Source of the DNA: Paenibacillus aceti
Lineage (GTDB): Bacteria > Bacillota > Bacilli > Paenibacillales > Paenibacillaceae
Direction of reading: 5' to 3'
NCBI RefSeq assembly: GCF_003614185.1
Contig: NZ_KZ987724.1
Coordinates: forward strand, 1,232,159 to 1,296,158
DNA length: 64,000 nucleotides
The stretch's first letter is position 1. Each line of letters opens with the position of its first letter. Under the pieces are notes generated by a model. That model was not told the DNA's origin. It did not search any database and saw only the letters and a program-made list of their open reading frames with translations. Shown piece by piece: positions 1 to 64,000 of the stretch. A program made the position numbers and the translations under genes.

Positions 1-711
1 GAACTGACGAACGAGGATTTTCTAGGCACATTGAAAAGCGTGGCTGAGATCGGCTATGACGGTGTGGAGTTCGCCGGGTATTTCGGCACTTCAGCGGGGC
101 AGCTGAAGAAGGCTCTGGATGAATATGGTCTGAAGGCGGCGGGGAGTCATATCGGCATGCCTGATCTCACTGAGCGTCTGGAAGAGATGATTGAATATTC
201 GCTGGCCATCGATAGCCCTTACATCATTTGCCCGGGAATTCCCGAAGATTTGCGCGATCATGCGGATGGTTACAAGCGGGCTGCGGAGATGTTCGATCGG
301 ATCGGAGAGCGCTGTAAGGAACAAGGCCTTCGCTTCGGTTACCACAATCACGGCATTGAGTTTCAAAGGTATGACGGCCTGACAGGAATGGAACTGCTTG
401 CAAGCCATACCCGGCCTGAGCATATGTTCTTCGAGCTGGATACGTACTGGGCGGAGTATGCAGGCTTCCGCGCGGTGGAATGGATGGAGTCCTTCCAGGA
501 TCGCTGCCGTATTCTGCATATCAAGGATATGAAGAGCAAGCAGGATCAGCGCAATACGGAGATCGGCTCCGGTATTCTGGACTTCAGAGCGATTACAGCG
601 ACTGGCAAGCAGCTTGGGGTGGAATGGTACACCGTAGAGCAGGAGGAGTACGAGATTCCGCAATTGGAGTCGATCCAGAAGAGTCTGAGCTATTTGCGAC
701 AAATATTATAA
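1..711 (+). CDS. Sugar phosphate isomerase/epimerase, 5'-truncated by window edge
   Basis: The frame is open from base 1 (ELTNEDF...), so the real start lies upstream. The visible 236 residues form most of a TIM barrel of the xylose isomerase-like/AP endonuclease 2 superfamily (IolE, IolH and related sugar isomerases). Candidate metal-binding and catalytic positions are visible: the HNH in FGYHNHGIEF, the ELD in FFELDTYW, the HIKD segment, and the E and G in EIGSGILDF, with a final TVEQEEYE. Members of this family epimerise or isomerise small sugars or inosose using a divalent metal in the cytoplasm. The substrate cannot be told from this fragment. No terminator is obvious before the next gene. 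Confidence 0.85.
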   Translation, partial: ELTNEDFLGTLKSVAEIGYDGVEFAGYFGTSAGQLKKALDEYGLKAAGSHIGMPDLTERLEEMIEYSLAIDSPYIICPGIPEDLRDHADGYKRAAEMFDRIGERCKEQGLRFGYHNHGIEFQRYDGLTGMELLASHTRPEHMFFELDTYWAEYAGFRAVEWMESFQDRCRILHIKDMKSKQDQRNTEIGSGILDFRAITATGKQLGVEWYTVEQEEYEIPQLESIQKSLSYLRQIL

Positions 712-831
712 ACAATGTGAGAAATACGGATTAAATCTGGTGAGGGAGTTATCTTTTTACGCTAAATAGGAAATCCTGAGGTATGAACCAAAAACCACTA
801 GAACATATCTACAGGAGGAAGAAATAGCATA

Positions 832-1368
832 ATGAGAAAACAAGTCATTTGCCTGGGCGTACTTGGTGCTTTGATGTTCGGGACTGCCCCCATGAATCCG
901 GCTTGGGCCAAGTCAGAGGAGCTGCAAGTCAAGACGACGATTGTCGATACGAAGGGTGCTGAAATTGGTACAGCGGTCCTGACGCAAAAAGGAGACGCTG
1001 TTCATATCCATCTGGAGGCGAAGAACCTCACTCCGGGCGAACACGGCATCCACTTCCATGAGAACGGGAAATGCGAGCCGCCGGATTTCACTTCCGCGGG
1101 AGCTCATTTCAACCCGCAGGGCAAGCAGCATGGCTTCAATAATCCGAAAGGATTCCATGCCGGCGATCTGCCCAATATTACCGTCAAAGCCGATGGAACT
1201 GTGAATGAGGATCTGGAGAGCAAAGTGGTCACGCTCAAAAAAGGAGTGCCGAATTCGCTGCTGAAGGAAGGCGGCACCTCGTTGATGATTCACGAGAAAG
1301 CCGATGATTATGTCACCGATCCCTCCGGAAATTCCGGCGCACGGATTGCCTGTGGTGTAATCAAATAA
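832..1368 (+). CDS. sodC: Secreted Cu/Zn superoxide dismutase
   Basis: The 178-residue protein has a Sec signal peptide (residues about 1-26, ending AWA) followed by a Cu/Zn superoxide dismutase domain. All metal-ligand positions of the family appear present: the HFH pair in GIHFHENG, the histidine in AGAHFNPQG, QHG, the H and D of FHAGDLPN, and the histidine of MIHEKADDY. Two cysteines (NGKCEPP and IACGVIK) fit the usual structural disulfide. The enzyme converts superoxide to hydrogen peroxide and oxygen outside the membrane. The ATG at 832 follows AGGAGG at 813-818. The gene stands alone and is followed by a hairpin terminator. Confidence 0.93.
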   Translation: MRKQVICLGVLGALMFGTAPMNPAWAKSEELQVKTTIVDTKGAEIGTAVLTQKGDAVHIHLEAKNLTPGEHGIHFHENGKCEPPDFTSAGAHFNPQGKQHGFNNPKGFHAGDLPNITVKADGTVNEDLESKVVTLKKGVPNSLLKEGGTSLMIHEKADDYVTDPSGNSGARIACGVIK

Positions 1369-1387
1369 TTTAATAGCCTATATAACT

Positions 1388-1420
1388 AAGCAGCTGAACC
1401 TTTAGGATTTGGCTGCTTTT
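1388..1420 (+). terminator. Probable terminator of sodC
   Basis: Inverted repeat AAGCAGC (1388-1394) and GCTGCTT (1412-1418) with a 17-nt loop, running into TTTT. It lies 20 nt after the sodC stop. The loop is long, so efficiency is uncertain. Confidence 0.55.
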
Positions 1421-1616
1421 ACATTATTTATCATGAATGGTAAAAGTGAATAATTGGGTACTAATGCTTATGTGTAAAAGCCTGATCTTGTTTATACTGG
1501 GGACGACAGAGATCATATGCATCAGTAGCCTGGATGAGAGGAGGTTAGGGCGTTTATTGACGAAGGAAACCCGCAAACATAAGAATCCACCAATATGTTA
1601 AAAAGGAGTGATTCGT

Positions 1617-2945
1617 ATGTCTAGCACTATCCGCAAATTAAGAATGTTGCCCCTTAAGCTGGGATTATGCCTTTTGGTGCTGCTGTTTGGCTTATCTTTT
1701 ACAGAGACCGCTGTTTTGGCCTCGCCTGCAACCTTAAGCCCGATCAGTGACTCATATGTAAATCAAGGCAATCCCTCTTCAAATTATGGTACTTCCACTT
1801 CTTTGTACGTCAAGAACGATGCGGCGAGTTCTCGCCAAGCCTTCTTAACATTTAATCTCTCCGAAATTTACGGAAGCTCATCATACAATACGGTCTTGTC
1901 TGATACGACTTACAATTACTATATTATTGCTAGAGATGTCTTGGGTAACCGCTCCTTGCCTAGCAGCAGCACGGTGACAGTCAAAACGATGGCATATAGC
2001 GGTCCTCCTCCGATATGTACGAATGCGCTAAATAGCACGGCTGCGATCCAGAATGCGATGAAATCGGCCGCACCTGGCGATATCATCAATATTGCCCCAG
2101 GAACCTATACGGGGGTGAGGTCTACCAGCGGTGATCCGGGTGGACAAGGCCTATTCTATTCTGGTCAAAATGGTAACGAGGCCGCGCCGATCATTATGAA
2201 GAGCTGTGACCCGGCCGATCCAGCTGTGCTCAAGGGCAGTAAGGTTAATGACGGCTCCTATGGTATCCATCTAACCGGGGACTATTGGCAAATTCGCGAT
2301 ATTGAAATCGATACCGCACAAAAAGGAGTTGTCTTGGACCACGGCAATCATAATCTGTTACATGGGTTGAAGGTGCATAACATCGGGGATGAGGCGGTTC
2401 ATTTCCGTGATGGCAGCTCGTACAATACATTGGAGTATTCGACCATCTATGACACGGGTCAATATCAGCCTGGTTATGGGGAAGGGGCCTATGTCGGTTC
2501 TGATTCCAGCTCGAATTATGAGCATTTACTGTATGACAATGTGATCAGGCATACGGTATTCGATGGCGGAATTACAGGTGAGCATATCGATATCAAAGAA
2601 GGCGCAAGCGGAACTATCGTTGAATATTGCACCTTTAATGGCACGGGCATCAGTGGGGCAAACAGCGCGGACAGCTTCATCGATGTTAAGGGCGTGAATA
2701 CGATTGTTCGCTATAATCAAGGATACCGCAACGGGAACGCGAACATTACGGATGCTTTTCAGGTGCGAACCCACGGTACGGTTTATCCGACGGGAACGAA
2801 TAATTCCTTTTACAGCAATACAGTGAATCTGGATGATTCCTCTGGCTATGTCGTATATGCGACCGGTGCGACTACGGGAACAACAGCCCAGGATGATGTA
2901 CGGATTGGCGGCGGCAAGCTGTATAACAACAATGTCAATAAGTGA
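1617..2945 (+). CDS. Secreted right-handed beta-helix protein (pectate lyase-like) with degenerate accessory modules
   Basis: The start is taken at ATG 1617, because AAGGAGTG at 1603-1610 is its ribosome site and overlaps the alternative GTG at 1608. The 442-residue protein opens with a signal peptide (about 1-32). Residues about 34-80 (SDSYVNQGNPSSNYGTSTSL and on) look like the first part of a DNRLRE/CBM96-type module. This passes abruptly into the last strands of a fibronectin type III module (TTYNYYIIARDVLGNRS). From about residue 130 a right-handed parallel beta-helix follows (PGDIINIAPGTYTG, then repeated short strands), as in polysaccharide lyases acting on pectin-like polymers. The catalytic residues and substrate cannot be assigned. 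The juxtaposition of partial modules suggests an in-frame internal deletion. Confidence 0.75.
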   Translation: MSSTIRKLRMLPLKLGLCLLVLLFGLSFTETAVLASPATLSPISDSYVNQGNPSSNYGTSTSLYVKNDAASSRQAFLTFNLSEIYGSSSYNTVLSDTTYNYYIIARDVLGNRSLPSSSTVTVKTMAYSGPPPICTNALNSTAAIQNAMKSAAPGDIINIAPGTYTGVRSTSGDPGGQGLFYSGQNGNEAAPIIMKSCDPADPAVLKGSKVNDGSYGIHLTGDYWQIRDIEIDTAQKGVVLDHGNHNLLHGLKVHNIGDEAVHFRDGSSYNTLEYSTIYDTGQYQPGYGEGAYVGSDSSSNYEHLLYDNVIRHTVFDGGITGEHIDIKEGASGTIVEYCTFNGTGISGANSADSFIDVKGVNTIVRYNQGYRNGNANITDAFQVRTHGTVYPTGTNNSFYSNTVNLDDSSGYVVYATGATTGTTAQDDVRIGGGKLYNNNVNK

Positions 2946-2972
2946 TCTATGGCGGGGGGCCAGGAAGGAATG

Positions 2973-3007
2973 AGAAAATCCGCCCAGCGCCTTCACTGTA
3001 GCGGATT
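2973..3007 (-). terminator. Terminator of the small minus-strand gene
   Basis: AATCCGC (2977-2983) and GCGGATT (3001-3007) form a hairpin. Read on the minus strand it runs into TTTTCTC. It sits between two convergent genes and may also slow the plus-strand transcript. Confidence 0.6.
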
Positions 3008-3029
3008 ATAGTAGATCTCAGATCTTGAG

Positions 3030-3209
3030 CTATTCTTCCTTGTCCGAATCGGTGAATGCCACCGGCTTGGCAATCCATTCATCGGCTTCCGGCTCGATAT
3101 CGACGCCTTGCTCGATTTTTTCTCGTTCCTGCAAAGAGTCGCCCTCTGGATTTAATTTATTGCGAAGCTTCGCTTCATCCTGTGAATGATCTTGATTGTT
3201 GCTGCTCAT
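3030..3209 (-). CDS. Small acidic hydrophilic protein, function unknown
   Basis: A 59-residue product starting MSSNNQDHSQDEAKLR and ending FTDSDKEE. The start at 3209 is chosen because the minus strand carries AGGAGGT seven bases upstream of it. A longer reading to 3308 exists but has no such site. The protein is rich in D, E, N, Q and K, has no membrane segment or cysteine, and is predicted to be soluble and largely disordered. It is followed by its own terminator. I do not recognise the family. It resembles the many short polar proteins of spore-forming Bacillales only in general composition. Confidence 0.6.
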   Translation of the reverse strand: MSSNNQDHSQDEAKLRNKLNPEGDSLQEREKIEQGVDIEPEADEWIAKPVAFTDSDKEE

Positions 3210-3398
3210 AGCTGGTACCTCCTGTACATGCATTACGCATGGTGTTTTTTTAGTAGAATCCAGTTTATTATTTTCAGAAAATGTAATATTATACAAGCGT
3301 ATAGACATCCTTGCTTAAAGACATAACGTATCTTCCAACGTTGTAGTTCATTCACCACGAATCGGCCCAATGAACCACTACCCAAAGGAGGAATAACG

Positions 3399-5159
3399 AT
3401 GTTTCAACCAAGGACGAACGTTTACACCCGAACACAGAACCATGCTCGAGGAGGATTGGCTTCAGCGGTAACTTCGACAACAGGCTCAACCAGAAGCCGG
3501 AGTAAATGGTACAAGCAGCTGATCGGTATGCTCATTGTCGCTTTAATTGCTGGAGTAGGAACCGTGGTCCCGTCGCAGAGCAGCTATGCAGCGGGGGAGA
3601 AGAAGCCTTTTCCGCAGCAGACAAGCTATCCTGGGACCATCAAGCCAAGCCATGTGACTCAGAATGCGATGAATCAAGCGGTCGCCCAGTATTATGATTA
3701 CTGGAAAGGCAAGTATCTGAAGAATAACCTCAGCTCTCTGCCTGGCGGCTATTATGTGAAAGGCGAGATTACCGGAGATCAGGATGGCTTCACCGCTTTG
3801 GGGTCTTCGGAGGGACAAGGGTATGGCATGATCATCACCGTGCTTATGGCTGGCCATGATCCGGACGCACAGACGATCTATAACGGCCTGTTCAAGACCG
3901 CCCGCGCCTTCAAAAGCTCGGAAAACCCCAACCTGATGGGCTGGGTCGTTGCTGACAGCACGCAGGCACAGGGGCATTTTAGTTCGGCTACGGACGGGGA
4001 TCTCGATATCGCTTATTCTCTAATTCTCGCCCATAATCAGTGGGGGTCGGGCGGCGCGATCAATTACCTGCAAGAAGCGAAGCAGATGATCACAGATGGT
4101 ATTAAAGTCAGCAATGTCACGACCAATAACCGCTTGAATCTGGGAGATTGGGACGGGAAGAATGCGCTCAATACAAGACCGTCTGATTGGGCGCTCAGCC
4201 ATCTAAGGGCTTTTCACGAGGTGACCCAGGATCCGATTTGGCTGCAAGTCATCGATAACCTCTATTCGGTATACAATCAATTTAGCAATTCATACTCGTC
4301 TGCAACCGGTCTTATTTCAGATTTTGTGATTAATGACCCGCCCAAGCCTGCACCTGAATGGTATCTAGGTGAGTTCAAGGAGACGAATATATATTATTAT
4401 AACGCCAGCCGGGTTCCACTCAGAATTGTGATGGATTATGCGATGTATGGAGACCCGCGCGGTAAAGCGATTTCGGATAAACTGACCAACTGGATTAAAG
4501 GAAAAACGAATAACACGCCTGCGAAAATAAAAAATGGCTACAAGCTAAATGGTACTGAGGTCGGGGACTATGCGACAGCGGTATTCGTCTCTCCGTTGAT
4601 TTCGGCAGCGACGACGGATAGCGCCAATCAAGCCTGGGTTAATAGCGGCTGGGATTGGATGAAGAATAAGAAGGAGGATTATTTCAGCGACAGCTACAAT
4701 CTGCTGAATATGCTGTACATTACCGGGAACTGGTGGAAGCCGGGGGCGGACGCGCAGCCTGAATTACCGAATCTGGCGTTGCATGCAACGGCGGTAGCCA
4801 GTTCGATCGAAGGGATTAGCTTTGAAGCGGATCGCGCCTTCGACGGCAATCTGCAGTCCAGATGGGCCAGCAGCGAAGGTTCAGATCCACAGTGGATATC
4901 CGCCGATTTAGGCGCAGTGAAGGCGATCGGCAGCGTAGGATTGCATTGGGAGGACGCCTATGCCACTAAATTCAAGCTTCAAGTCTCTAATGATGGCGTG
5001 AACTGGCAGGATGTATACTCCGAGACGAATGGAAGCGGGGGAGTGCAGAATATTCCGCTTAACCAGGTGCAAGCCAGATACGTGAAAATGTACGGCATCG
5101 AGCGGGCCACCCCTTATGGATATTCTCTGTATGAATTTGAAGTGTATCCACCGAACTAA
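3399..5159 (+). CDS. Secreted glycosyl hydrolase family 8 enzyme (endoglucanase/lichenase/chitosanase type) with F5/8 type C module
   Basis: 586 residues. A long polar N-terminal region (about 1-37) precedes a hydrophobic signal segment ending near YAAGEKK (about 65). The catalytic domain (about 80-450) shows the family 8 signature SEGQGYGM, which contains the proton-donor Glu, and ATDGDLDIAY, which contains the conserved Asp. A C-terminal discoidin-like F5/8 type C/CBM32 module (about 460-586, NLALHATAVASSIEG to FEVYPPN) probably binds carbohydrate. Family 8 enzymes cut beta-1,4 or mixed-linkage glucans, xylan or chitosan with inversion. Which of these applies cannot be decided here. AAAGGAGG at 3384-3391 fixes the start. 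Together with the beta-helix protein upstream it points to use of plant or microbial polysaccharides. Confidence 0.9.
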   Translation: MFQPRTNVYTRTQNHARGGLASAVTSTTGSTRSRSKWYKQLIGMLIVALIAGVGTVVPSQSSYAAGEKKPFPQQTSYPGTIKPSHVTQNAMNQAVAQYYDYWKGKYLKNNLSSLPGGYYVKGEITGDQDGFTALGSSEGQGYGMIITVLMAGHDPDAQTIYNGLFKTARAFKSSENPNLMGWVVADSTQAQGHFSSATDGDLDIAYSLILAHNQWGSGGAINYLQEAKQMITDGIKVSNVTTNNRLNLGDWDGKNALNTRPSDWALSHLRAFHEVTQDPIWLQVIDNLYSVYNQFSNSYSSATGLISDFVINDPPKPAPEWYLGEFKETNIYYYNASRVPLRIVMDYAMYGDPRGKAISDKLTNWIKGKTNNTPAKIKNGYKLNGTEVGDYATAVFVSPLISAATTDSANQAWVNSGWDWMKNKKEDYFSDSYNLLNMLYITGNWWKPGADAQPELPNLALHATAVASSIEGISFEADRAFDGNLQSRWASSEGSDPQWISADLGAVKAIGSVGLHWEDAYATKFKLQVSNDGVNWQDVYSETNGSGGVQNIPLNQVQARYVKMYGIERATPYGYSLYEFEVYPPN

Positions 5160-5240
5160 GCAGAAAATAGCAGTTAGTTTACGTAACAAAAGTTATGTTA
5201 ACTTATGTTAAGAAGATCGATCTCTATCCAACCATAGAGC

Positions 5241-5282
5241 AAAAAAGAGCAGGCCTGGGCAAAACCAGGCTTGCTCTCGTTA
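5241..5282 (-). terminator. Strong terminator shared by convergent GH8 and SNF2 genes
   Basis: AGAGC-AGGCCTGG and CCAGGCTTGCTCT arms (5246-5276) form a near-perfect stem. On the minus strand it is followed by TTTTTT, so it mainly serves the helicase gene. The plus-strand side has no good T run. Confidence 0.8.
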
Positions 5283-5300
5283 AATATCGTTATCTCCCCG

Positions 5301-8300
5301 TCAGATCATTAATATTTCGCGGATTTCCTGCTCGGTCATGCTGGAGATCGACTGTTGCCCAGGCTGAATGACTTCGTCGATCAGGTCTTTCTTCTTCTGC
5401 TGTAGCTCGTACATTTTCTCTTCAACCGTTCCTTCCGTCAGAAGCCGGATAATTTGTACTACCTTCGTCTGTCCGATACGATGCGCGCGGTCGGCCGCCT
5501 GCTGCTCGACCGCTGGATTCCACCATAGATCGTACAGGATTACCGTGTCAGCTCCGGTTAAGTTAAGCCCAGTACCGCCAGCCTTCAGGGAGATGAGGAA
5601 GACATCCTTCTCCCCATCATTGAACCGGTCGCAGAGCTCGACTCGTTCGGCGGCAGGAGTCTGTCCATCCAGATAGAAATAAGGAATTTGGGTATAACCC
5701 AGCTCCCGTCCAATCAGACCGAGCATTTCCGTAAACTGCGAGAAGATCAGCATCCGCTTGCCAGAGCTTAAGCACTCGTCAATGATCTCGAAGAGCTGCT
5801 CGAATTTTGCTGATTTTCCAGGATACTCTTCAACGAACAGGGCAGGATGGCAGCATAGCTGGCGCAGTCGGGTAAGACCGGCCAGAATTCGGATCTTATT
5901 CTGCTGGAAGCTGTCTTCATCCAGATGCTTGAGCGTCTCCTGCTGCAGCTTGGCCAGGTAAGCGGCGTACAGCTTCTTCTGCTCGGGCAGCAGCTCCGAT
6001 GTTTGCACCGATTCAATCTTCTCCGGCAGCTCGCTAAGCACATCCGTCTTCAAGCGGCGCAGCAGGAACGGCCTGATGCGGCTAGCTACATTCTCCCGCG
6101 ACAACTCATTGAAATTGCGACGATCGCGGAACAGGGCAGGGAAGACTGCGTCGAAGATCGACCATAGCTCCTCCAGAGAATTCTCGATCGGTGTCCCGGT
6201 CAGCGCGAACTTATGCTTGGCCTGTAGTGTTTTAACCGCATGAGCCGTCTGGGTCGTATGATTCTTGAAGTTCTGGGCCTCGTCCAGAATCAAGGTGTGA
6301 TAGTCCTGCTCGGCATATAGCTCAATATCCCTGCGCAGCAGCGGATAAGAGGTGATGACGATATCGAAGTCGGCTTGCTTCCGCAGGTGATGGACTCGCT
6401 CGTTTTTACTGCCATCAATAATCATGCTCCGCACCTCTGGAGCGAATTTCCTAAGCTCATTTCGCCAGTTATAGACGAGCGAAGCTGGAGCCACGATAAT
6501 CGCTGGCAGCTGCTGCTCCCGAATCTCCGGTAGCACCGAGACGATGAAAGCGATGCTCTGCAGCGTCTTGCCCAATCCCATATCATCGGCGAGAATCCCG
6601 CCGAAGCGATAGAAGGCCAGCGTCTTCAGCCATTGATAGCCGTAGACCTGATAATCGCGCAGAACAGGGGCGAGGCTTGGCGGAACCGTAAATTCCAGAT
6701 TGTCGGGATTCTTCAGATTTGATAATAAGCGACGAAGCGATTTCTCCGGTTTAAGCAATTCATTGTAGCGCTGCTCATCCAGCAGATGGAAGGAGCTGGC
6801 CAGGGGCAGACGGAAGCCGTCCCCGCGCTCGTTGAACTGTATTTTCCCGGCATCATTCATGAACCCGATCATTTGCTTGAACTTCTCGTCAGACAGGGGC
6901 ATTAAAGAACCGTTCGGCAGCTTATAGTATTTGCGCTTGACCTCAATCGCTTCGATCACACGGCGAATCTCATTCTCCGAGACACCGCTTAATTCGAATT
7001 TAAATTCCAGCCAGTCTGTTCGTTCATCCCAGATCGCTGATATTCTCGGCGGTACAGATGGCTGCTGAATTCGCAGCTTAACCGCTGTCGTTGCATAGAT
7101 TTGCAAGAGTTGCTCCAGTCTTGGCACCATATAATAGAGGAAATCGAACTCCGCGTTCTCGTCATCCAGGAAGAAGCCGCTCTCGGTGCGGACGAACGAG
7201 CTCTCCTCCAGCAGCTCAAGGATTTGTCGTTCCTGATCATCATCACGAATGAGAATCAGATCGCTGCTCCGCTGCAAATCGGTATCCTCCAGCGGATTAA
7301 GCATGATATCACCGTATTGGAACTCCAGTCCGGCCAGCAGGCGATTCTTCAGGCGATCCAGATATAGTCTGGCCTGTAGTGGTCTACGTACGATCCGATC
7401 TGTGATGGCATCATCTATTTTCACTTCTCCCAGCTTCATGAGCCCCGGTAGCGCCTTCTCGATAAAAGCGGCCATCTCGTCTGCCTGAAGACCGACCTTC
7501 GCTCGGTGATAAGTCTGCAGCAGCTTTTGCAGCTGATGGATTTGCTTACATTGCTGCGGATCGAGCGTGATCAGTTCATTATAGATCAGTGCCATATGAT
7601 AGGAGTCCAGAATTGTAACCTCATCCAGCCCGGCCACCTCGAAATAATAGGAGTCATCCCCATCGGACTGCTTAATGTCATATTGGATTGGCAGAGGTCT
7701 GTTTGAGACATAGAACCCTTTGTATTGAATGCCATTGGCCTCCAGTTTAACGGCAGGGTAGGAGCGAAGTAGCGGTAGCAGCTTAGTCCAGGCATTAGGC
7801 GGTATAATCAGGCCGCGTCCATCACCGCCGCTGCTCCAGACATCATACCTGCTCCCGGCTTCACGGATAAAATACTCATTGCGCCGGATATCCATCAGCG
7901 CCTGTATAATTTCAGATAGCTGCGCAGGGAAGCTATGGAGATCAGGGTCGTAGCTGAAGTTAGGCGTGAATTTATATTTCTTGCCAAGCTCGACCTGCTC
8001 CAGAAATTGCTTAATATCCTTCACAATATAGAGCCGCTTCGTCCCCAGCCTCATTTCGATCGAGAAGCTCTGTTTCTCATACTTGTAAGAGTTCAGCCTC
8101 AAAGTGAATTCAGCTTCGAGCGACTCGCGTGAATCAAAATAGGAGCCGGTGCGCAGAACACGGGCTTTATGATCACCGCTGCCGAACAGCTGCATAATAT
8201 CACGCATCAGCCGCATGTCCTGGGTTGAGCCGCGGTGGGGGAGAGACGACTTAGTAGCATCGGGCCGCAGCATGCTCAGCTCCGCTTCACGGGCCGCATC

Positions 8301-8600
8301 AGGGGATTGCTCCTGCTTTTGCAGAGCGTGCACGGCGTACATCACACCTGCGATATGATGGCAGTATTTTCTGCTGGCGGTGAAGGCTGGACAAGTGCAA
8401 TCCGCCGCCAATGCTCCAGATGAATAAAACCGCAAATTCACATAGTACAATTCTGTACCCGACACGATTGCCAAAAAGGACTGCCCATCCTGGCTCTGTC
8501 TAATGAGACTGACTTTGCCCGACTCGAAGTAGGTCTGACCTTTCTGACAGGCCGGACCGCAGTACATTTGGATTGCGCTCTCTGTTAATAGATTTTGCAT
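5301..8600 (-). CDS. SWIM zinc-finger SNF2/RAD54-type helicase-like ATPase
   Basis: 1099 residues. Near the N-terminus (about 55-95) a SWIM zinc motif of the CxCx(n)CxH type is seen (CTCPAF...CHHIAG). A long linker region of the SNF2-associated bacterial type follows. The helicase core begins near residue 640, with Walker A DDMGLGKT near 672, the Walker B-like DEAQ near 770, and motif III LTGTPIEN. The second RecA-like lobe has SLKAGGTGLNL and the arginine-finger motif AADRAHRIGQ. Such proteins are double-stranded-DNA translocases that remodel protein-DNA complexes, and the role in bacteria is often unclear (compare YwqA of Bacillus subtilis). The gene is monocistronic with its own terminator. 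The SD is GAGGGTG, about 13 nt before ATG 8600. Confidence 0.9.
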   Translation of the reverse strand: MQNLLTESAIQMYCGPACQKGQTYFESGKVSLIRQSQDGQSFLAIVSGTELYYVNLRFYSSGALAADCTCPAFTASRKYCHHIAGVMYAVHALQKQEQSPDAAREAELSMLRPDATKSSLPHRGSTQDMRLMRDIMQLFGSGDHKARVLRTGSYFDSRESLEAEFTLRLNSYKYEKQSFSIEMRLGTKRLYIVKDIKQFLEQVELGKKYKFTPNFSYDPDLHSFPAQLSEIIQALMDIRRNEYFIREAGSRYDVWSSGGDGRGLIIPPNAWTKLLPLLRSYPAVKLEANGIQYKGFYVSNRPLPIQYDIKQSDGDDSYYFEVAGLDEVTILDSYHMALIYNELITLDPQQCKQIHQLQKLLQTYHRAKVGLQADEMAAFIEKALPGLMKLGEVKIDDAITDRIVRRPLQARLYLDRLKNRLLAGLEFQYGDIMLNPLEDTDLQRSSDLILIRDDDQERQILELLEESSFVRTESGFFLDDENAEFDFLYYMVPRLEQLLQIYATTAVKLRIQQPSVPPRISAIWDERTDWLEFKFELSGVSENEIRRVIEAIEVKRKYYKLPNGSLMPLSDEKFKQMIGFMNDAGKIQFNERGDGFRLPLASSFHLLDEQRYNELLKPEKSLRRLLSNLKNPDNLEFTVPPSLAPVLRDYQVYGYQWLKTLAFYRFGGILADDMGLGKTLQSIAFIVSVLPEIREQQLPAIIVAPASLVYNWRNELRKFAPEVRSMIIDGSKNERVHHLRKQADFDIVITSYPLLRRDIELYAEQDYHTLILDEAQNFKNHTTQTAHAVKTLQAKHKFALTGTPIENSLEELWSIFDAVFPALFRDRRNFNELSRENVASRIRPFLLRRLKTDVLSELPEKIESVQTSELLPEQKKLYAAYLAKLQQETLKHLDEDSFQQNKIRILAGLTRLRQLCCHPALFVEEYPGKSAKFEQLFEIIDECLSSGKRMLIFSQFTEMLGLIGRELGYTQIPYFYLDGQTPAAERVELCDRFNDGEKDVFLISLKAGGTGLNLTGADTVILYDLWWNPAVEQQAADRAHRIGQTKVVQIIRLLTEGTVEEKMYELQQKKKDLIDEVIQPGQQSISSMTEQEIREILMI

Positions 8601-8671
8601 CGTAATACATCACCCTCATACTTCCGTAACGATCTATTCTATACTCCCATTAAGGATAAACAAGTTTCCCA

Positions 8672-8715
8672 CCAAAATAAAGCAAGGCCGGCACCTTGCT
8701 ATCGGTGTCAGCCTT
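8672..8715 (-). terminator. Terminator of the XRE regulator gene
   Basis: Arms AAGGC-CGG-CACC (8684-8695) and GGTG-TCA-GCCTT (8704-8715) pair with an internal mismatch. On the minus strand the hairpin runs into TTGCTTTATTTT. The stem overlaps the stop codon of the regulator. Confidence 0.6.
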
Positions 8716-9046
8716 TTGGCGGTTCATAGTCAATAATCGGTTTGATAATCTGCATAATCAACTTGATCTTCTCCGGAGGACAATCCTCCAGCATTTCGAT
8801 AATTTCATTACGTAAATAATCATTGGACAGCTTATTGGTGCCGCTTAGAATATATTCCGGCGACTCCTCAAGCACCAGGCATAACTGGGAAAGCCTGTCC
8901 AGATTAATCGGTGTCTTGCCACGTTCAATCTTGCTTATATATGCATTCGATACATCCAGCCTCTCAGCCAGTTTTTCTTGTGTAATTCCTTGTTCTTCCC
9001 GGGCTTGCTTGATGCGTTTGCCAATCAGGGAATAATCAAAGCTCAT
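8708..9046 (-). CDS. XRE-family transcriptional regulator
   Basis: 112 residues from ATG 9046. The minus strand has AGGTG about six bases before it, which overlaps the alternative GTG at 9055. Residues about 5-60 are a Cro/C1-type helix-turn-helix (IKQAREEQGITQEKLAERLD, then VSNAYISKIERGKTPINLDRL). The C-terminal 45 residues form a helical tail (LRNEIIEMLEDCPPEKIKLI) likely used for dimerisation. It is divergent from the TPR gene at 9217, and the short gap contains overlapping inverted repeats, suggesting autoregulation and control of the TPR gene. Confidence 0.87.
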   Translation of the reverse strand: MSFDYSLIGKRIKQAREEQGITQEKLAERLDVSNAYISKIERGKTPINLDRLSQLCLVLEESPEYILSGTNKLSNDYLRNEIIEMLEDCPPEKIKLIMQIIKPIIDYEPPKG

Positions 9047-9076
9047 GCTCATCACCTACATGAATTGTAGCAACCA

Positions 9077-9137
9077 AAGTTGATCTATAACATGCATGGA
9101 AAGTTTAATTGAACTTATAAGTTTAGAGTAGTAATAT
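9077..9137. promoter_or_regulatory. Divergent operator/promoter region between XRE and TPR genes
   Basis: Four AAGTT/AACTT half-sites occur at 9077-9081, 9101-9105, 9112-9116 and 9119-9123. The last two make a perfect 12-bp palindrome AACTTATAAGTT (9112-9123). A plus-strand promoter TTGAAC (9109-9114), 17-bp spacer, TAATAT (9132-9137) is overlapped at its -35 by this palindrome, a typical repressor layout. A weaker minus-strand promoter (TTCAAT, 18 bp, TATAGA) is also readable. Confidence 0.55.
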
Positions 9138-9216
9138 ATAGGTAATTGTGTTTATAAATTATCTTTTTCCCTAAATTATTGAATCTATGTTCGGCAATTT
9201 CAAAGGAGATTATTCG

Positions 9217-10317
9217 ATGATGGCTGAGCGCGGAGACTCATCCAAGCAGGAACAGGATTTGTTACAGAAGCAGCTGTTTCAGAAGGCGGAGTCCTTTTTT
9301 GCAAACGGCATGTGGAGTCCTGCAACCGAATTGTATGAGGAAATTATCGAAATGAATAATGAGCGTGATGTTTCGGATGAGCAGCTGATGAGCTATTTCC
9401 GGATGTTTTATATAAGTTGTCAGATAGAGCCTGGCAATACGGAGGAGCTGCTGCGCTTCATTCCTTTTCGGCATCGGCTTGAAGATATTTACGTTCTGGA
9501 AGGGCTATATTTGCTGTCCCGAACTTATGCGATCCTCGACCGTTGGGAGGAGGCGCGGCAGTATTCCAGCGAGCTGCTGAAATGGCTCGAACCGCTATGC
9601 TCGAAGCGAGGCTGGAGCAGGTTCAGACGAAGACCTGCCTATAAGCGCTCTCCAGCAGCTTATTATGGGCGAGGGCTGCTGATTATCGCGGAATCCTATA
9701 AAAATGAAGAGTTATACGCTGATGCGCGGGAGTGGCTGGAACGTTGTACCGGATTGACTGAACGATTTGGTGCGAACTCGGACAAGGTGGAGGCTCAGCA
9801 CTATGTACTGCTTGCCAGGATGAGGGTGCTGGCGCTGGATATTGCAACAGGGGATCTGTCGCAAATGCCGCAGCTTGCCGCGCTGATGGGTGAATACCCG
9901 CAGTTAACTCTCGACGGATTAAGCGGCGCATTGCAGGCGGCGAACAAATACGGCTTCCCATTAGAGGATGACTTGGAGCAGGGGCTACAGCTATTCACGG
10001 ATTCCAACCCGTCCTTTATGCTATACGATTGGGGCCAACACACGCTCCGCTGCCAATACGGCCGGTTCTATTATCAATGTGCTGCCTACTGGCTGAGGAG
10101 GGGAGAATTGCAGAGGGGGGCTGAGGAATTACTGCGCAGCTTGAAGATCAGCTTGCATTTGCGTAATCAGTATCTGATGCTGCAATGCCTGTCCCTGTAT
10201 GAGAAGCATCATGCCAGCTTGCCGGATATGCTCGGAGACGAGATCAGAAGGCTCTGCCAATCGAGAGCTAATAAAGAGAATAAGCTGCGCTTTCCCTGGC
10301 GACAGATGCTGCTATGA
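9217..10317 (+). CDS. TPR-type helical repeat protein
   Basis: 366 residues from ATG 9217, which follows AAAGGAG at 9202-9208. An upstream ATG at 9187 has no ribosome site. The protein is entirely helical, with TPR-like units visible (QKAESFFANGMWSPATELYE, YYGRGLLIIAESYKNEELYA, QCAAYWLRRGELQRGAEELL). It has no helix-turn-helix, no signal peptide and no membrane segment. Its architecture resembles the sensor part of HTH-TPR regulators or Rap-like proteins, but the DNA-binding part is absent here and sits instead in the divergent XRE gene. No small peptide pheromone gene follows. Function is not known. A role as partner or modulator of the adjacent XRE protein is an inference from position. Confidence 0.72.
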   Translation: MMAERGDSSKQEQDLLQKQLFQKAESFFANGMWSPATELYEEIIEMNNERDVSDEQLMSYFRMFYISCQIEPGNTEELLRFIPFRHRLEDIYVLEGLYLLSRTYAILDRWEEARQYSSELLKWLEPLCSKRGWSRFRRRPAYKRSPAAYYGRGLLIIAESYKNEELYADAREWLERCTGLTERFGANSDKVEAQHYVLLARMRVLALDIATGDLSQMPQLAALMGEYPQLTLDGLSGALQAANKYGFPLEDDLEQGLQLFTDSNPSFMLYDWGQHTLRCQYGRFYYQCAAYWLRRGELQRGAEELLRSLKISLHLRNQYLMLQCLSLYEKHHASLPDMLGDEIRRLCQSRANKENKLRFPWRQMLL

Positions 10318-10337
10318 TGGAAGGAGACGAATAAGAG

Positions 10338-10368
10338 TTGACCTTCACGTTACGTAAAGGTGTAGAGT
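10338..10368 (+). promoter_or_regulatory. MerR-type promoter with 19-bp spacer and operator dyad
   Basis: TTGACC (10338-10343) and TAGAGT (10363-10368) are separated by 19 bp, the stretched spacing typical of promoters activated by MerR proteins. The spacer region holds an inverted repeat, ACCTTCACGT (10341-10350) against ACGTAAAGGT (10352-10361), with 9 of 10 positions matching. It lies directly upstream of the MerR/TipAS gene, so autoregulation is likely. Confidence 0.8.
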
Positions 10369-10390
10369 GAAGCTGTCAGGAGGGGAGCCT

Positions 10391-11146
10391 ATGGAATATA
10401 CCATACAGAAGCTGGGCCAGTTGGCTGGGATCAGTACGAGGACCCTGCGTTATTACGATGAAATCGGGCTTCTTAAGCCGGCCAGAATGAACTCGTCGGG
10501 GTATCGGATTTACGGAGCAGCCCAGGTGGATCAATTGCAGCAAATTATGTTTTATCGAGAGCTTGGCTTCTCCTTGGAGCGGATCAGACAGGTGATCACA
10601 GACCCGTCCTTCGACCGGATCGTCGCGCTGAAGCAGCATCGCAGGCAACTCCTTGACCGCAGACAGCAGCTCGATCTGCTGATTGCGAATGTAGATTATA
10701 CGATTGCAGAAGCGGAAGGGAGATTACGCATGACAGATTCAGAGAAGTTCACAGGGTTCAAGCAACAGTTAATCACAGAGAATGAACAGAAGTACGGAGC
10801 TGAGATACGTAAGAAATACGGAGATCAGACCATTGATCAGGCGAATAGCAAGCTGATGAATATGACACAGGAGCAATATGACCGGGTGAAGGCGCTGGAG
10901 GATGAGGTGATATCTACGCTGCTGGAAGCCTACCAGACGGGGGACCCCTCGAGCGAGTTAGCGCAGCGGGCCGCAGATCTGCATAAGCAGTGGCTGACCT
11001 GTTACTGGGATAGCTATAGTAAGGAAGCCCATGCCGGTGTGGCGCAAATGTATGTAGCGGACGAGCGGTTCCGTGCCTATTATGACCAGCATCAGCCGGG
11101 CCTGGCCCAATTTCTGCGCGATGCTATTGATGTGTATGTATCTTAA
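10391..11146 (+). CDS. MerR-family regulator with TipAS antibiotic-recognition domain
   Basis: 251 residues from ATG 10391, with AGGAGGGG at 10378-10385. The N-terminal 70 residues are a MerR winged helix (YTIQKLGQLAGISTRTLRYY, then DEIGLLKPARMNSSGYRIYG), followed by a coiled-coil dimerisation helix (about 75-115). A TipAS-type helical domain follows (about 125-250, ending YDQHQPGLAQFLRDAIDVYV). In Streptomyces TipA and Bacillus Mta-like proteins this domain binds drug-like ligands and triggers transcription. The gene carries its own 19-bp-spaced promoter with a dyad. No adjacent efflux gene is seen, so the regulon target lies elsewhere or is the gene itself. Confidence 0.9.
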   Translation: MEYTIQKLGQLAGISTRTLRYYDEIGLLKPARMNSSGYRIYGAAQVDQLQQIMFYRELGFSLERIRQVITDPSFDRIVALKQHRRQLLDRRQQLDLLIANVDYTIAEAEGRLRMTDSEKFTGFKQQLITENEQKYGAEIRKKYGDQTIDQANSKLMNMTQEQYDRVKALEDEVISTLLEAYQTGDPSSELAQRAADLHKQWLTCYWDSYSKEAHAGVAQMYVADERFRAYYDQHQPGLAQFLRDAIDVYVS

Positions 11147-11284
11147 GTCCCGACATCCCCGCACGGTACGTTGATTGAATGTGAATGAACAATATATGAC
11201 AAGATGACTTCCATATTGTCCGCCTCAAGATAAGTAGGGTATGATGATGAGAGTTAACATAATCCTTGATCGAGGTGGAAAGTA

Positions 11285-12676
11285 TTGAAAACTGTTGCAG
11301 TAATCGGTGGAGGAATTACAGGTCTATCCACAGCTTATTATTTGCACAAAATCATTCAGGAACGAAAGCTCGATGCTAACATCGTGCTGATCGAAGCGGA
11401 CGAGCGGCTGGGCGGGAAGATTCATACCGTGAAGCGGGATGGCTTCATCATGGAGGTTGGAGCGGATTCCCTGGTCGCTCGCAAGCGCAATATCGACCCG
11501 CTGATTGACGAACTGGGGCTGCGGGATCAGGTGGTCTACAATGCAACCGGGAAATCGTATCTACATACGGATGGCAAGCTTAAACTGATTCCCGAGGAAG
11601 CTGTATTCGGCATCCCGCTCAGTTTACAGGCGCTGGCAGAGAGTGAGCTTGTCTCGGCAGAGGGCAAGGTAGAGGCGCTGAAGGATTTCTATACGACGAA
11701 TGAGACATTCACGAAGAATGATTCGATCGGTCTGTTCCTGGAAGCCTTCCTGGGCAAGGAGTTGGTCGAGAAGCAGATCGCCCCGGTATTATCAGGGGTC
11801 TATTCTGGCAAGCTGACTGAACTAACGATTGCTTCAACACTACCTTACCTGCTGGATTACAAAAATCAATACGGCAGTATCATGAAGGGTCTCGCTGAGA
11901 ACCGTCAGGTCTTCAAGTCGCAAGGGGAGCGGAAATTTCTATCCTTCGAGGGCGGCACCTCGACATTGGTTGAGCAGATCGAGCGGGCGTTGCCTGATAT
12001 CGAGTGGATCAAAGGCTGCAAGGTAAGCCGCGTGGAGAGAAGCGAACAGCAGTATACGCTGGAGCTTGAAGATGGGCGCAGCCTAACGGCCGATAGCGTA
12101 ATCCTGAGCGTACCGCATCAAGCCGCACAATCCATGCTGCAGGATGAGCGTCTGAATGCTGACTTCGGCCAGCTTCTGGGCAGCTCTCTGATCAGTGTAT
12201 ATATGGCTTTTGAGGTTAGTGATGAATTCTTGCCGGAGAATGGAACCGGCTTTATCGTAGCGGATAGCAGCGACTTGAAATGCCAGGCTTCGACCTGGAC
12301 CAGTCGCAAGTGGACTCATACATCAAGGAATCATCAATTGCTGGTACGTCTGTTCTATAAGAGCTCTGGCCCACATTATGAGCGGCTGCGGAGCTTATCC
12401 GAGCAGGAAATGCTGCAGGAAGCCATGCTGGATCTGAAGCAGAGCATCGGTGATCTGCCCGAGCCGCAAGCCTATGAAATTACCAATTGGGTGAATGCGA
12501 TGCCGAACTATCATTTACAGCATCATGAGATCGTTCAATCGCTGGAGCGCAAGATCGCCGAGCAATACCCAGGCCTCTACCTGGCGGGCTGCTCCTATTA
12601 CGGCGTAGGCATCGCCGACTGTATCGCCAATGGCGAAGCCACTGCGGCGAAGGCGGCTGAGATGCTGGGCGAGTAG
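11285..12676 (+). CDS. hemY: Coproporphyrinogen III / protoporphyrinogen oxidase
   Basis: 463 residues from TTG 11285, with GAGGTGG about 8 nt upstream. The N-terminus is an FAD-binding Rossmann fold (VIGGGITGLSTAYYL), followed by the LGGKIHTVKRDGF segment of the flavin amine oxidase superfamily. The C-terminus has the second FAD-contact motif (YLAGCSYYGVGIADCIANG). Length and motifs fit the Gram-positive HemY/CgoX enzyme, which oxidises coproporphyrinogen III to coproporphyrin III in the coproporphyrin-dependent haem pathway. Other haem genes are not in this window. The gene appears monocistronic. Confidence 0.93.
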   Translation: MKTVAVIGGGITGLSTAYYLHKIIQERKLDANIVLIEADERLGGKIHTVKRDGFIMEVGADSLVARKRNIDPLIDELGLRDQVVYNATGKSYLHTDGKLKLIPEEAVFGIPLSLQALAESELVSAEGKVEALKDFYTTNETFTKNDSIGLFLEAFLGKELVEKQIAPVLSGVYSGKLTELTIASTLPYLLDYKNQYGSIMKGLAENRQVFKSQGERKFLSFEGGTSTLVEQIERALPDIEWIKGCKVSRVERSEQQYTLELEDGRSLTADSVILSVPHQAAQSMLQDERLNADFGQLLGSSLISVYMAFEVSDEFLPENGTGFIVADSSDLKCQASTWTSRKWTHTSRNHQLLVRLFYKSSGPHYERLRSLSEQEMLQEAMLDLKQSIGDLPEPQAYEITNWVNAMPNYHLQHHEIVQSLERKIAEQYPGLYLAGCSYYGVGIADCIANGEATAAKAAEMLGE

Positions 12677-13099
12677 CAGGCTAGTGTTAAAGCCCGGGGG
12701 ATCCGATGGCGGATGAAGTCACTTGATGAAGTCTCCTGATGAGTGGATGGGCGGCCGGGGGATAGGTGAATCTGTTAGCTAGTAGACGGATCGTCGAAGG
12801 CTTGATAATTGCGTTTGCTAGTAGATAGAGGGGCTAGTAACTGGATGGCTAGATGGCTGGATGATGGCGGGCGGATCATAAGTTGGCGGTGAGCGCTTCC
12901 GTTTCTGGGGAATAAAGTAACTTTAATGTTGTGCTTCACGCAAATACCTGCAAAAGTGCAGGCTTTTGTTGAGCGTTCCGCTTGAAGTAACTATAGCAGT
13001 CCGCCATTATGCCCTAAACGATTAGCTGACGTGACTTCGGTAGACATAATTTCCGACGGCCTGAGCTTTTAACCCAATGAATTATTTGTACGTCGGGTA
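12677..13099. other. Gene-free stretch with decayed short repeats
   Basis: No credible reading frame is present. Between 12711 and 12900 there are imperfect direct repeats (TGATGAAGTC occurs twice, CTAGTAG-type words recur, and a run of GGATGGCTAGATGGCTGGATG-like words ends near 12875). One CCTGCA-type palindrome relic lies at 12942-12967. The rest shows no recognised signal. Confidence 0.5.
12942..12967. repeat. Solitary CCTGCA/TGCAGG palindrome
   Basis: The 26-bp imperfect inverted repeat AAATACCTGC-AAAAGT-GCAGGCTTTT has the same core as the four-palindrome elements at 20901, 37247 and 57642. No partner palindromes are found at the expected 50-60 bp offsets, so it is probably a relic. Confidence 0.6.
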
Positions 13100-13128
13100 T
13101 TGACTATCGCTCAGGTCCATGATAAAGT
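13100..13128 (+). promoter_or_regulatory. Promoter of the proS T-box leader
   Basis: TTGACT (13100-13105), 17-bp spacer, TAAAGT (13123-13128). Transcription would begin near 13135, exactly where the T-box leader begins. Confidence 0.65.
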
Positions 13129-13134
13129 TTCACA

Positions 13135-13380
13135 AAAGCGATGACCAAGACAAGTGTTCCAAGGATCGCGGTGCAGAGAGAGAATCCCGTAGGCTGAGAG
13201 GATTCTTCCGGCGTGGGGATGCTTTCCGACTTGGGAGCTGTAGCGGGATAACCGTTACCGGTCATTCGGCCGTTATTCGAACTGAGGACGATCATGCGTA
13301 AGGCGTAGGTAGGCTGGGCATTATCGTCGAAATAGGGTGGTAACACGACACATTCGTCCCTAACGAGTGTGTCTTTTTTT
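13135..13380 (+). promoter_or_regulatory. T-box leader, proline specifier, controlling proS
   Basis: The leader opens with the GCGATGACCAAGAC kink-turn region of stem I. It then has the CAGAGAGAGAA...GGCTGAGAGG conserved stretch and the specifier segment CCGACTTGGGAG, with codon CCG (Pro) at 13226-13228. The T-box antiterminator sequence AGGGTGGTAACACG lies at 13334-13347. A competing terminator follows: GACACATTCG (13347-13356) pairs with CGAGTGTGTC (13364-13373) and runs into TTTTTTT. In this mechanism uncharged tRNA-Pro pairs with CCG and with the TGG of the antiterminator to let transcription proceed into proS. Confidence 0.93.
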
Positions 13381-13403
13381 ATTTTTAGAAGGAGAGTGTT
13401 GAC

Positions 13404-15128
13404 ATGCGACAGAGCACATTACTATTGAATACGTTACGGGAATCCCCAGCAGAAGCGGATGTAATAAGTCATGAACTGCTGCTGCGAGGCGGATATATCA
13501 GGCAGCTGGCTGCCGGAATTTATACATATTTGCCCTTGGGCAGACGGGTGCTGCGTAAGCTCGAACAGATCATTCATGAGGAAATGGAGCGGGCCGGGGC
13601 CCAGGAAATTCTGATGCCAGCGCTGCAGCCGGCGGATCTGTGGAAGGAGTCCGGACGCTATCAGGTGTACGGCCCTGAGCTGATGCGTCTATCAGACCGT
13701 CATGAGCGGGAATTCGTGCTCGGGCCAACCCATGAGGAAGTGATAACGGCGTTGGTGCGGGATGAGATTAAGTCTTACCGGAAGCTGCCGGTCATTTTAT
13801 ACCAGATTCAGACGAAATTCAGAGATGAGCGGCGTCCCAGATTCGGACTGCTGCGCGGTCGGGAATTTGTGATGAAGGATGCCTATTCTTTTGATTCCGA
13901 CTGGGCGGGGCTCGATCACTCTTACCGGACAATGTATGCAGCTTATGAACGAATCTTCCAACGGCTGGAGCTTCAATACAGGGCTGTCGAGGCGGATGCC
14001 GGGGCGATCGGTGGGGAAGGGGAGACCCATGAATTTATGGCGCTGGCCGACATAGGCGAAGATATCATTGCGGCTTGTACCTGCTGTGATTATGCAGCAA
14101 ATCTAGAGACGGCGACCGCCAGGACTGGGGGCCATTCAGACCTTAACTCGTTCACAGCAGCCGTGGCAGCACGGGAGAGAATCCATACGCCAGGAATCCG
14201 TACCATCGATGAGCTCGCCACTCACCTTCAGGTGGAAGCACGGCAGATCATCAAGACCCTCGTCTATGAGGCGGATCAGCAGATCGTCGCGGTATTGGTC
14301 AGAGGGGACCACCAGGTGAACGAGCTTAAGCTGCAAAAATATTTACAAGCCGAGCAGCTGGAAATTGTCGAGGCGGATGCGTTGCAGAGGCGGGGACTGG
14401 CACCAGCAGGCTCAATCGGCCCCTGTGGTTTGAATATACCTGTGCTTGTGGACTACGAGGTATCCCAAATGAGGGAAGGGATCGCCGGCGCCAATGTGGC
14501 GGATTATCACGAAATCCATGTTCGGCCGGGACGTGACTTCGCGCTTGAGCGGGTCGGGGATTTCCGCAATGTCGTTGAGGGAGATTCATGTCCGCACTGC
14601 GAACAGGGCAAATTGATATTCTCGCGCGGGATTGAGATGGGGCATATTTTTAAGCTCGGTACTAAATACAGTGAGAAGCTGCAGGCTCATTATTTGAACA
14701 GCTCAGGTAAAACAGAGCCGATCATTATGGGCTGCTACGGGATCGGGATATCGAGGCTGCTATCGGTCATCGCTGAGCAAAATCATGATGAACGGGGAAT
14801 CATCTGGCCGATGTCTGTGGCACCATTTCAGGTTCATCTTATTCTTATATCCAGAAAGAATGAGGAACAGACCCGTGTCGCAGAGAGCCTATATGCGGAA
14901 TTTACGAAGCAGGGGATCGAGGTTCTGCTAGATGATCGGAATGAAAGCGCCGGCGTGAAATTCAAGGACTCCGAGCTGCTCGGGATTCCTCTGCGCATTA
15001 CGGTGGGCAAAAATGCCGGGCAGGGTGAAGTAGAGCTGACTATCCGCAAAACCGGGCAGAGTGACTCGGTCGCAGTCGAGACCATCGTTAATCAGGTAAA
15101 GCAGCATATCTCTAACGAAACACCATAA
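13404..15128 (+). CDS. proS: Prolyl-tRNA synthetase, bacterial type with editing domain
   Basis: 574 residues from ATG 13404, with AGAAGGAGAG upstream. It is a class II synthetase: motif 2 region FRDERRPRFGLLRGREF, TxE-type substrate loop THEEVITALV, motif 3 GCYGIGISRLL, and a C-terminal anticodon-binding domain (about 475-570, VHLILISRKNEEQ). The insertion between motifs 2 and 3 (about 220-400) is the YbaK-like editing domain that hydrolyses Ala-tRNA-Pro. Expression is set by the T-box leader just upstream. The last codons and stop overlap the first, degenerate palindrome of an intergenic repeat element. Confidence 0.97.
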   Translation: MRQSTLLLNTLRESPAEADVISHELLLRGGYIRQLAAGIYTYLPLGRRVLRKLEQIIHEEMERAGAQEILMPALQPADLWKESGRYQVYGPELMRLSDRHEREFVLGPTHEEVITALVRDEIKSYRKLPVILYQIQTKFRDERRPRFGLLRGREFVMKDAYSFDSDWAGLDHSYRTMYAAYERIFQRLELQYRAVEADAGAIGGEGETHEFMALADIGEDIIAACTCCDYAANLETATARTGGHSDLNSFTAAVAARERIHTPGIRTIDELATHLQVEARQIIKTLVYEADQQIVAVLVRGDHQVNELKLQKYLQAEQLEIVEADALQRRGLAPAGSIGPCGLNIPVLVDYEVSQMREGIAGANVADYHEIHVRPGRDFALERVGDFRNVVEGDSCPHCEQGKLIFSRGIEMGHIFKLGTKYSEKLQAHYLNSSGKTEPIIMGCYGIGISRLLSVIAEQNHDERGIIWPMSVAPFQVHLILISRKNEEQTRVAESLYAEFTKQGIEVLLDDRNESAGVKFKDSELLGIPLRITVGKNAGQGEVELTIRKTGQSDSVAVETIVNQVKQHISNETP

Positions 15129-15295
15129 CGCTATTTCTCCAAAAACAAGGCAAAATTCAATTTAAAGAAACTCCATTTCGTTATTGGCGCGAAATACACG
15201 CTTCTAGCCCCAAATAGACCTAAATAGCGATATCCCGTTTCGTTACAATTCGAAACTCCTCTTGTTGACGCGAATAACGATACCCAGTTTCGTTA
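15113..15295. repeat. Four-palindrome intergenic element, TAACGA/TCGTTA core
   Basis: Units share an 8-5-8 layout. They lie at 15163-15183 (TAAAGAAA/TTTCGTTA), 15225-15245 (TAGCGATA/TTTCGTTA) and 15275-15295 (TAACGATA/TTTCGTTA), with a degenerate one at 15113-15133. Centres are 50, 62 and 50 bp apart, the same spacing as the other elements of this family. The first unit overlaps the proS stop codon at 15126-15128. Confidence 0.6.
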
Positions 15296-15323
15296 CGATA
15301 TGGAGTAGGGCAAGCCAATCAAA

Positions 15324-15431
15324 AAACAGCTCCCGCCGTAATTGATAGTCCCTTTCTGTATAGAATAGAAGTGTTTTCTATTGTCTACTGGACAGGGGTG
15401 TTTCAATATCAATTCACAGCGAGAGCTGTTT
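15324..15431. repeat. 108-bp MITE-like element with long imperfect terminal inverted repeats
   Basis: The ends AAACAGCTCCCGCCGTAATT and the reverse complement of AATTCACAGCGAGAGCTGTTT match at about 19 of 21 positions allowing one gap. The interior also folds: TAGAATAGAA near 15361 pairs with TTCTATTGTCTA, and GTCCC pairs with GGGG. The whole element can form one long hairpin. Read on the minus strand it ends in GCTGTTTTTT, so it may have been adopted as the terminator of the aminopeptidase gene that ends 16 nt away. Confidence 0.55.
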
Positions 15432-15446
15432 GTATTTCAAAGTTGT

Positions 15447-16679
15447 TTAATTGGCCCAATTCCCTTGGCGGAATACGGGTTCAATCGTGCCGTCAGGCAA
15501 TTCGCCGTCGATATCGAGCTGGGTTGAGCCAACCATGAAGTCCACATGAGTCAGGCTCACATTGGCCCCGCGCTCCAGCAATTGCTCCTTGCTTAGCTTA
15601 GTGCCGCCTTCGATATTGACTGGATAGGCGCTGCCGAGTGCGAAGTGGCAGGAAGCATTCTCATCGACCCCGGTGTTGTAGAAGACCCGGTTCATCCGCG
15701 AAATCGGGGAATCATGCGGTACGAGCGCGACTTCTCCAAGATGAGTGGCACCCTCATCGGTTTCCAACAGCTTGGCGAGATGCTCGCGTCCGGATTTGGC
15801 GTCGAATTGCGTTACCTTGCCATTCTCAAACTGAAGCTCGATCCCTTCAATCAGCTGACCGTTCAAATTGAGTGGCAGTGTGCTGACTACCGTGCCGTTA
15901 ACACCTAGACGATGCGGCATGGTGTAGATCTCCTCCGTAGGCATATTAGCTACAAAATAAGTCCCCGCGCCATTGACATCCCCGCCGCCCAGCCATTGAT
16001 AGCCTTCTGGCAGCTTGACGCGCAGATCGGTGCCCGGAGCTCGGTAATGCAGGCTGCGGTAGCGCTTCTTATTCATATACTCCTGACGCTCTTTGAGCTG
16101 CTTGATATGCTCCTGCCAGGCCTGCACAGGATCGCCATCGCCGACCCGGTTCATTGCGAATACCGCTTCCCACATCGCCTCGATCCGCTGCTCCTCTGGC
16201 AGATCGGCGAATACCTTGTCGGCCCAGGCGCGGGTCGGCGCCTTGATCAGCGACCAGCTGATGATGTTGTTGCGAGTATATTGGCTGAATTTCTCACGAG
16301 CGATTGCCGCAGTTTTCACAGCGGTAGATACCTTGAAGCTGTCTACTCCACGCAGCAGCTCGGGATCGGGTACTTTAATATGTAACAGGGCGCCGCCGGC
16401 TTCTGCGAATTGCTCCATTTTGTCAGCCTCCCATTTCGGGTAGAAGCTGAAGGAATCCTCAGGGGCCTTCTCGTATCTGATCCGTGAGATCATCTCGTCG
16501 ATCCATTCCACCTGGACGAGCTTGGCTCCGGCTTCATAGGCTTTCCCGACAATCAGCCGGGTTAGATCCACAGTTTCGATAGGCGCTTGCACGATAAGAA
16601 GCTGGCCCGGCTGGATGTTAACCCCGACCTTGACGACCAGCTCCGCGTATTTTTCCAGTAATTGATTAAACTTTTCCAC
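15447..16679 (-). CDS. M29-family aminopeptidase (AmpS/PepS type)
   Basis: 410 residues from GTG 16679, with AAGGAGG about 7 nt upstream on the minus strand. It has the features of the thermophilic-type aminopeptidase family M29: the first metal-binding Glu in NMPTEEIYTMPHR, a second in HLGEVALV, His in ASCHFALGSAYP, and the His-Asp pair in SLTHVDFMVGS. Family members are cytoplasmic co-catalytic metallo-aminopeptidases releasing N-terminal residues from peptides. Length matches the family. It is convergent with proS and shares the intergenic space with two repeat elements. Confidence 0.93.
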   Translation of the reverse strand: MEKFNQLLEKYAELVVKVGVNIQPGQLLIVQAPIETVDLTRLIVGKAYEAGAKLVQVEWIDEMISRIRYEKAPEDSFSFYPKWEADKMEQFAEAGGALLHIKVPDPELLRGVDSFKVSTAVKTAAIAREKFSQYTRNNIISWSLIKAPTRAWADKVFADLPEEQRIEAMWEAVFAMNRVGDGDPVQAWQEHIKQLKERQEYMNKKRYRSLHYRAPGTDLRVKLPEGYQWLGGGDVNGAGTYFVANMPTEEIYTMPHRLGVNGTVVSTLPLNLNGQLIEGIELQFENGKVTQFDAKSGREHLAKLLETDEGATHLGEVALVPHDSPISRMNRVFYNTGVDENASCHFALGSAYPVNIEGGTKLSKEQLLERGANVSLTHVDFMVGSTQLDIDGELPDGTIEPVFRQGNWAN

Positions 16680-16807
16680 GACATATTCCTCCTTGATCCA
16701 AGATGCAATCCATCTTTATACCATCCAAACTCCATTATAACTCAATCGGCAGCAAGTGTTGGCGCGCTTTATCAATATTATTGATAGAATTCATAAGATC
16801 ATTCTAA

Positions 16808-16871
16808 TTGACCTGCTATCCAGGCTATGGTAATTTCAGTTTATATAATTCTTATATAAATACTCGGAATT
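16808..16871 (+). promoter_or_regulatory. Promoter and possible operator of cysJI
   Basis: TTGACC (16808-16813), 17-bp spacer, TAATTT (16831-16836). Downstream an inverted repeat AATTC (16847-16851) and GAATT (16867-16871) lies in the untranslated leader, a position compatible with repression by a cysteine regulator such as CymR. The regulator assignment is a guess. Confidence 0.45.
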
Positions 16872-16902
16872 TAAAATGTGCATGTTGGACGGGGGGAAAT
16901 GA

Positions 16903-18807
16903 TTGGTCTTACAGGTTACGAACAGTCCTTTTAATGAAGAACAGGTGGAATTATTAAATCGTTTATTGCCGGGCTTGAACGATGCACAACGGGTGTGGTT
17001 GAGCGGTTATCTCACGGCGATGTTGGGCACTGCCGCGGTAGAAGCGGCTCCAATAGCTACTGCGGCAGCTAGTCAGACAGTGACGGTGAGTACGGCGGCT
17101 TCTGCGATACCTACGACAAGTGAGCCTTCTTCAGAAGTGCAGGTAGTTGCTCCAGTATCCAAAGAGGTGACGGTGTTATACGGCAGTCAGACGGGTAATG
17201 CGAAAGGACTGGCACAGCAGTTGTCACGTAGATTAGAGGGAGAAGGCTTCCAGGTGGCGACGGTCTCGATGGGAGATTTGAAGCCGAACCAGTTGAAGAA
17301 GATCGAGAGACTTCTGCTTCTGGTCAGTACGCATGGGGAAGGCGAGCCGCCGGATGCGGCGATCTCATTCTACGAGTTCCTGCACAGCAAACGCGCTCCG
17401 AGACTGGATGGACTGGAGTTCTCCGTGCTGGCACTTGGCGATACGTCCTATGAATTCTTCTGTCAGACCGGCAAGGATTTTGATCAACGTCTGGAGGAGC
17501 TTGGCGGCAAGCGAATCGCTGAGAGAGCGGATTGTGATGTCGACTTTGATGAAGCAGCGACGGAATGGATGAATCAAGTTCTGGCAGCGCTAAATGCAGG
17601 GCTTGGGGCAGGCTCAGACACTACCGTTCACGCCAATATGTCTCAGGTTACGGGAGACCAGGCCAGCGGAAATTCCTCTGCATACTCCCGGACGAACCCT
17701 TTTAAGGCTGAAATCCTAGAAAATCTGAACCTCAACGGACGCGGATCAGAACGCGAGACACGGCATATTGAATTATCGCTGGAAGGCTCAGGTCTGCAGT
17801 ATCAACCAGGGGATTGCTTGGCTATTTACCCGGAGAATCATCCTCAGCTCGTGCAGGATATTCTGGAAGCGATGGGCTGGTCGGGTGAGGAATTCGTGAC
17901 GATCAACAAAAATGGTGAGCAGAAGCCGCTTCGTGATGCTCTGTTGACCCATTATGAAATTACAGTGTTAACGAAACCGTTGTTAATCCAAGTCGCTGCC
18001 TTAACAGGGAATGCTCAGCTGCAAGAGCTAGTACAGCCTGGGCATGAGGCGGAGCTGAAATCATATCTGAACGGGCGTGACTTGCTGGATCTGATTCAGG
18101 ATTTCTCGTTGCTGGGGTATGCGGCACAGGAAATCACATCTATTTTACGCAAAATACCTCCCCGCCAGTATTCGATCTCCAGCAGCCCCACGGCATATCC
18201 AGATGAAGTCCATATAACGGTGCGCACGGTGAGCTATGAGAGCTATGGCCGGGCAAGATACGGGGTCTGCTCGACGCAGCTGGCGCAGCGCGCTGAGGTT
18301 GGCGATTATCTGCCGGTATATATTCAGCAGAATGACCACTTCCGGCTTCCGGATAATCCGGATACACCGATTATTATGATCGGTCCTGGCACCGGCGTAG
18401 CTCCGTTCAGAGCGTTCCTGGGAGAACGGGAGGAGACGGGGGCAACCGGAAAATCATGGCTTTTCTATGGGGATCAGCATTTCACGACTGATTTTCTCTA
18501 TCAGATTGAATGGCAGCGCTGGCTGAAGGACGGAGTCCTCACCCGGATGGAGGTAGCCTTCTCCCGGGATACGGCCGAGAAAGTATATGTTCAGCATCGC
18601 ATGCTGGAGCATAGCCGCGAGGTATACGAATGGCTGGAGGAAGGAGCCGTCATCTATGTGTGCGGAGATGAGAAAAGAATGGCTCATGGCGTTCACGCCA
18701 CCTTGCTTCAGATCATAGAGCGCGAAGGCGGCCTAAATGCCGAACAGGCTGTGGAATATTTGGCTCGCCTGCAGCAGGGGAAGCGCTACTTGAGGGATAT
18801 ATATTAA
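16903..18807 (+). CDS. cysJ: Assimilatory sulfite reductase (NADPH), flavoprotein alpha subunit
   Basis: 634 residues from TTG 16903, preceded by GGGGGG at 16891-16896. After a 85-residue N-terminal region with an Ala/Thr/Ser-rich linker, a flavodoxin (FMN) domain starts at TVLYGSQTGNAKG (about 89-230). The FAD-binding domain follows (about 255-470, with RQYSISSSPTAYPDEV near 420), then the NADPH-binding domain (IGPGTGVAPFRAFLGE near 494, and a C-terminal YLRDIY). The subunit passes electrons from NADPH through FAD and FMN to the CysI haemoprotein, which reduces sulfite to sulfide for cysteine synthesis. It is the first gene of a two-gene operon with cysI, 27 nt downstream. Confidence 0.95.
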   Translation: MVLQVTNSPFNEEQVELLNRLLPGLNDAQRVWLSGYLTAMLGTAAVEAAPIATAAASQTVTVSTAASAIPTTSEPSSEVQVVAPVSKEVTVLYGSQTGNAKGLAQQLSRRLEGEGFQVATVSMGDLKPNQLKKIERLLLLVSTHGEGEPPDAAISFYEFLHSKRAPRLDGLEFSVLALGDTSYEFFCQTGKDFDQRLEELGGKRIAERADCDVDFDEAATEWMNQVLAALNAGLGAGSDTTVHANMSQVTGDQASGNSSAYSRTNPFKAEILENLNLNGRGSERETRHIELSLEGSGLQYQPGDCLAIYPENHPQLVQDILEAMGWSGEEFVTINKNGEQKPLRDALLTHYEITVLTKPLLIQVAALTGNAQLQELVQPGHEAELKSYLNGRDLLDLIQDFSLLGYAAQEITSILRKIPPRQYSISSSPTAYPDEVHITVRTVSYESYGRARYGVCSTQLAQRAEVGDYLPVYIQQNDHFRLPDNPDTPIIMIGPGTGVAPFRAFLGEREETGATGKSWLFYGDQHFTTDFLYQIEWQRWLKDGVLTRMEVAFSRDTAEKVYVQHRMLEHSREVYEWLEEGAVIYVCGDEKRMAHGVHATLLQIIEREGGLNAEQAVEYLARLQQGKRYLRDIY

Positions 18808-18834
18808 TAGAGGCAGTTGAGAGGAGCATGGCTA

Positions 18835-20565
18835 ATGTCTGACAATAATTTATTGTCTCCGAACAGTGCGCCGCATAGTGATGTGGAGGATATTAAACGC
18901 AGCAGTAACTATCTGCGCGGTAATCTGCGGGAGACACTGGAGGATCGCATTACGGCATCCATTCCCGAGGACGATAACCGATTGATGAAGTTTCACGGCA
19001 GCTATATGCAGGATGACCGTGATCTGCGCAATGAGCGTAATAAGCAGAAGCTGGAGCCAGCTTATCAATTCATGCTTCGCGTCCGCGCGGCGGGTGGAGT
19101 CGTGACACCGGATCAATGGCTGATGATGGATTCCTTATCCGAGCGCTATGGAAATGGCACGATCCGCTTAACGACGCGGCAATCCTTCCAATTGCACGGG
19201 CTCTTGAAATGGAATTTGAAGCAGACGATCAAGGAAGTCAATGATTCCTTATTGACGACGATTGCGGCTTGTGGAGACGTGAACCGTAACGTGATGTGCA
19301 ACCCGAATCCGTACCAGTCGGAGATTCATGAGCAGGTCTATGCCTGGGCCAGTGAGCTGAGCAAGCATCTTGAGCCGAGAACACTCGCCTACCACGAGAT
19401 TTGGCTGGACGGGGAGAAGGTGGAGAGCAGTCCTAGCAAAGAGGAACAGCAGGAGCAGGAGCCGATTTATGGCGCGGTATATTTGCCGCGAAAATTCAAG
19501 ATCGGGGTCGCCGTTCCACCTTCGAATGATGTAGATGTCTATTCCCAGGATCTTGGTCTCATCGCAATCGTAGAGGATAGCAAGCTGCAGGGCTTCAATG
19601 TAACGGTCGGCGGAGGAATGGGCATGACCCACGGAGATACCCATACTTATCCGCAGGTGGGGCAGTTGATAGGCTTCTGCCGTCCGGAGCAGGTTGTCGA
19701 GCTGGCGGAGAAGACGGTAACGATTCAACGTGATTATGGTGATCGTGCGGTGCGCAAGCATGCTCGCTTCAAATACACGATCGATGATCGCGGTATCGAC
19801 TGGTTCATCGAAGAACTGACGAAGCGGCTCGGCTGGAGCCTGGAGGACGCGCGTCCGTACCATTTTGAGCATAATGGCGATCGCTATGGCTGGGTGAAGG
19901 GCAGTGACGGCAGATGGCATTATACATTATTTATTCAGAATGGACGTATTAAGGATGAAGATGACTATTTGCTGAAGACCGGACTGCGTGAGATCGCCAA
20001 GGTTCATAGCGGTGATTTCCGCTTAACGGCGAATCAGAATCTAATTATCGGCGGCGTAACGAGCTATAAGAAGAAGAAAATTGACGAATTGGTGCAGAAA
20101 TACGGATTGAGCGATGGCGCAAACTACACAGCCCTGCGCAGAAATTCGATGGCTTGCGTCGCCTTTCCGACCTGCGGTCTGGCGATGGCTGAATCAGAGC
20201 GCTACCTGCCTTCCTTGCTCGATAAGATCGAGCCGCTGCTGCAGGAAGTGGGGCTGGCGGAGGAGGATATCGTCATCCGTATGACCGGATGCCCGAACGG
20301 CTGCGCCAGACCGGCATTGGCCGAGATTGCCTTTATCGGCAAAGCGCCTGGCAAATACAATATGTATTTGGGCGGCGGCTTCACCGGTGACCGCTTAAGC
20401 AAGCTGTTCAAGGAAAATATCGGCGAAGCGGAAATTCTCGATTCACTCTCAGCGATCATTAAGCACTTTGCAGCAGACAGACGGGCAGGAGAGCATTTCG
20501 GTGACTTCGTCATCCGCAGCGGTTACGTCAAGGAAGTCCGCTCGGGACTTGATTTTCACGCCTGA
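18835..20565 (+). CDS. cysI: Assimilatory sulfite reductase (NADPH), haemoprotein beta subunit
   Basis: 576 residues. ATG 18835 is chosen because GAGAGGAG lies just upstream. A longer TTG reading from 18817 has no such site. Two sulfite/nitrite reductase ferredoxin-like half-domains and two siroheme-[4Fe-4S] domains are present. The cluster ligands are seen as Cx5C in [10 protein letters not shown] (near 440) and Cx3C in GCPNGCARP (near 485). The enzyme carries out the six-electron reduction of sulfite to sulfide using electrons from CysJ. A strong terminator follows. Confidence 0.96.
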
Positions 20566-20578
20566 TAGATTTAGCGCG

Positions 20579-20616
20579 CAGCAGTGCTGGCTTTTTGAAG
20601 CCGGCACTGCTGTTTC
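20579..20616 (+). terminator. Strong terminator of cysJI
   Basis: CAGCAGTGCTGGCTT (20579-20593) and AAGCCGGCACTGCTG (20598-20612) form a stem of about 15 bp with one wobble pair and a four-base loop, then TTTCTC. Confidence 0.85.
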
Positions 20617-20694
20617 TCACGCCCATGACAACTGTGTGCCTCCTCTGCCACTCCTCCGCATATCCCGGCATATATCGTAACGGCCTCTTGCATA

Positions 20695-20846
20695 TCACAA
20701 TACCGCACAAATTGTGACTTCCCCGTATTATGTGATGCCAGTGCTAACCCTTGTCGCTAGTGTACATCATGCGTGATACAAGATCATTAATGACTGCCTC
20801 GCCTAGATATTTCGAAGTATCGTGACCTTTGCACATATTGTGATAC
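20695..20846. repeat. Possible degenerate palindromic repeats, TCACAAT/GTGATAC words
   Basis: Palindromes TCACAAT...ATTGTGA (20695-20717), TGTACATCATGCGTGATACA (20761-20780) and GTATC...GATAC (20817-20846) share related arms. Their centres are about 62-64 bp apart. They may be an eroded member of the four-palindrome family, but the spacing does not fit well. Confidence 0.3.
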
Positions 20847-20900
20847 CTCTACTTGCCGCAATCCCCGGACCGATCCAGCCAATTTCTCCCGTCCAAACTT

Positions 20901-21088
20901 AAAAGCCTGCAAATATGCAGGAATTATCACTCCAAACCCGTGGTTCTGAGTAAATTCCTGCAAAAGTGCAGGCTTTTACCCCTATTTCCTTGAAATCAAG
21001 CCGATCCGAAGAAAATTCCTGCATAATCGCAGGAATTTATCATTTCAGGCCGGAAGTAAGCAAAATTCCTGCATATTTGCAGGAATTT
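20901..21088. repeat. Four-palindrome intergenic element, CCTGCA/TGCAGG core (copy A)
   Basis: Four 26-27 bp imperfect palindromes lie at 20901-20926, 20952-20978, 21012-21038 and 21062-21088. Each has the form AAxxCCTGC-N5/6-GCAGGxxTT. Centres are 52, 60 and 50 bp apart. The three inter-palindrome sequences match those of the copy at 57642 (for example AAATCAAGCC in the middle spacer of both) and, in reverse complement, those of the copy at 37247. Confidence 0.85.
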
Positions 21089-21246
21089 GCCACCAGCGCG
21101 CGATTTCCATGTGAGCACAGGCACTATAAGTGGTAGTTCGATTGCGCCAACATCTTAATTTTACAAACATAACTCCTTAAGATCACGCATTGTAGGGTGT
21201 ACCCACTTCCAACATAATGAAACTATAGATGTTGAGCTAAATTGCT

Positions 21247-21434
21247 GATAAGTGCGAATATGCAGCTATATGGCTACTTTTCAGCCTCCACTCAAGATAT
21301 AACTGCTCCTATACAACTATTCGCAAGGATTTCTTACAAACGGGGCTTTCGTCAGGAAAATAGTTGCAATTACGCAGTTATTCCCTAATTCAAGGGTCGT
21401 TTCCCGAGAAATAAGTGTATTTCAGCAGCTATTA
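21247..21434. repeat. Four-palindrome intergenic element, TTGCA-type core (copy E)
   Basis: Units lie at 21247-21270, 21296-21321, 21358-21382 (AAATAGTTGC...GCAGTTATT) and 21408-21434. Centres are 50, 62 and 51 bp apart, the same geometry as the adjacent CCTGCA element. The middle spacer (GATTTCTTACAAACGGGGCT) is alignable with that of copy A (TATTTCCTTGAAATCAAGCC). Confidence 0.6.
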
Positions 21435-21465
21435 GCTATAGATGTTGAACTGGAGGAAGGGCAGG

Positions 21466-21513
21466 CATCATCGGGACGATCATGGGTTCAACTTATATAG
21501 ATAGTAAATATAA
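21466..21513 (+). promoter_or_regulatory. Candidate operator and promoter of the sugar ABC operon
   Basis: Imperfect palindrome CATCATCG-GGA-CGATCATG (21466-21484) is followed immediately by a possible promoter TTCAAC (21487-21492), 16-bp spacer, TATAAA. No catabolite-response element match was recognised. Assignment is tentative. Confidence 0.35.
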
Positions 21514-21533
21514 AGCGAGGGGGATTTATAAGT

Positions 21534-22910
21534 ATGAAGTTCAAGCCACTGATGATTGCGCTGCTTGCTAGTGCACTGACTTTGGGATTGGCTGCTTGCA
21601 GCAGCGGCAATAATGGAAGCGCCAGCAGCAACGGCGGGAAGAACGAAGGCAGCACGAACACGAACAGTCAGACGAACTCTGGTAACCAAGAAGATACGAG
21701 CAAGAAAGAGGTCAAGATTACTTTCCAGAACATCTACCCGGACCCCAGCGATCCGAAGTACAAAATGCTGCGCACCGTGGTCAGCAATTATGAAGCCGAG
21801 CATCCAAATGTCAAAATCGAGCTGGATTCGCTAAATACCGACCAGCAGAAGGTGAAGCTGAAGACTCAGGCGGCTTCCAAGGAAGTGCCGGACATTACGA
21901 TCGTGAACCCGGCGGCACAAATGAAGCCATTTGTGGATGCAGGCCTGTTTGCACCGCTCAATGAGATGGTTGAGAAGAATGGACTGAAGGGAACCTTCCA
22001 AGAAGGCATCCTGGATTATTATACCTTCGACAACAATCTCTATGCGCTTCCGGACGGCAACAATATCGCCATTGTCTATTATAACAAGAAGATGTTCGAA
22101 GAAGGCGGAGTCAAGGTTCCTACTACCTTCGAGGAAATGGTCGATGTGGTGAAGCAGCTTAAGGCGAAGGGCATCCAACCGATGGCGATCGGGGAGAAGG
22201 ATTCCTGGACTGGTTCCTTCCTGTTCATGAATATTCTGCTCCGCACGAACGGCGGCCCTGGCTTCCTCCAGGATGTAATCGATGGCAAGAAGACGTTTGA
22301 AGATCCGGCGTTCACCGAAGCAGTTAATGCTTTTGAAGATCTGGTGCAGGCCGGAGCTTTCCAGGAAGGAGCCACTTCCTTCGACTATAACGCAGGCGAG
22401 AACTTGTTCAAGACAGGCAAAGCAGCGATGTATTTCATGGGCAGCTGGGCTACAGGCGGTATCGAAGAATCGACAGCTAACGAGAATCAGAATGTCGGTG
22501 TGTTCAAGTTCCCGACCGTTAACGGCAAGGGGAATCCTAATGAATTCATGCTTGCTCCGGGCAGCGCATTCGCCGTCTCCAAGGATAGCAAGCATTTGGA
22601 GGAGACCCTCGACTTCCTGAACTACTTCCTGATCAACTATCCAAAGGAGATGTTCAATCTGAAAGGCGCGATCGGTCTGGCGCAGACCGTGGACGGTGAT
22701 TTCAAAGCAGCCGGATATTCCGATATGGCGATGGAGGTTCTGAACCTGTTCAAGGATGTGAAAGGGGGAGACCTCGCCTTCGACAATACGATGAATCCAG
22801 GTACGGCGCAGGCTCATCTAAGCAGCATTCAGAATCTGTTCGTATCGAAGACAGATGCGGGCGTAGTGGCGAAAGAGCATCAGACGGCTTATGAGGAAAA
22901 TAAAGACTAA
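21534..22910 (+). CDS. Sugar ABC transporter substrate-binding lipoprotein
   Basis: 458 residues with a lipoprotein signal peptide (lipobox LAAC, Cys22), a Ser/Asn/Gly-rich linker, then a family 1 extracellular solute-binding domain (KITFQNIYPDPSDPKYKMLR, LPDGNNIAIVYYNKKMF, FMGSWATGG). It is anchored outside the membrane and delivers a sugar or oligosaccharide to the two permeases downstream. The ligand cannot be told. The operon has no ATPase gene, so a shared MsmX-type ATPase elsewhere probably energises it, as is common for this CUT1 class in Bacillales. Start at ATG 21534 after GCGAGGGGG. Confidence 0.93.
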   Translation: MKFKPLMIALLASALTLGLAACSSGNNGSASSNGGKNEGSTNTNSQTNSGNQEDTSKKEVKITFQNIYPDPSDPKYKMLRTVVSNYEAEHPNVKIELDSLNTDQQKVKLKTQAASKEVPDITIVNPAAQMKPFVDAGLFAPLNEMVEKNGLKGTFQEGILDYYTFDNNLYALPDGNNIAIVYYNKKMFEEGGVKVPTTFEEMVDVVKQLKAKGIQPMAIGEKDSWTGSFLFMNILLRTNGGPGFLQDVIDGKKTFEDPAFTEAVNAFEDLVQAGAFQEGATSFDYNAGENLFKTGKAAMYFMGSWATGGIEESTANENQNVGVFKFPTVNGKGNPNEFMLAPGSAFAVSKDSKHLEETLDFLNYFLINYPKEMFNLKGAIGLAQTVDGDFKAAGYSDMAMEVLNLFKDVKGGDLAFDNTMNPGTAQAHLSSIQNLFVSKTDAGVVAKEHQTAYEENKD

Positions 22911-22952
22911 CACCGGCTTAAGAATTAAGTAGAGGAGATCATAGATCGTCGA

Positions 22953-22999
22953 GGAGACCGGAAGGAAGCGGCCTATGTACCAAGCGCCCTTCGGTCTCC
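22953..22999 (+). other. Intra-operon hairpin between binding-protein and permease genes
   Basis: GGAGACCG (22953-22960) and CGGTCTCC (22992-22999) are perfect inverted repeats enclosing a 31-nt loop, with no T run. Such stems can protect the upstream mRNA 3' end and lower downstream expression, giving more binding protein than permease. The ATG at 22975 lies in the loop, which argues against it as the permease start. Confidence 0.55.
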
Positions 23000-23025
23000 T
23001 TGCTATAAACAACGGGAGGGAACCC

Positions 23026-23919
23026 ATGAATGTACTTAGAGTGTCAGGCTGGAAGATCGCCGCTTTCGTGCTGCCATGCCTTATCATATATAGCTTGCTC
23101 GTGTTCGTGCCGATTCTCGTATCCTTCTATAGCGGGCTGCTCGACTGGAACGGAATCGGAGATGCCAAGTTTATCGGCCTGAAAAATTTCGAGAAAATGC
23201 TAACTAACGACTCCATTTTCTGGCCTGCGGTAGGTAGAACGCTGCTGCTGGCCGGGGTTTCCATGGGCGTGCAGCTCCCGATCGCCCTATGTGTGGCCAT
23301 CTTAATCAGCCGCTATGTGAGGAAGCCTAACTTTCTCGTGTCGAGTTATTTTTTGCCGGTTATCCTCTCGGTCGTCGTCATCGGACAACTCTGGAAGACC
23401 ATCTATAATCCGGCTTCCATGGGCGGCATGCTGAATCAGATTCTGGAATCACTAGGACTGCAATCCTGGACCCATTCCTGGTTGACCGAGCCGAAGATAG
23501 CGATCTATTCCGTGATCGTCGTCGCCCTGTGGCAGTATCTCGGCTATCATATTCTGATTCAATTCACCGGCATTCAGAATATTCCATCTGACATTTACGA
23601 AGCTGCCAAGATCGATGGGGCCAGCGGACTGAAGGCAGATCGTTACATTACGCTGCCGCTCATTGTGCCCATCTTCAAAATCTCGGTGGTACTATCGTTT
23701 ATCGGTTCGCTGCAATCTTTTGACTTGATTATGGTAATGACTGGCGGAGGTCCGGCTCATGCGACAGAGGTCGTGGCCAGCCTGATGTATAATATGTCGT
23801 TCTTATCGATGAAGTATGGATACGGCAGTGCGATCGCTTCTTTCCTGGTCATTCTATGCCTGGTAGCAACGATTATTATCAACGGTTTGTTCAGCAAGCT
23901 GGACAAACGGTATTCATAG
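23026..23919 (+). CDS. Sugar ABC transporter permease, MalF-like
   Basis: 297 residues from ATG 23026 (MNVLRVSGWKIAAF), chosen because GGGAGGG lies 6-12 nt upstream. The longer reading from 22975 starts inside a hairpin. Six membrane segments are apparent. The inner-membrane component motif (EAA loop) is readable as YEAAKIDGASGLKADRYITL near the C-terminal third, the site contacting the ATPase. It pairs with the next gene as a heterodimeric channel of the CUT1 family. Confidence 0.93.
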   Translation: MNVLRVSGWKIAAFVLPCLIIYSLLVFVPILVSFYSGLLDWNGIGDAKFIGLKNFEKMLTNDSIFWPAVGRTLLLAGVSMGVQLPIALCVAILISRYVRKPNFLVSSYFLPVILSVVVIGQLWKTIYNPASMGGMLNQILESLGLQSWTHSWLTEPKIAIYSVIVVALWQYLGYHILIQFTGIQNIPSDIYEAAKIDGASGLKADRYITLPLIVPIFKISVVLSFIGSLQSFDLIMVMTGGGPAHATEVVASLMYNMSFLSMKYGYGSAIASFLVILCLVATIIINGLFSKLDKRYS

Positions 23920-23937
23920 AAGAAAGGGGGAGATAAG

Positions 23938-24819
23938 ATGAGTTACACGGCACCTGTCCTGCGGAAACCAACGGTGCGAAATGATAGACGCGGACGCTTC
24001 TCAGTTACCACTTCCATCGTCTATGTGATCTTCGCGATCCTGATCGTTACTCAGCTCTATCCTTTGCTGTGGCTGCTGATCTATTCCTTGAAGACGAACG
24101 AGGAGATTCTCTCCGGCAGCTTCTTCGCCTTGCCAGCCAGTCTGCAATGGCAGAATTACAGCGATGCGCTCGGAGGCGGACAGTATTTCCGCTACCTGGG
24201 CAATAGCCTGTTCGTCACTTCGGTAACGATGGTCTGTGTGATTGTGCTCGCTTCGCTGACTGGATTCGCCATCGCCCGATTCCGTTGGAAATATGCCAAT
24301 GCCGTGTTGATGGTCTTCCTCGTTGGCATGATGATCCCGATGCAGGGAACCCTGCTGCCGCTGATGATCATCTTCAAGCATCTGGGCATTCTGAATACGC
24401 ATCTGTCGCTAATCTTGCCTTATATGGCTTTTCAGACTCCGATAGCCGTCTTTATTATTAGCGGTTTCATGCGCTCGATCCCTCACGAGATCGAAGAATC
24501 AGCGATTGTGGATGGCTCCGGCGTATTCCGGATTTACTGGAACATCGCTCTGCCTATTTCCGTCCCCCCGATCATGACGGTCTGCATTTTGACCTTCATT
24601 AATATTTGGAATGAGTATATTCTCGCAGCCACCTTCGTTACAGCAGAACGGTTAAAAACACTACCTTTTGGCGTATACAGCTTCGTCAGTCAATATTCGG
24701 TGAACTACGGCGGGATCGGGGCTTTTCTCGTGCTCGGGGCACTGCCGGTCATTCTGATCTACTTCCTGTTAGCGGAGAAGATTACGAAGGGGATGGTCGC
24801 CGGAGCAGTCAAGGGGTAA
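23938..24819 (+). CDS. Sugar ABC transporter permease, MalG-like
   Basis: 293 residues, ATG 23938 after AAAGGGGGAG. Six membrane segments, the first after a basic N-terminal tail (RKPTVRNDRRGRF). The EAA loop is seen as EIEESAIVDGSGVFRIYWNI. It is the partner of the permease 18 nt upstream. The gene is followed after 12 nt by the histidine kinase gene. Confidence 0.93.
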   Translation: MSYTAPVLRKPTVRNDRRGRFSVTTSIVYVIFAILIVTQLYPLLWLLIYSLKTNEEILSGSFFALPASLQWQNYSDALGGGQYFRYLGNSLFVTSVTMVCVIVLASLTGFAIARFRWKYANAVLMVFLVGMMIPMQGTLLPLMIIFKHLGILNTHLSLILPYMAFQTPIAVFIISGFMRSIPHEIEESAIVDGSGVFRIYWNIALPISVPPIMTVCILTFINIWNEYILAATFVTAERLKTLPFGVYSFVSQYSVNYGGIGAFLVLGALPVILIYFLLAEKITKGMVAGAVKG

Positions 24820-24831
24820 AATAAGCTTACT

Positions 24832-26676
24832 ATGAGAAGCCTTCGTTCCATCCACAACCGTCTTTTTCTATTACTATTTGTCAGTATGCTGGCTTTGCTG
24901 CTCATCACCACTTACCTATATTACCAGCGAGCGACCGAACAGATCCGTACCAAGATTAGCGATATCGCCGAGAAAAATATGTCACAGACCGCGGGGCTAT
25001 TGGATCTGCTATTGAGAAGCTATGACAGCGCTACCAAATCATTGAACAGTAATACCGAGCTGATGCGACTACTGCAGAATCGCAGGTCAAGCTATGATCC
25101 GACCTTCTTCGTGAACAATGATCAGAGAATAACGGACACATTAGGCTCGATCTTCTACTCGCGGGATGATATCGTCGGAATCCATATCGTGACGTATTCA
25201 GGCAGGGTGTATAGCTATGAACGCTCGATGGGTGGCAAAGTACGGGAATACGCAGAGACAGCCTGGTTCGGGAAATTGCGGCAGTCCTCCGGGGAGATGA
25301 AATGGTTGGGGGTGTACCCGCAATCGCTCATGAGCGGGGGCTTCGACCAACCGGTCTTTGCCTTCGGCCGTCAGCTGTTCGAGCTCAGCGAGCTTAAGCC
25401 GATCGGGATCGTATTAATCGAGACGGATGCTTCGGCAATTCTCTCGGCGCTGTCCAACGCCAGTCTGGGTACCGGAAGCATGGTGGCGATCCGCGATGAA
25501 CAGGGTGTGGAGATCATTCGTACCCCTGATTCCGCCGACAGTGAGGGCGATGATGAGACCATCATTGCCGAGGACTGGCCCTCCATGACTAAAGTAGAAA
25601 GGATATTCATAGAGGAGCATGCTGGTGCTCTCTTCACAGCAGCGCCGATTCAGAAACCGGAATGGACATTAATTAGCAAGACCCCGCTTTCTGAGATGCA
25701 GCTCGAATTGAAGAAGACAAGAGAGTATCTATTATCAGTCGTCATCGGGGTCGTTATCGCGGCTACGATTCTGGCCGGTTTTATCTCACGTACTTTCTCT
25801 CTGCCGTTCAAGCGTCTGATCCGTGAAATGAAGCAGGTGGAGATGGGGAATTTCCGCGGAGAGGTCAAGGTGGATTCCTATGAAGAAATCAATGTGCTGG
25901 TCGCCTCCTTCAACCGCATGGTCGGCCGGATGGATGAATTGATCGAGGGGATCAAGCTGGCTTCCATCAGCGAGAAGAATGCCCAGCTGCAAGCGCTGCA
26001 GACCCAGGTAAACCCGCATTTTCTGTTCAACACGCTCGATATGATCTATTGGATGCTGGATGAGCGGGAGAATGATCGGCTTGGCCGCGTGATTCTATCC
26101 CTGTCCCACATGTTCCGCTACAACAGTGAATGGGAGGAAGGGGCTAGCTCGACCATCGGCAAGGAACTAGAGCAGATGCGGAATTATCTGACGATTATAG
26201 AGACTCGTCTCGGTGAACGGCTGCAGGTGGAGATCGATATTCAGCCACAGCATTTGGGAGTAAGAATCCCGAAAATGACCTTACAGCCCATCCTCGAAAA
26301 TGCAGTGAAATACGGGCTTGAACCGCTGGAGCATACCGGTCGGCTGCGTGTGTACAGTGAGGAGCAGGATGACCTGCTGTTATTCATCATCGAAGATGAT
26401 GGAGCAGGCATGGATGATTTAACGCTGCAGAGAATATCAGCGATTTTGCTTCCCGGACGCCGCGAGCAAGCTGGCGAGCCGAGCTTATGCAGGAAGGGAC
26501 TAGAGCAGGCGGAAGGAGAGGGCCAGCGCCAGGGAATAGGCCTCTTCAATGTCGATCAGCGACTAAGGCTTATGTTCGGAGAAGCCTTCGGTCTGCTTCT
26601 TGACAGCGAAGCCGGGCGAGGAACTAAAGTAATGATTGTGATGCCGATATCCGATACGAAGGAGGCGGAGAGATGA
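24832..26676 (+). CDS. YesM-type sensor histidine kinase
   Basis: 614 residues. Membrane segment near 10-30, a large extracytoplasmic sensor region (about 35-290), a second membrane segment (about 298-318) and a HAMP domain (SLPFKRLIREMKQVEMGNFR). A His_kinase domain follows with the phosphorylated His in NPHFLFNTLDMIYWML near 400, and an ATPase domain (TLQPILENAVKYGLE, IIEDDGAGM, GIGLFNVDQRL). This class senses sugars or cell-wall signals through the adjacent ABC importer genes. The stop overlaps the next start as ATGA, which indicates translational coupling with the regulator. Its own ribosome site is weak. Confidence 0.93.
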   Translation: MRSLRSIHNRLFLLLFVSMLALLLITTYLYYQRATEQIRTKISDIAEKNMSQTAGLLDLLLRSYDSATKSLNSNTELMRLLQNRRSSYDPTFFVNNDQRITDTLGSIFYSRDDIVGIHIVTYSGRVYSYERSMGGKVREYAETAWFGKLRQSSGEMKWLGVYPQSLMSGGFDQPVFAFGRQLFELSELKPIGIVLIETDASAILSALSNASLGTGSMVAIRDEQGVEIIRTPDSADSEGDDETIIAEDWPSMTKVERIFIEEHAGALFTAAPIQKPEWTLISKTPLSEMQLELKKTREYLLSVVIGVVIAATILAGFISRTFSLPFKRLIREMKQVEMGNFRGEVKVDSYEEINVLVASFNRMVGRMDELIEGIKLASISEKNAQLQALQTQVNPHFLFNTLDMIYWMLDERENDRLGRVILSLSHMFRYNSEWEEGASSTIGKELEQMRNYLTIIETRLGERLQVEIDIQPQHLGVRIPKMTLQPILENAVKYGLEPLEHTGRLRVYSEEQDDLLLFIIEDDGAGMDDLTLQRISAILLPGRREQAGEPSLCRKGLEQAEGEGQRQGIGLFNVDQRLRLMFGEAFGLLLDSEAGRGTKVMIVMPISDTKEAER

Positions 26677-27878
26677 ATATTCTGGTAGTTGATGATGAGA
26701 GCATTATTCGCGAGGGGATTCAGCGCACACTGGCGCATCATTTTCCAGAGCATAGGGTCTATCTGGCGGCGAAGGCAGATGAGGCGGCTTGGCTGCTGCG
26801 GACGGAGTCGATTGATCTGGTATTGACCGATGTGCGGATGCCGGGGATGACCGGCCTGAAGCTAATGGAGCTATCCCGCAGCCGACATCCTCATGTCCAT
26901 TGGGTGGTGATATCCGCTTATTCCGAATTTTCCTATGCCCGTGAAGCAGTGCGCCTTGGCGCCCGCGATTATCTACTCAAGCCGATCGGCAAGGAAGCGC
27001 TGATTGAGATGATCGAGTATCTGGGCGCAGAAATAGAGAAGAGCAATCTTCGTAACAGGGAAGCCCAACTGCTGCGGCAGAATGTGCGCCTGCTGCGCGA
27101 AGGGGCGCTCGCCCGGCTGATGACGGGGCTGGATCTCGGCGGTCTCGCTGCGAAGGAGCTGTTGGAGGACTATCCTTTCTTCTATCTCGTGATGGTGCAG
27201 ATGGAGCAGGCGCGGGCGGGGCATCTGGAGCATTTTATCGTGGAAAATATACTGACTGAGCTGCTGGAGAGCTTCGGTCATGGGATCGTTGCCAGCACAT
27301 CGCTTAATGATCAGGTGGGCCTGGTGACGTTCGATTTCCCGAATCAATTGCCTGTCTTATTGACAGAGCTGAAGAGCCAGCTCCGGCGCTGCCTGAAGGT
27401 GCCGTTCCAGATTCGCGCCTCCGAGGAGCTGGACAACTTCGCACAAATCCCCGAGCAGGTGCAGTTGCTTGCGCAGACGACGATGGGCAGTTCCGACGAG
27501 CCTCATTATGAGCATAGTAATAATCAGGCGATCGAGCTGGCCCTGAAATATATCAAGGCCCATTATTATGAGGAGCTGACGCTGGAAACCGTCTCTTCCG
27601 TTGTATTCCTGAACCCGGTCTATTTCAGCCAGTTGTTCAAGCAGAAGACCGGACATGGCTTCAAGGATTATATGACCCACTTGCGGATGGAGGAGGCCAA
27701 GCGCCTGCTGCGTTCCTCAAGTCTGAAGATCTCTGACATCGCCGATCGGGTCGGTTATCAGGATATGAGGCATTTCTCGCAGGTGTTTCGCCGTAAGCTC
27801 AACATGACACCGAGCGAGTATCGGCAGCAGATGGGCGCTTCCGGTAAGGATGATTACAATCGTTTATCATGGAGTTAG
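26673..27878 (+). CDS. YesN-type response regulator with AraC helix-turn-helix
   Basis: 401 residues. Receiver domain (1-120) with DDE near 8-10, phosphoacceptor Asp in LTDVRMPGMTG near 55 and Lys in LLKPIG. A middle helical region follows, and a C-terminal AraC/XylS DNA-binding domain (about 290-390, VVFLNPVYFSQLFKQKTGHG and ISDIADRVGYQDMRHFSQVF). It pairs with the kinase whose gene overlaps by 4 nt and probably activates the upstream ABC operon. A terminator follows 16 nt after the stop. Confidence 0.94.
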   Translation: MNILVVDDESIIREGIQRTLAHHFPEHRVYLAAKADEAAWLLRTESIDLVLTDVRMPGMTGLKLMELSRSRHPHVHWVVISAYSEFSYAREAVRLGARDYLLKPIGKEALIEMIEYLGAEIEKSNLRNREAQLLRQNVRLLREGALARLMTGLDLGGLAAKELLEDYPFFYLVMVQMEQARAGHLEHFIVENILTELLESFGHGIVASTSLNDQVGLVTFDFPNQLPVLLTELKSQLRRCLKVPFQIRASEELDNFAQIPEQVQLLAQTTMGSSDEPHYEHSNNQAIELALKYIKAHYYEELTLETVSSVVFLNPVYFSQLFKQKTGHGFKDYMTHLRMEEAKRLLRSSSLKISDIADRVGYQDMRHFSQVFRRKLNMTPSEYRQQMGASGKDDYNRLSWS

Positions 27879-27894
27879 AGAGGCAGATCGACGC

Positions 27895-27942
27895 AAAAAA
27901 CCGGGGAATCGCCAGCACTTGGCTGGGATGCTCCGGTTTTAT
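27895..27942. terminator. Bidirectional terminator between yesN-like and tetR genes
   Basis: AAAAAACCGG (27895-27904) and CCGGTTTT (27933-27940) with an inner GCCAG/CTGG stem. T runs occur on both strands (TTTTAT on plus, TTTTTT on minus). Confidence 0.8.
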
Positions 27943-27960
27943 TTATACTTCAACTTTTGA

Positions 27961-28560
27961 CTATAGAGACATTTTGCTCATAATCTCTTCTACCTGCTGC
28001 TCGATATCGGGCAGGGGGCAATGATAAATGCCGCTGATCAGCGGCTCCATCAGGATCGGGAAGAGCAGGGCGCCGAAGATTTGCATACCGGTCATAATCA
28101 GCTTGTTCGAATCGGCCTCCTGTGTTATTTCCTGCAGAACGGTCAGGATTTTGGGAAACCCCATCGTTTTGACAAAATGGGCGAATTCAAATTGCGATTC
28201 GAAGGGGAAGCTGCTATGCTTGACAATTTGTCTTAGCAGGTCAGGATATCTCTGAAAAGTCTTGGCATAATCGGTTAAGAAGCGCTTCAGCCGTTCCTTG
28301 GCAGGCAGCTCCGTCTGATCCAGAATGGCGAAGCAGCCTTTATAGGAATTCAAAATCGCCTTGATCGTCTCATTCAGCAGCTTGTCCTTCGATCCAAAAT
28401 AATAGTTGACCATTGCAATATTCACATTTGCTAGCGCAGCAATCTTTCGTGTCGTTACAGCCTCAAATCCCGTCTTCATAATAAAATCATGGGTTACCTT
28501 CAAAATATGCTCCTTGGTTGACAGTTCCTGTTCACTGTGTTCACTGGGTTGCTGCTCCAT
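27961..28560 (-). CDS. TetR-family transcriptional regulator
   Basis: 199 residues from ATG 28560, with GAGGTG five to six bases upstream on the minus strand. N-terminal helix-turn-helix (ILKVTHDFIMKTGFEAVTTR, KIAALANVNIAMVNYYFGSK), then a helical ligand-binding domain of about 130 residues. The first 61 nt lie inside the 3' end of the upstream activase-fusion gene, so the two are co-transcribed. A TTAAACA-C-TGTTTAA palindrome at the operon start is a likely target for this protein. The ligand is unknown. Confidence 0.9.
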   Translation of the reverse strand: MEQQPSEHSEQELSTKEHILKVTHDFIMKTGFEAVTTRKIAALANVNIAMVNYYFGSKDKLLNETIKAILNSYKGCFAILDQTELPAKERLKRFLTDYAKTFQRYPDLLRQIVKHSSFPFESQFEFAHFVKTMGFPKILTVLQEITQEADSNKLIMTGMQIFGALLFPILMEPLISGIYHCPLPDIEQQVEEIMSKMSL

Positions 28561-31500
28561 TTCATCACCTCGGTTCGTTCTATATTTTTGAATGCAGTCG
28601 CCAGCATCAGCTTCAGGCGGTTGATCTGGTTGACCTCCGTCTCGCTGGCATCATAGTCGATCGCTGTAATATTAGCTGACGGGTATAGCTCCTTCAAGCC
28701 TTTGAGCATGCCACGTCCGGTAACATGGTTCGGCAGACAGGCAAAGGGCTGGATACAGGCGATATTCGCTACTCCGCTCTCAATCAGTTCCATCATCTCT
28801 GCGGTGAGGAACCAGCCTTCGCCAGCCTGATTGCCGACGGAGAGCAGGCGGCTCGCCTTCTCAGCCAGCTCGAATATCGTCAGCGGAGCAGTGAACCGTT
28901 CGCTGAGCAGTAATGCATCCTTGAGTGGCTTACGGAATTGCTCCAGGAAATAGATGGCGCTTCGTCCGCCAGCCACACCCATCTTGCTCTTGCCAAGATG
29001 CTGTCCTTTGTACATCGGTCCGAAGCTGCAGTACAGGAAGAAATCGAGAATATCCGGCACCGCGGCCTCTGCGCCTTCCTGTTCAATCACCTCTACGATA
29101 TGATTATTAGCCCCGGGATGGAATTTCACGAGAATCTCGCCGACCACGCCGATTCTTGGCTTGCGCTGCTCCGTAATCGGCAGGGCGTCGAATTCCTGCA
29201 CGATCGCTGCCAGATTGCTTCGGTAAGTGCGGAAGCTGAAGTTATAGAGCGAGGCCCGGCAAATGTTCATCCATTTGCGGTACAGCTCATTAGCGCTTCC
29301 GGGATGGAGCTCGTAGGGACGGACGCGGTTGCTAACCCGCATCAGTGCATCACCGTAGACCGTCGCGGCGATCAGCTTCTTCACCAGGCTTAAGCTGAAC
29401 TCAAAGCCTGGATGCTTCTCAAGCCCAACGGCATTCAGGGAGATGACGGGCACTTGCTCCATACCGGCGTCCTTCAGCGCTTTGCGCAGCAGAGCGATAT
29501 AATTGGTGGCTCGGCAGGCACCTCCGGTCTGCGACATGATGACCGCCGTCCGGTTCACATCATATTTGCCGCTTCTTAGCGCGTGGACGAGCTGACCGAT
29601 CGTCAGAATCGCCGGATAGCAGGCATCATTATTGACGAAGCGCAGCCCGTCATCGACCGTCGCCGCGCTCACTTCCGGGATGAGCTCGGCCTGGTAGCCT
29701 TCGCTGTTCAGCACCGCTTCATACAATTCGAAATGAACCGGCGACATTTGCGGAATCAGAATCGTATAGTTCTCTCTCATCTCCTTCGTGAACAGGATCG
29801 GGCCCTCATGCTCGGGATCGGGCCTAGTGGCTTCCACCCGGATCTGCTTCTGTTCGCGCTCCTTCATCGCTGCCAGCAGCGAACGGATGCGGATGCGGGC
29901 CGCCCCGAGATTGTTGATCTCGTCGATCTTGATCATCGTGTACATCTTATGATGCCGCTCTAATATCTCCTGCACCATATCGGCTGTTACGGCATCGAGA
30001 CCGCAGCCGAACGAGTTCAATTGCACAAGCTCGATCTCAGGACGAGCGGCTACGACCCGCGCGGCCCGGTACAGACGAGAGTGGTACGTCCATTGATTGA
30101 CGACCCGCAAGTCACGAGTCGGTTCAGCCAGATGGGCGATGGAATCCTCAGTCAGCACGGCCAGACCATAAGTATTGATCAATTCAGGGATGCCATGATG
30201 AATTTCCGGGTCGACATGATAGGGGCGACCGGCAAGCACGATCCCTTTCGTGCCTGTCTCTTGCAGGAAGCGCAGAACTTCCTCGCCCTTGCGGCGAATA
30301 TCCGCTCTGGCCGCCTCAGCTTCCTCCAGCGCGGCATCGACGGCCTCGTTGATCTCCTGCCGGGGAATGTCCGAGAATTGGGCGATCAGTTCTTTCTTAA
30401 GCGCTCTCGGATTGTCCAGGGTCAGGAATGTCTGGATATAGGGGATGCCCGCCTCTTTCAAGCGGTCCATATTCACGCGGATGACTTCAGGGTAGGACGT
30501 CACCACCGGACAGTTAAAATGATTCCGCGCTTCCGGGTCTTCCTTATGCTCATAGACAATCGAAGGATAGAAAATGAAGTCGACCTGCTGATCGATTAGG
30601 CTGTCGATATGGCCATGGGTTAGCTTGGCCGGGTAGCAGACTGATTCCGAGGGAATCGATTCCATGCCGCGCTCATACAGCTTCTTGCTTGAACGAGGGG
30701 AGAGGATCACCCGGTACTTCAGCTTCGTAAAAAAGGTGTGCCAGAACGGATAATTCTCATACATATTCAGCACCCGCGGAATACCGATTGTACCACGCTC
30801 GGCCTCGTCAGCAGGTAGCGATTCATAATTGAGGATACGTTCATACTTATATTCATACAGATTAGGCAGGCTGCTCTTCTCTTTGCGCAGACCGGCTCCA
30901 CGCTCGCAGCGGTTGCCGGTAATGAAGAAGCGCTTATCCTGGAAGCGATTGATCGTCAGGGCGCAGTTGTTCCCGCATAGTCCGCAGCGGCTATGTGATA
31001 CCGCGCAGGAGAATTCGTCGAGCTCGGCTGGCGTGAGCATGGAGCTGCCGCCGCTACTGTACTGCTCCTTGGCAATCAGAGCGCAGCCATAGGCACCCAT
31101 CATCCCGGCGATATCGGGTCGGACGACCTGCTTGCCAATCAGCAGCTCGAAGGCGCGGAGCACGGCTTCATTATAGAATGTCCCGCCCTGCACGATAATG
31201 TTCTCGCCCAATTCCTCGGTATTGCGCAGCTTCAGCACCTTCTGAATCGCATTCTTGATGACGGAATAGGACAGTCCAGCCGACAGATTGGCCAGCGAGA
31301 CGCCTTCCTTCTGCACCTGCTTCACCTTGGAGTTCATAAAGACGGTGCAGCGGGAGCCTAGATCCACGGGCTCGTCGGCCAGCAGCGCCGCCTCGGCGAA
31401 CTGCTCGATCGGAACGTTCAGCGACTGGGAGAAGCTCTCCAGGAAGGAGCCGCAGCCAGCGGAGCAGGCCTCGTTCAGCATGAGTCCGTCGATGGCGCCG

Positions 31501-32795
31501 TTCCTGATCTTGATGCATTTCATGTCCTGCCCGCCGATATCGAGGATGAAATCCACATCCGGGGAGAAGCGGGCCGCCGCTTTATAATGCGCAATCGTCT
31601 CGATCTCTCCGGCATCGATCTTGAAGGCCGCTTTGATGAGGCCTTCGCCATAGCCGGTCACCGCTGCATTCGCGATATAGACATCGGGCGGCAGCTCGCG
31701 GTACATGGCGAGCAGACCGCTGCGCACTGATTCCAGCGGATGGCCGTTATTGCTGTCATAAAAGGTATAGAGCAGCTCATCGCCCGTTCCGGTCAGCACA
31801 ATCTTCGTCGTGGTGGACCCGGCATCGATGCCGAGGAAGAGCGGACCTCGATAGGAGGATAGCTCCTCCTTCGATACGGAGGCCTGGGCATGGCGCTCGC
31901 GAAACTGCTGCAGCTCCGCCTCGTCCTGAAACAAGCGGGGGAGGGAGGAAGCACCGCGACTCTTGCCGCTCATGGTGAAGCTCTCGAAGCGGGTACAGAG
32001 CTCGTCAATGGCGACGCACTCACTGCCTTTGCTCTTGATCGCTGCGCCAAGGGCGACGAAGTACAGGCTGTTCGCCGGGAATATAACGGCCTCATCGGCG
32101 ATCTTGAGCGTCTCGATGAAGCGCTGGCGCAGCTCGGAGAGATAGGTCAGCGGTCCACCGAGAAAGGCGACGTTGCCGCTGATCGGACGGCCGCAAGCCA
32201 GCCCGCTGATCGTCTGGTTGACGACGCTCTGGAACACCGAGGCGGCGATATCCTCCTTGCGCGCGCCTTCGTTAAGCAGCGGCTGGACGTCTGTCTTGGC
32301 GAATACGCCGCATCTGGAGGCGATCGGGTAGATCGTCTTGCAGCCTTTGGCCAGCTCGTTCATCCCTGCCGCCTCGGTCTTCAGCAATGCGGCGATCTGA
32401 TCGATGAACGCGCCGGTTCCTCCAGCACAAGCGGCATTCATACGCTGCTCCAGGCCTCCCGTGAAATAGATGATCTTGGCGTCCTCGCCGCCCAGTTCAA
32501 TGACTACGTCGGTCTTTGGTATGTATTGTTCAACCGCCTCTGTGCAGGCGATAACCTCCTGGATGAAGGGCAGCTTCACATGCCCGGCTATCGTTAATCC
32601 TGCTGATCCGGCTATATTCATGGATACGGAAGCATCCGGGAATCGCTGTCTGAGTTCATGAAGCATTTGCAGTGTCGTGCCTTTTACGTCCGAATAATGT
32701 CTGCCGTATTCCTGATGTATGATCTCGCCATCCGCTGTAATTGCAACCAGTTTCGCCGTAGTTGATCCAATGTCCAGTCCAATGTGCAGTAGCAT
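28500..32795 (-). CDS. Large fused acyl-CoA dehydratase activase-like protein (two ASKHA activase domains, DUF2229 and HgdB-like C-terminus)
   Basis: 1431 residues from ATG 32795, with AAAGGAG ten bases upstream. Two tandem BadF/HgdC-type ATPase domains occur. Domain 1 (about 4-255) has GLDIGSTTAKL, the cluster Cys in NAACAGGTGAF and a second in ASRCGVFAK. Domain 2 (about 320-575) has GIDAGSTTTKIVLTG, NEACSAGCGSF and GSRCTVFMN. A DUF2229-type region (about 600-900) carries SRCGLCGNNC and GNRCERGAG. The C-terminal third has HgdB/HgdC-component-like Cys motifs (FVNNDACYPA, QTGGACRATNY). In known systems such activases use ATP and a [4Fe-4S] cluster to inject an electron into a radical dehydratase or a double-cubane protein. 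No separate dehydratase subunit is encoded here, so the substrate is unknown. A TetR gene overlaps its end. Confidence 0.85.
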   Translation of the reverse strand: MLLHIGLDIGSTTAKLVAITADGEIIHQEYGRHYSDVKGTTLQMLHELRQRFPDASVSMNIAGSAGLTIAGHVKLPFIQEVIACTEAVEQYIPKTDVVIELGGEDAKIIYFTGGLEQRMNAACAGGTGAFIDQIAALLKTEAAGMNELAKGCKTIYPIASRCGVFAKTDVQPLLNEGARKEDIAASVFQSVVNQTISGLACGRPISGNVAFLGGPLTYLSELRQRFIETLKIADEAVIFPANSLYFVALGAAIKSKGSECVAIDELCTRFESFTMSGKSRGASSLPRLFQDEAELQQFRERHAQASVSKEELSSYRGPLFLGIDAGSTTTKIVLTGTGDELLYTFYDSNNGHPLESVRSGLLAMYRELPPDVYIANAAVTGYGEGLIKAAFKIDAGEIETIAHYKAAARFSPDVDFILDIGGQDMKCIKIRNGAIDGLMLNEACSAGCGSFLESFSQSLNVPIEQFAEAALLADEPVDLGSRCTVFMNSKVKQVQKEGVSLANLSAGLSYSVIKNAIQKVLKLRNTEELGENIIVQGGTFYNEAVLRAFELLIGKQVVRPDIAGMMGAYGCALIAKEQYSSGGSSMLTPAELDEFSCAVSHSRCGLCGNNCALTINRFQDKRFFITGNRCERGAGLRKEKSSLPNLYEYKYERILNYESLPADEAERGTIGIPRVLNMYENYPFWHTFFTKLKYRVILSPRSSKKLYERGMESIPSESVCYPAKLTHGHIDSLIDQQVDFIFYPSIVYEHKEDPEARNHFNCPVVTSYPEVIRVNMDRLKEAGIPYIQTFLTLDNPRALKKELIAQFSDIPRQEINEAVDAALEEAEAARADIRRKGEEVLRFLQETGTKGIVLAGRPYHVDPEIHHGIPELINTYGLAVLTEDSIAHLAEPTRDLRVVNQWTYHSRLYRAARVVAARPEIELVQLNSFGCGLDAVTADMVQEILERHHKMYTMIKIDEINNLGAARIRIRSLLAAMKEREQKQIRVEATRPDPEHEGPILFTKEMRENYTILIPQMSPVHFELYEAVLNSEGYQAELIPEVSAATVDDGLRFVNNDACYPAILTIGQLVHALRSGKYDVNRTAVIMSQTGGACRATNYIALLRKALKDAGMEQVPVISLNAVGLEKHPGFEFSLSLVKKLIAATVYGDALMRVSNRVRPYELHPGSANELYRKWMNICRASLYNFSFRTYRSNLAAIVQEFDALPITEQRKPRIGVVGEILVKFHPGANNHIVEVIEQEGAEAAVPDILDFFLYCSFGPMYKGQHLGKSKMGVAGGRSAIYFLEQFRKPLKDALLLSERFTAPLTIFELAEKASRLLSVGNQAGEGWFLTAEMMELIESGVANIACIQPFACLPNHVTGRGMLKGLKELYPSANITAIDYDASETEVNQINRLKLMLATAFKNIERTEVMKWSSNPVNTVNRNCQPRSIF

Positions 32796-32822
32796 ACAAT
32801 AGCGTCTCCTTTAAACTATGAT

Positions 32823-32837
32823 TTAAACACTGTTTAA
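32823..32837. promoter_or_regulatory. Perfect 15-bp palindrome, likely TetR operator
   Basis: TTAAACA-C-TGTTTAA is a perfect inverted repeat with a one-base centre. A second partial site (TTTAAACTATGATTTAAA) overlaps it on the side of the gene. It lies 28 bp upstream of the activase-fusion start, just downstream of a TATATT -10-like element on the minus strand. That is a typical position for repression by the TetR protein encoded in the same operon. Confidence 0.6.
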
Positions 32838-32991
32838 CGCGAATATAACATGTGACTTTTGTCCCGTCTGTGAGAAACGGCACACTATTTTTCTGTATTT
32901 ATTAAATTTAGGTACTGTAGTTTTGTAAGTCTATGCTTTATAATGTAATTGTCATAGTTACAGCTAGTAACCAGGAGGATAAGGAGGATTT

Positions 32992-33699
32992 ATGATGAAG
33001 GTAGAAGTATGGTCTGATGTTGCATGTCCTTTCTGCTATATAGGGAAAAGAAAGTTCGAACAGGCGCTGGAGCAGTTCCCGCATAAAGATCAGGTGGAGC
33101 TCGTATTCAAGAGCTTCCAGCTCGATCCCGATGCACCGAAGCAGTATGATCAGTCGATGAATGAGATGCTGGCCCAGAAGTATGGAATTTCTGTGGAACA
33201 GGCGAGAGGGATGAACGCCCAGGTCGTCGCCCAAGCTAGCGAGGTCGGTCTGAATTATCAGTTGGACACGGCGATCATGACGAATACGCTCGATGCTCAC
33301 CGGGTCAGCCATTATGCGGATACGAAGGGCAAGGGCAGAGAAATGGTGGAGCGTCTATTGGCAGCTTATTTTACGGAATCGAAAAATGTAGGGGATCATG
33401 ATGTACTGGCGGCGCTGGCTGCCGAGGTCGGACTGGACGCCGCTGAGGTGAAGCAGATGCTGGCTGGGGATGAGTATAAGGAGCAGGTGATCCGCGATCA
33501 GCAGGAGGGAGGACAACTGGGCGTGCAGGCGGTGCCGTTCTTCGTACTGAACCGCAAATATGGGGTTCGGGGAGCGCAGCCGGTGGAATCCTTCCTGGGC
33601 GTGCTGAACCAGGTATGGGAAGAGGAGAATCCGAAGACGAAGCTGGATGTGGTCGGCGATGCCGGCGCAGCGTGCACAGATGATTCCTGTTCATTGTAA
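32992..33699 (+). CDS. DsbA-family oxidoreductase, FrnE-like
   Basis: 235 residues from ATG 32992, with AAGGAGG at 32981-32987. A thioredoxin fold with an N-terminal active site CPFC (VACPFCYIGKRKFEQAL) and an inserted helical domain. The cis-Pro loop is GVQAVPFFVLNRKYGVRGAQ. FrnE-like proteins are cytoplasmic dithiol oxidoreductases related to 2-hydroxychromene-2-carboxylate isomerase, without a signal peptide. The extra Cys pair at the very C-terminus (AACTDDSCSL) is less usual. A TATAAT at 32939-32944 is the probable -10 box. Confidence 0.93.
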   Translation: MMKVEVWSDVACPFCYIGKRKFEQALEQFPHKDQVELVFKSFQLDPDAPKQYDQSMNEMLAQKYGISVEQARGMNAQVVAQASEVGLNYQLDTAIMTNTLDAHRVSHYADTKGKGREMVERLLAAYFTESKNVGDHDVLAALAAEVGLDAAEVKQMLAGDEYKEQVIRDQQEGGQLGVQAVPFFVLNRKYGVRGAQPVESFLGVLNQVWEEENPKTKLDVVGDAGAACTDDSCSL

Positions 33700-33720
33700 G
33701 AATGAGCTCTGGACCGACGC

Positions 33721-33905
33721 TTAGTTGCAGAAATACACTTATTCGGGCAAAATCAGCTTGAAGTCAGAAAATAGATGCGTATATGCAACTATTCCCTGTA
33801 AAAAGCACCGATCGAAGTAAAATTCATCCGTATAATTGCATAATTGCAGTTATATTACCGGTTACCCGAATCATGCAGGCGTATAGTTGTATATATGCAG
33901 TTATA
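33721..33905. repeat. Four-palindrome intergenic element, TTGCA-type core (copy D, inverted)
   Basis: Units lie at 33721-33743, 33768-33792 (AAATAGATGC...GCAACTATT), 33831-33854 and 33881-33905. Centres are 48, 62 and 51 bp apart. In reverse complement its spacers align with those of the CCTGCA copy at 37247 (for example TTACTTCGATCGGTGCT against TTCCTTCGAATCAAGCT). Confidence 0.65.
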
Positions 33906-33918
33906 TCTCTATAACTGT

Positions 33919-33956
33919 AAAAAACCGTCAAGGAAGATCCTTCCTGACGGTTTTTC
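33919..33956. terminator. Bidirectional terminator between frnE-like and cls genes
   Basis: AAAACCGTCAAGGAAG and CTTCCTGACGGTTTTT form a nearly perfect stem with A and T runs on both sides, between convergent genes. Confidence 0.9.
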
Positions 33957-33960
33957 TATG

Positions 33961-35418
33961 CTATAGAATCGGCGATAGCAGACGAGATATGGACTCCTTG
34001 ATACGGACGAATCTGGAACGCTGCTCGTATTCTTCCAGAGTAAGGAGGCTGGAATGCTCGATATCTTTTATGAAAATTTGATTTAATTCCTTGGCTGTAG
34101 GTTCATGATAAATAAATGCATTCACCTCAAAATTGAGACGGAAGCTGCGGTAATCCATATTCGCCGTTCCTACAGACGCGATTTCGTCGTCGATAACGAC
34201 GGTCTTGGCATGGATAAAGCCCTTCTCATAGAGATAGACCTTGACGCCCAGCTTCAACAGTTCGCCGACATGGGACAGAGTTGCCCAGTAGATGAACGGA
34301 TGATCCGGTTTGTCCGGAATCATGATATGTACGTCAACGCCAGATAGAGCAGCGATTCGCAATGCATCAAAGACGCTCGGGTCCGGCACAAAGTAAGGGG
34401 TCTGGATATACACGGAGCTCTTGGCTGACAGTATCATTTTGATATAACCGTTCTTGATATGTTCGAGACTGGAGTCAGGTCCACTGGTCACAACCTGCAT
34501 GCTTACCTGATCCTTCGTCTCCATTTCCGGGAACAGACTAGGACTATATGTAATTTCATGATGCTGTGATGCCTGGCTCCAATCCAGAATGAAGCGGATT
34601 TGCATGGAATAGACGGCGTTGCCCTCAACTCTTAGATGGGTGTCGCGCCAATAGCCGAACTTCTTCTTCAAGCCCAGGTATTCATCTCCGACATTGAACC
34701 CGCCGACGTAGCCGATCTTGCCGTCAATGATGACGAGCTTGCGATGATTACGATAGTTGATTCTTAAATTGATCAGATGCAGCTTGGATGGGAAGAAGGC
34801 CTCGGCTTCCCCGCCCGCCTCCAGGAAATCCTTGAAGAACCCTCTCGTTAACTGCCGCGACCCTAGCTCATCGTACAATAGCCGCACTTTGACACCTTGC
34901 CTTGCTTTCTCGGTCAGAAGGTCGAGCAGTTTCTTGCCCAGATTATCCCTGCGATAAATATAATACTGAACATGAACGGATTGCTGCGCTGCCTGTATAT
35001 CCTGAAATAAACGGTCAAACTTGGCTTTACCTTCTGTGAAGATCTCGAGCTGATTATCTTCGGTCAACAAGGCTTGATTCTCGTTCAGATACATGTAAAT
35101 GAGATCATCATACTTCTGCGCGATTTCATTCTTGAACTGGAATTCACCCGCCTGGATGCAATCCATTTGAGCGAGCAATCTTTTCTCGTAGTGCAGCTTC
35201 TTGAAGTCATCCCAATGGAATAGCTTGATGGTTCGGAAATTCTGCGCGAAGAGCAGGTACAGAATAAATCCAAGCACCGGGATGAAGGAAAGAACAAGCA
35301 GCCAGGCCCAGGTCGAGCCGATATCTTTTCTTTCCTGAAAGACGATGATGATGGCTAACAGGACGTTGAGCACAAGGACGATACCAACAACGATAGAAAT
35401 AATAGAAGACATACTCAT
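33961..35418 (-). CDS. cls: Cardiolipin synthase
   Basis: 485 residues. Two N-terminal membrane segments (about 5-60) followed by two phospholipase D domains. The HKD motifs are HRKLVIIDGKIGYVGGFN (near 225) and HAKTVVIDDEIASVGTANMD (near 400). The enzyme condenses two phosphatidylglycerol molecules to cardiolipin at the membrane. Length and layout match Bacillus ClsA/YwnE-type enzymes. It is monocistronic and ends at a shared bidirectional terminator. Confidence 0.95.
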   Translation of the reverse strand: MSMSSIISIVVGIVLVLNVLLAIIIVFQERKDIGSTWAWLLVLSFIPVLGFILYLLFAQNFRTIKLFHWDDFKKLHYEKRLLAQMDCIQAGEFQFKNEIAQKYDDLIYMYLNENQALLTEDNQLEIFTEGKAKFDRLFQDIQAAQQSVHVQYYIYRRDNLGKKLLDLLTEKARQGVKVRLLYDELGSRQLTRGFFKDFLEAGGEAEAFFPSKLHLINLRINYRNHRKLVIIDGKIGYVGGFNVGDEYLGLKKKFGYWRDTHLRVEGNAVYSMQIRFILDWSQASQHHEITYSPSLFPEMETKDQVSMQVVTSGPDSSLEHIKNGYIKMILSAKSSVYIQTPYFVPDPSVFDALRIAALSGVDVHIMIPDKPDHPFIYWATLSHVGELLKLGVKVYLYEKGFIHAKTVVIDDEIASVGTANMDYRSFRLNFEVNAFIYHEPTAKELNQIFIKDIEHSSLLTLEEYEQRSRFVRIKESISRLLSPIL

Positions 35419-35633
35419 GACAGGTTCGTTTAGTCCTCCTGCAACTGGTTTATAATATTGTGATGATTATGCCACATCATTATACTTGAGCCTGTCTCTG
35501 AAATACAAGCTTCAAGTCAGGATGAAGCCTTCGTATTGTCTTTTGGGTAGGTTAAGTCTTCACGGCCCCATGCTTGAATATATGCTGAAAAGCTAGCTCC
35601 CGAGCCAAAAGATCATTATAGTTATTCTGTCCA

Positions 35634-35663
35634 TTGACGGAGTTTGGCGTTGTTCAGTACACT
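35634..35663 (+). promoter_or_regulatory. Candidate promoter of a short transcript
   Basis: TTGACG (35634-35639), 18-bp spacer, TACACT (35658-35663), upstream of a short reading frame with a strong ribosome site and a terminator. Confidence 0.4.
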
Positions 35664-35692
35664 GTGAGAAATGCTGAAGGAGGCGATTGTAT

Positions 35693-35782
35693 ATGAGTAA
35701 ACAGATATTTGCTGAGTGGATTGGTTTCGTCGTGTTTGTTGCTGATAACATAGAGTCTCCCGAGCGGACTGCAGTCTTTTGA
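35693..35782 (+). CDS. Possible 29-residue peptide
   Basis: ATG 35693 follows GAAGGAGGCG with good spacing. The 29-residue product begins MSKQIFAEWIGFVVFVADN and ends ERTAVF. It has a short hydrophobic centre (IGFVVFVA), no cysteines and no recognised family. A promoter-like sequence precedes it and a terminator lies 67 nt after the stop, so a self-contained small transcript is plausible. It may instead be a non-coding RNA or a leader without a translated product. Confidence 0.35.
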   Translation: MSKQIFAEWIGFVVFVADNIESPERTAVF

Positions 35783-35848
35783 TAGAGGTAGGCTGCTTAT
35801 TTCATGATGTGAAATAGGCGGACTATCGTATACACAAGCTGTACATGG

Positions 35849-35882
35849 AGCATCCGTAGAGGGATTTCTGCGGGTGCTTTTT
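35849..35882 (+). terminator. Terminator of a short transcript upstream of rsgA
   Basis: AGCATCCGTAGA (35849-35860) and TCTGCGGGTGCT (35867-35878) pair with two G-U wobbles, then TTTTT. There is no annotated gene upstream on this strand except the 29-codon frame. Confidence 0.75.
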
Positions 35883-36041
35883 GATGTGTCTGTGAGATCA
35901 GTCCTGTCAACAGCCTGTTGACTGTCTGTCGCTAGGACGGGAGTGAATCGATGGGGCTAGTGTGAAGTGGCTATGCGCAGAAATGACCTTACGGTCTCCT
36001 GGTCTGTTCAGGGGAATACGAAGGGAGAATATATCATTAAA

Positions 36042-37217
36042 ATGGAATACGAGTCATTGAAGGCCTTTGGTTGGACGGCAGATTGGCAGCCGAAGTGGTT
36101 AAGTGTAGCGGAGAAATATGATGGGGATCGGTTAAAAGAGGGCGGCTATGGAGCTGAAGTTGCGGATGGAGTCCATGGATTCAATGGGGCCGCCAGGGCA
36201 GATGGGATCGAGCCTGCACGAATTGTCGCCGATTACGGACAGAAGTATGAGATTCGCAGCGAGCGAGGAACGAGCTGGGCCGCCTTATCCGGCAAGGCCA
36301 GACTTAGATGCAAAGAGCAGAGAAGCTATCCCGGTGTCGGAGATTGGGTTGCTGTCAAGATGATGAATGAGGGCGATGATGCGGTGATTCATGAAGTACT
36401 GGAGCGGAAAAGCTTAATCGTCAGGCAAGCCGCCGGCTTTGAGACGAAGGAACAGGTTATAGCAGCCAATGTGGATACGCTGTTCATCGTCTGCGCCTTG
36501 AATCATGATTTTAATGTGCGCCGCATCGAACGGTATTTGATCATGGCCTGGAACAGCGGGGTGAATCCGGTCATCGTCCTCAGCAAGAGTGATCTGTGCG
36601 AGGATGTTCCATCCTATGTAGCTGAGACGGAGATGATTGCCCCCGGAGTGCCGATCATCAGCGTGTCGGCGCATCTGGGAATCGGGAGGGAACGGCTCGA
36701 AGCTTACGTCTCGCCCGGGACGACGATTGCTCTCGCCGGGTCCTCAGGGAGCGGGAAATCGACGCTTATTAACTGGTTGACGGGGGCTGAGATACAGCTT
36801 ACGCAAGAGGTGCGGGAGGAAGATAGTCGAGGCCGGCATACGACGACGCACAGGGAGTTGTTCCTGCTGCCGCAGGGCGGCGTACTGATCGATACTCCGG
36901 GGATGCGCGAGCTGTCGATCTGGGATAATGACGGCGGGCTGGAACGGACCTTCGAGGATATCGAGCATCTGAAGGAAGATTGTCTGTTCAGCGATTGCCA
37001 GCATCGGCGCGAGAAGGGATGTGCGGTGTTACAGGCCGTGCAGGATGGGACTCTGGATCAGAAGCGACTGGATAATTATCATAAGATGCAGCGTGAGATC
37101 CAGTTCCAGATGAGAAAAGAAAGAATCGCCGCGAAGAAAAACGCCAGCCGCTCCAGCACCGGCCCGAAATCAGGGCAGCGAGACCGTCGGGGGTGGCGTA
37201 GGGAGATAGAGGAGTAA
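36042..37217 (+). CDS. rsgA: Ribosome small subunit-dependent GTPase A
   Basis: The 391-residue reading from ATG 36042 (MEYESLKAFGW) matches the usual RsgA N-terminus. A longer frame from GTG 35967 has no good ribosome site. An OB-fold domain (about 65-130) is followed by a circularly permuted GTPase. G4 is LSKSDL, G1 is AGSSGSGKSTLINWL and G3 is DTPGMREL. A C-terminal zinc-binding element has CLFSDCQHRREKGC. RsgA binds the maturing 30S subunit and hydrolyses GTP during late assembly. This variant has a long N-terminal part typical of a second RsgA-like paralogue in Bacillales, so it may not be the only copy. Confidence 0.9.
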   Translation: MEYESLKAFGWTADWQPKWLSVAEKYDGDRLKEGGYGAEVADGVHGFNGAARADGIEPARIVADYGQKYEIRSERGTSWAALSGKARLRCKEQRSYPGVGDWVAVKMMNEGDDAVIHEVLERKSLIVRQAAGFETKEQVIAANVDTLFIVCALNHDFNVRRIERYLIMAWNSGVNPVIVLSKSDLCEDVPSYVAETEMIAPGVPIISVSAHLGIGRERLEAYVSPGTTIALAGSSGSGKSTLINWLTGAEIQLTQEVREEDSRGRHTTTHRELFLLPQGGVLIDTPGMRELSIWDNDGGLERTFEDIEHLKEDCLFSDCQHRREKGCAVLQAVQDGTLDQKRLDNYHKMQREIQFQMRKERIAAKKNASRSSTGPKSGQRDRRGWRREIEE

Positions 37218-37246
37218 CTTCGCAAGGGTGGGGGGGCCGCGAGGGT

Positions 37247-37436
37247 AAATTCCTGCAAATAGGCAGGAATTACTTCTACCCAGCGCCCTAAAGTGGAAAA
37301 TTCCTGCGAAAATGCAGGAATTTGCTCCGGATGAGCTTGATTCGAAGGAAATACGAGTAAAAGCCTGCACTTCTGCAGGCTTTTACTCGTAACAGGTGGA
37401 TTCATGCGCCAAAGCCCGCATATTTGCATCTTTTTT
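37247..37436. repeat. Four-palindrome intergenic element, CCTGCA/TGCAGG core (copy C, inverted)
   Basis: Units lie at 37247-37272, 37297-37322, 37359-37385 and a degenerate one at 37411-37436. Centres are 50, 63 and 51 bp apart. The reverse complement of its middle spacer (TATTTCCTTCGAATCAAGCT) closely matches copy A (TATTTCCTTGAAATCAAGCC), so this copy is inverted relative to A and B. Confidence 0.85.
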
Positions 37437-37715
37437 GGTCTGTGCGGCGGAGATGGTGCGATTCAGTTGCTCAGCTATTGCGGCGGGACACCTGTTTTGA
37501 AGAGCACCAAGTCCCACTATCCGCTACCTTATCTTTAGCAGCAAGTAACTCAGGGACGCCGCCTTTGTCGAAATAAGCACCGCCTAAACACTGCCGCTGT
37601 CACTTAAAATTGACGGACAAGAGGTGCATTTCCTATAATTTGTAGTAGGAAGATGTGAATAGAGTGACTGATATTATAGCATCCAGCAATGGATGGGGGA
37701 AAGGCGGTAAGTTTA

Positions 37716-38453
37716 TTGACGATGGCAATGAATGGCATGGAACGTTTGCTTAAATTAGACGGAGCTTACAATGTGCGTGATATTGGTGGATATAGGACGT
37801 TATCCGGGGCTATAGTGCAGCGTGGACGCTTGTTCCGTGCGGATGGTCTGCATCAGCTTTCGCAGCGGGATCAAGAGACGATTCTGGGGCTAGGCGTCAA
37901 GACGATTGTTGATCTACGCTTCGATGATGAAACTGCGGCCAAGAAGGATGTATTCGCGGAGCACAGCGAGGTTGACTATCACAATATCTCACTAGTTAAC
38001 CCGGCTACTACCAAGCTGAGCGAGATCAGCAACTTAAGTGATATGTACAAGATTCTGCTGGATCAAAGCAACTCATTATTGATTGAGGTGTTCCGTCTGA
38101 TCGCAACGGTGAAGGAGGGGCTCTTGTTCCACTGCTCAGCCGGTAAGGATAGAACAGGCGTTGTAGCTGCGCTGCTGCTCGATCTGGCGGAGGTGCCAAG
38201 GGAGACGATCATCAGCGATTATGCGGAGACGGAAACCAATCTGGCACCGATCATGGATGAGCTTCTGGCGCATCGTCCAGCGGAGATGAGCGAGGCTGAA
38301 TTCCGCCTATTCATGGGCAGCGCGCCAGAGAATATGGAGATCATGCTGGATCATCTCTATTCTGTCTATGGCGGAGCGGAGCAGTATTTATCCGGTAATG
38401 GCCTACTTGCGGATGAGATCGATTCGTTGAAGCATAAGTTACTAAAAGGCTAA
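37716..38453 (+). CDS. Tyrosine-protein phosphatase (DSP/Siw14-like)
   Basis: About 245 residues. TTG 37716 has the best ribosome-site spacing (AAAGGCGG at 37700-37707). ATG 37722 is the alternative. The catalytic P-loop is HCSAGKDRTG (Cys nucleophile, Arg). The N-terminal NVRDIGGYRT and LFRADGLHQLS motifs and the DLRFDDE segment place it in the Y_phosphatase3 family of cytoplasmic bacterial phosphatases. Natural substrates, protein phosphotyrosine or phosphoinositide-like molecules, are not known for this class. It stands alone and is followed by a hairpin. Confidence 0.87.
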   Translation: MTMAMNGMERLLKLDGAYNVRDIGGYRTLSGAIVQRGRLFRADGLHQLSQRDQETILGLGVKTIVDLRFDDETAAKKDVFAEHSEVDYHNISLVNPATTKLSEISNLSDMYKILLDQSNSLLIEVFRLIATVKEGLLFHCSAGKDRTGVVAALLLDLAEVPRETIISDYAETETNLAPIMDELLAHRPAEMSEAEFRLFMGSAPENMEIMLDHLYSVYGGAEQYLSGNGLLADEIDSLKHKLLKG

Positions 38454-38463
38454 GAAACCAGCT

Positions 38464-38503
38464 GTCTCATAAGTCGATCTTCCGACTTGGAGACGCCTCT
38501 TTT
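38464..38503 (+). terminator. Probable terminator of the phosphatase gene
   Basis: GTCTCATAAGTCG (38464-38476) pairs imperfectly with CGACTTGGAGAC (38483-38494). It is followed by GCCTCTTTT. Confidence 0.55.
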
Positions 38504-38563
38504 GCGTACCCAAGCGTGCCCAAAGATATGAACAGCCCCCTGTTCTGGTCGGATCACTCGGAC

Positions 38564-38740
38564 ACGGACATCAATGTCCGTTAGCGTTGATTCTGTGGCA
38601 CTCCTGCCCTTGTAACGGTCAAAAATGTCCGTTACAAGGGCAATAGCCACGAAAAATGGCATTTTGTGCTTCTAAGGGTCAAAAGTGTCCGTTAGAGGAG
38701 CAGAGTTGTTGTTTTCAGGCTCTAACGGACATTTTTGACC
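38564..38740. repeat. Four-palindrome intergenic element, GGACA/TGTCC core (copy F)
   Basis: Units are ACGGACATCAATGTCCGT (38564-38583), CCCTTGTAACGG...CCGTTACAAGGG (38607-38640, perfect 12-bp arms), GGTCAAAAGTGTCC (38677-38690) and GGACATTTTTGACC (38727-38740). Centres are about 51, 60 and 49 bp apart, matching the geometry of the CCTGCA and TTGCA elements. The last unit is inverted relative to the two before it. Confidence 0.7.
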
Positions 38741-38896
38741 GCTAGATTAGCGGAGGGTTCTGACCGACCGTGTTTGTCTCTTGCGCCACGCAAGCTTAAT
38801 GGATTGTACAGAGATTGAAGTCGAAGCGATTAATACGGAGTTTGAGATTGTGGCTTTGCCCACAAAAAAGGTTGGACAGCCCCTATTTTTCACTGC

Positions 38897-39739
38897 TCAT
38901 GATTGCTTCGTCAGTAATCTTCTCAATTTATTCTCAGTGTTCGATTCGGGCGCTGGGGTGTAGATGCTGCAGCGTAAGTCCGTCTCGCCCTGCACCTGAA
39001 AGGAAGTGAGGTGGAACAGCATTTTGCCAGCTTTGGCGTGCCTGAATTCAATCAGCACCTCTGGCGCGGTGCTAACCTTGCTCTGCTGCCATAAGGTGTT
39101 GAACTCCGGCGCGGCTTCGTTCATCTCATTAATGAATTGTTCATACCATTCATCCTCTACGTACTGTCCGTAATAGGCGCGGAATATGGCCAGAAATCCG
39201 CTGACGAAATCCTCCCAGTTCACGGCAAGCCGCCGTAATTCCTTCCTCGTAAACAGTAAAGAAATCATATTCCTCTGTTCAAAGGGAATCTGATCGAAAT
39301 TGACGAACACCTGGGAAGCCGCTGCATTCCAGGCGACGATATTATAGTGGCGGTCATTGATAATCGCCGGGCAGTAGCGTAGCTCCTGAATGATCTTGAT
39401 CAGAGCAGGGCTGATCTCCGCGAAAGTGTCCTTGGGCCGGGCAGCAGGAGAGACGGGACCCATAGCCAGGGCGAACAGATATTTACGCTCATCCCCCGTT
39501 AACTTCAGTGCGGTAGCAACGCAATCCAGTACAGAAGCAGACACTTGAATATCCCGGCCTTGCTCAAGCCATGTGTACCAGGTTGCGCTAACTCCGGCCA
39601 ACTGGGCGACCTCCTCCCGGCGCAGCCCGGGAGTCCGCCTGCGTGTGCCGTGCGCGAAGCCGACCGATTCCGGGGAAATCTTCGCCCGGCTATATTTTAG
39701 AAATTCCGACAAGGCTTGAAGCCGTCCTTGGTCCTTCAT
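38897..39739 (-). CDS. XRE-family regulator with MmyB-like ligand-binding domain
   Basis: 280 residues. The N-terminal helix-turn-helix carries the RTPGLRREEVAQLAGVSATW and YTWLEQGRDIQVSASVLD pattern that defines this subgroup. It is followed by an MmyB-like PAS-type domain (about 100-270, ending LRCSIYTPAPESNTENKLRR). In Streptomyces MmyB-like domains bind fatty-acid-like ligands and the family often regulates short-chain dehydrogenases next door. Here no such gene is adjacent, and fabF is divergent 202 nt away. Its ribosome site is GAGGGTGAACG. Confidence 0.92.
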   Translation of the reverse strand: MKDQGRLQALSEFLKYSRAKISPESVGFAHGTRRRTPGLRREEVAQLAGVSATWYTWLEQGRDIQVSASVLDCVATALKLTGDERKYLFALAMGPVSPAARPKDTFAEISPALIKIIQELRYCPAIINDRHYNIVAWNAAASQVFVNFDQIPFEQRNMISLLFTRKELRRLAVNWEDFVSGFLAIFRAYYGQYVEDEWYEQFINEMNEAAPEFNTLWQQSKVSTAPEVLIEFRHAKAGKMLFHLTSFQVQGETDLRCSIYTPAPESNTENKLRRLLTKQS

Positions 39740-39941
39740 CTATCGTTCACCCTCCAGAACATCATTAAGCTGGTACTCTTTATACTATGATAATATACAA
39801 CTTGTAATAGCATAAATAAAGTGACAAGATGGATAATGGAAGGTGGCTTGTCGCATAAACACGCTAGAATACGATTAGATGAACCATATATTAGGATGTT
39901 GGACGAAAGGATTAGGCAAGAGGGGAAAGGATGGATAAGTT

Positions 39942-41177
39942 ATGGAACGAGTAGTGGTTACGGGAATGGGTGTCATCTCTCCAGTCGGTAATGATGTCGA
40001 GAGCTTCTGGAGCAGCTTGACACAAGGTAAATCAGGGATTTCACCGATTGATATATTCGATACGTCGGCGCATAAGGCGAAGATTGCCGGGATCGTCAGA
40101 GATTTCGACGCTGAAGCGGAGTTCGGCCGTAAGGAGGCCAGACGCATGGATCGCTTCTGCCAGTTCGCGATGGCGGCGGCCGATCAGGCGATGAAGGATT
40201 CGCGGTTACAGCTGGGAGAGATCGATCTGCAGCGTATGGGCGTATATGTCGGCTCAGGTGTGGGAGGGATACAGACGCTGCTGGATCAGCATGATCAGCT
40301 AAGAAACAGAGGAGCGCAGCGGGTCAGTCCGACACTGGTGCCGATGTTGATCTCCAATATGGCAGCGGCGCTCATTAGCATCAAGTACGGAGCGACCGGG
40401 CCGACGATGTCACCGGTTACCGCCTGCTCCGTCGGCAATACAGCGATCGGCGAGGCGACGAGGCTGATTCGCTCTGGCGGAGCCGATATTATCATCGCTG
40501 GCGGTACAGAGGCGGCCATTACAGAGATCTCCCTGGCCAGTTTCGCCAATGCCGGGGCTCTATCCACCCGTAATGATGCGCCGCAGCAGGCCAGCAGACC
40601 GTTCGACCGTGATCGGGACGGCTTTGTCATGTCAGAGGGGGCGGGGATTCTCGTCTTGGAATCCCTGACGCATGCGCAGCGCAGGAATGCGAGGATATAT
40701 GCGGAAGTGATCGGCTATGGAGCGACCTCAGATGCTTATCATATGGTAGCCACGCATCCTGAAGGAATCGGGGCCTGCCGCGCCATGGAGCTGGCGCTTA
40801 AGGATGCCGGGGTAACGCCTGAGCAGATCGATGTCATCAGCGCTCATGCGACGAGTACAACAATCGGAGATATATCGGAGACAAAAGCGATCAAGAAGCT
40901 GTTCGGCGAAGCGGCAAAGCAGGTGCCCGTAACGGCGAATAAATCGATGATCGGCCATCTGCTCGGCGCATCCAGTGCGGTAGAAGCGATAGCTCTCGTC
41001 AAGAGCCTGCAGGCTGGTCTCATCCCGCCGACGATTAATCTGGATGAAGTCGATCCGGTCTGTGATCTCGATTATGTTCCGCATGAAGCGAGAAGTAAGG
41101 AACTTGAGATCGGCATGTCCAACTCCTTCGGCTTTGGCGGACATAACGCCGTCATTGTGCTGCGAAAATTCAAATAA
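39942..41177 (+). CDS. fabF: Beta-ketoacyl-ACP synthase II
   Basis: 411 residues from ATG 39942. The catalytic triad is readable: Cys in PVTACSVGNTAIGEA (near 163), His in SAHATSTTIGDISETKAIK (near 304) and His in NKSMIGHLLGASSAVEA (near 340). The C-terminus carries the usual SNSFGFGGHNAVIVLRK. The enzyme elongates acyl-ACP with malonyl-ACP in fatty acid synthesis. It stands alone outside any fab cluster, with its own terminator, so it is likely a second copy besides the main fabHF locus. Confidence 0.94.
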   Translation: MERVVVTGMGVISPVGNDVESFWSSLTQGKSGISPIDIFDTSAHKAKIAGIVRDFDAEAEFGRKEARRMDRFCQFAMAAADQAMKDSRLQLGEIDLQRMGVYVGSGVGGIQTLLDQHDQLRNRGAQRVSPTLVPMLISNMAAALISIKYGATGPTMSPVTACSVGNTAIGEATRLIRSGGADIIIAGGTEAAITEISLASFANAGALSTRNDAPQQASRPFDRDRDGFVMSEGAGILVLESLTHAQRRNARIYAEVIGYGATSDAYHMVATHPEGIGACRAMELALKDAGVTPEQIDVISAHATSTTIGDISETKAIKKLFGEAAKQVPVTANKSMIGHLLGASSAVEAIALVKSLQAGLIPPTINLDEVDPVCDLDYVPHEARSKELEIGMSNSFGFGGHNAVIVLRKFK

Positions 41178-41181
41178 ATTC

Positions 41182-41229
41182 GAAAGAGAGACCTGAACCG
41201 CTTCGCCGGCGTTCAAGGTCTTTCTTTTA
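41182..41229 (+). terminator. Terminator of fabF
   Basis: GAAAGAGAGACCTGAAC (41182-41198) and GTTCAAGGTCTTTC (41211-41224) pair with small bulges, followed by TTTTAT. Confidence 0.75.
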
Positions 41230-41278
41230 TGGATCATACCCGTGGGTCGGAAGCGCAAATCAGAAATAAACGCATATC

Positions 41279-41307
41279 TTGTATAGGAACCCATAACTCT
41301 TTATACT
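41279..41307 (+). promoter_or_regulatory. Promoter of murB
   Basis: TTGTAT (41279-41284), 17-bp spacer, TATACT (41302-41307). Transcription would start near 41314, inside the short hairpin described next. Confidence 0.6.
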
Positions 41308-41310
41308 TAA

Positions 41311-41336
41311 AGAATCGCTATGTTAGCGGTTTTTTA
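41311..41336 (+). other. 5' hairpin with T run at the start of the murB mRNA
   Basis: AATCGCTA, TGT, TAGCGGTT then TTTTT. It has terminator form but sits at the predicted start of transcription and just before the ribosome site AAAGGAG. It may protect the mRNA 5' end, or end a transcript that starts further upstream. Confidence 0.5.
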
Positions 41337-41357
41337 TTGTTGAAAGGAGACTTACCC

Positions 41358-42386
41358 ATGCTTTGGGAGCACAGACTAACTGAGATATGCAAAGAGAATG
41401 AAGATTTGTCTAAATATTCGACTTATGAAATCGGAGGGGTTGCCAGATTCGTAGCCAAGCCTAGACGTACAGAAGAGATTGTCCTGCTATTGGAGCAAGC
41501 GAAATCCAGCGGAATGCAAACGGTCATGTTCGGGATGGGCTCCAACTTATTATTGCCCGATCATCCTGATCCAGAGACCTTATATATATCGATGCGCGAT
41601 CATATAGAAGTCATGCCTAGAGAAGATTTGCTCTATGTATCCGCCGGGACTCCATTATCCCTGCTGTCCTTATTCGGCGAGTTAAGCGGATTTACCGATT
41701 ATCATTTTACTTTTCTGCTGCCTGGAACCTTAGGCGGGGGCGTCTATATGAACGCCAAATATTTTGACAATGTGATGTGTAACTTCCTGGATACGGTATA
41801 CTATATCGATCTGGATGCGCCAGGGAGAGGGATTCAGAGCATTAAGGTAGAGGACTGCGAATTCGCTTATAAACAGTCGATCTTCCAGCATCGTCCCTGG
41901 TTCATTACTGGTGCGGATTTGAAGCTCAAATCGGAGGGGGCGGCCTTTCATTATGAACGGATCGAAGCATATTTGAATCAACCGTTCGTTCGTGAGAGCA
42001 TCGACAATTCCAGTCTCAGCTCCTTCTACAGCTTCTATCGCAGCTATCTGACCCGACTTGAGCAGCAGCAACTCTCTGTTCCAGAGGCGATGATGAATGT
42101 CGTCCACGACCGGACGGGGAAGAAGCACTTCGACTATCCTTCCTGCGGCTCGGTCTTCAAGAATGATTATTCCATCGGGACACCGGTCGGGAAGCTGGTG
42201 GAGAGTATCGGCCTGAAGGGAACAGCACGGGGGAACGCGATGATCTCGCCCGTACATGGCAATGTTATTCAGAACCGCGGCGGCGCCAAGGCTGCTGACG
42301 TGATTGAATTGATTAAGCTCGTCCAGGACGCTCTTCACCAGAACTATCACTTTGTACCAGAACCAGAGCTGGTTATTGTGAAATAG
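41358..42386 (+). CDS. murB: UDP-N-acetylmuramate dehydrogenase (MurB-like)
   Basis: 342 residues from ATG 41358 after AAAGGAG. An upstream frame to 41229 covers the promoter and hairpin and is not used. FAD-binding features: YSTYEIGGVARF near the N-terminus, MFGMGSNLLLPD and LPGTLGGGVYMNAK. The catalytic Ser is in YPSCGSVFKND and the C-terminal Glu in VPEPELVIV. The enzyme reduces UDP-GlcNAc-enolpyruvate to UDP-MurNAc using NADPH. The substitution of the common NAGAYG after VYMN by NAKYFD makes it a divergent member, possibly a second MurB paralogue. Confidence 0.87.
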   Translation: MLWEHRLTEICKENEDLSKYSTYEIGGVARFVAKPRRTEEIVLLLEQAKSSGMQTVMFGMGSNLLLPDHPDPETLYISMRDHIEVMPREDLLYVSAGTPLSLLSLFGELSGFTDYHFTFLLPGTLGGGVYMNAKYFDNVMCNFLDTVYYIDLDAPGRGIQSIKVEDCEFAYKQSIFQHRPWFITGADLKLKSEGAAFHYERIEAYLNQPFVRESIDNSSLSSFYSFYRSYLTRLEQQQLSVPEAMMNVVHDRTGKKHFDYPSCGSVFKNDYSIGTPVGKLVESIGLKGTARGNAMISPVHGNVIQNRGGAKAADVIELIKLVQDALHQNYHFVPEPELVIVK

Positions 42387-42403
42387 GAATAGCTTACATC
42401 TGC

Positions 42404-42438
42404 GCCTCAGCCGTAAATTAGCGGTTGGGGCTTTTTTT
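42404..42438 (+). terminator. Terminator of murB
   Basis: GCCTCAGCCG (42404-42413) and CGGTTGGGGC (42422-42431) pair with two G-U wobbles, followed by TTTTTTT. Confidence 0.88.
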
Positions 42439-42653
42439 GCAATCGTCCAAAAATTATTTTACAAAATAATGTGATTTCACCAGTTTTGTGCAATGTAATC
42501 ATATGAAAGGTATATTTTGTAAGACATACTATCATTTGGGGTGTTTTAAGAGTAGGAGCAGTAAGAGACTAGCATTTCAGTCAGAATGAATCGCGGGTGC
42601 ACTTATTAAGTAATATATAGAAATCTATTTAAGAATGAGAGGGAGATAGGTGT

Positions 42654-43031
42654 ATGAAAAATTTAAAAGTTAAAGTTCTAGGTGCCGCAGTTGCAGTTAT
42701 GGTTATGGCCTTTGCCGGAAGCGCAAGCGCTGAATCGGTCAATACAAGTGAATTTGGCAAATTTACTTATACTCTGACGAAGAGTGGATCATCCGTGACA
42801 GCTAATACATCTATCGCGAAATATAAATCTTCCACGAAAGTAATCACCGCCTTGGAAGTTCAGGATAATGCAACAGGCAAGACGATCGGAAAAGTAACAA
42901 GAACAGAAACAGGTAAAAGCTCCTCATCGATCAGTGTAACTAATCTTACGGCGAAGAAGCTGGCTGCATTCAGTGCACATGAAGCAAGAGGCAACGGCAG
43001 TGTTGCTAAATATTTGGCAAAAACGTTCTAA
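42654..43031 (+). CDS. Small secreted protein, function unknown
   Basis: 125 residues from ATG 42654 after GAGAGGGAGA. A clear signal peptide (MKNLKVKVLGAAVAVMVMAF, cleavage after SASA) leaves a mature protein of about 98 residues, rich in Ser, Thr, Lys and Ala with no cysteine. It has alternating short beta-like stretches (FGKFTYTLTKSGSSVTANTS) and a basic C-terminal helix. No family was recognised. A 215-nt AT-rich leader region precedes it. Confidence 0.75.
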   Translation: MKNLKVKVLGAAVAVMVMAFAGSASAESVNTSEFGKFTYTLTKSGSSVTANTSIAKYKSSTKVITALEVQDNATGKTIGKVTRTETGKSSSSISVTNLTAKKLAAFSAHEARGNGSVAKYLAKTF

Positions 43032-43185
43032 TCTTTCAAACATATTCGTAGATTTAAGTTGATGAATATCCATATTACTTAATAGTGTGCCGAAATAGCA
43101 TGACGATGTAGGTGGAGTATCACTTACAGAGTCATGCTAGTTTTTCTAGTTGAAGGAAATTACTATAATTACTAGGAGTGTTAAT

Positions 43186-44223
43186 GTGAGGAAAATAGTG
43201 CTTGCTATAATGATGTCGGTCAGTCTATGTCTCCTGCTTGCGGGCTGTTTTGGATCAGCCAAAGAAACGACGGTAAATAACAACCTCAACTCGTCGCCTG
43301 GGGAGGATTCCCCGGCAGATATATTTGCAAACGATCCTTCGCAGATTGGGATGGGCATGTTCAGTTACGGAATTGTGGCGCCTAATGATGATCAGCAGGT
43401 GTATGAGTATACAGGCGAGGAAGTTCATATCCCTTTTAAAGTGACCGGTCTTGATGAAGAAGTCAGCTCCGACTTCGGCTTGCTGGTATTCGTGGATGGA
43501 TTGGCACAGCCATACAGAATCCAGGCGAATCCTGCTGAACCGAGTGCAGAACAGCTGATGCATAAGTTCTCGCTCAAGTATGAGGAGACAGAAGAGTTCG
43601 ACATCGTGTTCACACCGGTCTCCGGGCAAAAAGGCGATAAGGTCGGCGTCGTATTCGCCACGATTCTTCAGCCCGATTACAAGCCTGAGAATGAGAATAA
43701 GCCCAATTATGGGATCTATCATAGCTTAAGTGCGACTTTATCGCAGGAAATTGAATTCCAGGCGGATCTGAGCGGAGATAAGATGCTGCAGCCTTATAAG
43801 GATGCGGTTACCGAGGATATCCCGGAAGAAATCAAAAATCAGGCAGAAACGGTTCTGACGGATGGGAGCTCCGATTATCTCGATGAGACGACGGTAAATG
43901 AGCTGCTGCCGGAAGATCCCGATCAAAATCTGATTACCGCAGCTAACGGAAAGGCTAAACTGAAATTCCGCATATATGGCGGATTGGAGACTACTTATCG
44001 CACCACGATCTTTGTAAATCATACGCCGGTTCAGGTGAAGGGCGCTGATTATATCGAGACTACGCTGCAGAAGGGGAAGATGAATACCGTCGAGATCGAA
44101 TTGGATACGAGTGCTTATGATAAGCTGAACACGATTTATGCGATCTCCGTCGTTTCCGGCAAAGACTATTTAACGAACAACAACTCTCCACTCAAGACTA
44201 AATCGCTGCTGTTGTATAATTGA
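43186..44223 (+). CDS. Lipoprotein of unknown function
   Basis: 345 residues from GTG 43186, with TAGGAG about 8 nt upstream. The longer TTG frame from 43150 is not favoured. Lipobox LLAGC with Cys21. The mature protein is acidic and probably all-beta, with two Ig-like stretches (VYEYTGEEVHIPFKVTGLDE and TTYRTTIFVNHTPVQVKG) joined by an acidic linker. No enzyme motif was seen. It lies upstream of a second lipoprotein and an ABC exporter but ends at its own strong terminator, so it is transcribed separately. Confidence 0.78.
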   Translation: MRKIVLAIMMSVSLCLLLAGCFGSAKETTVNNNLNSSPGEDSPADIFANDPSQIGMGMFSYGIVAPNDDQQVYEYTGEEVHIPFKVTGLDEEVSSDFGLLVFVDGLAQPYRIQANPAEPSAEQLMHKFSLKYEETEEFDIVFTPVSGQKGDKVGVVFATILQPDYKPENENKPNYGIYHSLSATLSQEIEFQADLSGDKMLQPYKDAVTEDIPEEIKNQAETVLTDGSSDYLDETTVNELLPEDPDQNLITAANGKAKLKFRIYGGLETTYRTTIFVNHTPVQVKGADYIETTLQKGKMNTVEIELDTSAYDKLNTIYAISVVSGKDYLTNNNSPLKTKSLLLYN

Positions 44224-44231
44224 ACTGAATT

Positions 44232-44256
44232 TAGCTGCGGAGACGCAGCTATTTTT
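44232..44256 (+). terminator. Strong terminator after the first lipoprotein gene
   Basis: TAGCTGCG (44232-44239), four-base loop GAGA, CGCAGCTA (44244-44251), then TTTTT. Confidence 0.92.
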
Positions 44257-44591
44257 GGTTTCAGGGTGAAAAGCCTGCATTTTGCAGTTTTCGAGCTTAT
44301 GCGAGGGGCACGGACAGGAACAGACAGTCATTTTATCCAAAATATTGATTATAATACATTTATATGTTACTATTTATCGTGTGTAATCAAATTAATGGTA
44401 ATTATTATATTATATTCCATATCACAATTTTATGTAATCACACCATCACCAGGTCCTTACGCATCTATCACTCTACTAATCTTCCTCACATAACTATTAA
44501 CGTTATTAGACTCCACGATGTTGCAGACGAGAATTCTCACCTATCGCTACATTTCAGTATTTGCTAACCCAATAAAGGATGTGGATGAACT
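44257..44591. other. AT-rich intergenic region upstream of the exporter operon
   Basis: It contains one decayed CCTGCA-type palindrome (AAAAGCCTGCATTTTGCAGTTTT, 44269-44291) and a TATAAT near 44349 without a clear -35. No credible gene is present. The promoter of the following operon must lie here. Confidence 0.5.
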
Positions 44592-45737
44592 ATGAAAAAA
44601 CTCAAAAATCCCCCTCTTTTGGCGCTGCTCATTCTGCTAGGCGCTGTTTTGCTGCTTACAGGTTGTTTCCAGGATAAGCCCAAGCCCTCCCCGGGGGAAG
44701 AGATCAAGAATGTGGATACCATCGGCAAGGAAATAAATAGTGAGAATAAAGTTACAAGCCAATCCCGCGAGTTAAAATTCGACTATAAGACGAATCAGCT
44801 TATTCTGTTAGATCTTGCGGCGAATGCTGAGTTGGAAGCTATTACGCTGGATCAAAAGAGCTTCGCCAAGAACATTGCGAGCTGGGATCAAGGCTATGCC
44901 GTGGAGGTGCTATTGGCAGATGAACCGGTGAATGTAAAGCGCTCATCCGAACTGGAAATCATCTCAACTCCGCAAGATATTCACGGCAAGCTGCTGCAGA
45001 TTTATGATGAGGAATTGAAGCTGCAGAAGGAAATCGACCTGACCTCCGTCCTGCCGCAGGAGTTGCTTGAGAATGAGCCGTTCATGGCAGTCTCCAGCGA
45101 CGGCAGTAAGATCGCCTGGGCCAGCACTACGAACCTCTATTTATATGATATCGCCAGCGGAAATTTCAGTAGGATCGTAGATGAGACGAATAATCCAGTA
45201 AGTCTGGAGAAAATCGCTTTTACGAAGGATAATGCTAGAATCGTCTTCTTCGGCAGTCAGGCGGATCATGATGAAGCTGAATTTAGCTATGGATTTATTG
45301 AACTAGCCTCCCCGAAAATCAAACTGCATACTTACAAGCGATTCCTGGGCACGGATATTCAAATATCGGAGCCATATGCCAGCTTTACCGATGTTATTAA
45401 TCCTATTAACGATACATCCAGCGGTCAGGTTCTGCTGCTTGACTGGCATACAGGAGAGGCTTCTTCGTTGCAGGTGGATGGGGATGAGAGCACGATGGCC
45501 AGAGTGACCGAGGATGGAAAATATCTGCTTGCGGTGAAAAAGCAAGACGCGAGCTACCGCATCCGCCAGTACGAACTGAAGACAGGTGATGTAGTCAAGG
45601 AAGAGGACTACCACCCAGCGCAGAAGGTGAGCGAGGTATACCGCATCGAGCCTGCCGTCAATCCGAATGAATATAGCATGATCCTGTTCACCGAGGATGG
45701 CAAATATGATTTGTTTTCATTTATAAGTGAGGAATGA
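44592..45737 (+). CDS. Lipoprotein with beta-propeller-like repeats, exporter operon
   Basis: 381 residues with lipobox LLTGC (Cys25) and a Lys/Pro-rich linker. The mature part reads like irregular WD40/propeller blades (SSDGSKIAWASTTNLYLYDI, FTKDNARIVFFGSQ, VTEDGKYLLAVKKQDASYRI, FTEDGKYDLFSF). It is the first gene of an operon with an ABC ATPase and two membrane proteins. Its stop lies within six bases of the ATPase start region. The third membrane protein of the operon ends in a similar lipobox-plus-propeller region, so the two may be related sensors or accessory subunits of one transporter. Confidence 0.82.
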   Translation: MKKLKNPPLLALLILLGAVLLLTGCFQDKPKPSPGEEIKNVDTIGKEINSENKVTSQSRELKFDYKTNQLILLDLAANAELEAITLDQKSFAKNIASWDQGYAVEVLLADEPVNVKRSSELEIISTPQDIHGKLLQIYDEELKLQKEIDLTSVLPQELLENEPFMAVSSDGSKIAWASTTNLYLYDIASGNFSRIVDETNNPVSLEKIAFTKDNARIVFFGSQADHDEAEFSYGFIELASPKIKLHTYKRFLGTDIQISEPYASFTDVINPINDTSSGQVLLLDWHTGEASSLQVDGDESTMARVTEDGKYLLAVKKQDASYRIRQYELKTGDVVKEEDYHPAQKVSEVYRIEPAVNPNEYSMILFTEDGKYDLFSFISEE

Positions 45738-45742
45738 TAGGA

Positions 45743-46603
45743 ATGGAACTGAGATTGGAGCATATCAAGAAGCGGTATGGCAAGCAATGCGCTCTGGATG
45801 ATTTTGGCGCTACGCTCTCGGAAGGGGTCTACGGGCTGTTAGGCCATAACGGGGCGGGCAAGACAACGCTGATCAGCATTCTGATCGGAATCCTCGAGGC
45901 TACTGAAGGCAGAATATTGCTGGATGGAGTCGATGTGAAGCAGATGGGGACCCGGTATTTGGACCGCATCGGCTACTTGCCCCAATACCCTCTATTCTAT
46001 AAGAACTTCCGCACCGATGAATTTCTGAAATATATGTGCGCCCTGAAGGCGATCCCCCGGAGTCTGGTGAGCAGCCGCATCGAAGAAGTGCTGGAGCAGG
46101 TCAATCTTACCGCTGCCTACAAGAAGAGAGTCGGCGCACTGTCGGGCGGGATGAGACAGCGGCTCGGCATCGCCCAGGCGATTCTGAACAGGCCGGATAT
46201 TCTCGTGCTCGACGAACCGACCGCCGGGCTTGATCCGGGCGAGCGAATCCGCTTCCGCAACATTATCTCCCGCTTGTCCAAGGACAAGCTGGTGCTGCTG
46301 GCCACTCATATCGTGCCCGATGTAGAGCATATCGCCAAGGAGATCCTGATTTTAAATAAAGGCAGGCTCGTGATGCAAGGTTCCCCAGAGCAGCTAGAGA
46401 AGCAAGTCGAGGGGAAGGTGTGGGATGTGATTGTGGCTGAGGATGAAATAGAAGAATGGGTCGAAAGCTACCAGGTCAGAAATGTGAAGCGGCTGGATGG
46501 CGAATTCCTGCTGCGGATTGTCAGTGATGAAGCCCCGTCGGGGAGGAGCCACCAGGTTCGACCTTCCCTGGAGGACGTATTTCTATCTATTTTCGAAAAA
46601 TAA
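45743..46603 (+). CDS. ABC transporter ATP-binding protein (ABC-2 exporter type)
   Basis: About 287 residues from ATG 45743. AGTGAGGA lies ten bases upstream, while the ATG at 45734 is too close to it. Walker A GHNGAGKTTL, Q-loop YLPQYPLFYKNF, signature LSGGMRQRL, Walker B ILVLDEPTAGLDPGE and H-loop THIVPD are all intact. It drives the two membrane proteins encoded just downstream. This class exports peptides, antibiotics or lipids or acts in envelope stress. The substrate is unknown. Confidence 0.94.
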   Translation: MELRLEHIKKRYGKQCALDDFGATLSEGVYGLLGHNGAGKTTLISILIGILEATEGRILLDGVDVKQMGTRYLDRIGYLPQYPLFYKNFRTDEFLKYMCALKAIPRSLVSSRIEEVLEQVNLTAAYKKRVGALSGGMRQRLGIAQAILNRPDILVLDEPTAGLDPGERIRFRNIISRLSKDKLVLLATHIVPDVEHIAKEILILNKGRLVMQGSPEQLEKQVEGKVWDVIVAEDEIEEWVESYQVRNVKRLDGEFLLRIVSDEAPSGRSHQVRPSLEDVFLSIFEK

Positions 46604-46620
46604 ATTAGGAGTACACGTGT

Positions 46621-47871
46621 ATGCTAAGGCTTGTCTATTATGAGATCCGTAAAAACTATTTAAGAAGCTATGTATTGGCTGCCATCCTCCTGTTCCTGGT
46701 GCTCAATGCCTGCATGATCTATCGGGGCTATGTAAGCGGCGATGGGTTAATGGGCTACTTCATGCCGCATACCCGCGACACGAAGGTGGAATGGGATTTC
46801 TATCATCGGATGCATCGGCAGCTGGATGGTCCGTTAACGGCCGACAAGGCCCGTTACGTCAGTGATGAATATGAGCGGTTAAGCGCTCTGACAGCAGATG
46901 GAACCTATAATGAGCAAGGTCAGACGGATACGTACACCGGACATATCTGGAATGACTATGTGATGATCACGAAATACTTCTATGAACCTATGAAATATGC
47001 AGCAAGCTATGAGAAGGAAATCGAACAGGTCGTCGTGAAAGCCAAGGACAATGTAAGCTTCTACCAAAATTATAATAACAGCTACGAGCAAGCGAAGAAT
47101 AAGTATATTCAGGATCATTACAGCGGAAGGAAGATCCCTGTTTTTTATGATGGCAAGCCGTGGGAGCTGCTGTTCAATTACCGTTTCTCGGATCTGCTGA
47201 TCCTGCTGCTTATGCTTCTGGGGCTTGTGCCGATCTATGCCCATGAGAAAGAGACCAAGATGGATGATTTAATGATGTCTAGTCGCAGAGGAAAGGGAAA
47301 TATGGGCCTCGCCAAGGTGCTGTCGGCATTCATCTATATAGCCTGCTTGCTACTGATGTTCTCCGGTGTGAATCTGGCGACATTCGCCGCTCTTTATCGG
47401 CTCTCCGGGGCCGGCATGCCGGTCTATGCCATTGAAGCTTATCAATATACGCCTGTTTCGCTCTCGGTCGGGGGTTTTTATATTTTATTAATCTTATTGA
47501 AAATGATCGGACTTGCTGTGGCCGGACTTGGGCTCTGTCTGCTGTCTGCATTATTCCAGCGCGTGATCTATCCGTATCTACTGGGCGTGCTGCTGTTCAT
47601 CAGCGGGCTTTATGCTAGCGGTTACCTCGCTTCCGTTGAAGCGGGATATATGGTCTGGGCCTTGGTCAGTCCGTTCAGCTTGCTTAAAGGTCATGAGCTA
47701 CTCATCGACTTGCTTGGGGTGAATATCGGGTATACCTTCGTGCTCAGATTAACCGTCTGCGTTATTCTACAGCTGATTATCTCTATCGTGCTGTATGGGG
47801 TGATCCGCCTATTTAGCACCTCAAGCCGATTTAGCCGGAGTACAGGGTTCGCCGTAAAGGAGGGGGCTTAA
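46621..47871 (+). CDS. ABC exporter membrane subunit
   Basis: 416 residues. One N-terminal membrane helix (about 17-37), a large extracytoplasmic domain (about 40-190), then six hydrophobic segments from YRFSDLLILLLMLLGLVPIY onward. ABC-2-like features include the HEKETKMDDLMMSSRRGKGN coupling segment. It starts 17 nt after the ATPase gene and ends one base before the next gene, so the three are co-translated. It and the next protein share the same plan (YxxxxHEYExxMDxLLxSSxxGK), suggesting a heterodimer. Confidence 0.87.
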   Translation: MLRLVYYEIRKNYLRSYVLAAILLFLVLNACMIYRGYVSGDGLMGYFMPHTRDTKVEWDFYHRMHRQLDGPLTADKARYVSDEYERLSALTADGTYNEQGQTDTYTGHIWNDYVMITKYFYEPMKYAASYEKEIEQVVVKAKDNVSFYQNYNNSYEQAKNKYIQDHYSGRKIPVFYDGKPWELLFNYRFSDLLILLLMLLGLVPIYAHEKETKMDDLMMSSRRGKGNMGLAKVLSAFIYIACLLLMFSGVNLATFAALYRLSGAGMPVYAIEAYQYTPVSLSVGGFYILLILLKMIGLAVAGLGLCLLSALFQRVIYPYLLGVLLFISGLYASGYLASVEAGYMVWALVSPFSLLKGHELLIDLLGVNIGYTFVLRLTVCVILQLIISIVLYGVIRLFSTSSRFSRSTGFAVKEGA

Positions 47872-47872
47872 T

Positions 47873-49765
47873 ATGCTGTATCCAGAATGGCATAAATTAT
47901 TGATCAAGCAAAAAGGACTGCTCATCCTCGGCTTGATGATCCTGATTAAGATCGCCCTGACCCTGCAGCAAGGCTATGATTCAAGCCTGATCATTAATCG
48001 GAACCCGGAGGGCTACGCCGCCTATATGAATCAGTATGAAGGCAAGCTGACGGCAGAGAAGGAGCAGCGCTTGCAAGCAGAGTATTATGCGGTCGTCCAT
48101 GCTGGCGCGGAGCTGGATGAACTGGCGCGGCAGTGGAAAGACGGAGAAATCACACAGGAAGCCTATGAATCATCGAGCAAGCAATACTATGAGCGAATGA
48201 AGAACAGTGCGGTATTCAACGTAATCTATAATCAGTATTACTATGCCAAGGAGGCGCCGGAAGAGCGGTATCTGATGGATGAGAGAGGGTGGAGCACGCT
48301 GCTCGGTCATAGCAAGCCCGACTTCGTGCTGCTGCTTAGTCTGATTATTGTGTTGACCCCGTTATTTTGTCATGAATATGAGAGTGGGATGGATGCCTTG
48401 CTGCTGTCGAGCTCCCGAGGAAAATATCGGACTGGTGCTGCGAAGCTGGTGATCGGGGCGATGTTGGCGATGATCGTTACTATGATCTTTACCTTCATTG
48501 AATATCTCTGCCTGGATGGTATGATCGGTCTGCCGCATGGGAGCTTCCCACTTCAGAGTCTCGAGTTCTTCGCCAATAGCGAGTATCCTGTCACGCTGAA
48601 GCAGGCATTCTTGGCCCTTTTGCTGATCCGCATAGTCGGGGCAGTTTTATTCGCCGGATGCATCGCTTGCGTGGGTATTCTCAGCAAAAGGTCAATCATC
48701 ACTCTTTTTACATGCAGCGTTCTGATCTTCTTACCTTACATCCTGTTCCCGGAGAAATCCCTGCTCTATTATCTCCCGCTGCCCTCGGGCCTGCTCGCGG
48801 GTACGGGCTATCTATGGGGAACGGTCTACGAGAGCGCTTATAGCGATCAAGGCACGGTGGAGAAGTTCGTGAAATTCCAGGCGATCGGCAGGGGCGTGTT
48901 CCTGCTGCTGATGATCGGATATATCGTAGAGATCGCCTTGCTCTATCTATATAGTCTGAAGAAATACTCAAGGTATATGCTAAGATCGCGGTTGCGCTAT
49001 AAGAAGCAGACTAAGCTCCCATTGCCACTTAGCCTGCTGATCATCGGCTTTCTGATCCTCACCGGTTGTGATAGTCGGGGAAAGGTGGAAGATGTCTTTA
49101 GTTTCGATGCGGGGGAATTGCGAAATTATGGGGAGACCGCCGAGTATGCGATTCAGCTGGATGAGGAGCAGAGCCTGATTACGGCCCGACATCTCGCTAC
49201 AGGTGAAGAAATTCTGCTAACGCGCGAACCCTTCCGGCAAGAAGGCATGATCTCGACCATCTTCGTCCGCGATGATTGGTGCTATTATGTCACCCAAACC
49301 TTGGGCAAGGAAGGAATCCGCATCTATGGTATCGATCTGAAGAACTTCCACCAGAAGCTCATATATAACAGTCTGCGCGAGAATACCGAGGATTTCTTCG
49401 GTCTTGTATCCGAGCAGCAGGATATGGAACAGATAAGCAGGAACATCTCGCCCGTGTACAGCCTGATTCTGAATCCAAATTATATCTATTATGTAGTGGA
49501 TGCGGAACTGGTGCAGATTCAGCGGAGTACAGGCCGTGAGAAGGTGATAGCGCGTGATGTACGAGCCGGACTGGCGCTAGCTTATTACAATGGGGCTATC
49601 TACTATATAGATCATCAGTACCGGCTCAATGTATATAAGGAACTGGATGGCAAGGTACATCCGCTGGAATCGATCTACACCGATCAATTTCATATTAAAA
49701 ACGGAGAACTGCAATATAGAAGCTTGCTAGATGACAAGCGGCTTCAGTCTTATGACCTGCCCTAG
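47873..49765 (+). CDS. ABC exporter membrane subunit fused to a lipoprotein-like propeller domain
   Basis: 630 residues. The first 370 residues repeat the plan of the preceding gene: N-terminal helix, extracytoplasmic domain, CHEYESGMDALLLSSSRGKY, then membrane segments. At about 375-400 a further hydrophobic helix ends in LILTGC (Cys399), a typical lipobox in the middle of the chain. About 230 residues of DUF5050/propeller-like sequence follow (EQSLITARHLATGEEILLTR, IYYVVDAELVQIQRSTGREK, YYNGAIYYIDHQYRLNVY). Either a permease-lipoprotein fusion exists, or an internal start (ATG 48977, with a weak AAGG) gives a separate lipoprotein. Its stop overlaps the stop of the convergent sigma-factor gene. 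Confidence 0.82.
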   Translation: MLYPEWHKLLIKQKGLLILGLMILIKIALTLQQGYDSSLIINRNPEGYAAYMNQYEGKLTAEKEQRLQAEYYAVVHAGAELDELARQWKDGEITQEAYESSSKQYYERMKNSAVFNVIYNQYYYAKEAPEERYLMDERGWSTLLGHSKPDFVLLLSLIIVLTPLFCHEYESGMDALLLSSSRGKYRTGAAKLVIGAMLAMIVTMIFTFIEYLCLDGMIGLPHGSFPLQSLEFFANSEYPVTLKQAFLALLLIRIVGAVLFAGCIACVGILSKRSIITLFTCSVLIFLPYILFPEKSLLYYLPLPSGLLAGTGYLWGTVYESAYSDQGTVEKFVKFQAIGRGVFLLLMIGYIVEIALLYLYSLKKYSRYMLRSRLRYKKQTKLPLPLSLLIIGFLILTGCDSRGKVEDVFSFDAGELRNYGETAEYAIQLDEEQSLITARHLATGEEILLTREPFRQEGMISTIFVRDDWCYYVTQTLGKEGIRIYGIDLKNFHQKLIYNSLRENTEDFFGLVSEQQDMEQISRNISPVYSLILNPNYIYYVVDAELVQIQRSTGREKVIARDVRAGLALAYYNGAIYYIDHQYRLNVYKELDGKVHPLESIYTDQFHIKNGELQYRSLLDDKRLQSYDLP

Positions 49766-50322
49766 TCAAGATGATCGCTGTAATGCTCATGAATGATCAT
49801 CTTGATTTTCTTCTTCAAGCGATGAATTCTGGTCGTGGTGGCAGTGACGGTAATCCCATACTTCTCAGACAAGCTTGATACAGACATTCGGTTCTGATAG
49901 TAGTCGGTATATAATTCATATTCCTTCTCATTAAGCCTGCCCAGAATCTCACTACAGAGCGCTTCATAATTGATGTGCTCATGAAAAAGACGCTCCAGAT
50001 CCTGATCCAGCTCCATTAAACTGTTGGAAATCGTCTCATCGAGAATGACCTCACGCCTTTTCTTCGCGTACATGCTCCTGTAGGAGTGATTGATCATATT
50101 CCGTGCTGTAGTATATAACCAGCCTTCGATGTTAGGATGAGATCTTAAGCGGGAGATTTGCCGATGAGCCTCGAGAAAAGTGTTCTGCGTGCAATCTTCT
50201 GCCAGATCAGACAGCTCGTTCTGCCACTTTACGCGTTTTTGGCAGTAGGTATAAATGCGTTTGTAATACTTATTGTAGAGTTCCTCAGTAAAAGTCCCTT
50301 CGCTTCGTGACAATCTGTACAA
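49762..50322 (-). CDS. ECF-type RNA polymerase sigma factor
   Basis: 186 residues from TTG 50322, where the ribosome site is weak (GGGGG). Sigma region 2 is seen in LYNKYYKRIYTYCQKRV and LAEDCTQNTFLEAHRQISRL, with GWLYTTARNMINHSYRS in the -10 recognition part. Region 4 is seen in RLNEKEYELYTDYYQNRMSV and LSEKYGITVTATTTRIHRLK. No anti-sigma gene is adjacent. It is convergent with the lipoprotein-ABC operon, and their stop codons overlap (49762-49765). It probably controls envelope genes, but the target is not shown by the sequence. Confidence 0.87.
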   Translation of the reverse strand: MYRLSRSEGTFTEELYNKYYKRIYTYCQKRVKWQNELSDLAEDCTQNTFLEAHRQISRLRSHPNIEGWLYTTARNMINHSYRSMYAKKRREVILDETISNSLMELDQDLERLFHEHINYEALCSEILGRLNEKEYELYTDYYQNRMSVSSLSEKYGITVTATTTRIHRLKKKIKMIIHEHYSDHLD

Positions 50323-50424
50323 TAGAATTCGGCCCCCGATCTATTAAATTCTCTTTTTTTCTATATCTGCAAAAAACTAGTATATGATAATTGTACCATA
50401 TATTTGTATAAAGTTCGCTTATTT

Positions 50425-50453
50425 TTGACAAGACTATCTATTTCGAGTAATAT
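50425..50453 (+). promoter_or_regulatory. Sigma-A promoter of the two-component operon
   Basis: TTGACA (50425-50430), 17-bp spacer, TAATAT (50448-50453). A consensus -35 with optimal spacing. Confidence 0.75.
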
Positions 50454-50504
50454 CCACTTTATCGTAGAAGGTGATAGGACCTTACTAGCATCCATGGTTG
50501 GGAG

Positions 50505-51218
50505 GTGCAAATCCTGGATACTATAACGCGCAATCAAGTATTGATCGGGGAAGATGATGATCATATTCGCCGGTTTATCTCTATTAATTTGACCCATAGC
50601 GGATTTATCGTACATGAGGCTTCTTGCGGAGCGGCGGTCATCGAGAGCTACCAAACGAATAAGCCCGATGTAATCATTCTCGATATTATGCTGCCCGATG
50701 CCGATGGCTTCGACATTTGTCGAAGGATCAGGGAAGAGGACCCAGGGGTCATCATCGTCTTCCTGACAGCACGCGGGCAGGATCTTGACAAGATCAAGGG
50801 GCTTGAAATCGGAGCCGATGATTATATCGTCAAGCCGTTTAATCCTCTAGAACTGGTAGCTCGGATTCATGCGATACTGCGCCGTACTGACATTAGCGTG
50901 CGAACGCAGCGGCAGGTTCTCCAGTCTGGACCGATCCGCCTCGATCTCGATTCCAATCGCGTATTCAAGCAGGATGAGATCATCGAGCTGACGCCGAAGG
51001 AGTTCCAGATGCTGCGGACCTTTCTCGAACAGCCTGATACGGCTTTGTCACGAAATGAATTGTTGAATCTCGTATGGGGGGAGGATTTCGTCGGCGATCC
51101 GAAGACGGTCGATGTCCATGTGCGCAAGCTTCGCGAGAAGATGGAGGACGACTGCTCCCATCCTCGCTGGATTGAGACGGTATGGGGACTCGGATATCGC
51201 TGGAGGAAGGACGAATAA
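50505..51218 (+). CDS. OmpR-family response regulator
   Basis: 237 residues from GTG 50505. However, GGGAGG at 50500-50505 overlaps this codon, so CTG 50514 or TTG 50541 could be the real start. Receiver domain with acidic cluster GEDDDH, phosphoacceptor Asp in VIILDIMLPDADG and Lys in DYIVKPFNPLE. The C-terminal winged helix of the OmpR/PhoB type includes LTPKEFQMLRTFLEQPDTAL and DVHVRKLREKM, ending in WGLGYRW. It is coupled to the kinase gene 4 nt downstream. Confidence 0.93.
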   Translation: MQILDTITRNQVLIGEDDDHIRRFISINLTHSGFIVHEASCGAAVIESYQTNKPDVIILDIMLPDADGFDICRRIREEDPGVIIVFLTARGQDLDKIKGLEIGADDYIVKPFNPLELVARIHAILRRTDISVRTQRQVLQSGPIRLDLDSNRVFKQDEIIELTPKEFQMLRTFLEQPDTALSRNELLNLVWGEDFVGDPKTVDVHVRKLREKMEDDCSHPRWIETVWGLGYRWRKDE

Positions 51219-51222
51219 GGCG

Positions 51223-52647
51223 ATGAGTATACAGAAGAGATTAGTAGGAAGCTATGTGGTCGTTATCTTTCTTACCGTTCTGATTCTGGAGATCTTTCTG
51301 ATCGCCTCCGTCAGATTTTATTATTTACATAATGTGGAGCGGATTCTGATTAATCAAGCAGAGCTATCTGCTTCTTTTTTTCAGCAATATTTCGCCGAAG
51401 AGGATCTGGAGAGTCAGTCTGAGCGTCTATTGAAGGGGTTCGTGTATAATTCAGATGCCCAGGTTCAGATTATCACCGCATCCGGCCAACTGCTTCAGGA
51501 TTCTAATGGGTACGAGAGAAGCATGGGCAGCATCTCCATGGTCGAATATCCCGATGTTCAAGTAGCCATGACCGGCACGCCCGGAGTATGGAGGGGGAAG
51601 GACCCGCTCACCCATGAACCGGTCTTAGCCGTCTCTTACCCGCTGAAGAAGTATGAAGCGGATGTAACGCTCGGTGAGGTCCGATTCGCTACTTCCTTGA
51701 CGACGACGCTGCATACGGTCAAGCAGATTACACTGATTCTGATCTTGGTCGGACTGCTCGTTCTCGCGATCGTTACGCTGCTTGGGATGCTCCTGTCCTG
51801 GACCATCACCCGCTCGATCAAGGATCTCAAGCAGGCTGCCGACCGCATGACAGAAGGAGATTTCGATATACGTGTGCGTAAGCGTTATCAGGATGAGCTC
51901 GGCTCTCTGGCGGATACTTTGAATATGATGGCCGCAAGAATCCTGAAGACCGAGCAGCTCAAGAATGATTTTATCTCTTCGATCTCGCATGAGCTAAGAA
52001 CACCGCTTACCTCGATCAAGGGCTGGGTGATCACTTTGAAGGCCAACGGGAAAGATAATCAGCTTCTGATGGAGGAAGGGCTGGATATTATCGAGTCGGA
52101 GAGCGAGCGGTTGACTCATTTGGTGGATGAGCTGCTGGATTTCTCGAAGCTGGACAATGGAAGAATTACCCTCCAGCTCAGTCCGGTTCATCTCCAAGCC
52201 TTGCTTCAACAGATGGGCAAGCAGCTTGGTCCTAGAGCTGACAGGCAAGGGCTCGCATTGGAGATACAAGTCGATGAGCAGATTCCTCCTATCCAAGCTG
52301 ATGTAAACCGTCTGAAGCAGGTGCTGATTAATTTGCTGGATAATTCGTTCAAGCATACCGATCCGGGCGGCCTCATCCTGGTGAGCGCACATATGAAGCA
52401 AGGGCAAGCCTTGATTCGGGTGAAGGATACGGGGAGTGGGATCGCCGAGGATAAGCTGGCTCATGTGCTGCATCAATTCTATAAGGCGGATCAGCATGCG
52501 GCAGGCAGCGGCTTGGGTCTGGCCATATCAGATCGCATCATTCGACTGCATCGCGGAGAATTAAGAATCAGCAGTACGGTGGGAGAGGGGACGACGGTCG
52601 ATATCATCCTGCCTGTCGAAAATCAGCGAAATTTAACTATTTCATAA
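51223..52647 (+). CDS. Sensor histidine kinase, EnvZ/PhoR-like
   Basis: 474 residues from ATG 51223, four bases after the regulator stop. Membrane segment near 12-35, extracytoplasmic domain (about 36-180), second membrane segment (about 182-205), HAMP (WTITRSIKDLKQAADRMTEG), HisKA with FISSISHELRTPLTSIKGW, and an ATPase domain (LINLLDNSFKHTDPGG, VKDTGSGI, GSGLGLAISDRI). It phosphorylates the adjacent OmpR-type regulator. Neighbours suggest envelope-related input. Confidence 0.94.
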   Translation: MSIQKRLVGSYVVVIFLTVLILEIFLIASVRFYYLHNVERILINQAELSASFFQQYFAEEDLESQSERLLKGFVYNSDAQVQIITASGQLLQDSNGYERSMGSISMVEYPDVQVAMTGTPGVWRGKDPLTHEPVLAVSYPLKKYEADVTLGEVRFATSLTTTLHTVKQITLILILVGLLVLAIVTLLGMLLSWTITRSIKDLKQAADRMTEGDFDIRVRKRYQDELGSLADTLNMMAARILKTEQLKNDFISSISHELRTPLTSIKGWVITLKANGKDNQLLMEEGLDIIESESERLTHLVDELLDFSKLDNGRITLQLSPVHLQALLQQMGKQLGPRADRQGLALEIQVDEQIPPIQADVNRLKQVLINLLDNSFKHTDPGGLILVSAHMKQGQALIRVKDTGSGIAEDKLAHVLHQFYKADQHAAGSGLGLAISDRIIRLHRGELRISSTVGEGTTVDIILPVENQRNLTIS

Positions 52648-52715
52648 CCACTTTGGACGAAAGGATCATTACAATAGATATTAACCTTGGATACGCAGGG
52701 GGGATGATCATCAGC

Positions 52716-53252
52716 ATGCTTAGTAAATTAGGTCGAACCGGAATGATATTAATGCTGTCAGGGCTGCTTGGAGGATGTGGGATTCCCGCGATGCCAGCCG
52801 ATATGATCAGGCCTCCTGTATCTGCTAGTCGTCTTCAACAGGACAATACCAGCCGCGAGCTTATTCAACTGCTGCCGAAGCAGGCGCAGGTTATTGTACC
52901 GATGCAGAGCAATCTGGGGCAGACCATCTCCTATGGAGATATGGATGGAGACGGGGTCGATGAAGCGGTCGTGGTATACGAGGAGAATCTTCCGTCCGGC
53001 AGAGCCCTTAAGGCCGCCTTATTCCGGCAGCAGAACGATCGGTGGCAAATTTTATCGGAAATCAAGGGCTTTGGATACGGGGTTGAGTATGCCGGATTTC
53101 CGGATACGAACCGCGATGGACGATCCGAGCTTGCTCTTAGCTGGTCGCTGGGAGAGGCTGGGAATGGACTGGATATTTATGAATTAGATGATAATGGCTT
53201 GAGGCTTGTTAAGAAAAAGCAAGAATTCCGTGGAAAGGTTGAGCTGGATTAA
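52716..53252 (+). CDS. Lipoprotein with FG-GAP/VCBS-like calcium-binding repeats
   Basis: 178 residues. The start at ATG 52716 gives a good lipoprotein signal (LLGGC, Cys21). GGGGGG lies 12 nt upstream. Longer readings to 52653 are possible. The mature part has two integrin-like repeats with acidic calcium-binding loops (YGDMDGDGVDEAVVVYEE and FPDTNRDGRSELALSWS). It follows the kinase gene by 68 nt and may be an accessory of that signalling unit. No enzyme motif is present. Confidence 0.78.
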   Translation: MLSKLGRTGMILMLSGLLGGCGIPAMPADMIRPPVSASRLQQDNTSRELIQLLPKQAQVIVPMQSNLGQTISYGDMDGDGVDEAVVVYEENLPSGRALKAALFRQQNDRWQILSEIKGFGYGVEYAGFPDTNRDGRSELALSWSLGEAGNGLDIYELDDNGLRLVKKKQEFRGKVELD

Positions 53253-53277
53253 TCGATATAGCTATATCAAACACGGG

Positions 53278-53333
53278 TAGTCCGTCCGGGGCACAGGTCT
53301 TGAATCAAGACGTGTTCGCGCTCAGTGGACTAT
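53278..53333 (+). terminator. Complex hairpin after the lipoprotein gene
   Basis: Outer stem TAGTCC (53278-53283) and GGACTA (53327-53332) encloses an inner TCTTG/CAAGA stem. The following T tract is short (TTT), so termination is uncertain. Confidence 0.4.
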
Positions 53334-53393
53334 TTGTGATGCCCATTTTTATGTCTATACATCTACATGTCTACGAGGATAGAGGTCATAGTA

Positions 53394-54515
53394 ATGCTTA
53401 AGCGCAAAATTGAAAAGCTGGATAAATTCATTCTATTCATTCTCGTCTGTCTCGTAGCCTGCGGAACCCTCTCGATCTATGAGGCTACTAGAGATACGAA
53501 GCTGGAAGGGCTTCATATCAACAACTTATATCTGTTTGCGTTCTTTTGCATACCGATGCTGGTGATCTTCTGGATCGATTATAAGGCTCTGTTGGGAAAA
53601 ATATTGTACATCGGCTACGCCATGGGCATAGGCTTGCTCATCGCGCTGAAGTTTGCGGGCGAGAACATCAATGGAGCGGTGCGCTGGCTGAACATCGGTC
53701 CCTTTCAGCTCCAGCCCTCCGAGCTCGTCAAGATATTCACCATCCTGCTCGCTGCTCAGCTGCTGAGTAGAAGACAGGGGGAACAGCTTCGTCTATTCAA
53801 GGATTTGCTGCCCGTCTGCATCGTTTTCATGATCCCGACCATCCTGATTATGAAGCAGCCGGATCTGGGGACTGCGCTTGTGTTTATCGGCGTGTTAATC
53901 AGCATGCTGTGGATGGGCAATATCCGCTTACTTTACATGATCCTGTTCATCTCCATTATGGTCACTGCGATCGTGACTATATTTTGGCTGTACAATGCGA
54001 ACCAGGAATTGCTGGCCAGATTTGTGGAGCCGCATCAGATGTCGCGGATTCAGACCTTCCTTGATCCCGCAAGCGATCCTGATAAATCATGGCATGTCAA
54101 AAACGCGATGCGCGCCATTAGCTCGGGCGGCTTGAGTGGAGGCGATGGATATTACATCGAGAAGGGCTTCATTCCCTATGCCTATTCGGACTCGATCTAT
54201 GTCGTCATCGGTGAGAATTACGGGTTTTTAGGATCGGCGGTCCTGCTTGTGCTGTATTTTCTGCTCATTTATCGGATGATTCAAATTGTCATCGAAAGTC
54301 AGGATTACGCCGGGGCTTACATTGTCATCGGGATTGTGGGCATGCTGGCTTTTCAAATCTTCGTGAACATCGGCATGTTAATCGGTTTAGTTCCGCTGAC
54401 GGGGATCTCATTGCCATTCATCAGCTATGGCGGCAGCTCTCTGTTCAGCAATATGCTCGCGATCGGGCTGGTGCTAAGCGTTCACGCTCATAATAGCAAT
54501 CAGGCCTCTTCATAG
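53394..54515 (+). CDS. SEDS-family protein (RodA/FtsW-like)
   Basis: 373 residues from ATG 53394, with AGAGGT eight bases upstream. About ten membrane segments and the SEDS signatures: NGAVRWLNIGPFQLQPSELV, KQPDLGTALVFIGVL, GYYIEKGFIPYAYSDSIYVV and the C-terminal LPFISYGGSS. SEDS proteins polymerise lipid II into glycan strands together with a class B penicillin-binding protein, which is not encoded nearby. The GDGYYIEKGFIPYAYSD region resembles the RodA side of the family. Confidence 0.92.
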   Translation: MLKRKIEKLDKFILFILVCLVACGTLSIYEATRDTKLEGLHINNLYLFAFFCIPMLVIFWIDYKALLGKILYIGYAMGIGLLIALKFAGENINGAVRWLNIGPFQLQPSELVKIFTILLAAQLLSRRQGEQLRLFKDLLPVCIVFMIPTILIMKQPDLGTALVFIGVLISMLWMGNIRLLYMILFISIMVTAIVTIFWLYNANQELLARFVEPHQMSRIQTFLDPASDPDKSWHVKNAMRAISSGGLSGGDGYYIEKGFIPYAYSDSIYVVIGENYGFLGSAVLLVLYFLLIYRMIQIVIESQDYAGAYIVIGIVGMLAFQIFVNIGMLIGLVPLTGISLPFISYGGSSLFSNMLAIGLVLSVHAHNSNQASS

Positions 54516-54576
54516 GATTTCAAGCACCACACAGATTTACTATTATCTACTACTTATCAGGAAGAAGGGTTGAATA

Positions 54577-55194
54577 TTGAGTTTTTTCCAAATAGATACG
54601 CTTATATTCGAAGCGATTAATCAGTTATCTGTATCACTAGATGCACTGAATCCATTGATGCGCTTTCTGTCCAAACAGGCGGAATATCTCTTCTATCTCG
54701 GAATCATCATCTATTGGTTCGCTGGCGGGCGGGAGAACAAGAAAATGGTCATCGTAGCGCTCGCTGCCGCCTGCATCGGCTTTGGAGCCGGAGAAGTGCT
54801 GTCTCATTTATTCTATCGGGACAGACCCTTCGTCGCGATGGAGGTGCATCAATTAATCTCCCATGCTGCGAACGCCTCATTTCCTAGCAATCATTCCATC
54901 GGCTCCTTTGTCATCGCCACCGCCATTTGCCTGTATCGGCATAAGGATGGCATTCTGTGGCTTCCGCTCGCCAGTCTGATCGCCTTCTCCCGCATCTGGA
55001 ATGGGGTTCACTTCCCATCTGATGTGGTAGGAGGGGCACTGATCGGTGTCATCAGCGCAATTCTAGTCCATCAACTCGTTCGTCATTGGGCCTTCGCCCG
55101 CAAGTGTACGGACGCCTGTCTGGGTTTATATGATAGCCTTTGGAGCAAGGCAGGTCTGCCTCGCTCGCAGAATCAGTCGTCACGTATAGACTAA
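54577..55194 (+). CDS. PAP2-family membrane phosphatase
   Basis: 205 residues from TTG 54577 with AGAAGGG upstream. Five to six membrane segments. The three phosphatase motifs are readable: HLFYRDRPF, SFPSNHS and SRIWNGVHFPSDVVGG. The likely reaction is dephosphorylation of undecaprenyl diphosphate at the outer face of the membrane (BcrC-like). The substrate could also be phosphatidylglycerol phosphate. It lies between SEDS and LCP genes, which fits a role in wall-precursor recycling. Confidence 0.9.
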   Translation: MSFFQIDTLIFEAINQLSVSLDALNPLMRFLSKQAEYLFYLGIIIYWFAGGRENKKMVIVALAAACIGFGAGEVLSHLFYRDRPFVAMEVHQLISHAANASFPSNHSIGSFVIATAICLYRHKDGILWLPLASLIAFSRIWNGVHFPSDVVGGALIGVISAILVHQLVRHWAFARKCTDACLGLYDSLWSKAGLPRSQNQSSRID

Positions 55195-55221
55195 TAAGGC
55201 AACATCGAATTGGAGGAAGCT

Positions 55222-56256
55222 ATGTTTTACATCAGCAAAAAATTGACCGTACGTAAAGCCCTGAAAGCGTTTGTAGCCGTATTCGTCATACTGATTCTCG
55301 GGGCTTGCAGCTATGCCGGATATCTCTATTACAAGGCGGATCATGCGATACAGCAAATATCTGCCGTGGAAAAGCCTGTTGAATCGCCGGATGCAGGTGA
55401 TGTGGGGGTGCCCCCGCTTGAGCCAGCTCCGGATCTGAAACCGATGATTTTGCTCTTGGCAGGCATCGACAGCCGGGAGGGCGGGGAAGGGATGATGAAC
55501 ACGGATGTGCTGATGCTGGTAAGCTATAACCCTGATACCCGTTCAGCCAGCTTCCTGTCGATCCCGCGGGATTTAAAGATCAAGACGAAATCATCATCAT
55601 CCCGCAAGGCTAATTATTATTATGCTCATTACTATATTAAGGATAAATCTCAGGCTATGGCAAATACGAAGCAATTGTTCAGTGAGATGTTCGATCTGCC
55701 GATCGACTATATGGTCGTGGTCAATTTCGATGCTTTGCGCCAGACGGTGGATGCGCTGAATGGACTGCAGATCGATGTTGAAATGGATATGAAGTATCGC
55801 GATACGGCAGACGGGACGAATATTGACCTGCACAAGGGGCTGCAGAAATTGGATGGTCAGCAGGTGCTCGACTACGTACGCTATCGCAAATCTAACCAAG
55901 GCACCCAGGAGTCTTCCGACTTCGCGCGCAATCAGCGACAGCAGAAGGTGATCAAGCAGATTTTGGAGAAGATGAGCGCCTTGAGCGGGGTTAGCCAATG
56001 GGGGGCCATCCTGGATATTATCGGGGATAATGTCGTCTCGGACATTCCGGAGTCTCTGCTGCGTCAAGGAATCTTCAATTTCTCCAGTCTGAAGCCGGAT
56101 CAAATTCAGTCTTTGCATATGGATAGCACCTGGAAGAGTCCCTTTGTCTATGTGAAGCAGTCTGATCTTTACGATGCGCTGGCGACATTGAGGGAAGAAG
56201 CCGGGCTTGATAAGGACAGTCACCCACAGTTCGAATCGATTGGCACATTGAATTAG
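55222..56256 (+). CDS. LytR-CpsA-Psr family wall-polymer ligase
   Basis: 344 residues from ATG 55222 after GGAGG at 55212-55216. An N-terminal membrane anchor (about 12-35), a Pro/Asp-rich linker, then the LCP domain: LLAGIDSREGGEGMMNTDVL, SFLSIPRDLKI, ALNGLQIDVEMDM and LDGQQVLDYVRYRKS...DFARNQRQQ. LCP proteins transfer teichoic-acid-like polymers from undecaprenyl carrier to peptidoglycan. It is the third envelope gene in a row, and it uses the same direction. Confidence 0.93.
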   Translation: MFYISKKLTVRKALKAFVAVFVILILGACSYAGYLYYKADHAIQQISAVEKPVESPDAGDVGVPPLEPAPDLKPMILLLAGIDSREGGEGMMNTDVLMLVSYNPDTRSASFLSIPRDLKIKTKSSSSRKANYYYAHYYIKDKSQAMANTKQLFSEMFDLPIDYMVVVNFDALRQTVDALNGLQIDVEMDMKYRDTADGTNIDLHKGLQKLDGQQVLDYVRYRKSNQGTQESSDFARNQRQQKVIKQILEKMSALSGVSQWGAILDIIGDNVVSDIPESLLRQGIFNFSSLKPDQIQSLHMDSTWKSPFVYVKQSDLYDALATLREEAGLDKDSHPQFESIGTLN

Positions 56257-56351
56257 GGTAGGCTGATGCTGCTTCCGGCTCGGCTCCAATGTATTGTAAA
56301 AACACGACAAGTACCACGGTTTCCGATAAAGTCAGGAGTTGATCGATCATC

Positions 56352-56507
56352 ATGCCTGCCGAGACGATGGATCGCCAGATGCCAATCGATCTGACGCAGT
56401 TAGCTATGGAGCTGGGGGATCATGATCAGTCGCATTTTATTAAGGATTTCAAAGCGGTCGTCGGCTGTACACCGGATGAATACCGCAGAAACTTGCGGGA
56501 CAGCTGA
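56352..56507 (+). pseudogene. Remnant of an AraC-family regulator (C-terminal helix-turn-helix only)
   Basis: The 51-codon frame MPAETMDRQMPIDLTQLAME continues GDHDQSHFIKDFKAVVGCTP-DEYRR and matches only the last helix-turn-helix of AraC/XylS regulators. An in-frame stop lies at 56340-56342, no ribosome site is seen, and no upstream part of such a gene was recognised. It is too short to be an intact regulator. Confidence 0.7.
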
Positions 56508-56580
56508 GATCTACTGATGGAATTGTAGTAAAATATATAGTTGAATATCGTTGATAGATTATATAGGGGGGTGAACGGCT

Positions 56581-57588
56581 GTGACGACGGAAATATTTTT
56601 CTCTTCTCCTAAGCTGGGAGAGATAACAGGGAAGCAGCTGCAGTTGATGCTGCATCGCTTCCATCTGGGCGAATTGATCTCATATGCGCCTACCTCGAAA
56701 GGGGTTGGCCAACAGACCTTGTTCCTGCAATCCACTACAGGGGAGTATGTGTTGAAGGGAAATCCGCTCTATCCTGGGCAATTCATCGAGGAGAAGTATT
56801 ATATCGAGCACTTGCGATCAACCACATCATTGCCGATTCCGCCGCTATATATTGTGGATGAAGCAGAGGACATCTTCGGCTGGTCCTATGCCATCATGTC
56901 CCGACTGCCAGGATTGCATTTGAGTGATCCCGCTGCGTATGCCGGGCTGAACGAAGTCGAACGGGAAGCAGTTGCCTTATTGCTGGCGGACACATTAGCG
57001 CAAATGCAGTGCTGGAAAGTTGATCGCTGTGGAGAGTATAAGCCGCTGGAGGGGAGAATCATAGAATTCTCCGCAGGATATACCGCCTGGCTTTATGAGC
57101 GGATCAGGTACTGGTTAGCCGATGCGAAGAATTATTCTACAGTTACGGAGCAGGACCTCGCATGGGTGGAGGAAGTATTGAGCAGTGCAGAGTTGGCCTT
57201 TAACGAGCTTTCTGCTCCAGTCTACGTCATGGGGGACTATAAGCTGGACAATCTGCTCTTCCAGCCTCAAGCCGATGGATGGCGGCTATCGGGTCTATTT
57301 GATTTCACTAACGGCTACTTCGGCGACGGCTTGGCGGATGTAAGCCGAATTATGACCATGTATCTGGACCGGGGAGAAGTCGAGGCGGCCACCCAGTTCA
57401 TCAAACGCTACTATCTTAATTCAGAATCCAAAGCTGGCTTCAAGGAACGCTATCGGGTCCATATCCTGCACCAACGGGTGCTGGATTGGGGCTGCGCCTA
57501 TGCGATTAATCAAGTCACCTGGGGCAGAGAACTTTCCTTTGCCGATTGGGCTTCAGAATTTATAGATTTACCGGTAGGGGTGGAGTAA
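56581..57588 (+). CDS. Aminoglycoside phosphotransferase-family protein
   Basis: 335 residues from GTG 56581 after AGGGGGGTGA. A protein-kinase-like fold of the APH/choline kinase superfamily: ATP-site Lys in YVLKGNPLYPG, a catalytic loop VMGDYKLDNLLF (here Met replaces the usual His before GD), and the metal-binding Asp in SGLFDFTNGYFGDGLADVSR. It may phosphorylate a small alcohol such as a sugar, choline-like compound or antibiotic. The actual substrate is unknown and drug resistance should not be assumed. Confidence 0.87.
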   Translation: MTTEIFFSSPKLGEITGKQLQLMLHRFHLGELISYAPTSKGVGQQTLFLQSTTGEYVLKGNPLYPGQFIEEKYYIEHLRSTTSLPIPPLYIVDEAEDIFGWSYAIMSRLPGLHLSDPAAYAGLNEVEREAVALLLADTLAQMQCWKVDRCGEYKPLEGRIIEFSAGYTAWLYERIRYWLADAKNYSTVTEQDLAWVEEVLSSAELAFNELSAPVYVMGDYKLDNLLFQPQADGWRLSGLFDFTNGYFGDGLADVSRIMTMYLDRGEVEAATQFIKRYYLNSESKAGFKERYRVHILHQRVLDWGCAYAINQVTWGRELSFADWASEFIDLPVGVE

Positions 57589-57641
57589 TTGTCCATCAGG
57601 CCATCGGCTACGCTCACCGACCAGATCGGCTCGAAAATCGG

Positions 57642-57829
57642 AAATTCCTGCAAAAGTGCAGGCTTTTCAATCCCAAACCGCCTCTTCTGGATAAATACCT
57701 GCAAATATGCAGGTATTTCCTTATATTTTGGCTAAATCAAGCCTATACGGAGAAAAAAGATGCATTTTCGCAGGAATTTACTCTTTTAGGACGAATATCA
57801 GCAAAATTCCTGCATAATCGCAGGCTTTT
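57642..57829. repeat. Four-palindrome intergenic element, CCTGCA/TGCAGG core (copy B)
   Basis: Units lie at 57642-57667, 57693-57718, 57753-57780 (degenerate left arm) and 57803-57829. Centres are 51, 61 and 50 bp apart. Spacers are homologous to copy A: CCAAACC...TTCTG in spacer 1, AAATCAAGCC in spacer 2, and a TTTxAGGxCG-like word in spacer 3. Confidence 0.85.
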
Positions 57830-58237
57830 CCGGAAGACGCCCTAACGCCGCTCCACAAACTTACGATTCTTAAACTTACTTGTCTATTCTCAAGCCCTTC
57901 CTTTATGCCGTATGAAGATTCATATTGCATCAATCCACTATATTAATGTCATTAATCATTTATACAATTAACTCATCTGTAAATCCGCCCAATTCTCTTA
58001 TTTAGCGACATGAACTATGTCGATTTAACGTCTTTGTTTACTCTAAATAAGTGTGATTTATGGTTACTATTTTATGATAATATGAGGGGGAGGCATTTGT
58101 GGAGCTCTGAGCAACGGATGACTAAATTAACAGTCAGTTAACACTAGTATAGGTCATCTTTTATTGGTAGATAATACTTACTAAGAATACAATGCTATAC
58201 GAAAATATTGAAATTTAGATTGGAGTAGAAGAAAGAG
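57830..58237. other. AT-rich gene-free region before the toxin-antitoxin pair
   Basis: No credible gene. The sequence becomes markedly AT-rich from about 57870 and stays so into the hepT-like gene, unlike the flanking housekeeping genes. A GAGGGGGAGG near 58082 is not followed by an open frame of any length. Confidence 0.5.
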
Positions 58238-58681
58238 ATGAATAAGTCCTCTAGTTCCAGTAGTGATAAAACGTTAAAAGAACGTAAGCTTTCGACACTA
58301 AACAGGCAAATAGAAGACTTGCGAAAAACGATCAAAACCTACAATGTTTGGTCAGAACAAGACTCGAATTTGAAAGATTCTCTTTCCAGATCCGTAGTAT
58401 CTTCTTTTGTAGGTAGTGTAGAAGGTGTCCTGAATTATGTCGGATTTTTAGCTAAAAATTACTATTTTGAAAGCACCCCACATCTTCTAGATAAGTTAAA
58501 ATTTGCTTACAAGAGAGGTTGGATTGTGAATGAAAATTTATGGGAAAGCTTAGTTAAGAGCAGACATCGTATGTCCCATGTATACAGTGGGTTTGAGGCA
58601 AACTCTCTTGTAAAGCGTATATTTTCCGAGGGATATCTAGAAGAAATCTACCAACTTGTCGAGGTTTTACAAAATGAATAA
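58238..58681 (+). CDS. HEPN-domain toxin, HepT-like
   Basis: 147 residues from ATG 58238. After a Ser-rich start, an all-helical HEPN/nucleotidyltransferase substrate-binding domain follows (HI0074-like). The sequence KSRHRMSHVYSG contains the RX4HXY motif (R, four residues, H, V, Y) that forms the RNase active site of HepT toxins. The Tyr is the residue AMPylated by the partner antitoxin in type VII systems. Its end overlaps the next gene by 8 nt. Base composition is more AT-rich than the surroundings, which suggests horizontal acquisition. Confidence 0.85.
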   Translation: MNKSSSSSSDKTLKERKLSTLNRQIEDLRKTIKTYNVWSEQDSNLKDSLSRSVVSSFVGSVEGVLNYVGFLAKNYYFESTPHLLDKLKFAYKRGWIVNENLWESLVKSRHRMSHVYSGFEANSLVKRIFSEGYLEEIYQLVEVLQNE

Positions 58682-58985
58682 GCCCGTCCTATCTAAAAGC
58701 CTGGAAATGTCGTTGAAAGGTATTCTCTATATGTTTCCTGAAATAACAGAGATGATCCTGTTCGGATCGAGAGCTACGGGTAAGGTCCGTATAGGGTCAG
58801 ACTTGGACATCTATGTCGATGCTACCGATAAATTAGATAAAATATGCTATGAGATCTGGGAAGAGGCCTGTATAGTTCCGGTTGATGTCATAACGCCTGA
58901 AATTTTGGAGGGTTCTCCAGAACTAGCGGAGGAGATCGAGGAACATGGTATAGACTTGATAGCTTACTTTGGGTTGAAGAGGTAG
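58674..58985 (+). CDS. Minimal nucleotidyltransferase antitoxin, MntA-like
   Basis: 103 residues from ATG 58674, preceded by GAGG and overlapping the toxin gene by 8 nt. It carries the MNT signature GSRATGKVRIGSDLDIYVD, that is GSX10DXD, with the third carboxylate likely in VDVITPE. In characterised pairs this enzyme AMPylates the HepT tyrosine and neutralises it. Length fits the family. Order and overlap of the two genes are those of a standard HEPN-MNT module. Confidence 0.87.
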   Translation: MNKPVLSKSLEMSLKGILYMFPEITEMILFGSRATGKVRIGSDLDIYVDATDKLDKICYEIWEEACIVPVDVITPEILEGSPELAEEIEEHGIDLIAYFGLKR

Positions 58986-59074
58986 TATCTGTGTATAGAG
59001 TGGCGCCGGATCGGGCTGGAGCAGCATAGTGCCGGCAGCCAACCCCTACTTATCGGTTCGTTAGCTGCGCCAAC

Positions 59075-59099
59075 ACTGCGCTGCCCGAAATAGCGCAGT
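59075..59099. other. Hairpin between antitoxin and recombinase genes
   Basis: Perfect 7-bp inverted repeat ACTGCGC (59075-59081) and GCGCAGT (59093-59099) with an 11-nt loop, just after the recombinase stop on its strand. No T run follows, so it is not a standard terminator. Confidence 0.5.
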
Positions 59100-59102
59100 A
59101 CA

Positions 59103-60062
59103 TCACTTCACTTGCTGCTTCAGCTTCAATCGGCTTAGATCCGGATGAATGCTGTTCATCGCTTTTTTCTTCGTTTCATCGAGCACATGGGTGTAGATTT
59201 GTGTCGTTGAAATGTCCTCATGCCCCAGCAGCTCCTGCACCGTACGCAGATCCGCTCCACTGCGCAGCAAATCCGTAGCAAAGGAGTGCCTCAGCTTATG
59301 CGCCGACAGCTTCATTCCCCGCAGCTCGGGATATTCGCTCTGCAAGGCCGCAAAAGTTTTCTCCGCCACCGTCTGTACCATCCGCTTACTAATTCTTCGT
59401 CCAAACTGTGATACGAACATAGCGTGTTGATCTTTTTTATTCTTAGGTTCGATCCGTTCGCCCATGTAATGCTGCAGCAGCTCGTTCATTTCAGCAGGGA
59501 GGGGGATGTAACGCCATTTCTCCCCTTTACCAAGTACACCAAGCTCTGACCGTTCTTTATTGAAATCATTAACGTTGAGACGCACAATCTCACTAACGCG
59601 CAAGCCGGCATATGCCATGAGTGCTACGATCGTAATATCGCGGATGACATATTTTCCCTCAATAAGCTGAAGGCAGGCATCGAGAAAGGGCTTCTCCAAA
59701 TAAGTAGGCTTACGGTTCTTATCCACCTTGGCCCTCTCAATATTCAAGGCTGGATTATGATTTGTCATTTGGAATTTCACCAGCACTTTATAGAAGAGAC
59801 GGATCGCCGACTGGCATCGGTTCCGATATCTCGCTCCAGCACCCGCCTCACGGACGAGAGTCAGGTGATTCATGACGTCGAAGTCAGATACATCGCCTAC
59901 ATTCTTACCATCCAAGTTATGAAGAAAATGCATCACATCGAAAGTGTAAGCTTTTTGCGTCTCCTTGGAATATTCCCGGTCTTTCATATAAATCGAAAAT
60001 AGCTGTAATTCGCGTTCATATTGCTCGGCAATAGCTGTATTGTTCATCAGAATCGCATCCAT
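59103..60062 (-). CDS. Tyrosine recombinase/integrase (XerC/D-like)
   Basis: 319 residues from the start at 60062. An N-terminal SAM-like core-binding domain (about 12-105, [20 protein letters not shown]) and a C-terminal catalytic domain. The active-site residues are present: Arg in [11 protein letters not shown], Lys in [11 protein letters not shown], His and Arg in [12 protein letters not shown], His in [11 protein letters not shown] and Tyr in IYTHV. The ribosome site is poor. A 30-bp near-perfect palindrome lies 19 bp upstream of the start. Its position next to a toxin-antitoxin pair suggests a mobile or stabilised island, though no matching attachment repeats were found. Confidence 0.9.
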
Positions 60063-60080
60063 TTCATCGTTTAAAAGGGA

Positions 60081-60110
60081 AATTGCATTAAATCTACATT
60101 TAACGCAATT
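60081..60110. promoter_or_regulatory. 30-bp palindrome upstream of the recombinase gene
   Basis: AATTGCATTAAAT (60081-60093), CTAC, ATTTAACGCAATT (60098-60110). The 13-bp arms match at 12 of 13 positions. A minus-strand TATAAT (60114-60119) lies immediately upstream for the recombinase gene. The size and symmetry fit either a repressor operator or a tyrosine-recombinase core site. Confidence 0.6.
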
Positions 60111-60200
60111 AATATTATAGCAGAAATGCGGTGTTTATGGTGTTTCGTTACACTCGACACGGGTCGATTCGTCGATATTTACACTTCAATCCTACTAAAT

Positions 60201-60230
60201 TTGAATCAGCTTCATCTTTGAGGATATAAT
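60201..60230 (+). promoter_or_regulatory. Promoter of the AI-2E family gene
   Basis: TTGAAT (60201-60206), 18-bp spacer, TATAAT (60225-60230). Confidence 0.65.
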
Positions 60231-60277
60231 TAGGAAATAAAAACAATTCTAAAGATAAAACAAGATGGGGGAGTCGT

Positions 60278-61474
60278 GTGAGCAAACTTAATAAATTTAT
60301 TAAAATATGCCTAGCTGTCGCGCTAGTGCTGGTCATTGTGTATCTGTGCTCGAAGGTGGATTTTATTTTTACGCCGATTAGATCGTTAACGAAGGTTATT
60401 CTTATTCCATTACTGTTATCGGGATTCTTCTATTATATGCTGCGTCCGCTGGTAGACTATATGGAGCGGCATAAGATCAAACGAATGATATCCATTCTAC
60501 TAATCTATCTGGTCATGGCCATTCTGATCACAGGCTTTATTATTGGCGTATGGCCGTCACTGAGTGCCCAGATCACGAATCTGCTACTGAGTGCCCCGGA
60601 TTATTTGAATAAATTCAGTCACCAGCTCATGGAGCTGGAGGAGAACGGCGTACTCGCGGACCTCTTGCCTGAGGACTTCAGCCTGCTGTCTAATATGTCC
60701 GAATATTTGAACAGAGGCTTCTCCTTATTAAGCAATTATGTCTCCGGATTGTTCTCATTCTTCTCTAACTTTGCGATCATCCTGTTCACGACACCGTTGC
60801 TGCTGTTCTATATGCTTAAGGAAGGGAATAAATTCAGCCGTGGGATCGCCCGTTTCTTTCCAAGACGATACCATCAGGATGTAAAAGAGGTCACCACAGA
60901 GATCGATAGTGCGCTGAGCGGCTATATTATCAGCAGAGTGTTGGTCAATGTGGCCCTGGGCGTATTGATGTATATAGGCTTCCTGTTCCTTGGATTACCC
61001 TATGCACTTCTGCTCACAGTAATTGCGGTCATTCTGAATTTCATTCCGTTCTTCGGTGCGATTCTGTCCTCCATTCCGATCGTCATTATCGGTTGGATCG
61101 AATCTCCATCGATGGCGATCTGGTCGCTCGTGATCATACTCGTGGCCCAGCAAATTCAGGATAATCTGATCTCACCACTCATCTTCGGCAAGAAGCTGGA
61201 CATTCATCCGATTACGACGATTATCCTCGTGCTCGCCGGCGGCGATTTATTCGGTATTATCGGCATGCTGATTATTATTCCTGTCTATATGTTCTTCAAG
61301 ATTATCATCATCAAGATATACGAGATCTTCTTCAAGAGTCAGTGGGAGGCGGAGGATGAAGCTGAGGCCGTGCAGTCAGAAGCTACTCTTGATGAGCAGA
61401 GTGAAGCCCCCAGCGATCCTGTAGCAACAGTGGATTCAGAGGATTCAAATTCAACGGATACACCATCGAAATAA
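60278..61474 (+). CDS. AI-2E family membrane transporter
   Basis: 398 residues from GTG 60278 after GGGGGAG. Two N-terminal membrane helices, a large middle segment (SAPDYLNKFSHQLMELEENG), then five or six helices with the family pattern (SRVLVNVALGVLMYIGFLFL, LNFIPFFGAILSSIPIVIIG, VAQQIQDNLISPLIFGKKLD, IHPITTIILVLAGG). The acidic C-terminal tail is unusually long and Ser/Glu/Asp-rich. Family members include the autoinducer-2 exporter TqsA and Na+(Li+)/H+ antiporters. Which function applies is not shown. Confidence 0.9.
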   Translation: MSKLNKFIKICLAVALVLVIVYLCSKVDFIFTPIRSLTKVILIPLLLSGFFYYMLRPLVDYMERHKIKRMISILLIYLVMAILITGFIIGVWPSLSAQITNLLLSAPDYLNKFSHQLMELEENGVLADLLPEDFSLLSNMSEYLNRGFSLLSNYVSGLFSFFSNFAIILFTTPLLLFYMLKEGNKFSRGIARFFPRRYHQDVKEVTTEIDSALSGYIISRVLVNVALGVLMYIGFLFLGLPYALLLTVIAVILNFIPFFGAILSSIPIVIIGWIESPSMAIWSLVIILVAQQIQDNLISPLIFGKKLDIHPITTIILVLAGGDLFGIIGMLIIIPVYMFFKIIIIKIYEIFFKSQWEAEDEAEAVQSEATLDEQSEAPSDPVATVDSEDSNSTDTPSK

Positions 61475-61480
61475 AACCTA

Positions 61481-61523
61481 AAAAAATCCCGTTCTCTCTA
61501 TCAAAAGAGAAGACGGGATTTTG
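61481..61523. terminator. Bidirectional terminator between AI-2E and fabV genes
   Basis: AAAATCCCGTTCTCT and AGAGAAGACGGGATTTT form a long stem with A and T runs on both sides, between convergent genes. Confidence 0.9.
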
Positions 61524-61528
61524 TATTA

Positions 61529-62713
61529 TTAAACTAAATTCGGAATGTCTACGCTCGGATCAACGTCTGCTTCATAATCGACCCCTTCGGTCCGGAAGCC
61601 GAATAATTGGAAGAAGTCCTGCTGATATCCAGCCAGATCTGATAATTCATTCACATTATCCGTCTCAATTGTGGCCCAGCGCTTCATCACCTCGGTCTGG
61701 ATATTGTCGCGCATTTCCCAATCATCGATGCGGATCAAGCAATTCTCGTCCTTGGCATTCTCATTATATAAATGCTCCGCGAACAAGCGGTACATTTGCT
61801 GGATGCAGTTCTCGTGCAGGCCATTCTCCTTCATCACTTGGTACAGCGTCGAGATATAGAGCGGAACTACCGGAATCGCCGAGCTGGATTGGGTCACAAG
61901 CGCCTTGTTCACCGATACAAAAGCCCGTCCACCCTTGGAGGCCAGCAGATCTTGCAATTGATGCGCTGTTTGCTCCAGATCATTCTTCGCCTTACCAATC
62001 GTTCCTTCGCGATAAATAGGATGTGTGATCTCCGGACCGATATAAGAATAAGCCACCGTAGTCGCTCCATCAGCCAGTACACCCGCTTCCAACAGCTGAT
62101 CGATCCACATTCTCCAGTCCTCACCGCCCATGACAGCGATCGTCTGTCTAACCTCTTCCTCCGTAGCCGGTTCGATACTGGTCATCGATACTTCACCCGT
62201 ATGGAAGTTCATCGTCTTGTTGGAATAAGCTTCTCCAATCGGCTTGATCACCGAAGAGAAGGTCTCGCCCGTCACCGGATGGGTGCGGCGTGGGGAAGCT
62301 ACGCTGTATACGACCAGGTCAACTTGGCCGAATTCGGATTTGATCAGATCAATCGTCTTCGTCTTGATCTCATTGGAGAAGGCATCGCCGACGATGCTGA
62401 AGGATTTCAGCCCTTGGCTCTGTGCGGCCTGTTCAAACGCTGCTGAATTGTACCAGCCCGCCGTTGCGGTACGTACACCTTCAGCCGCCTTGTCGAAGAA
62501 TACGCCGATCGTGTTGGCGCCAGCGCCGAATGCCGCGGCAATCCGGGAAGCTAGTCCATAACCGGTCGAAGCACCTACGACGAGCACGTTGACTGGTCCT
62601 GTAATTTTCTTTTGCGCTTTGACATATTCAATCTGTTGCTCGATCTGCTTCGCACATCCTTCTGGATGCGCTGTCGTACAAATGAAACCACGTGTCTTGG
62701 GCTTAATGATCAT
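61529..62713 (-). CDS. fabV: Trans-2-enoyl-ACP/CoA reductase, FabV type
   Basis: 394 residues. An SDR-like NAD-binding fold with VLVVGASTGYGLASRIAAAF near 45 and the FabV/TER active site YSYIGPEITHPIYREGTIGK, which gives Tyr-X8-Lys (Y, eight residues, K). The C-terminal helices (MYRLFAEHLYN, FGFRTEGVDYEADVDP) match the family. FabV reduces trans-2-enoyl-ACP in fatty acid elongation and is known to be little affected by triclosan. Start at 62713, with AAAGGGGAAA upstream on the minus strand. The gene stands apart from other fab genes. Confidence 0.95.
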   Translation of the reverse strand: MIIKPKTRGFICTTAHPEGCAKQIEQQIEYVKAQKKITGPVNVLVVGASTGYGLASRIAAAFGAGANTIGVFFDKAAEGVRTATAGWYNSAAFEQAAQSQGLKSFSIVGDAFSNEIKTKTIDLIKSEFGQVDLVVYSVASPRRTHPVTGETFSSVIKPIGEAYSNKTMNFHTGEVSMTSIEPATEEEVRQTIAVMGGEDWRMWIDQLLEAGVLADGATTVAYSYIGPEITHPIYREGTIGKAKNDLEQTAHQLQDLLASKGGRAFVSVNKALVTQSSSAIPVVPLYISTLYQVMKENGLHENCIQQMYRLFAEHLYNENAKDENCLIRIDDWEMRDNIQTEVMKRWATIETDNVNELSDLAGYQQDFFQLFGFRTEGVDYEADVDPSVDIPNLV

Positions 62714-62782
62714 CTAAAAGATTTCCCCTTTACTATGTAATGTAATGAATTGTTGAATACAAACCATCTCTATCTCTAGAGA

Positions 62783-62812
62783 ATTATAGCAAATCTCACA
62801 ATATGAATACAA
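62783..62812 (-). promoter_or_regulatory. Promoter of fabV
   Basis: On the minus strand TTGTAT (62812-62807), 18-bp spacer, TATAAT (62788-62783). Confidence 0.6.
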
Positions 62813-62859
62813 AGGTTATATTATAAGCGTTATTCCCGAGTCTATGGATAAATCATGAT

Positions 62860-62888
62860 TTGATTAAATTCGCGGGGAATTATAATAT
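62860..62888 (+). promoter_or_regulatory. Promoter of the MATE gene
   Basis: TTGATT (62860-62865), 17-bp spacer, TAATAT (62883-62888), 37 bp upstream of the start codon. Confidence 0.5.
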
Positions 62889-62925
62889 TATAGGCAGCAT
62901 TATTGTACGGGACAGGAGAGTTGAA

Positions 62926-64000
62926 ATGAGAGAAGCTTATTCTTTAACCGAGGGCCCTATAGCCTCGACTTTATTGAAATTAACACTACCTATCATTGCT
63001 ACTAACTTCATATCTACGACCTATGGGTTGATCGATATGATCTGGGTAGGCCGATTGGGGAGCGGCCCGGTGGCAGCGATTGGAACCGCGAGTTTCTTCA
63101 TCAATCTGGCGTTGGCACTGTCAACGATGATTACGATTGGGACAGGGATTAAGGTGGCCCATAGTGTAGGCGAAGGCGAAGAGTCCAGAGCTCTGATATA
63201 CATCAAGAACGGATTCATTATGTCCTTGCTCCTAAGTATCCTGTACACTATAGTGATATTATTCACAAAAAATAAGCTGATCGGCTTTTTCGAATTAGCG
63301 AATGAAGAAATCGAGTGGATGGCGATCCAGTTCCTCGTTATCTCCTTGTTTGGCTCGATCTTTACGATTATCAATACTCTGTTCAGCACCATCCTGAACT
63401 CCTACGGAAATAGTAAACAGCCTTTTAAAATATTCACGCTAGGCTTTCTGGTCAATATGCTGATCGATCCTCTGCTGATTTTTGGATTAGGGCCTATTCC
63501 GGGGATGGGGGTTCTGGGGGCAGCCATCGCCACCCTGATCGCGAATCTGGTGGTTACCGGTTTATTCATCCTGCGTACGAAGAATACTTCGCTATTCTCA
63601 TTGCGGAAGAAGTCGGATATTCAGCTGATGAAAGAGGTTATCAAACTCGGAGCTCCAATCACGATTCAGCGGGTAACCTTCATCATCATCTCCATTATTA
63701 TCGCCAAGCTTATCGTCCAATGGGGGGCGGAGGCGATTGCCGTACAGAAGGTCGGTATCCAGATCGAAGCGATATCTTATATGACCATCGGCGGACTACA
63801 GGGCGCCATTGCGGCTTTCTTCGGTCAAAACTATGGCGCGAGACGGCTCGACCGCATTCATCGAGGATATTATCAGGCCTTGCTGCTAACGGTTATTTTC
63901 GGCGCTTTGATCTCAGTTATTTTCATTCTATTCCCTGGTCAGCTCTTCTCGCTATTCCTGAGTGAGGCTAGCAGTCTGGCACTAGGAACCGACTATATGA
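62926..64000 (+). CDS. MATE-family multidrug/cation antiporter, 3'-truncated by window edge
   Basis: The frame opens at ATG 62926 after GACAGGAGAG and runs off the window. About 358 residues are visible (MREAYSLTEGPIASTLLKLT, ISTTYGLIDMIWVGRLGSGP, GGLQGAIAAFFGQNYGARRL). Roughly nine to ten membrane segments are seen, with the family pattern LPIIATN in helix 1, VAAIGTAS in helix 2 and NxxGxxxQP-like NSYGNSKQPFKIF. MATE proteins export drugs or organic cations using H+ or Na+ gradients. The C-terminal part lies beyond the window. The substrate is unknown. Confidence 0.92.
   Translation, partial: MREAYSLTEGPIASTLLKLTLPIIATNFISTTYGLIDMIWVGRLGSGPVAAIGTASFFINLALALSTMITIGTGIKVAHSVGEGEESRALIYIKNGFIMSLLLSILYTIVILFTKNKLIGFFELANEEIEWMAIQFLVISLFGSIFTIINTLFSTILNSYGNSKQPFKIFTLGFLVNMLIDPLLIFGLGPIPGMGVLGAAIATLIANLVVTGLFILRTKNTSLFSLRKKSDIQLMKEVIKLGAPITIQRVTFIIISIIIAKLIVQWGAEAIAVQKVGIQIEAISYMTIGGLQGAIAAFFGQNYGARRLDRIHRGYYQALLLTVIFGALISVIFILFPGQLFSLFLSEASSLALGTDYM

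Follow-up and report, generated by a model that had tools for sequence, protein, structure and literature searches.

The 64,000-nt stretch of Paenibacillus aceti DNA analysed here (hereafter the window) contains copies of a discrete unit of about 188 bp, which has sharp ends and a fixed length and consists of four TGCA-N4-TGCA dyads. Free drift of the spacers at near-unchanging dyad distances suggests a protein docking site rather than an ordinary repeat, and we assign a probability of about one half to the reading that fits best, namely a double-stranded DNA docking array for a putative dimeric protein, with the dyads on one face of the helix.

Three four-palindrome elements had been reported in the window by a first-pass annotation made from the sequence alone, and all three were confirmed at the places given. 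Array A1 (20901..21088, plus strand, 186 bits) has dyads at 20906-20921, 20957-20972, 21018-21033 and 21068-21083, with spacings of 51/61/50 bp. Array A2 (37247..37435, minus strand, 169.3 bits) has four dyads spaced 51/61/51, one outer dyad being imperfect (GATGCA / TGCGGG), and array A3 (57642..57829, plus strand, 177.7 bits) has four dyads spaced 51/61/50, the third of which is imperfect (AAGATGCA on one arm). The dyads of these A arrays are CCTGCA-N4-TGCAGG, some of them imperfect. A relaxed palindrome pattern matched the window 20 times, counting each palindrome on both strands, versus a shuffle mean of 0.05, and a fixed-spacing three-dyad pattern gave 3 matches, from A1 and A3, against 0 in 100 shuffles. 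The first list of three was incomplete, as it missed arrays B1 and B2, a lone dyad and a broken array. Array B1 (33719..33906, unstranded, spacings 50/61/51, 41.9 bits, E 1e-9) was found by a geometry-only scan; the degenerate array B2 (21246..21434, plus strand, spacings 51/61/51, 49.4 bits, E 1e-11) was found also, by the covariance model described below, and adjoins A1, starting 157 bases after it in the same intergenic region. Both have half-sites of the form TGCA-NN-TATT, with 3 core mismatches in B1 and 6 in B2, compared to at least 11 in the 272 random window stretches scored. A second half-site class (TGCA-NN-TATT) coexists with class A (TGCAGG-NN-TTT) at the same geometry in one window. 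The lone A-type dyad (12925..12966, dyad 12943-12966, plus strand, 20.9 bits) is flanked by genes for an amine oxidase and a class II tRNA synthetase and is perhaps the remains of an array. The broken array (44194..44293, minus strand) is a partial match of 25 bits.

The exact palindrome was found 210 times on the forward and 208 times on the reverse strand of the 5.6 Mb genome to which the window belongs (G000), compared to 1 and 2 times in a reversed control. A covariance model built from 14 copies placed arrays at no fewer than 83 separate places in this genome (strands merged, from the 150 candidates scored). The proposal of an element of about 190 bp was thus borne out by its sharp ends, its fixed length and its at least 83 places. 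Rather than being scattered singly with spacers that could not be aligned, 84 of the first 100 exact palindromes (of 210 on that strand) fell inside model-detected elements, and the copies aligned. Among the 16 outside, 5 of the 15 inspected scored above 40 bits and are part arrays, and the sixteenth is the lone dyad of the window. A profile search of all 83 places (3 in the window and 80 elsewhere) gave 86 matches, of which 68 were full-length four-dyad units, so that the number of inner modules is near-constant; the other 18 were partial or weak, some of them plainly shortened.

The geometry of the full-length copies was almost invariant. When each dyad was placed independently, by seeking it in its own zone (an earlier count with 61 fixed beforehand was left out), the inner spacing was 61 bp in 68 of 68 copies and the outer spacings were 50 or 51 bp in 134 of 136; both the model and the filter for full length favour copies free of indels, and this constancy applies to 68 of the 86 matches. 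A free-spacing scan (40-63 outer, 50-75 inner) of the same genome gave an inner spacing of 61 in 61 of 62 arrays and an outer spacing of 50 or 51 in 119 of 124. Internal dyads were conserved as well as terminal dyads, and conservation ended a few bases beyond the outer arms. Since the whole element is roughly dyad-symmetric, the covariance model matches it on both strands. Read outwards, the half-site is TGCAGG-NN-TTT, with mostly A, C or T at position 7 and A or T at position 8. The spacers between the dyads, by contrast, shared a mean identity of just 40-49% in the 68 copies. Furthermore, core identity stayed constant at 0.94-0.96 while spacer identity dropped from 0.6-0.7 to below 0.3 among G000 copies, and this steadiness of the core within one genome is a second sign of constraint. 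Constant distances combined with drifting spacers indicate a machine measuring double-stranded DNA. The best common helical period of the four dyad centres was 10.1-10.2 bp, with an R of 0.92-0.94 (0.93-0.94 in the first set and 0.92-0.93 in a cleaner set) versus 0.37-0.38 at 10.5 bp. Free B-DNA has close to 10.5 bp per turn and protein-wrapped DNA close to 10.2, and it is on this comparison that the idea of wrapping rests.

At the RNA level, the palindromes would instead act as transcript hairpins (terminators, 3' stabilisers or attenuators). The dyad cores pair in most copies, the three window copies A1-A3 fold strongly as RNA (z -9.5, -7.3 and -5.3), and one dyad of A1 conforms to a terminator pattern when read on the minus strand. 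However, the minimum-energy folds of these three copies had three different topologies, and covariation between left and right arms within dyads, between inner dyads, between outer dyads and in the spacers was near the level of shuffles in 68 G000 copies. The departures were marginal, with the third-dyad core (z 3.5) and the second-dyad outer arms (z 1.9) above expectation and the fourth-dyad outer arms (z -2.6) and the left by right arms of the outer dyads (z -1.9) below it. Local hairpins, pairing of outer with outer or inner with inner dyads, and mirrored spacers were each rejected, as none showed consistent covariation in the 68 copies. Within-dyad arm identity in G000 equalled the within-genome shuffle level (0.562 vs 0.561); it was not above shuffles in G029 and G016 and slightly above them in G010, G008 and G031 (66, 179 and 89 of 500 shuffles reached the value). 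Arm identity in G032 favours RNA pairing, being clearly above shuffles (0.757 vs 0.628, reached by 0 of 500) in a sample that holds tandem copies. Because arm covariation was absent in G000 and the folds differed between copies, a conserved hairpin is unlikely. In addition, separate hairpins need no distances fixed to 1 bp, the T-run conserved in the half-site is about 3 T, a terminator scan of one region found 2 terminator-like sites (one of them in the element) versus 1.1 expected, and Rfam gave 0 matches in the window. The orientation of arrays relative to tandem genes was only 30 versus 20. We consider an RNA-level element improbable.

By an ORF heuristic, 84 G000 matches were assigned to tandem gaps in 50 cases, convergent gaps in 22 and divergent gaps in 12, and 69 of the 84 overlapped no predicted ORF of at least 300 bases, while 15 did. 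In the tandem gaps the array was nearer to the upstream stop in 34 of 50 cases, a placement that would also suit transcript hairpins. Among gaps of at least 150 bp, the numbers of convergent and divergent gaps were 19 and 9 with an array versus 14 and 39 without (Fisher p 0.0007). Each dyad, with its two TGCA half-sites 8 bp apart, resembles a classical dimer site, and the arrays might then be gene regulatory operators, that is, ordinary repressor sites at particular promoters that were multiplied. We regard this as very improbable: the arrays are rarer in divergent gaps and tend towards the stop in tandem ones, four sites of constant spacing recur in at least 83 places, and clustering of the neighbouring ORFs at 174 loci (clusters unannotated) brought out no single partner gene. 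The docking reading is itself touched by the placement, which could be mere avoidance of promoters and to that extent counts against it.

Across five genomes, 11 of 30 5S rRNA loci (30 given as loci out of 34 found) also had an array within 1.1 kb downstream, namely 3 of 7 in G000, 3 of 3 in G016, 3 of 7 in G032, 1 of 7 in G008 and 1 of 6 in G031. None was found upstream of 5S, a side that is mostly rRNA operon and partly cut short and is thus no fair control. The chance of at least 3 such 5S-associated arrays in G000 was 0.0002, or 0.011 if the intergenic space there is taken as four times denser. At L250 and L252 (G032) and L083 (G016), arrays closely follow 5S rRNA or a terminator like that of an rRNA operon, and some of these 5S-adjacent arrays are near contig ends, the places where assemblies break. 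Regular spacing along the chromosome was rejected for G000 (CV 1.19 vs 0.98 for random) and for G155, where a CV of 0.34 on one contig (7 intervals) was gone over 43 intervals (CV 1.01).

The covariance model had matches in 26 of 59 genomes (G000 included), some of them weak. Among 246 genomes of the order, 37 matched the geometry-only three-dyad pattern, as did 15 of 46 genera, G000 included, against 2 matches in total in the reversed control; these are raw counts of pattern matches. G155 and G242, which belong to another family, had 141 and 137 forward pattern matches. No array was detected in 33 of the 59 related genomes with the model or in 209 of the 246 with the exact pattern, and with so many relatives lacking a detected array its function is therefore dispensable. 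In 76 quadruples from other genomes, the outer spacing was 49-52 in 144 of 152 cases and the inner spacing 60-62 in 71 of 76; these loci were located through their position or by the model, which carries this spacing. These values supersede an earlier pooled figure (157/164 and 76/82), which held loci found by the geometry pattern and one locus of G000 itself. The arms are species-dependent and varied among genomes at constant spacing, with AATAACTGCA/TGCAGTTATT in G032 versus AAATGCA/TGCATTT in G011 as an example; in this comparison, 8 of the 27 loci shown yielded no quadruple. Arms from the same genome were more alike (identity 0.548) than arms from different genomes (0.448).

Whole arrays occur in tandem in G032 and G022. 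Arrays of both half-site classes stand in tandem behind an rRNA operon at L250 of G032, and the A-type partner of the tandem arrays at L252 is poorly resolved. By eye, the tandem arrays of G022 (L257, L258) have a 5-base loop (ATGTTGCA-N5-TGCAACAT) and look like a sister form. Pattern matches that overlap at G242:C4:47112-47346 suggest that five dyads follow one another there at the same run of spacings. As judged by eye, several G000 arrays (L001, L004, L011, L017, L018) adjoin a further dispersed repeat, centred around TCTAACGAAACACCATATCGCTATT; in the window, 2 loose matches to part of this repeat were found, which is not above chance.

Some arrays were found at orthologous sites. An array past a tyrosine recombinase gene is in the same place in G000, G008 and G031 (a same-genus relative) and is decayed in G003, and the orthologous sites of eight other genomes, among the 12 sites examined, had no array. 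G008 and G031 share five further loci, and three of these have an array in G000 as well. In 17 pairwise comparisons at the resulting six orthologous loci, identity was 0.873 in the core, 0.764 in the rest of the dyad, 0.575 in the spacers and 0.576 in the flanks, and gap columns made up 34 of 3258 (1.0%) inside the arrays versus 605 of 3400 (17.8%) in the flanks. The comparisons include the decayed G003 copy, and the loci were chosen since arrays were detected there, which favours conserved dyads. At these ascertained sites, dyads and length are kept while the spacers drift like the flanks.

Other arrays had no counterpart. For 3 of the 12 G008 arrays fetched, the fetched G000 loci include a counterpart, and for the other 9 they do not. 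No array was found within about 600 bases past the orthologue of the array 2 neighbour gene in G003, G008 and G031, among which the same next gene is clearly kept only in G003. About 1 kb past this gene in G003, where array 2 itself is absent, there is a partial array of 32.8 bits (L192:3498-3617). The gene next to array 3 had no array within 1.5 kb in G003, G008, G014, G024 and G031.

Such differences raise a MITE-like, non-autonomous mobile element, in which the dyads would be binding sites of a putative transposase or recombinase and the fixed length would be the geometry for building the DNA complex, so that copies losing it would stop spreading. The ends are discrete; the array is present in some genomes and absent in others at the same gene border; window arrays 2 and 3 were not found beside orthologous genes; and 9 of the 12 fetched G008 arrays lack a counterpart. 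Tandem copies in G032 and G022 are also in line with it. In G155, near-identical dispersed pieces were found in five copies, with 2-7 differences in 80 bases listed, and these pieces indicate that amplification happens somewhere. However, flank matches of the 68 G000 copies equalled the level of shuffled flanks, and hence no target-site duplication was seen, and no recent copy was found among the 68 (top spacer identity 0.69), yet their dyads are intact, orthologous sites included. The suggestion that the element is perhaps mobile therefore stands as far as the differing sites between species and the G155 pieces go, but is weakened by the lack of a target duplication and of recent G000 copies. 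Searches for a phage or plasmid origin were negative: one element had no match in phage or plasmid records, and nine pattern matches on viral contigs were, by eye, phage direct repeats or GC-rich sequence and none an array. Separately, phage contigs L371-L375 and L377-L379 have in common a stretch that, by eye, looks non-coding and contains repeated ATGCAATC; it may be an origin.

With respect to drivers, the one transposase family tested was Y1. G000 has 14 IS200-like copies of equal score (L031-L044), and their identical scores suggest a recently active insertion sequence. Of the 15 other array-bearing genomes tested with the Pfam model, 9 had no Y1 match (G155, G242, G192, G248, G038, G008, G031, G013 and G022; two of the nine are 70-78% complete assemblies), which also weighs against a MITE-like element, and 6 had one (G016, G029, G032, G010, G077 and G252), as did 5 of 9 genomes without detected arrays. 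On this distribution, RAYT/IS200 was rejected as the driver of the arrays, and an IS200/RAYT-like driver, as first proposed, found no support given the equal-scoring copies in G000 and the nine genomes lacking Y1. The arrays are palindromic, intergenic, of high copy number and sometimes tandem, and Y1 matches occur in G000 and in 6 of the 15; even so, REP/BIME elements with a RAYT of their own would require a very divergent RAYT that escapes the Pfam model, and we find this explanation barely credible. The tyrosine recombinase was rejected as well, being also present in genomes without detected arrays (G021, G024 and G026), with 8 of 12 orthologous sites arrayless. Its gene at L172:2701-3669 is XerC/D-like, with a whole array 12-14 bases past the stop and half an array about 415-440 bases from the other end. 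On balance, we regard a MITE-like element as possible and yet rather doubtful.

Under the docking-array reading, one DNA-binding protein would sit as a dimer on each of the four dyads, contacting its two half-sites, of class A (TGCAGG-NN-TTT) or class B (TGCA-NN-TATT). With the 51/61/51 bp spacing, all four dimers would share one face of a helix with about 10.2 bp per turn, and the complex would loop or wrap about 188 bp. Lying between genes, oftener 3' of transcription units and behind some rRNA operons, such a complex may form a local boundary or anchor that acts on topology, transcription or chromosome folding. The arrays would have spread by past duplication, and the dyads plus their spacing would be the part retained. 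We infer the protein, the wrapping, the boundary role and the retention by selection. Of the structural or protein-binding role envisaged in the first-pass annotation, protein binding is thus favoured, and no candidate for a dyad-binding protein emerged from the neighbour-ORF clustering at 174 loci (clusters unannotated). We also count against docking the many related genomes with no detected array, the selection of loci by a model that carries the spacing and by a filter favouring indel-free copies, the decay of the G003 copy at the recombinase locus (locus A), the irregular spacing along the chromosome and the arm matching in G032. In a bolder form, put forward tentatively and as more doubtful still, the arrays would be docking stations for a dedicated, fast-diversifying DNA-wrapping protein, four dimers of which, on one helix face, would condense about 188 bp into a compact particle; there would be dozens to hundreds of these per chromosome, serving as insulators behind transcription units, with at least two specificity classes side by side in one genome on the same geometry and with geometry, not sequence, as the function.

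The usual account of interspersed repeats in bacteria is that they are hairpins which a partner transposase moves. In the present arrays, what is conserved is a set of distances on double-stranded DNA, kept through changes of sequence, arms and neighbours, and this conservation of distance extends over several families of one order. Should the array prove to be a boundary or wrapping element, it would provide a new tool and add a new part to the chromosome biology of these soil bacteria. No title or abstract start among the open-access papers listed described the element (subscription papers were outside the scope), and the main text of PMC12306157 has 0 mentions of Paenibacillus.

According to PMC2817692, REP/BIME elements of enterobacteria and pseudomonads are intergenic high-copy palindromes with proposed roles in protein binding, the chromosome or termination. 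The comparison with them, drawn at the outset, holds by analogy, as the arrays may likewise be described as intergenic and of high copy number (at least 83 places), with several regularly spaced palindromes per element. Compared with REP/BIME as described there, the array differs in having a single fixed spacing for the four dyads of its unit of about 188 bp, no consistent Y1 partner, and no covariation of the two arms in G000. The BOX elements of Streptococcus pneumoniae, as described in PMC3049150, have a variable number of boxB modules and span 67-637 bp. Like BOX, the arrays are modular intergenic repeats of spaced modules that are changed in related species; unlike BOX, their dyad number and spacing are near-constant, the exceptions being partial arrays, tandem whole arrays and the one apparent five-dyad case. 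With MITEs, going by the features given in PMC3049150, they share being short, non-coding, dispersed and roughly dyad-symmetric overall, but they lack target-site duplications and their internal dyads are conserved like the terminal ones. A title in the reference list of PMC2817692 names RIB elements, repeats that bind IHF and lie 3' of transcription units; that title makes no mention of a four-dyad geometry. As putative protein-binding intergenic repeats at 3' ends, the arrays seem closest to RIB in working principle.
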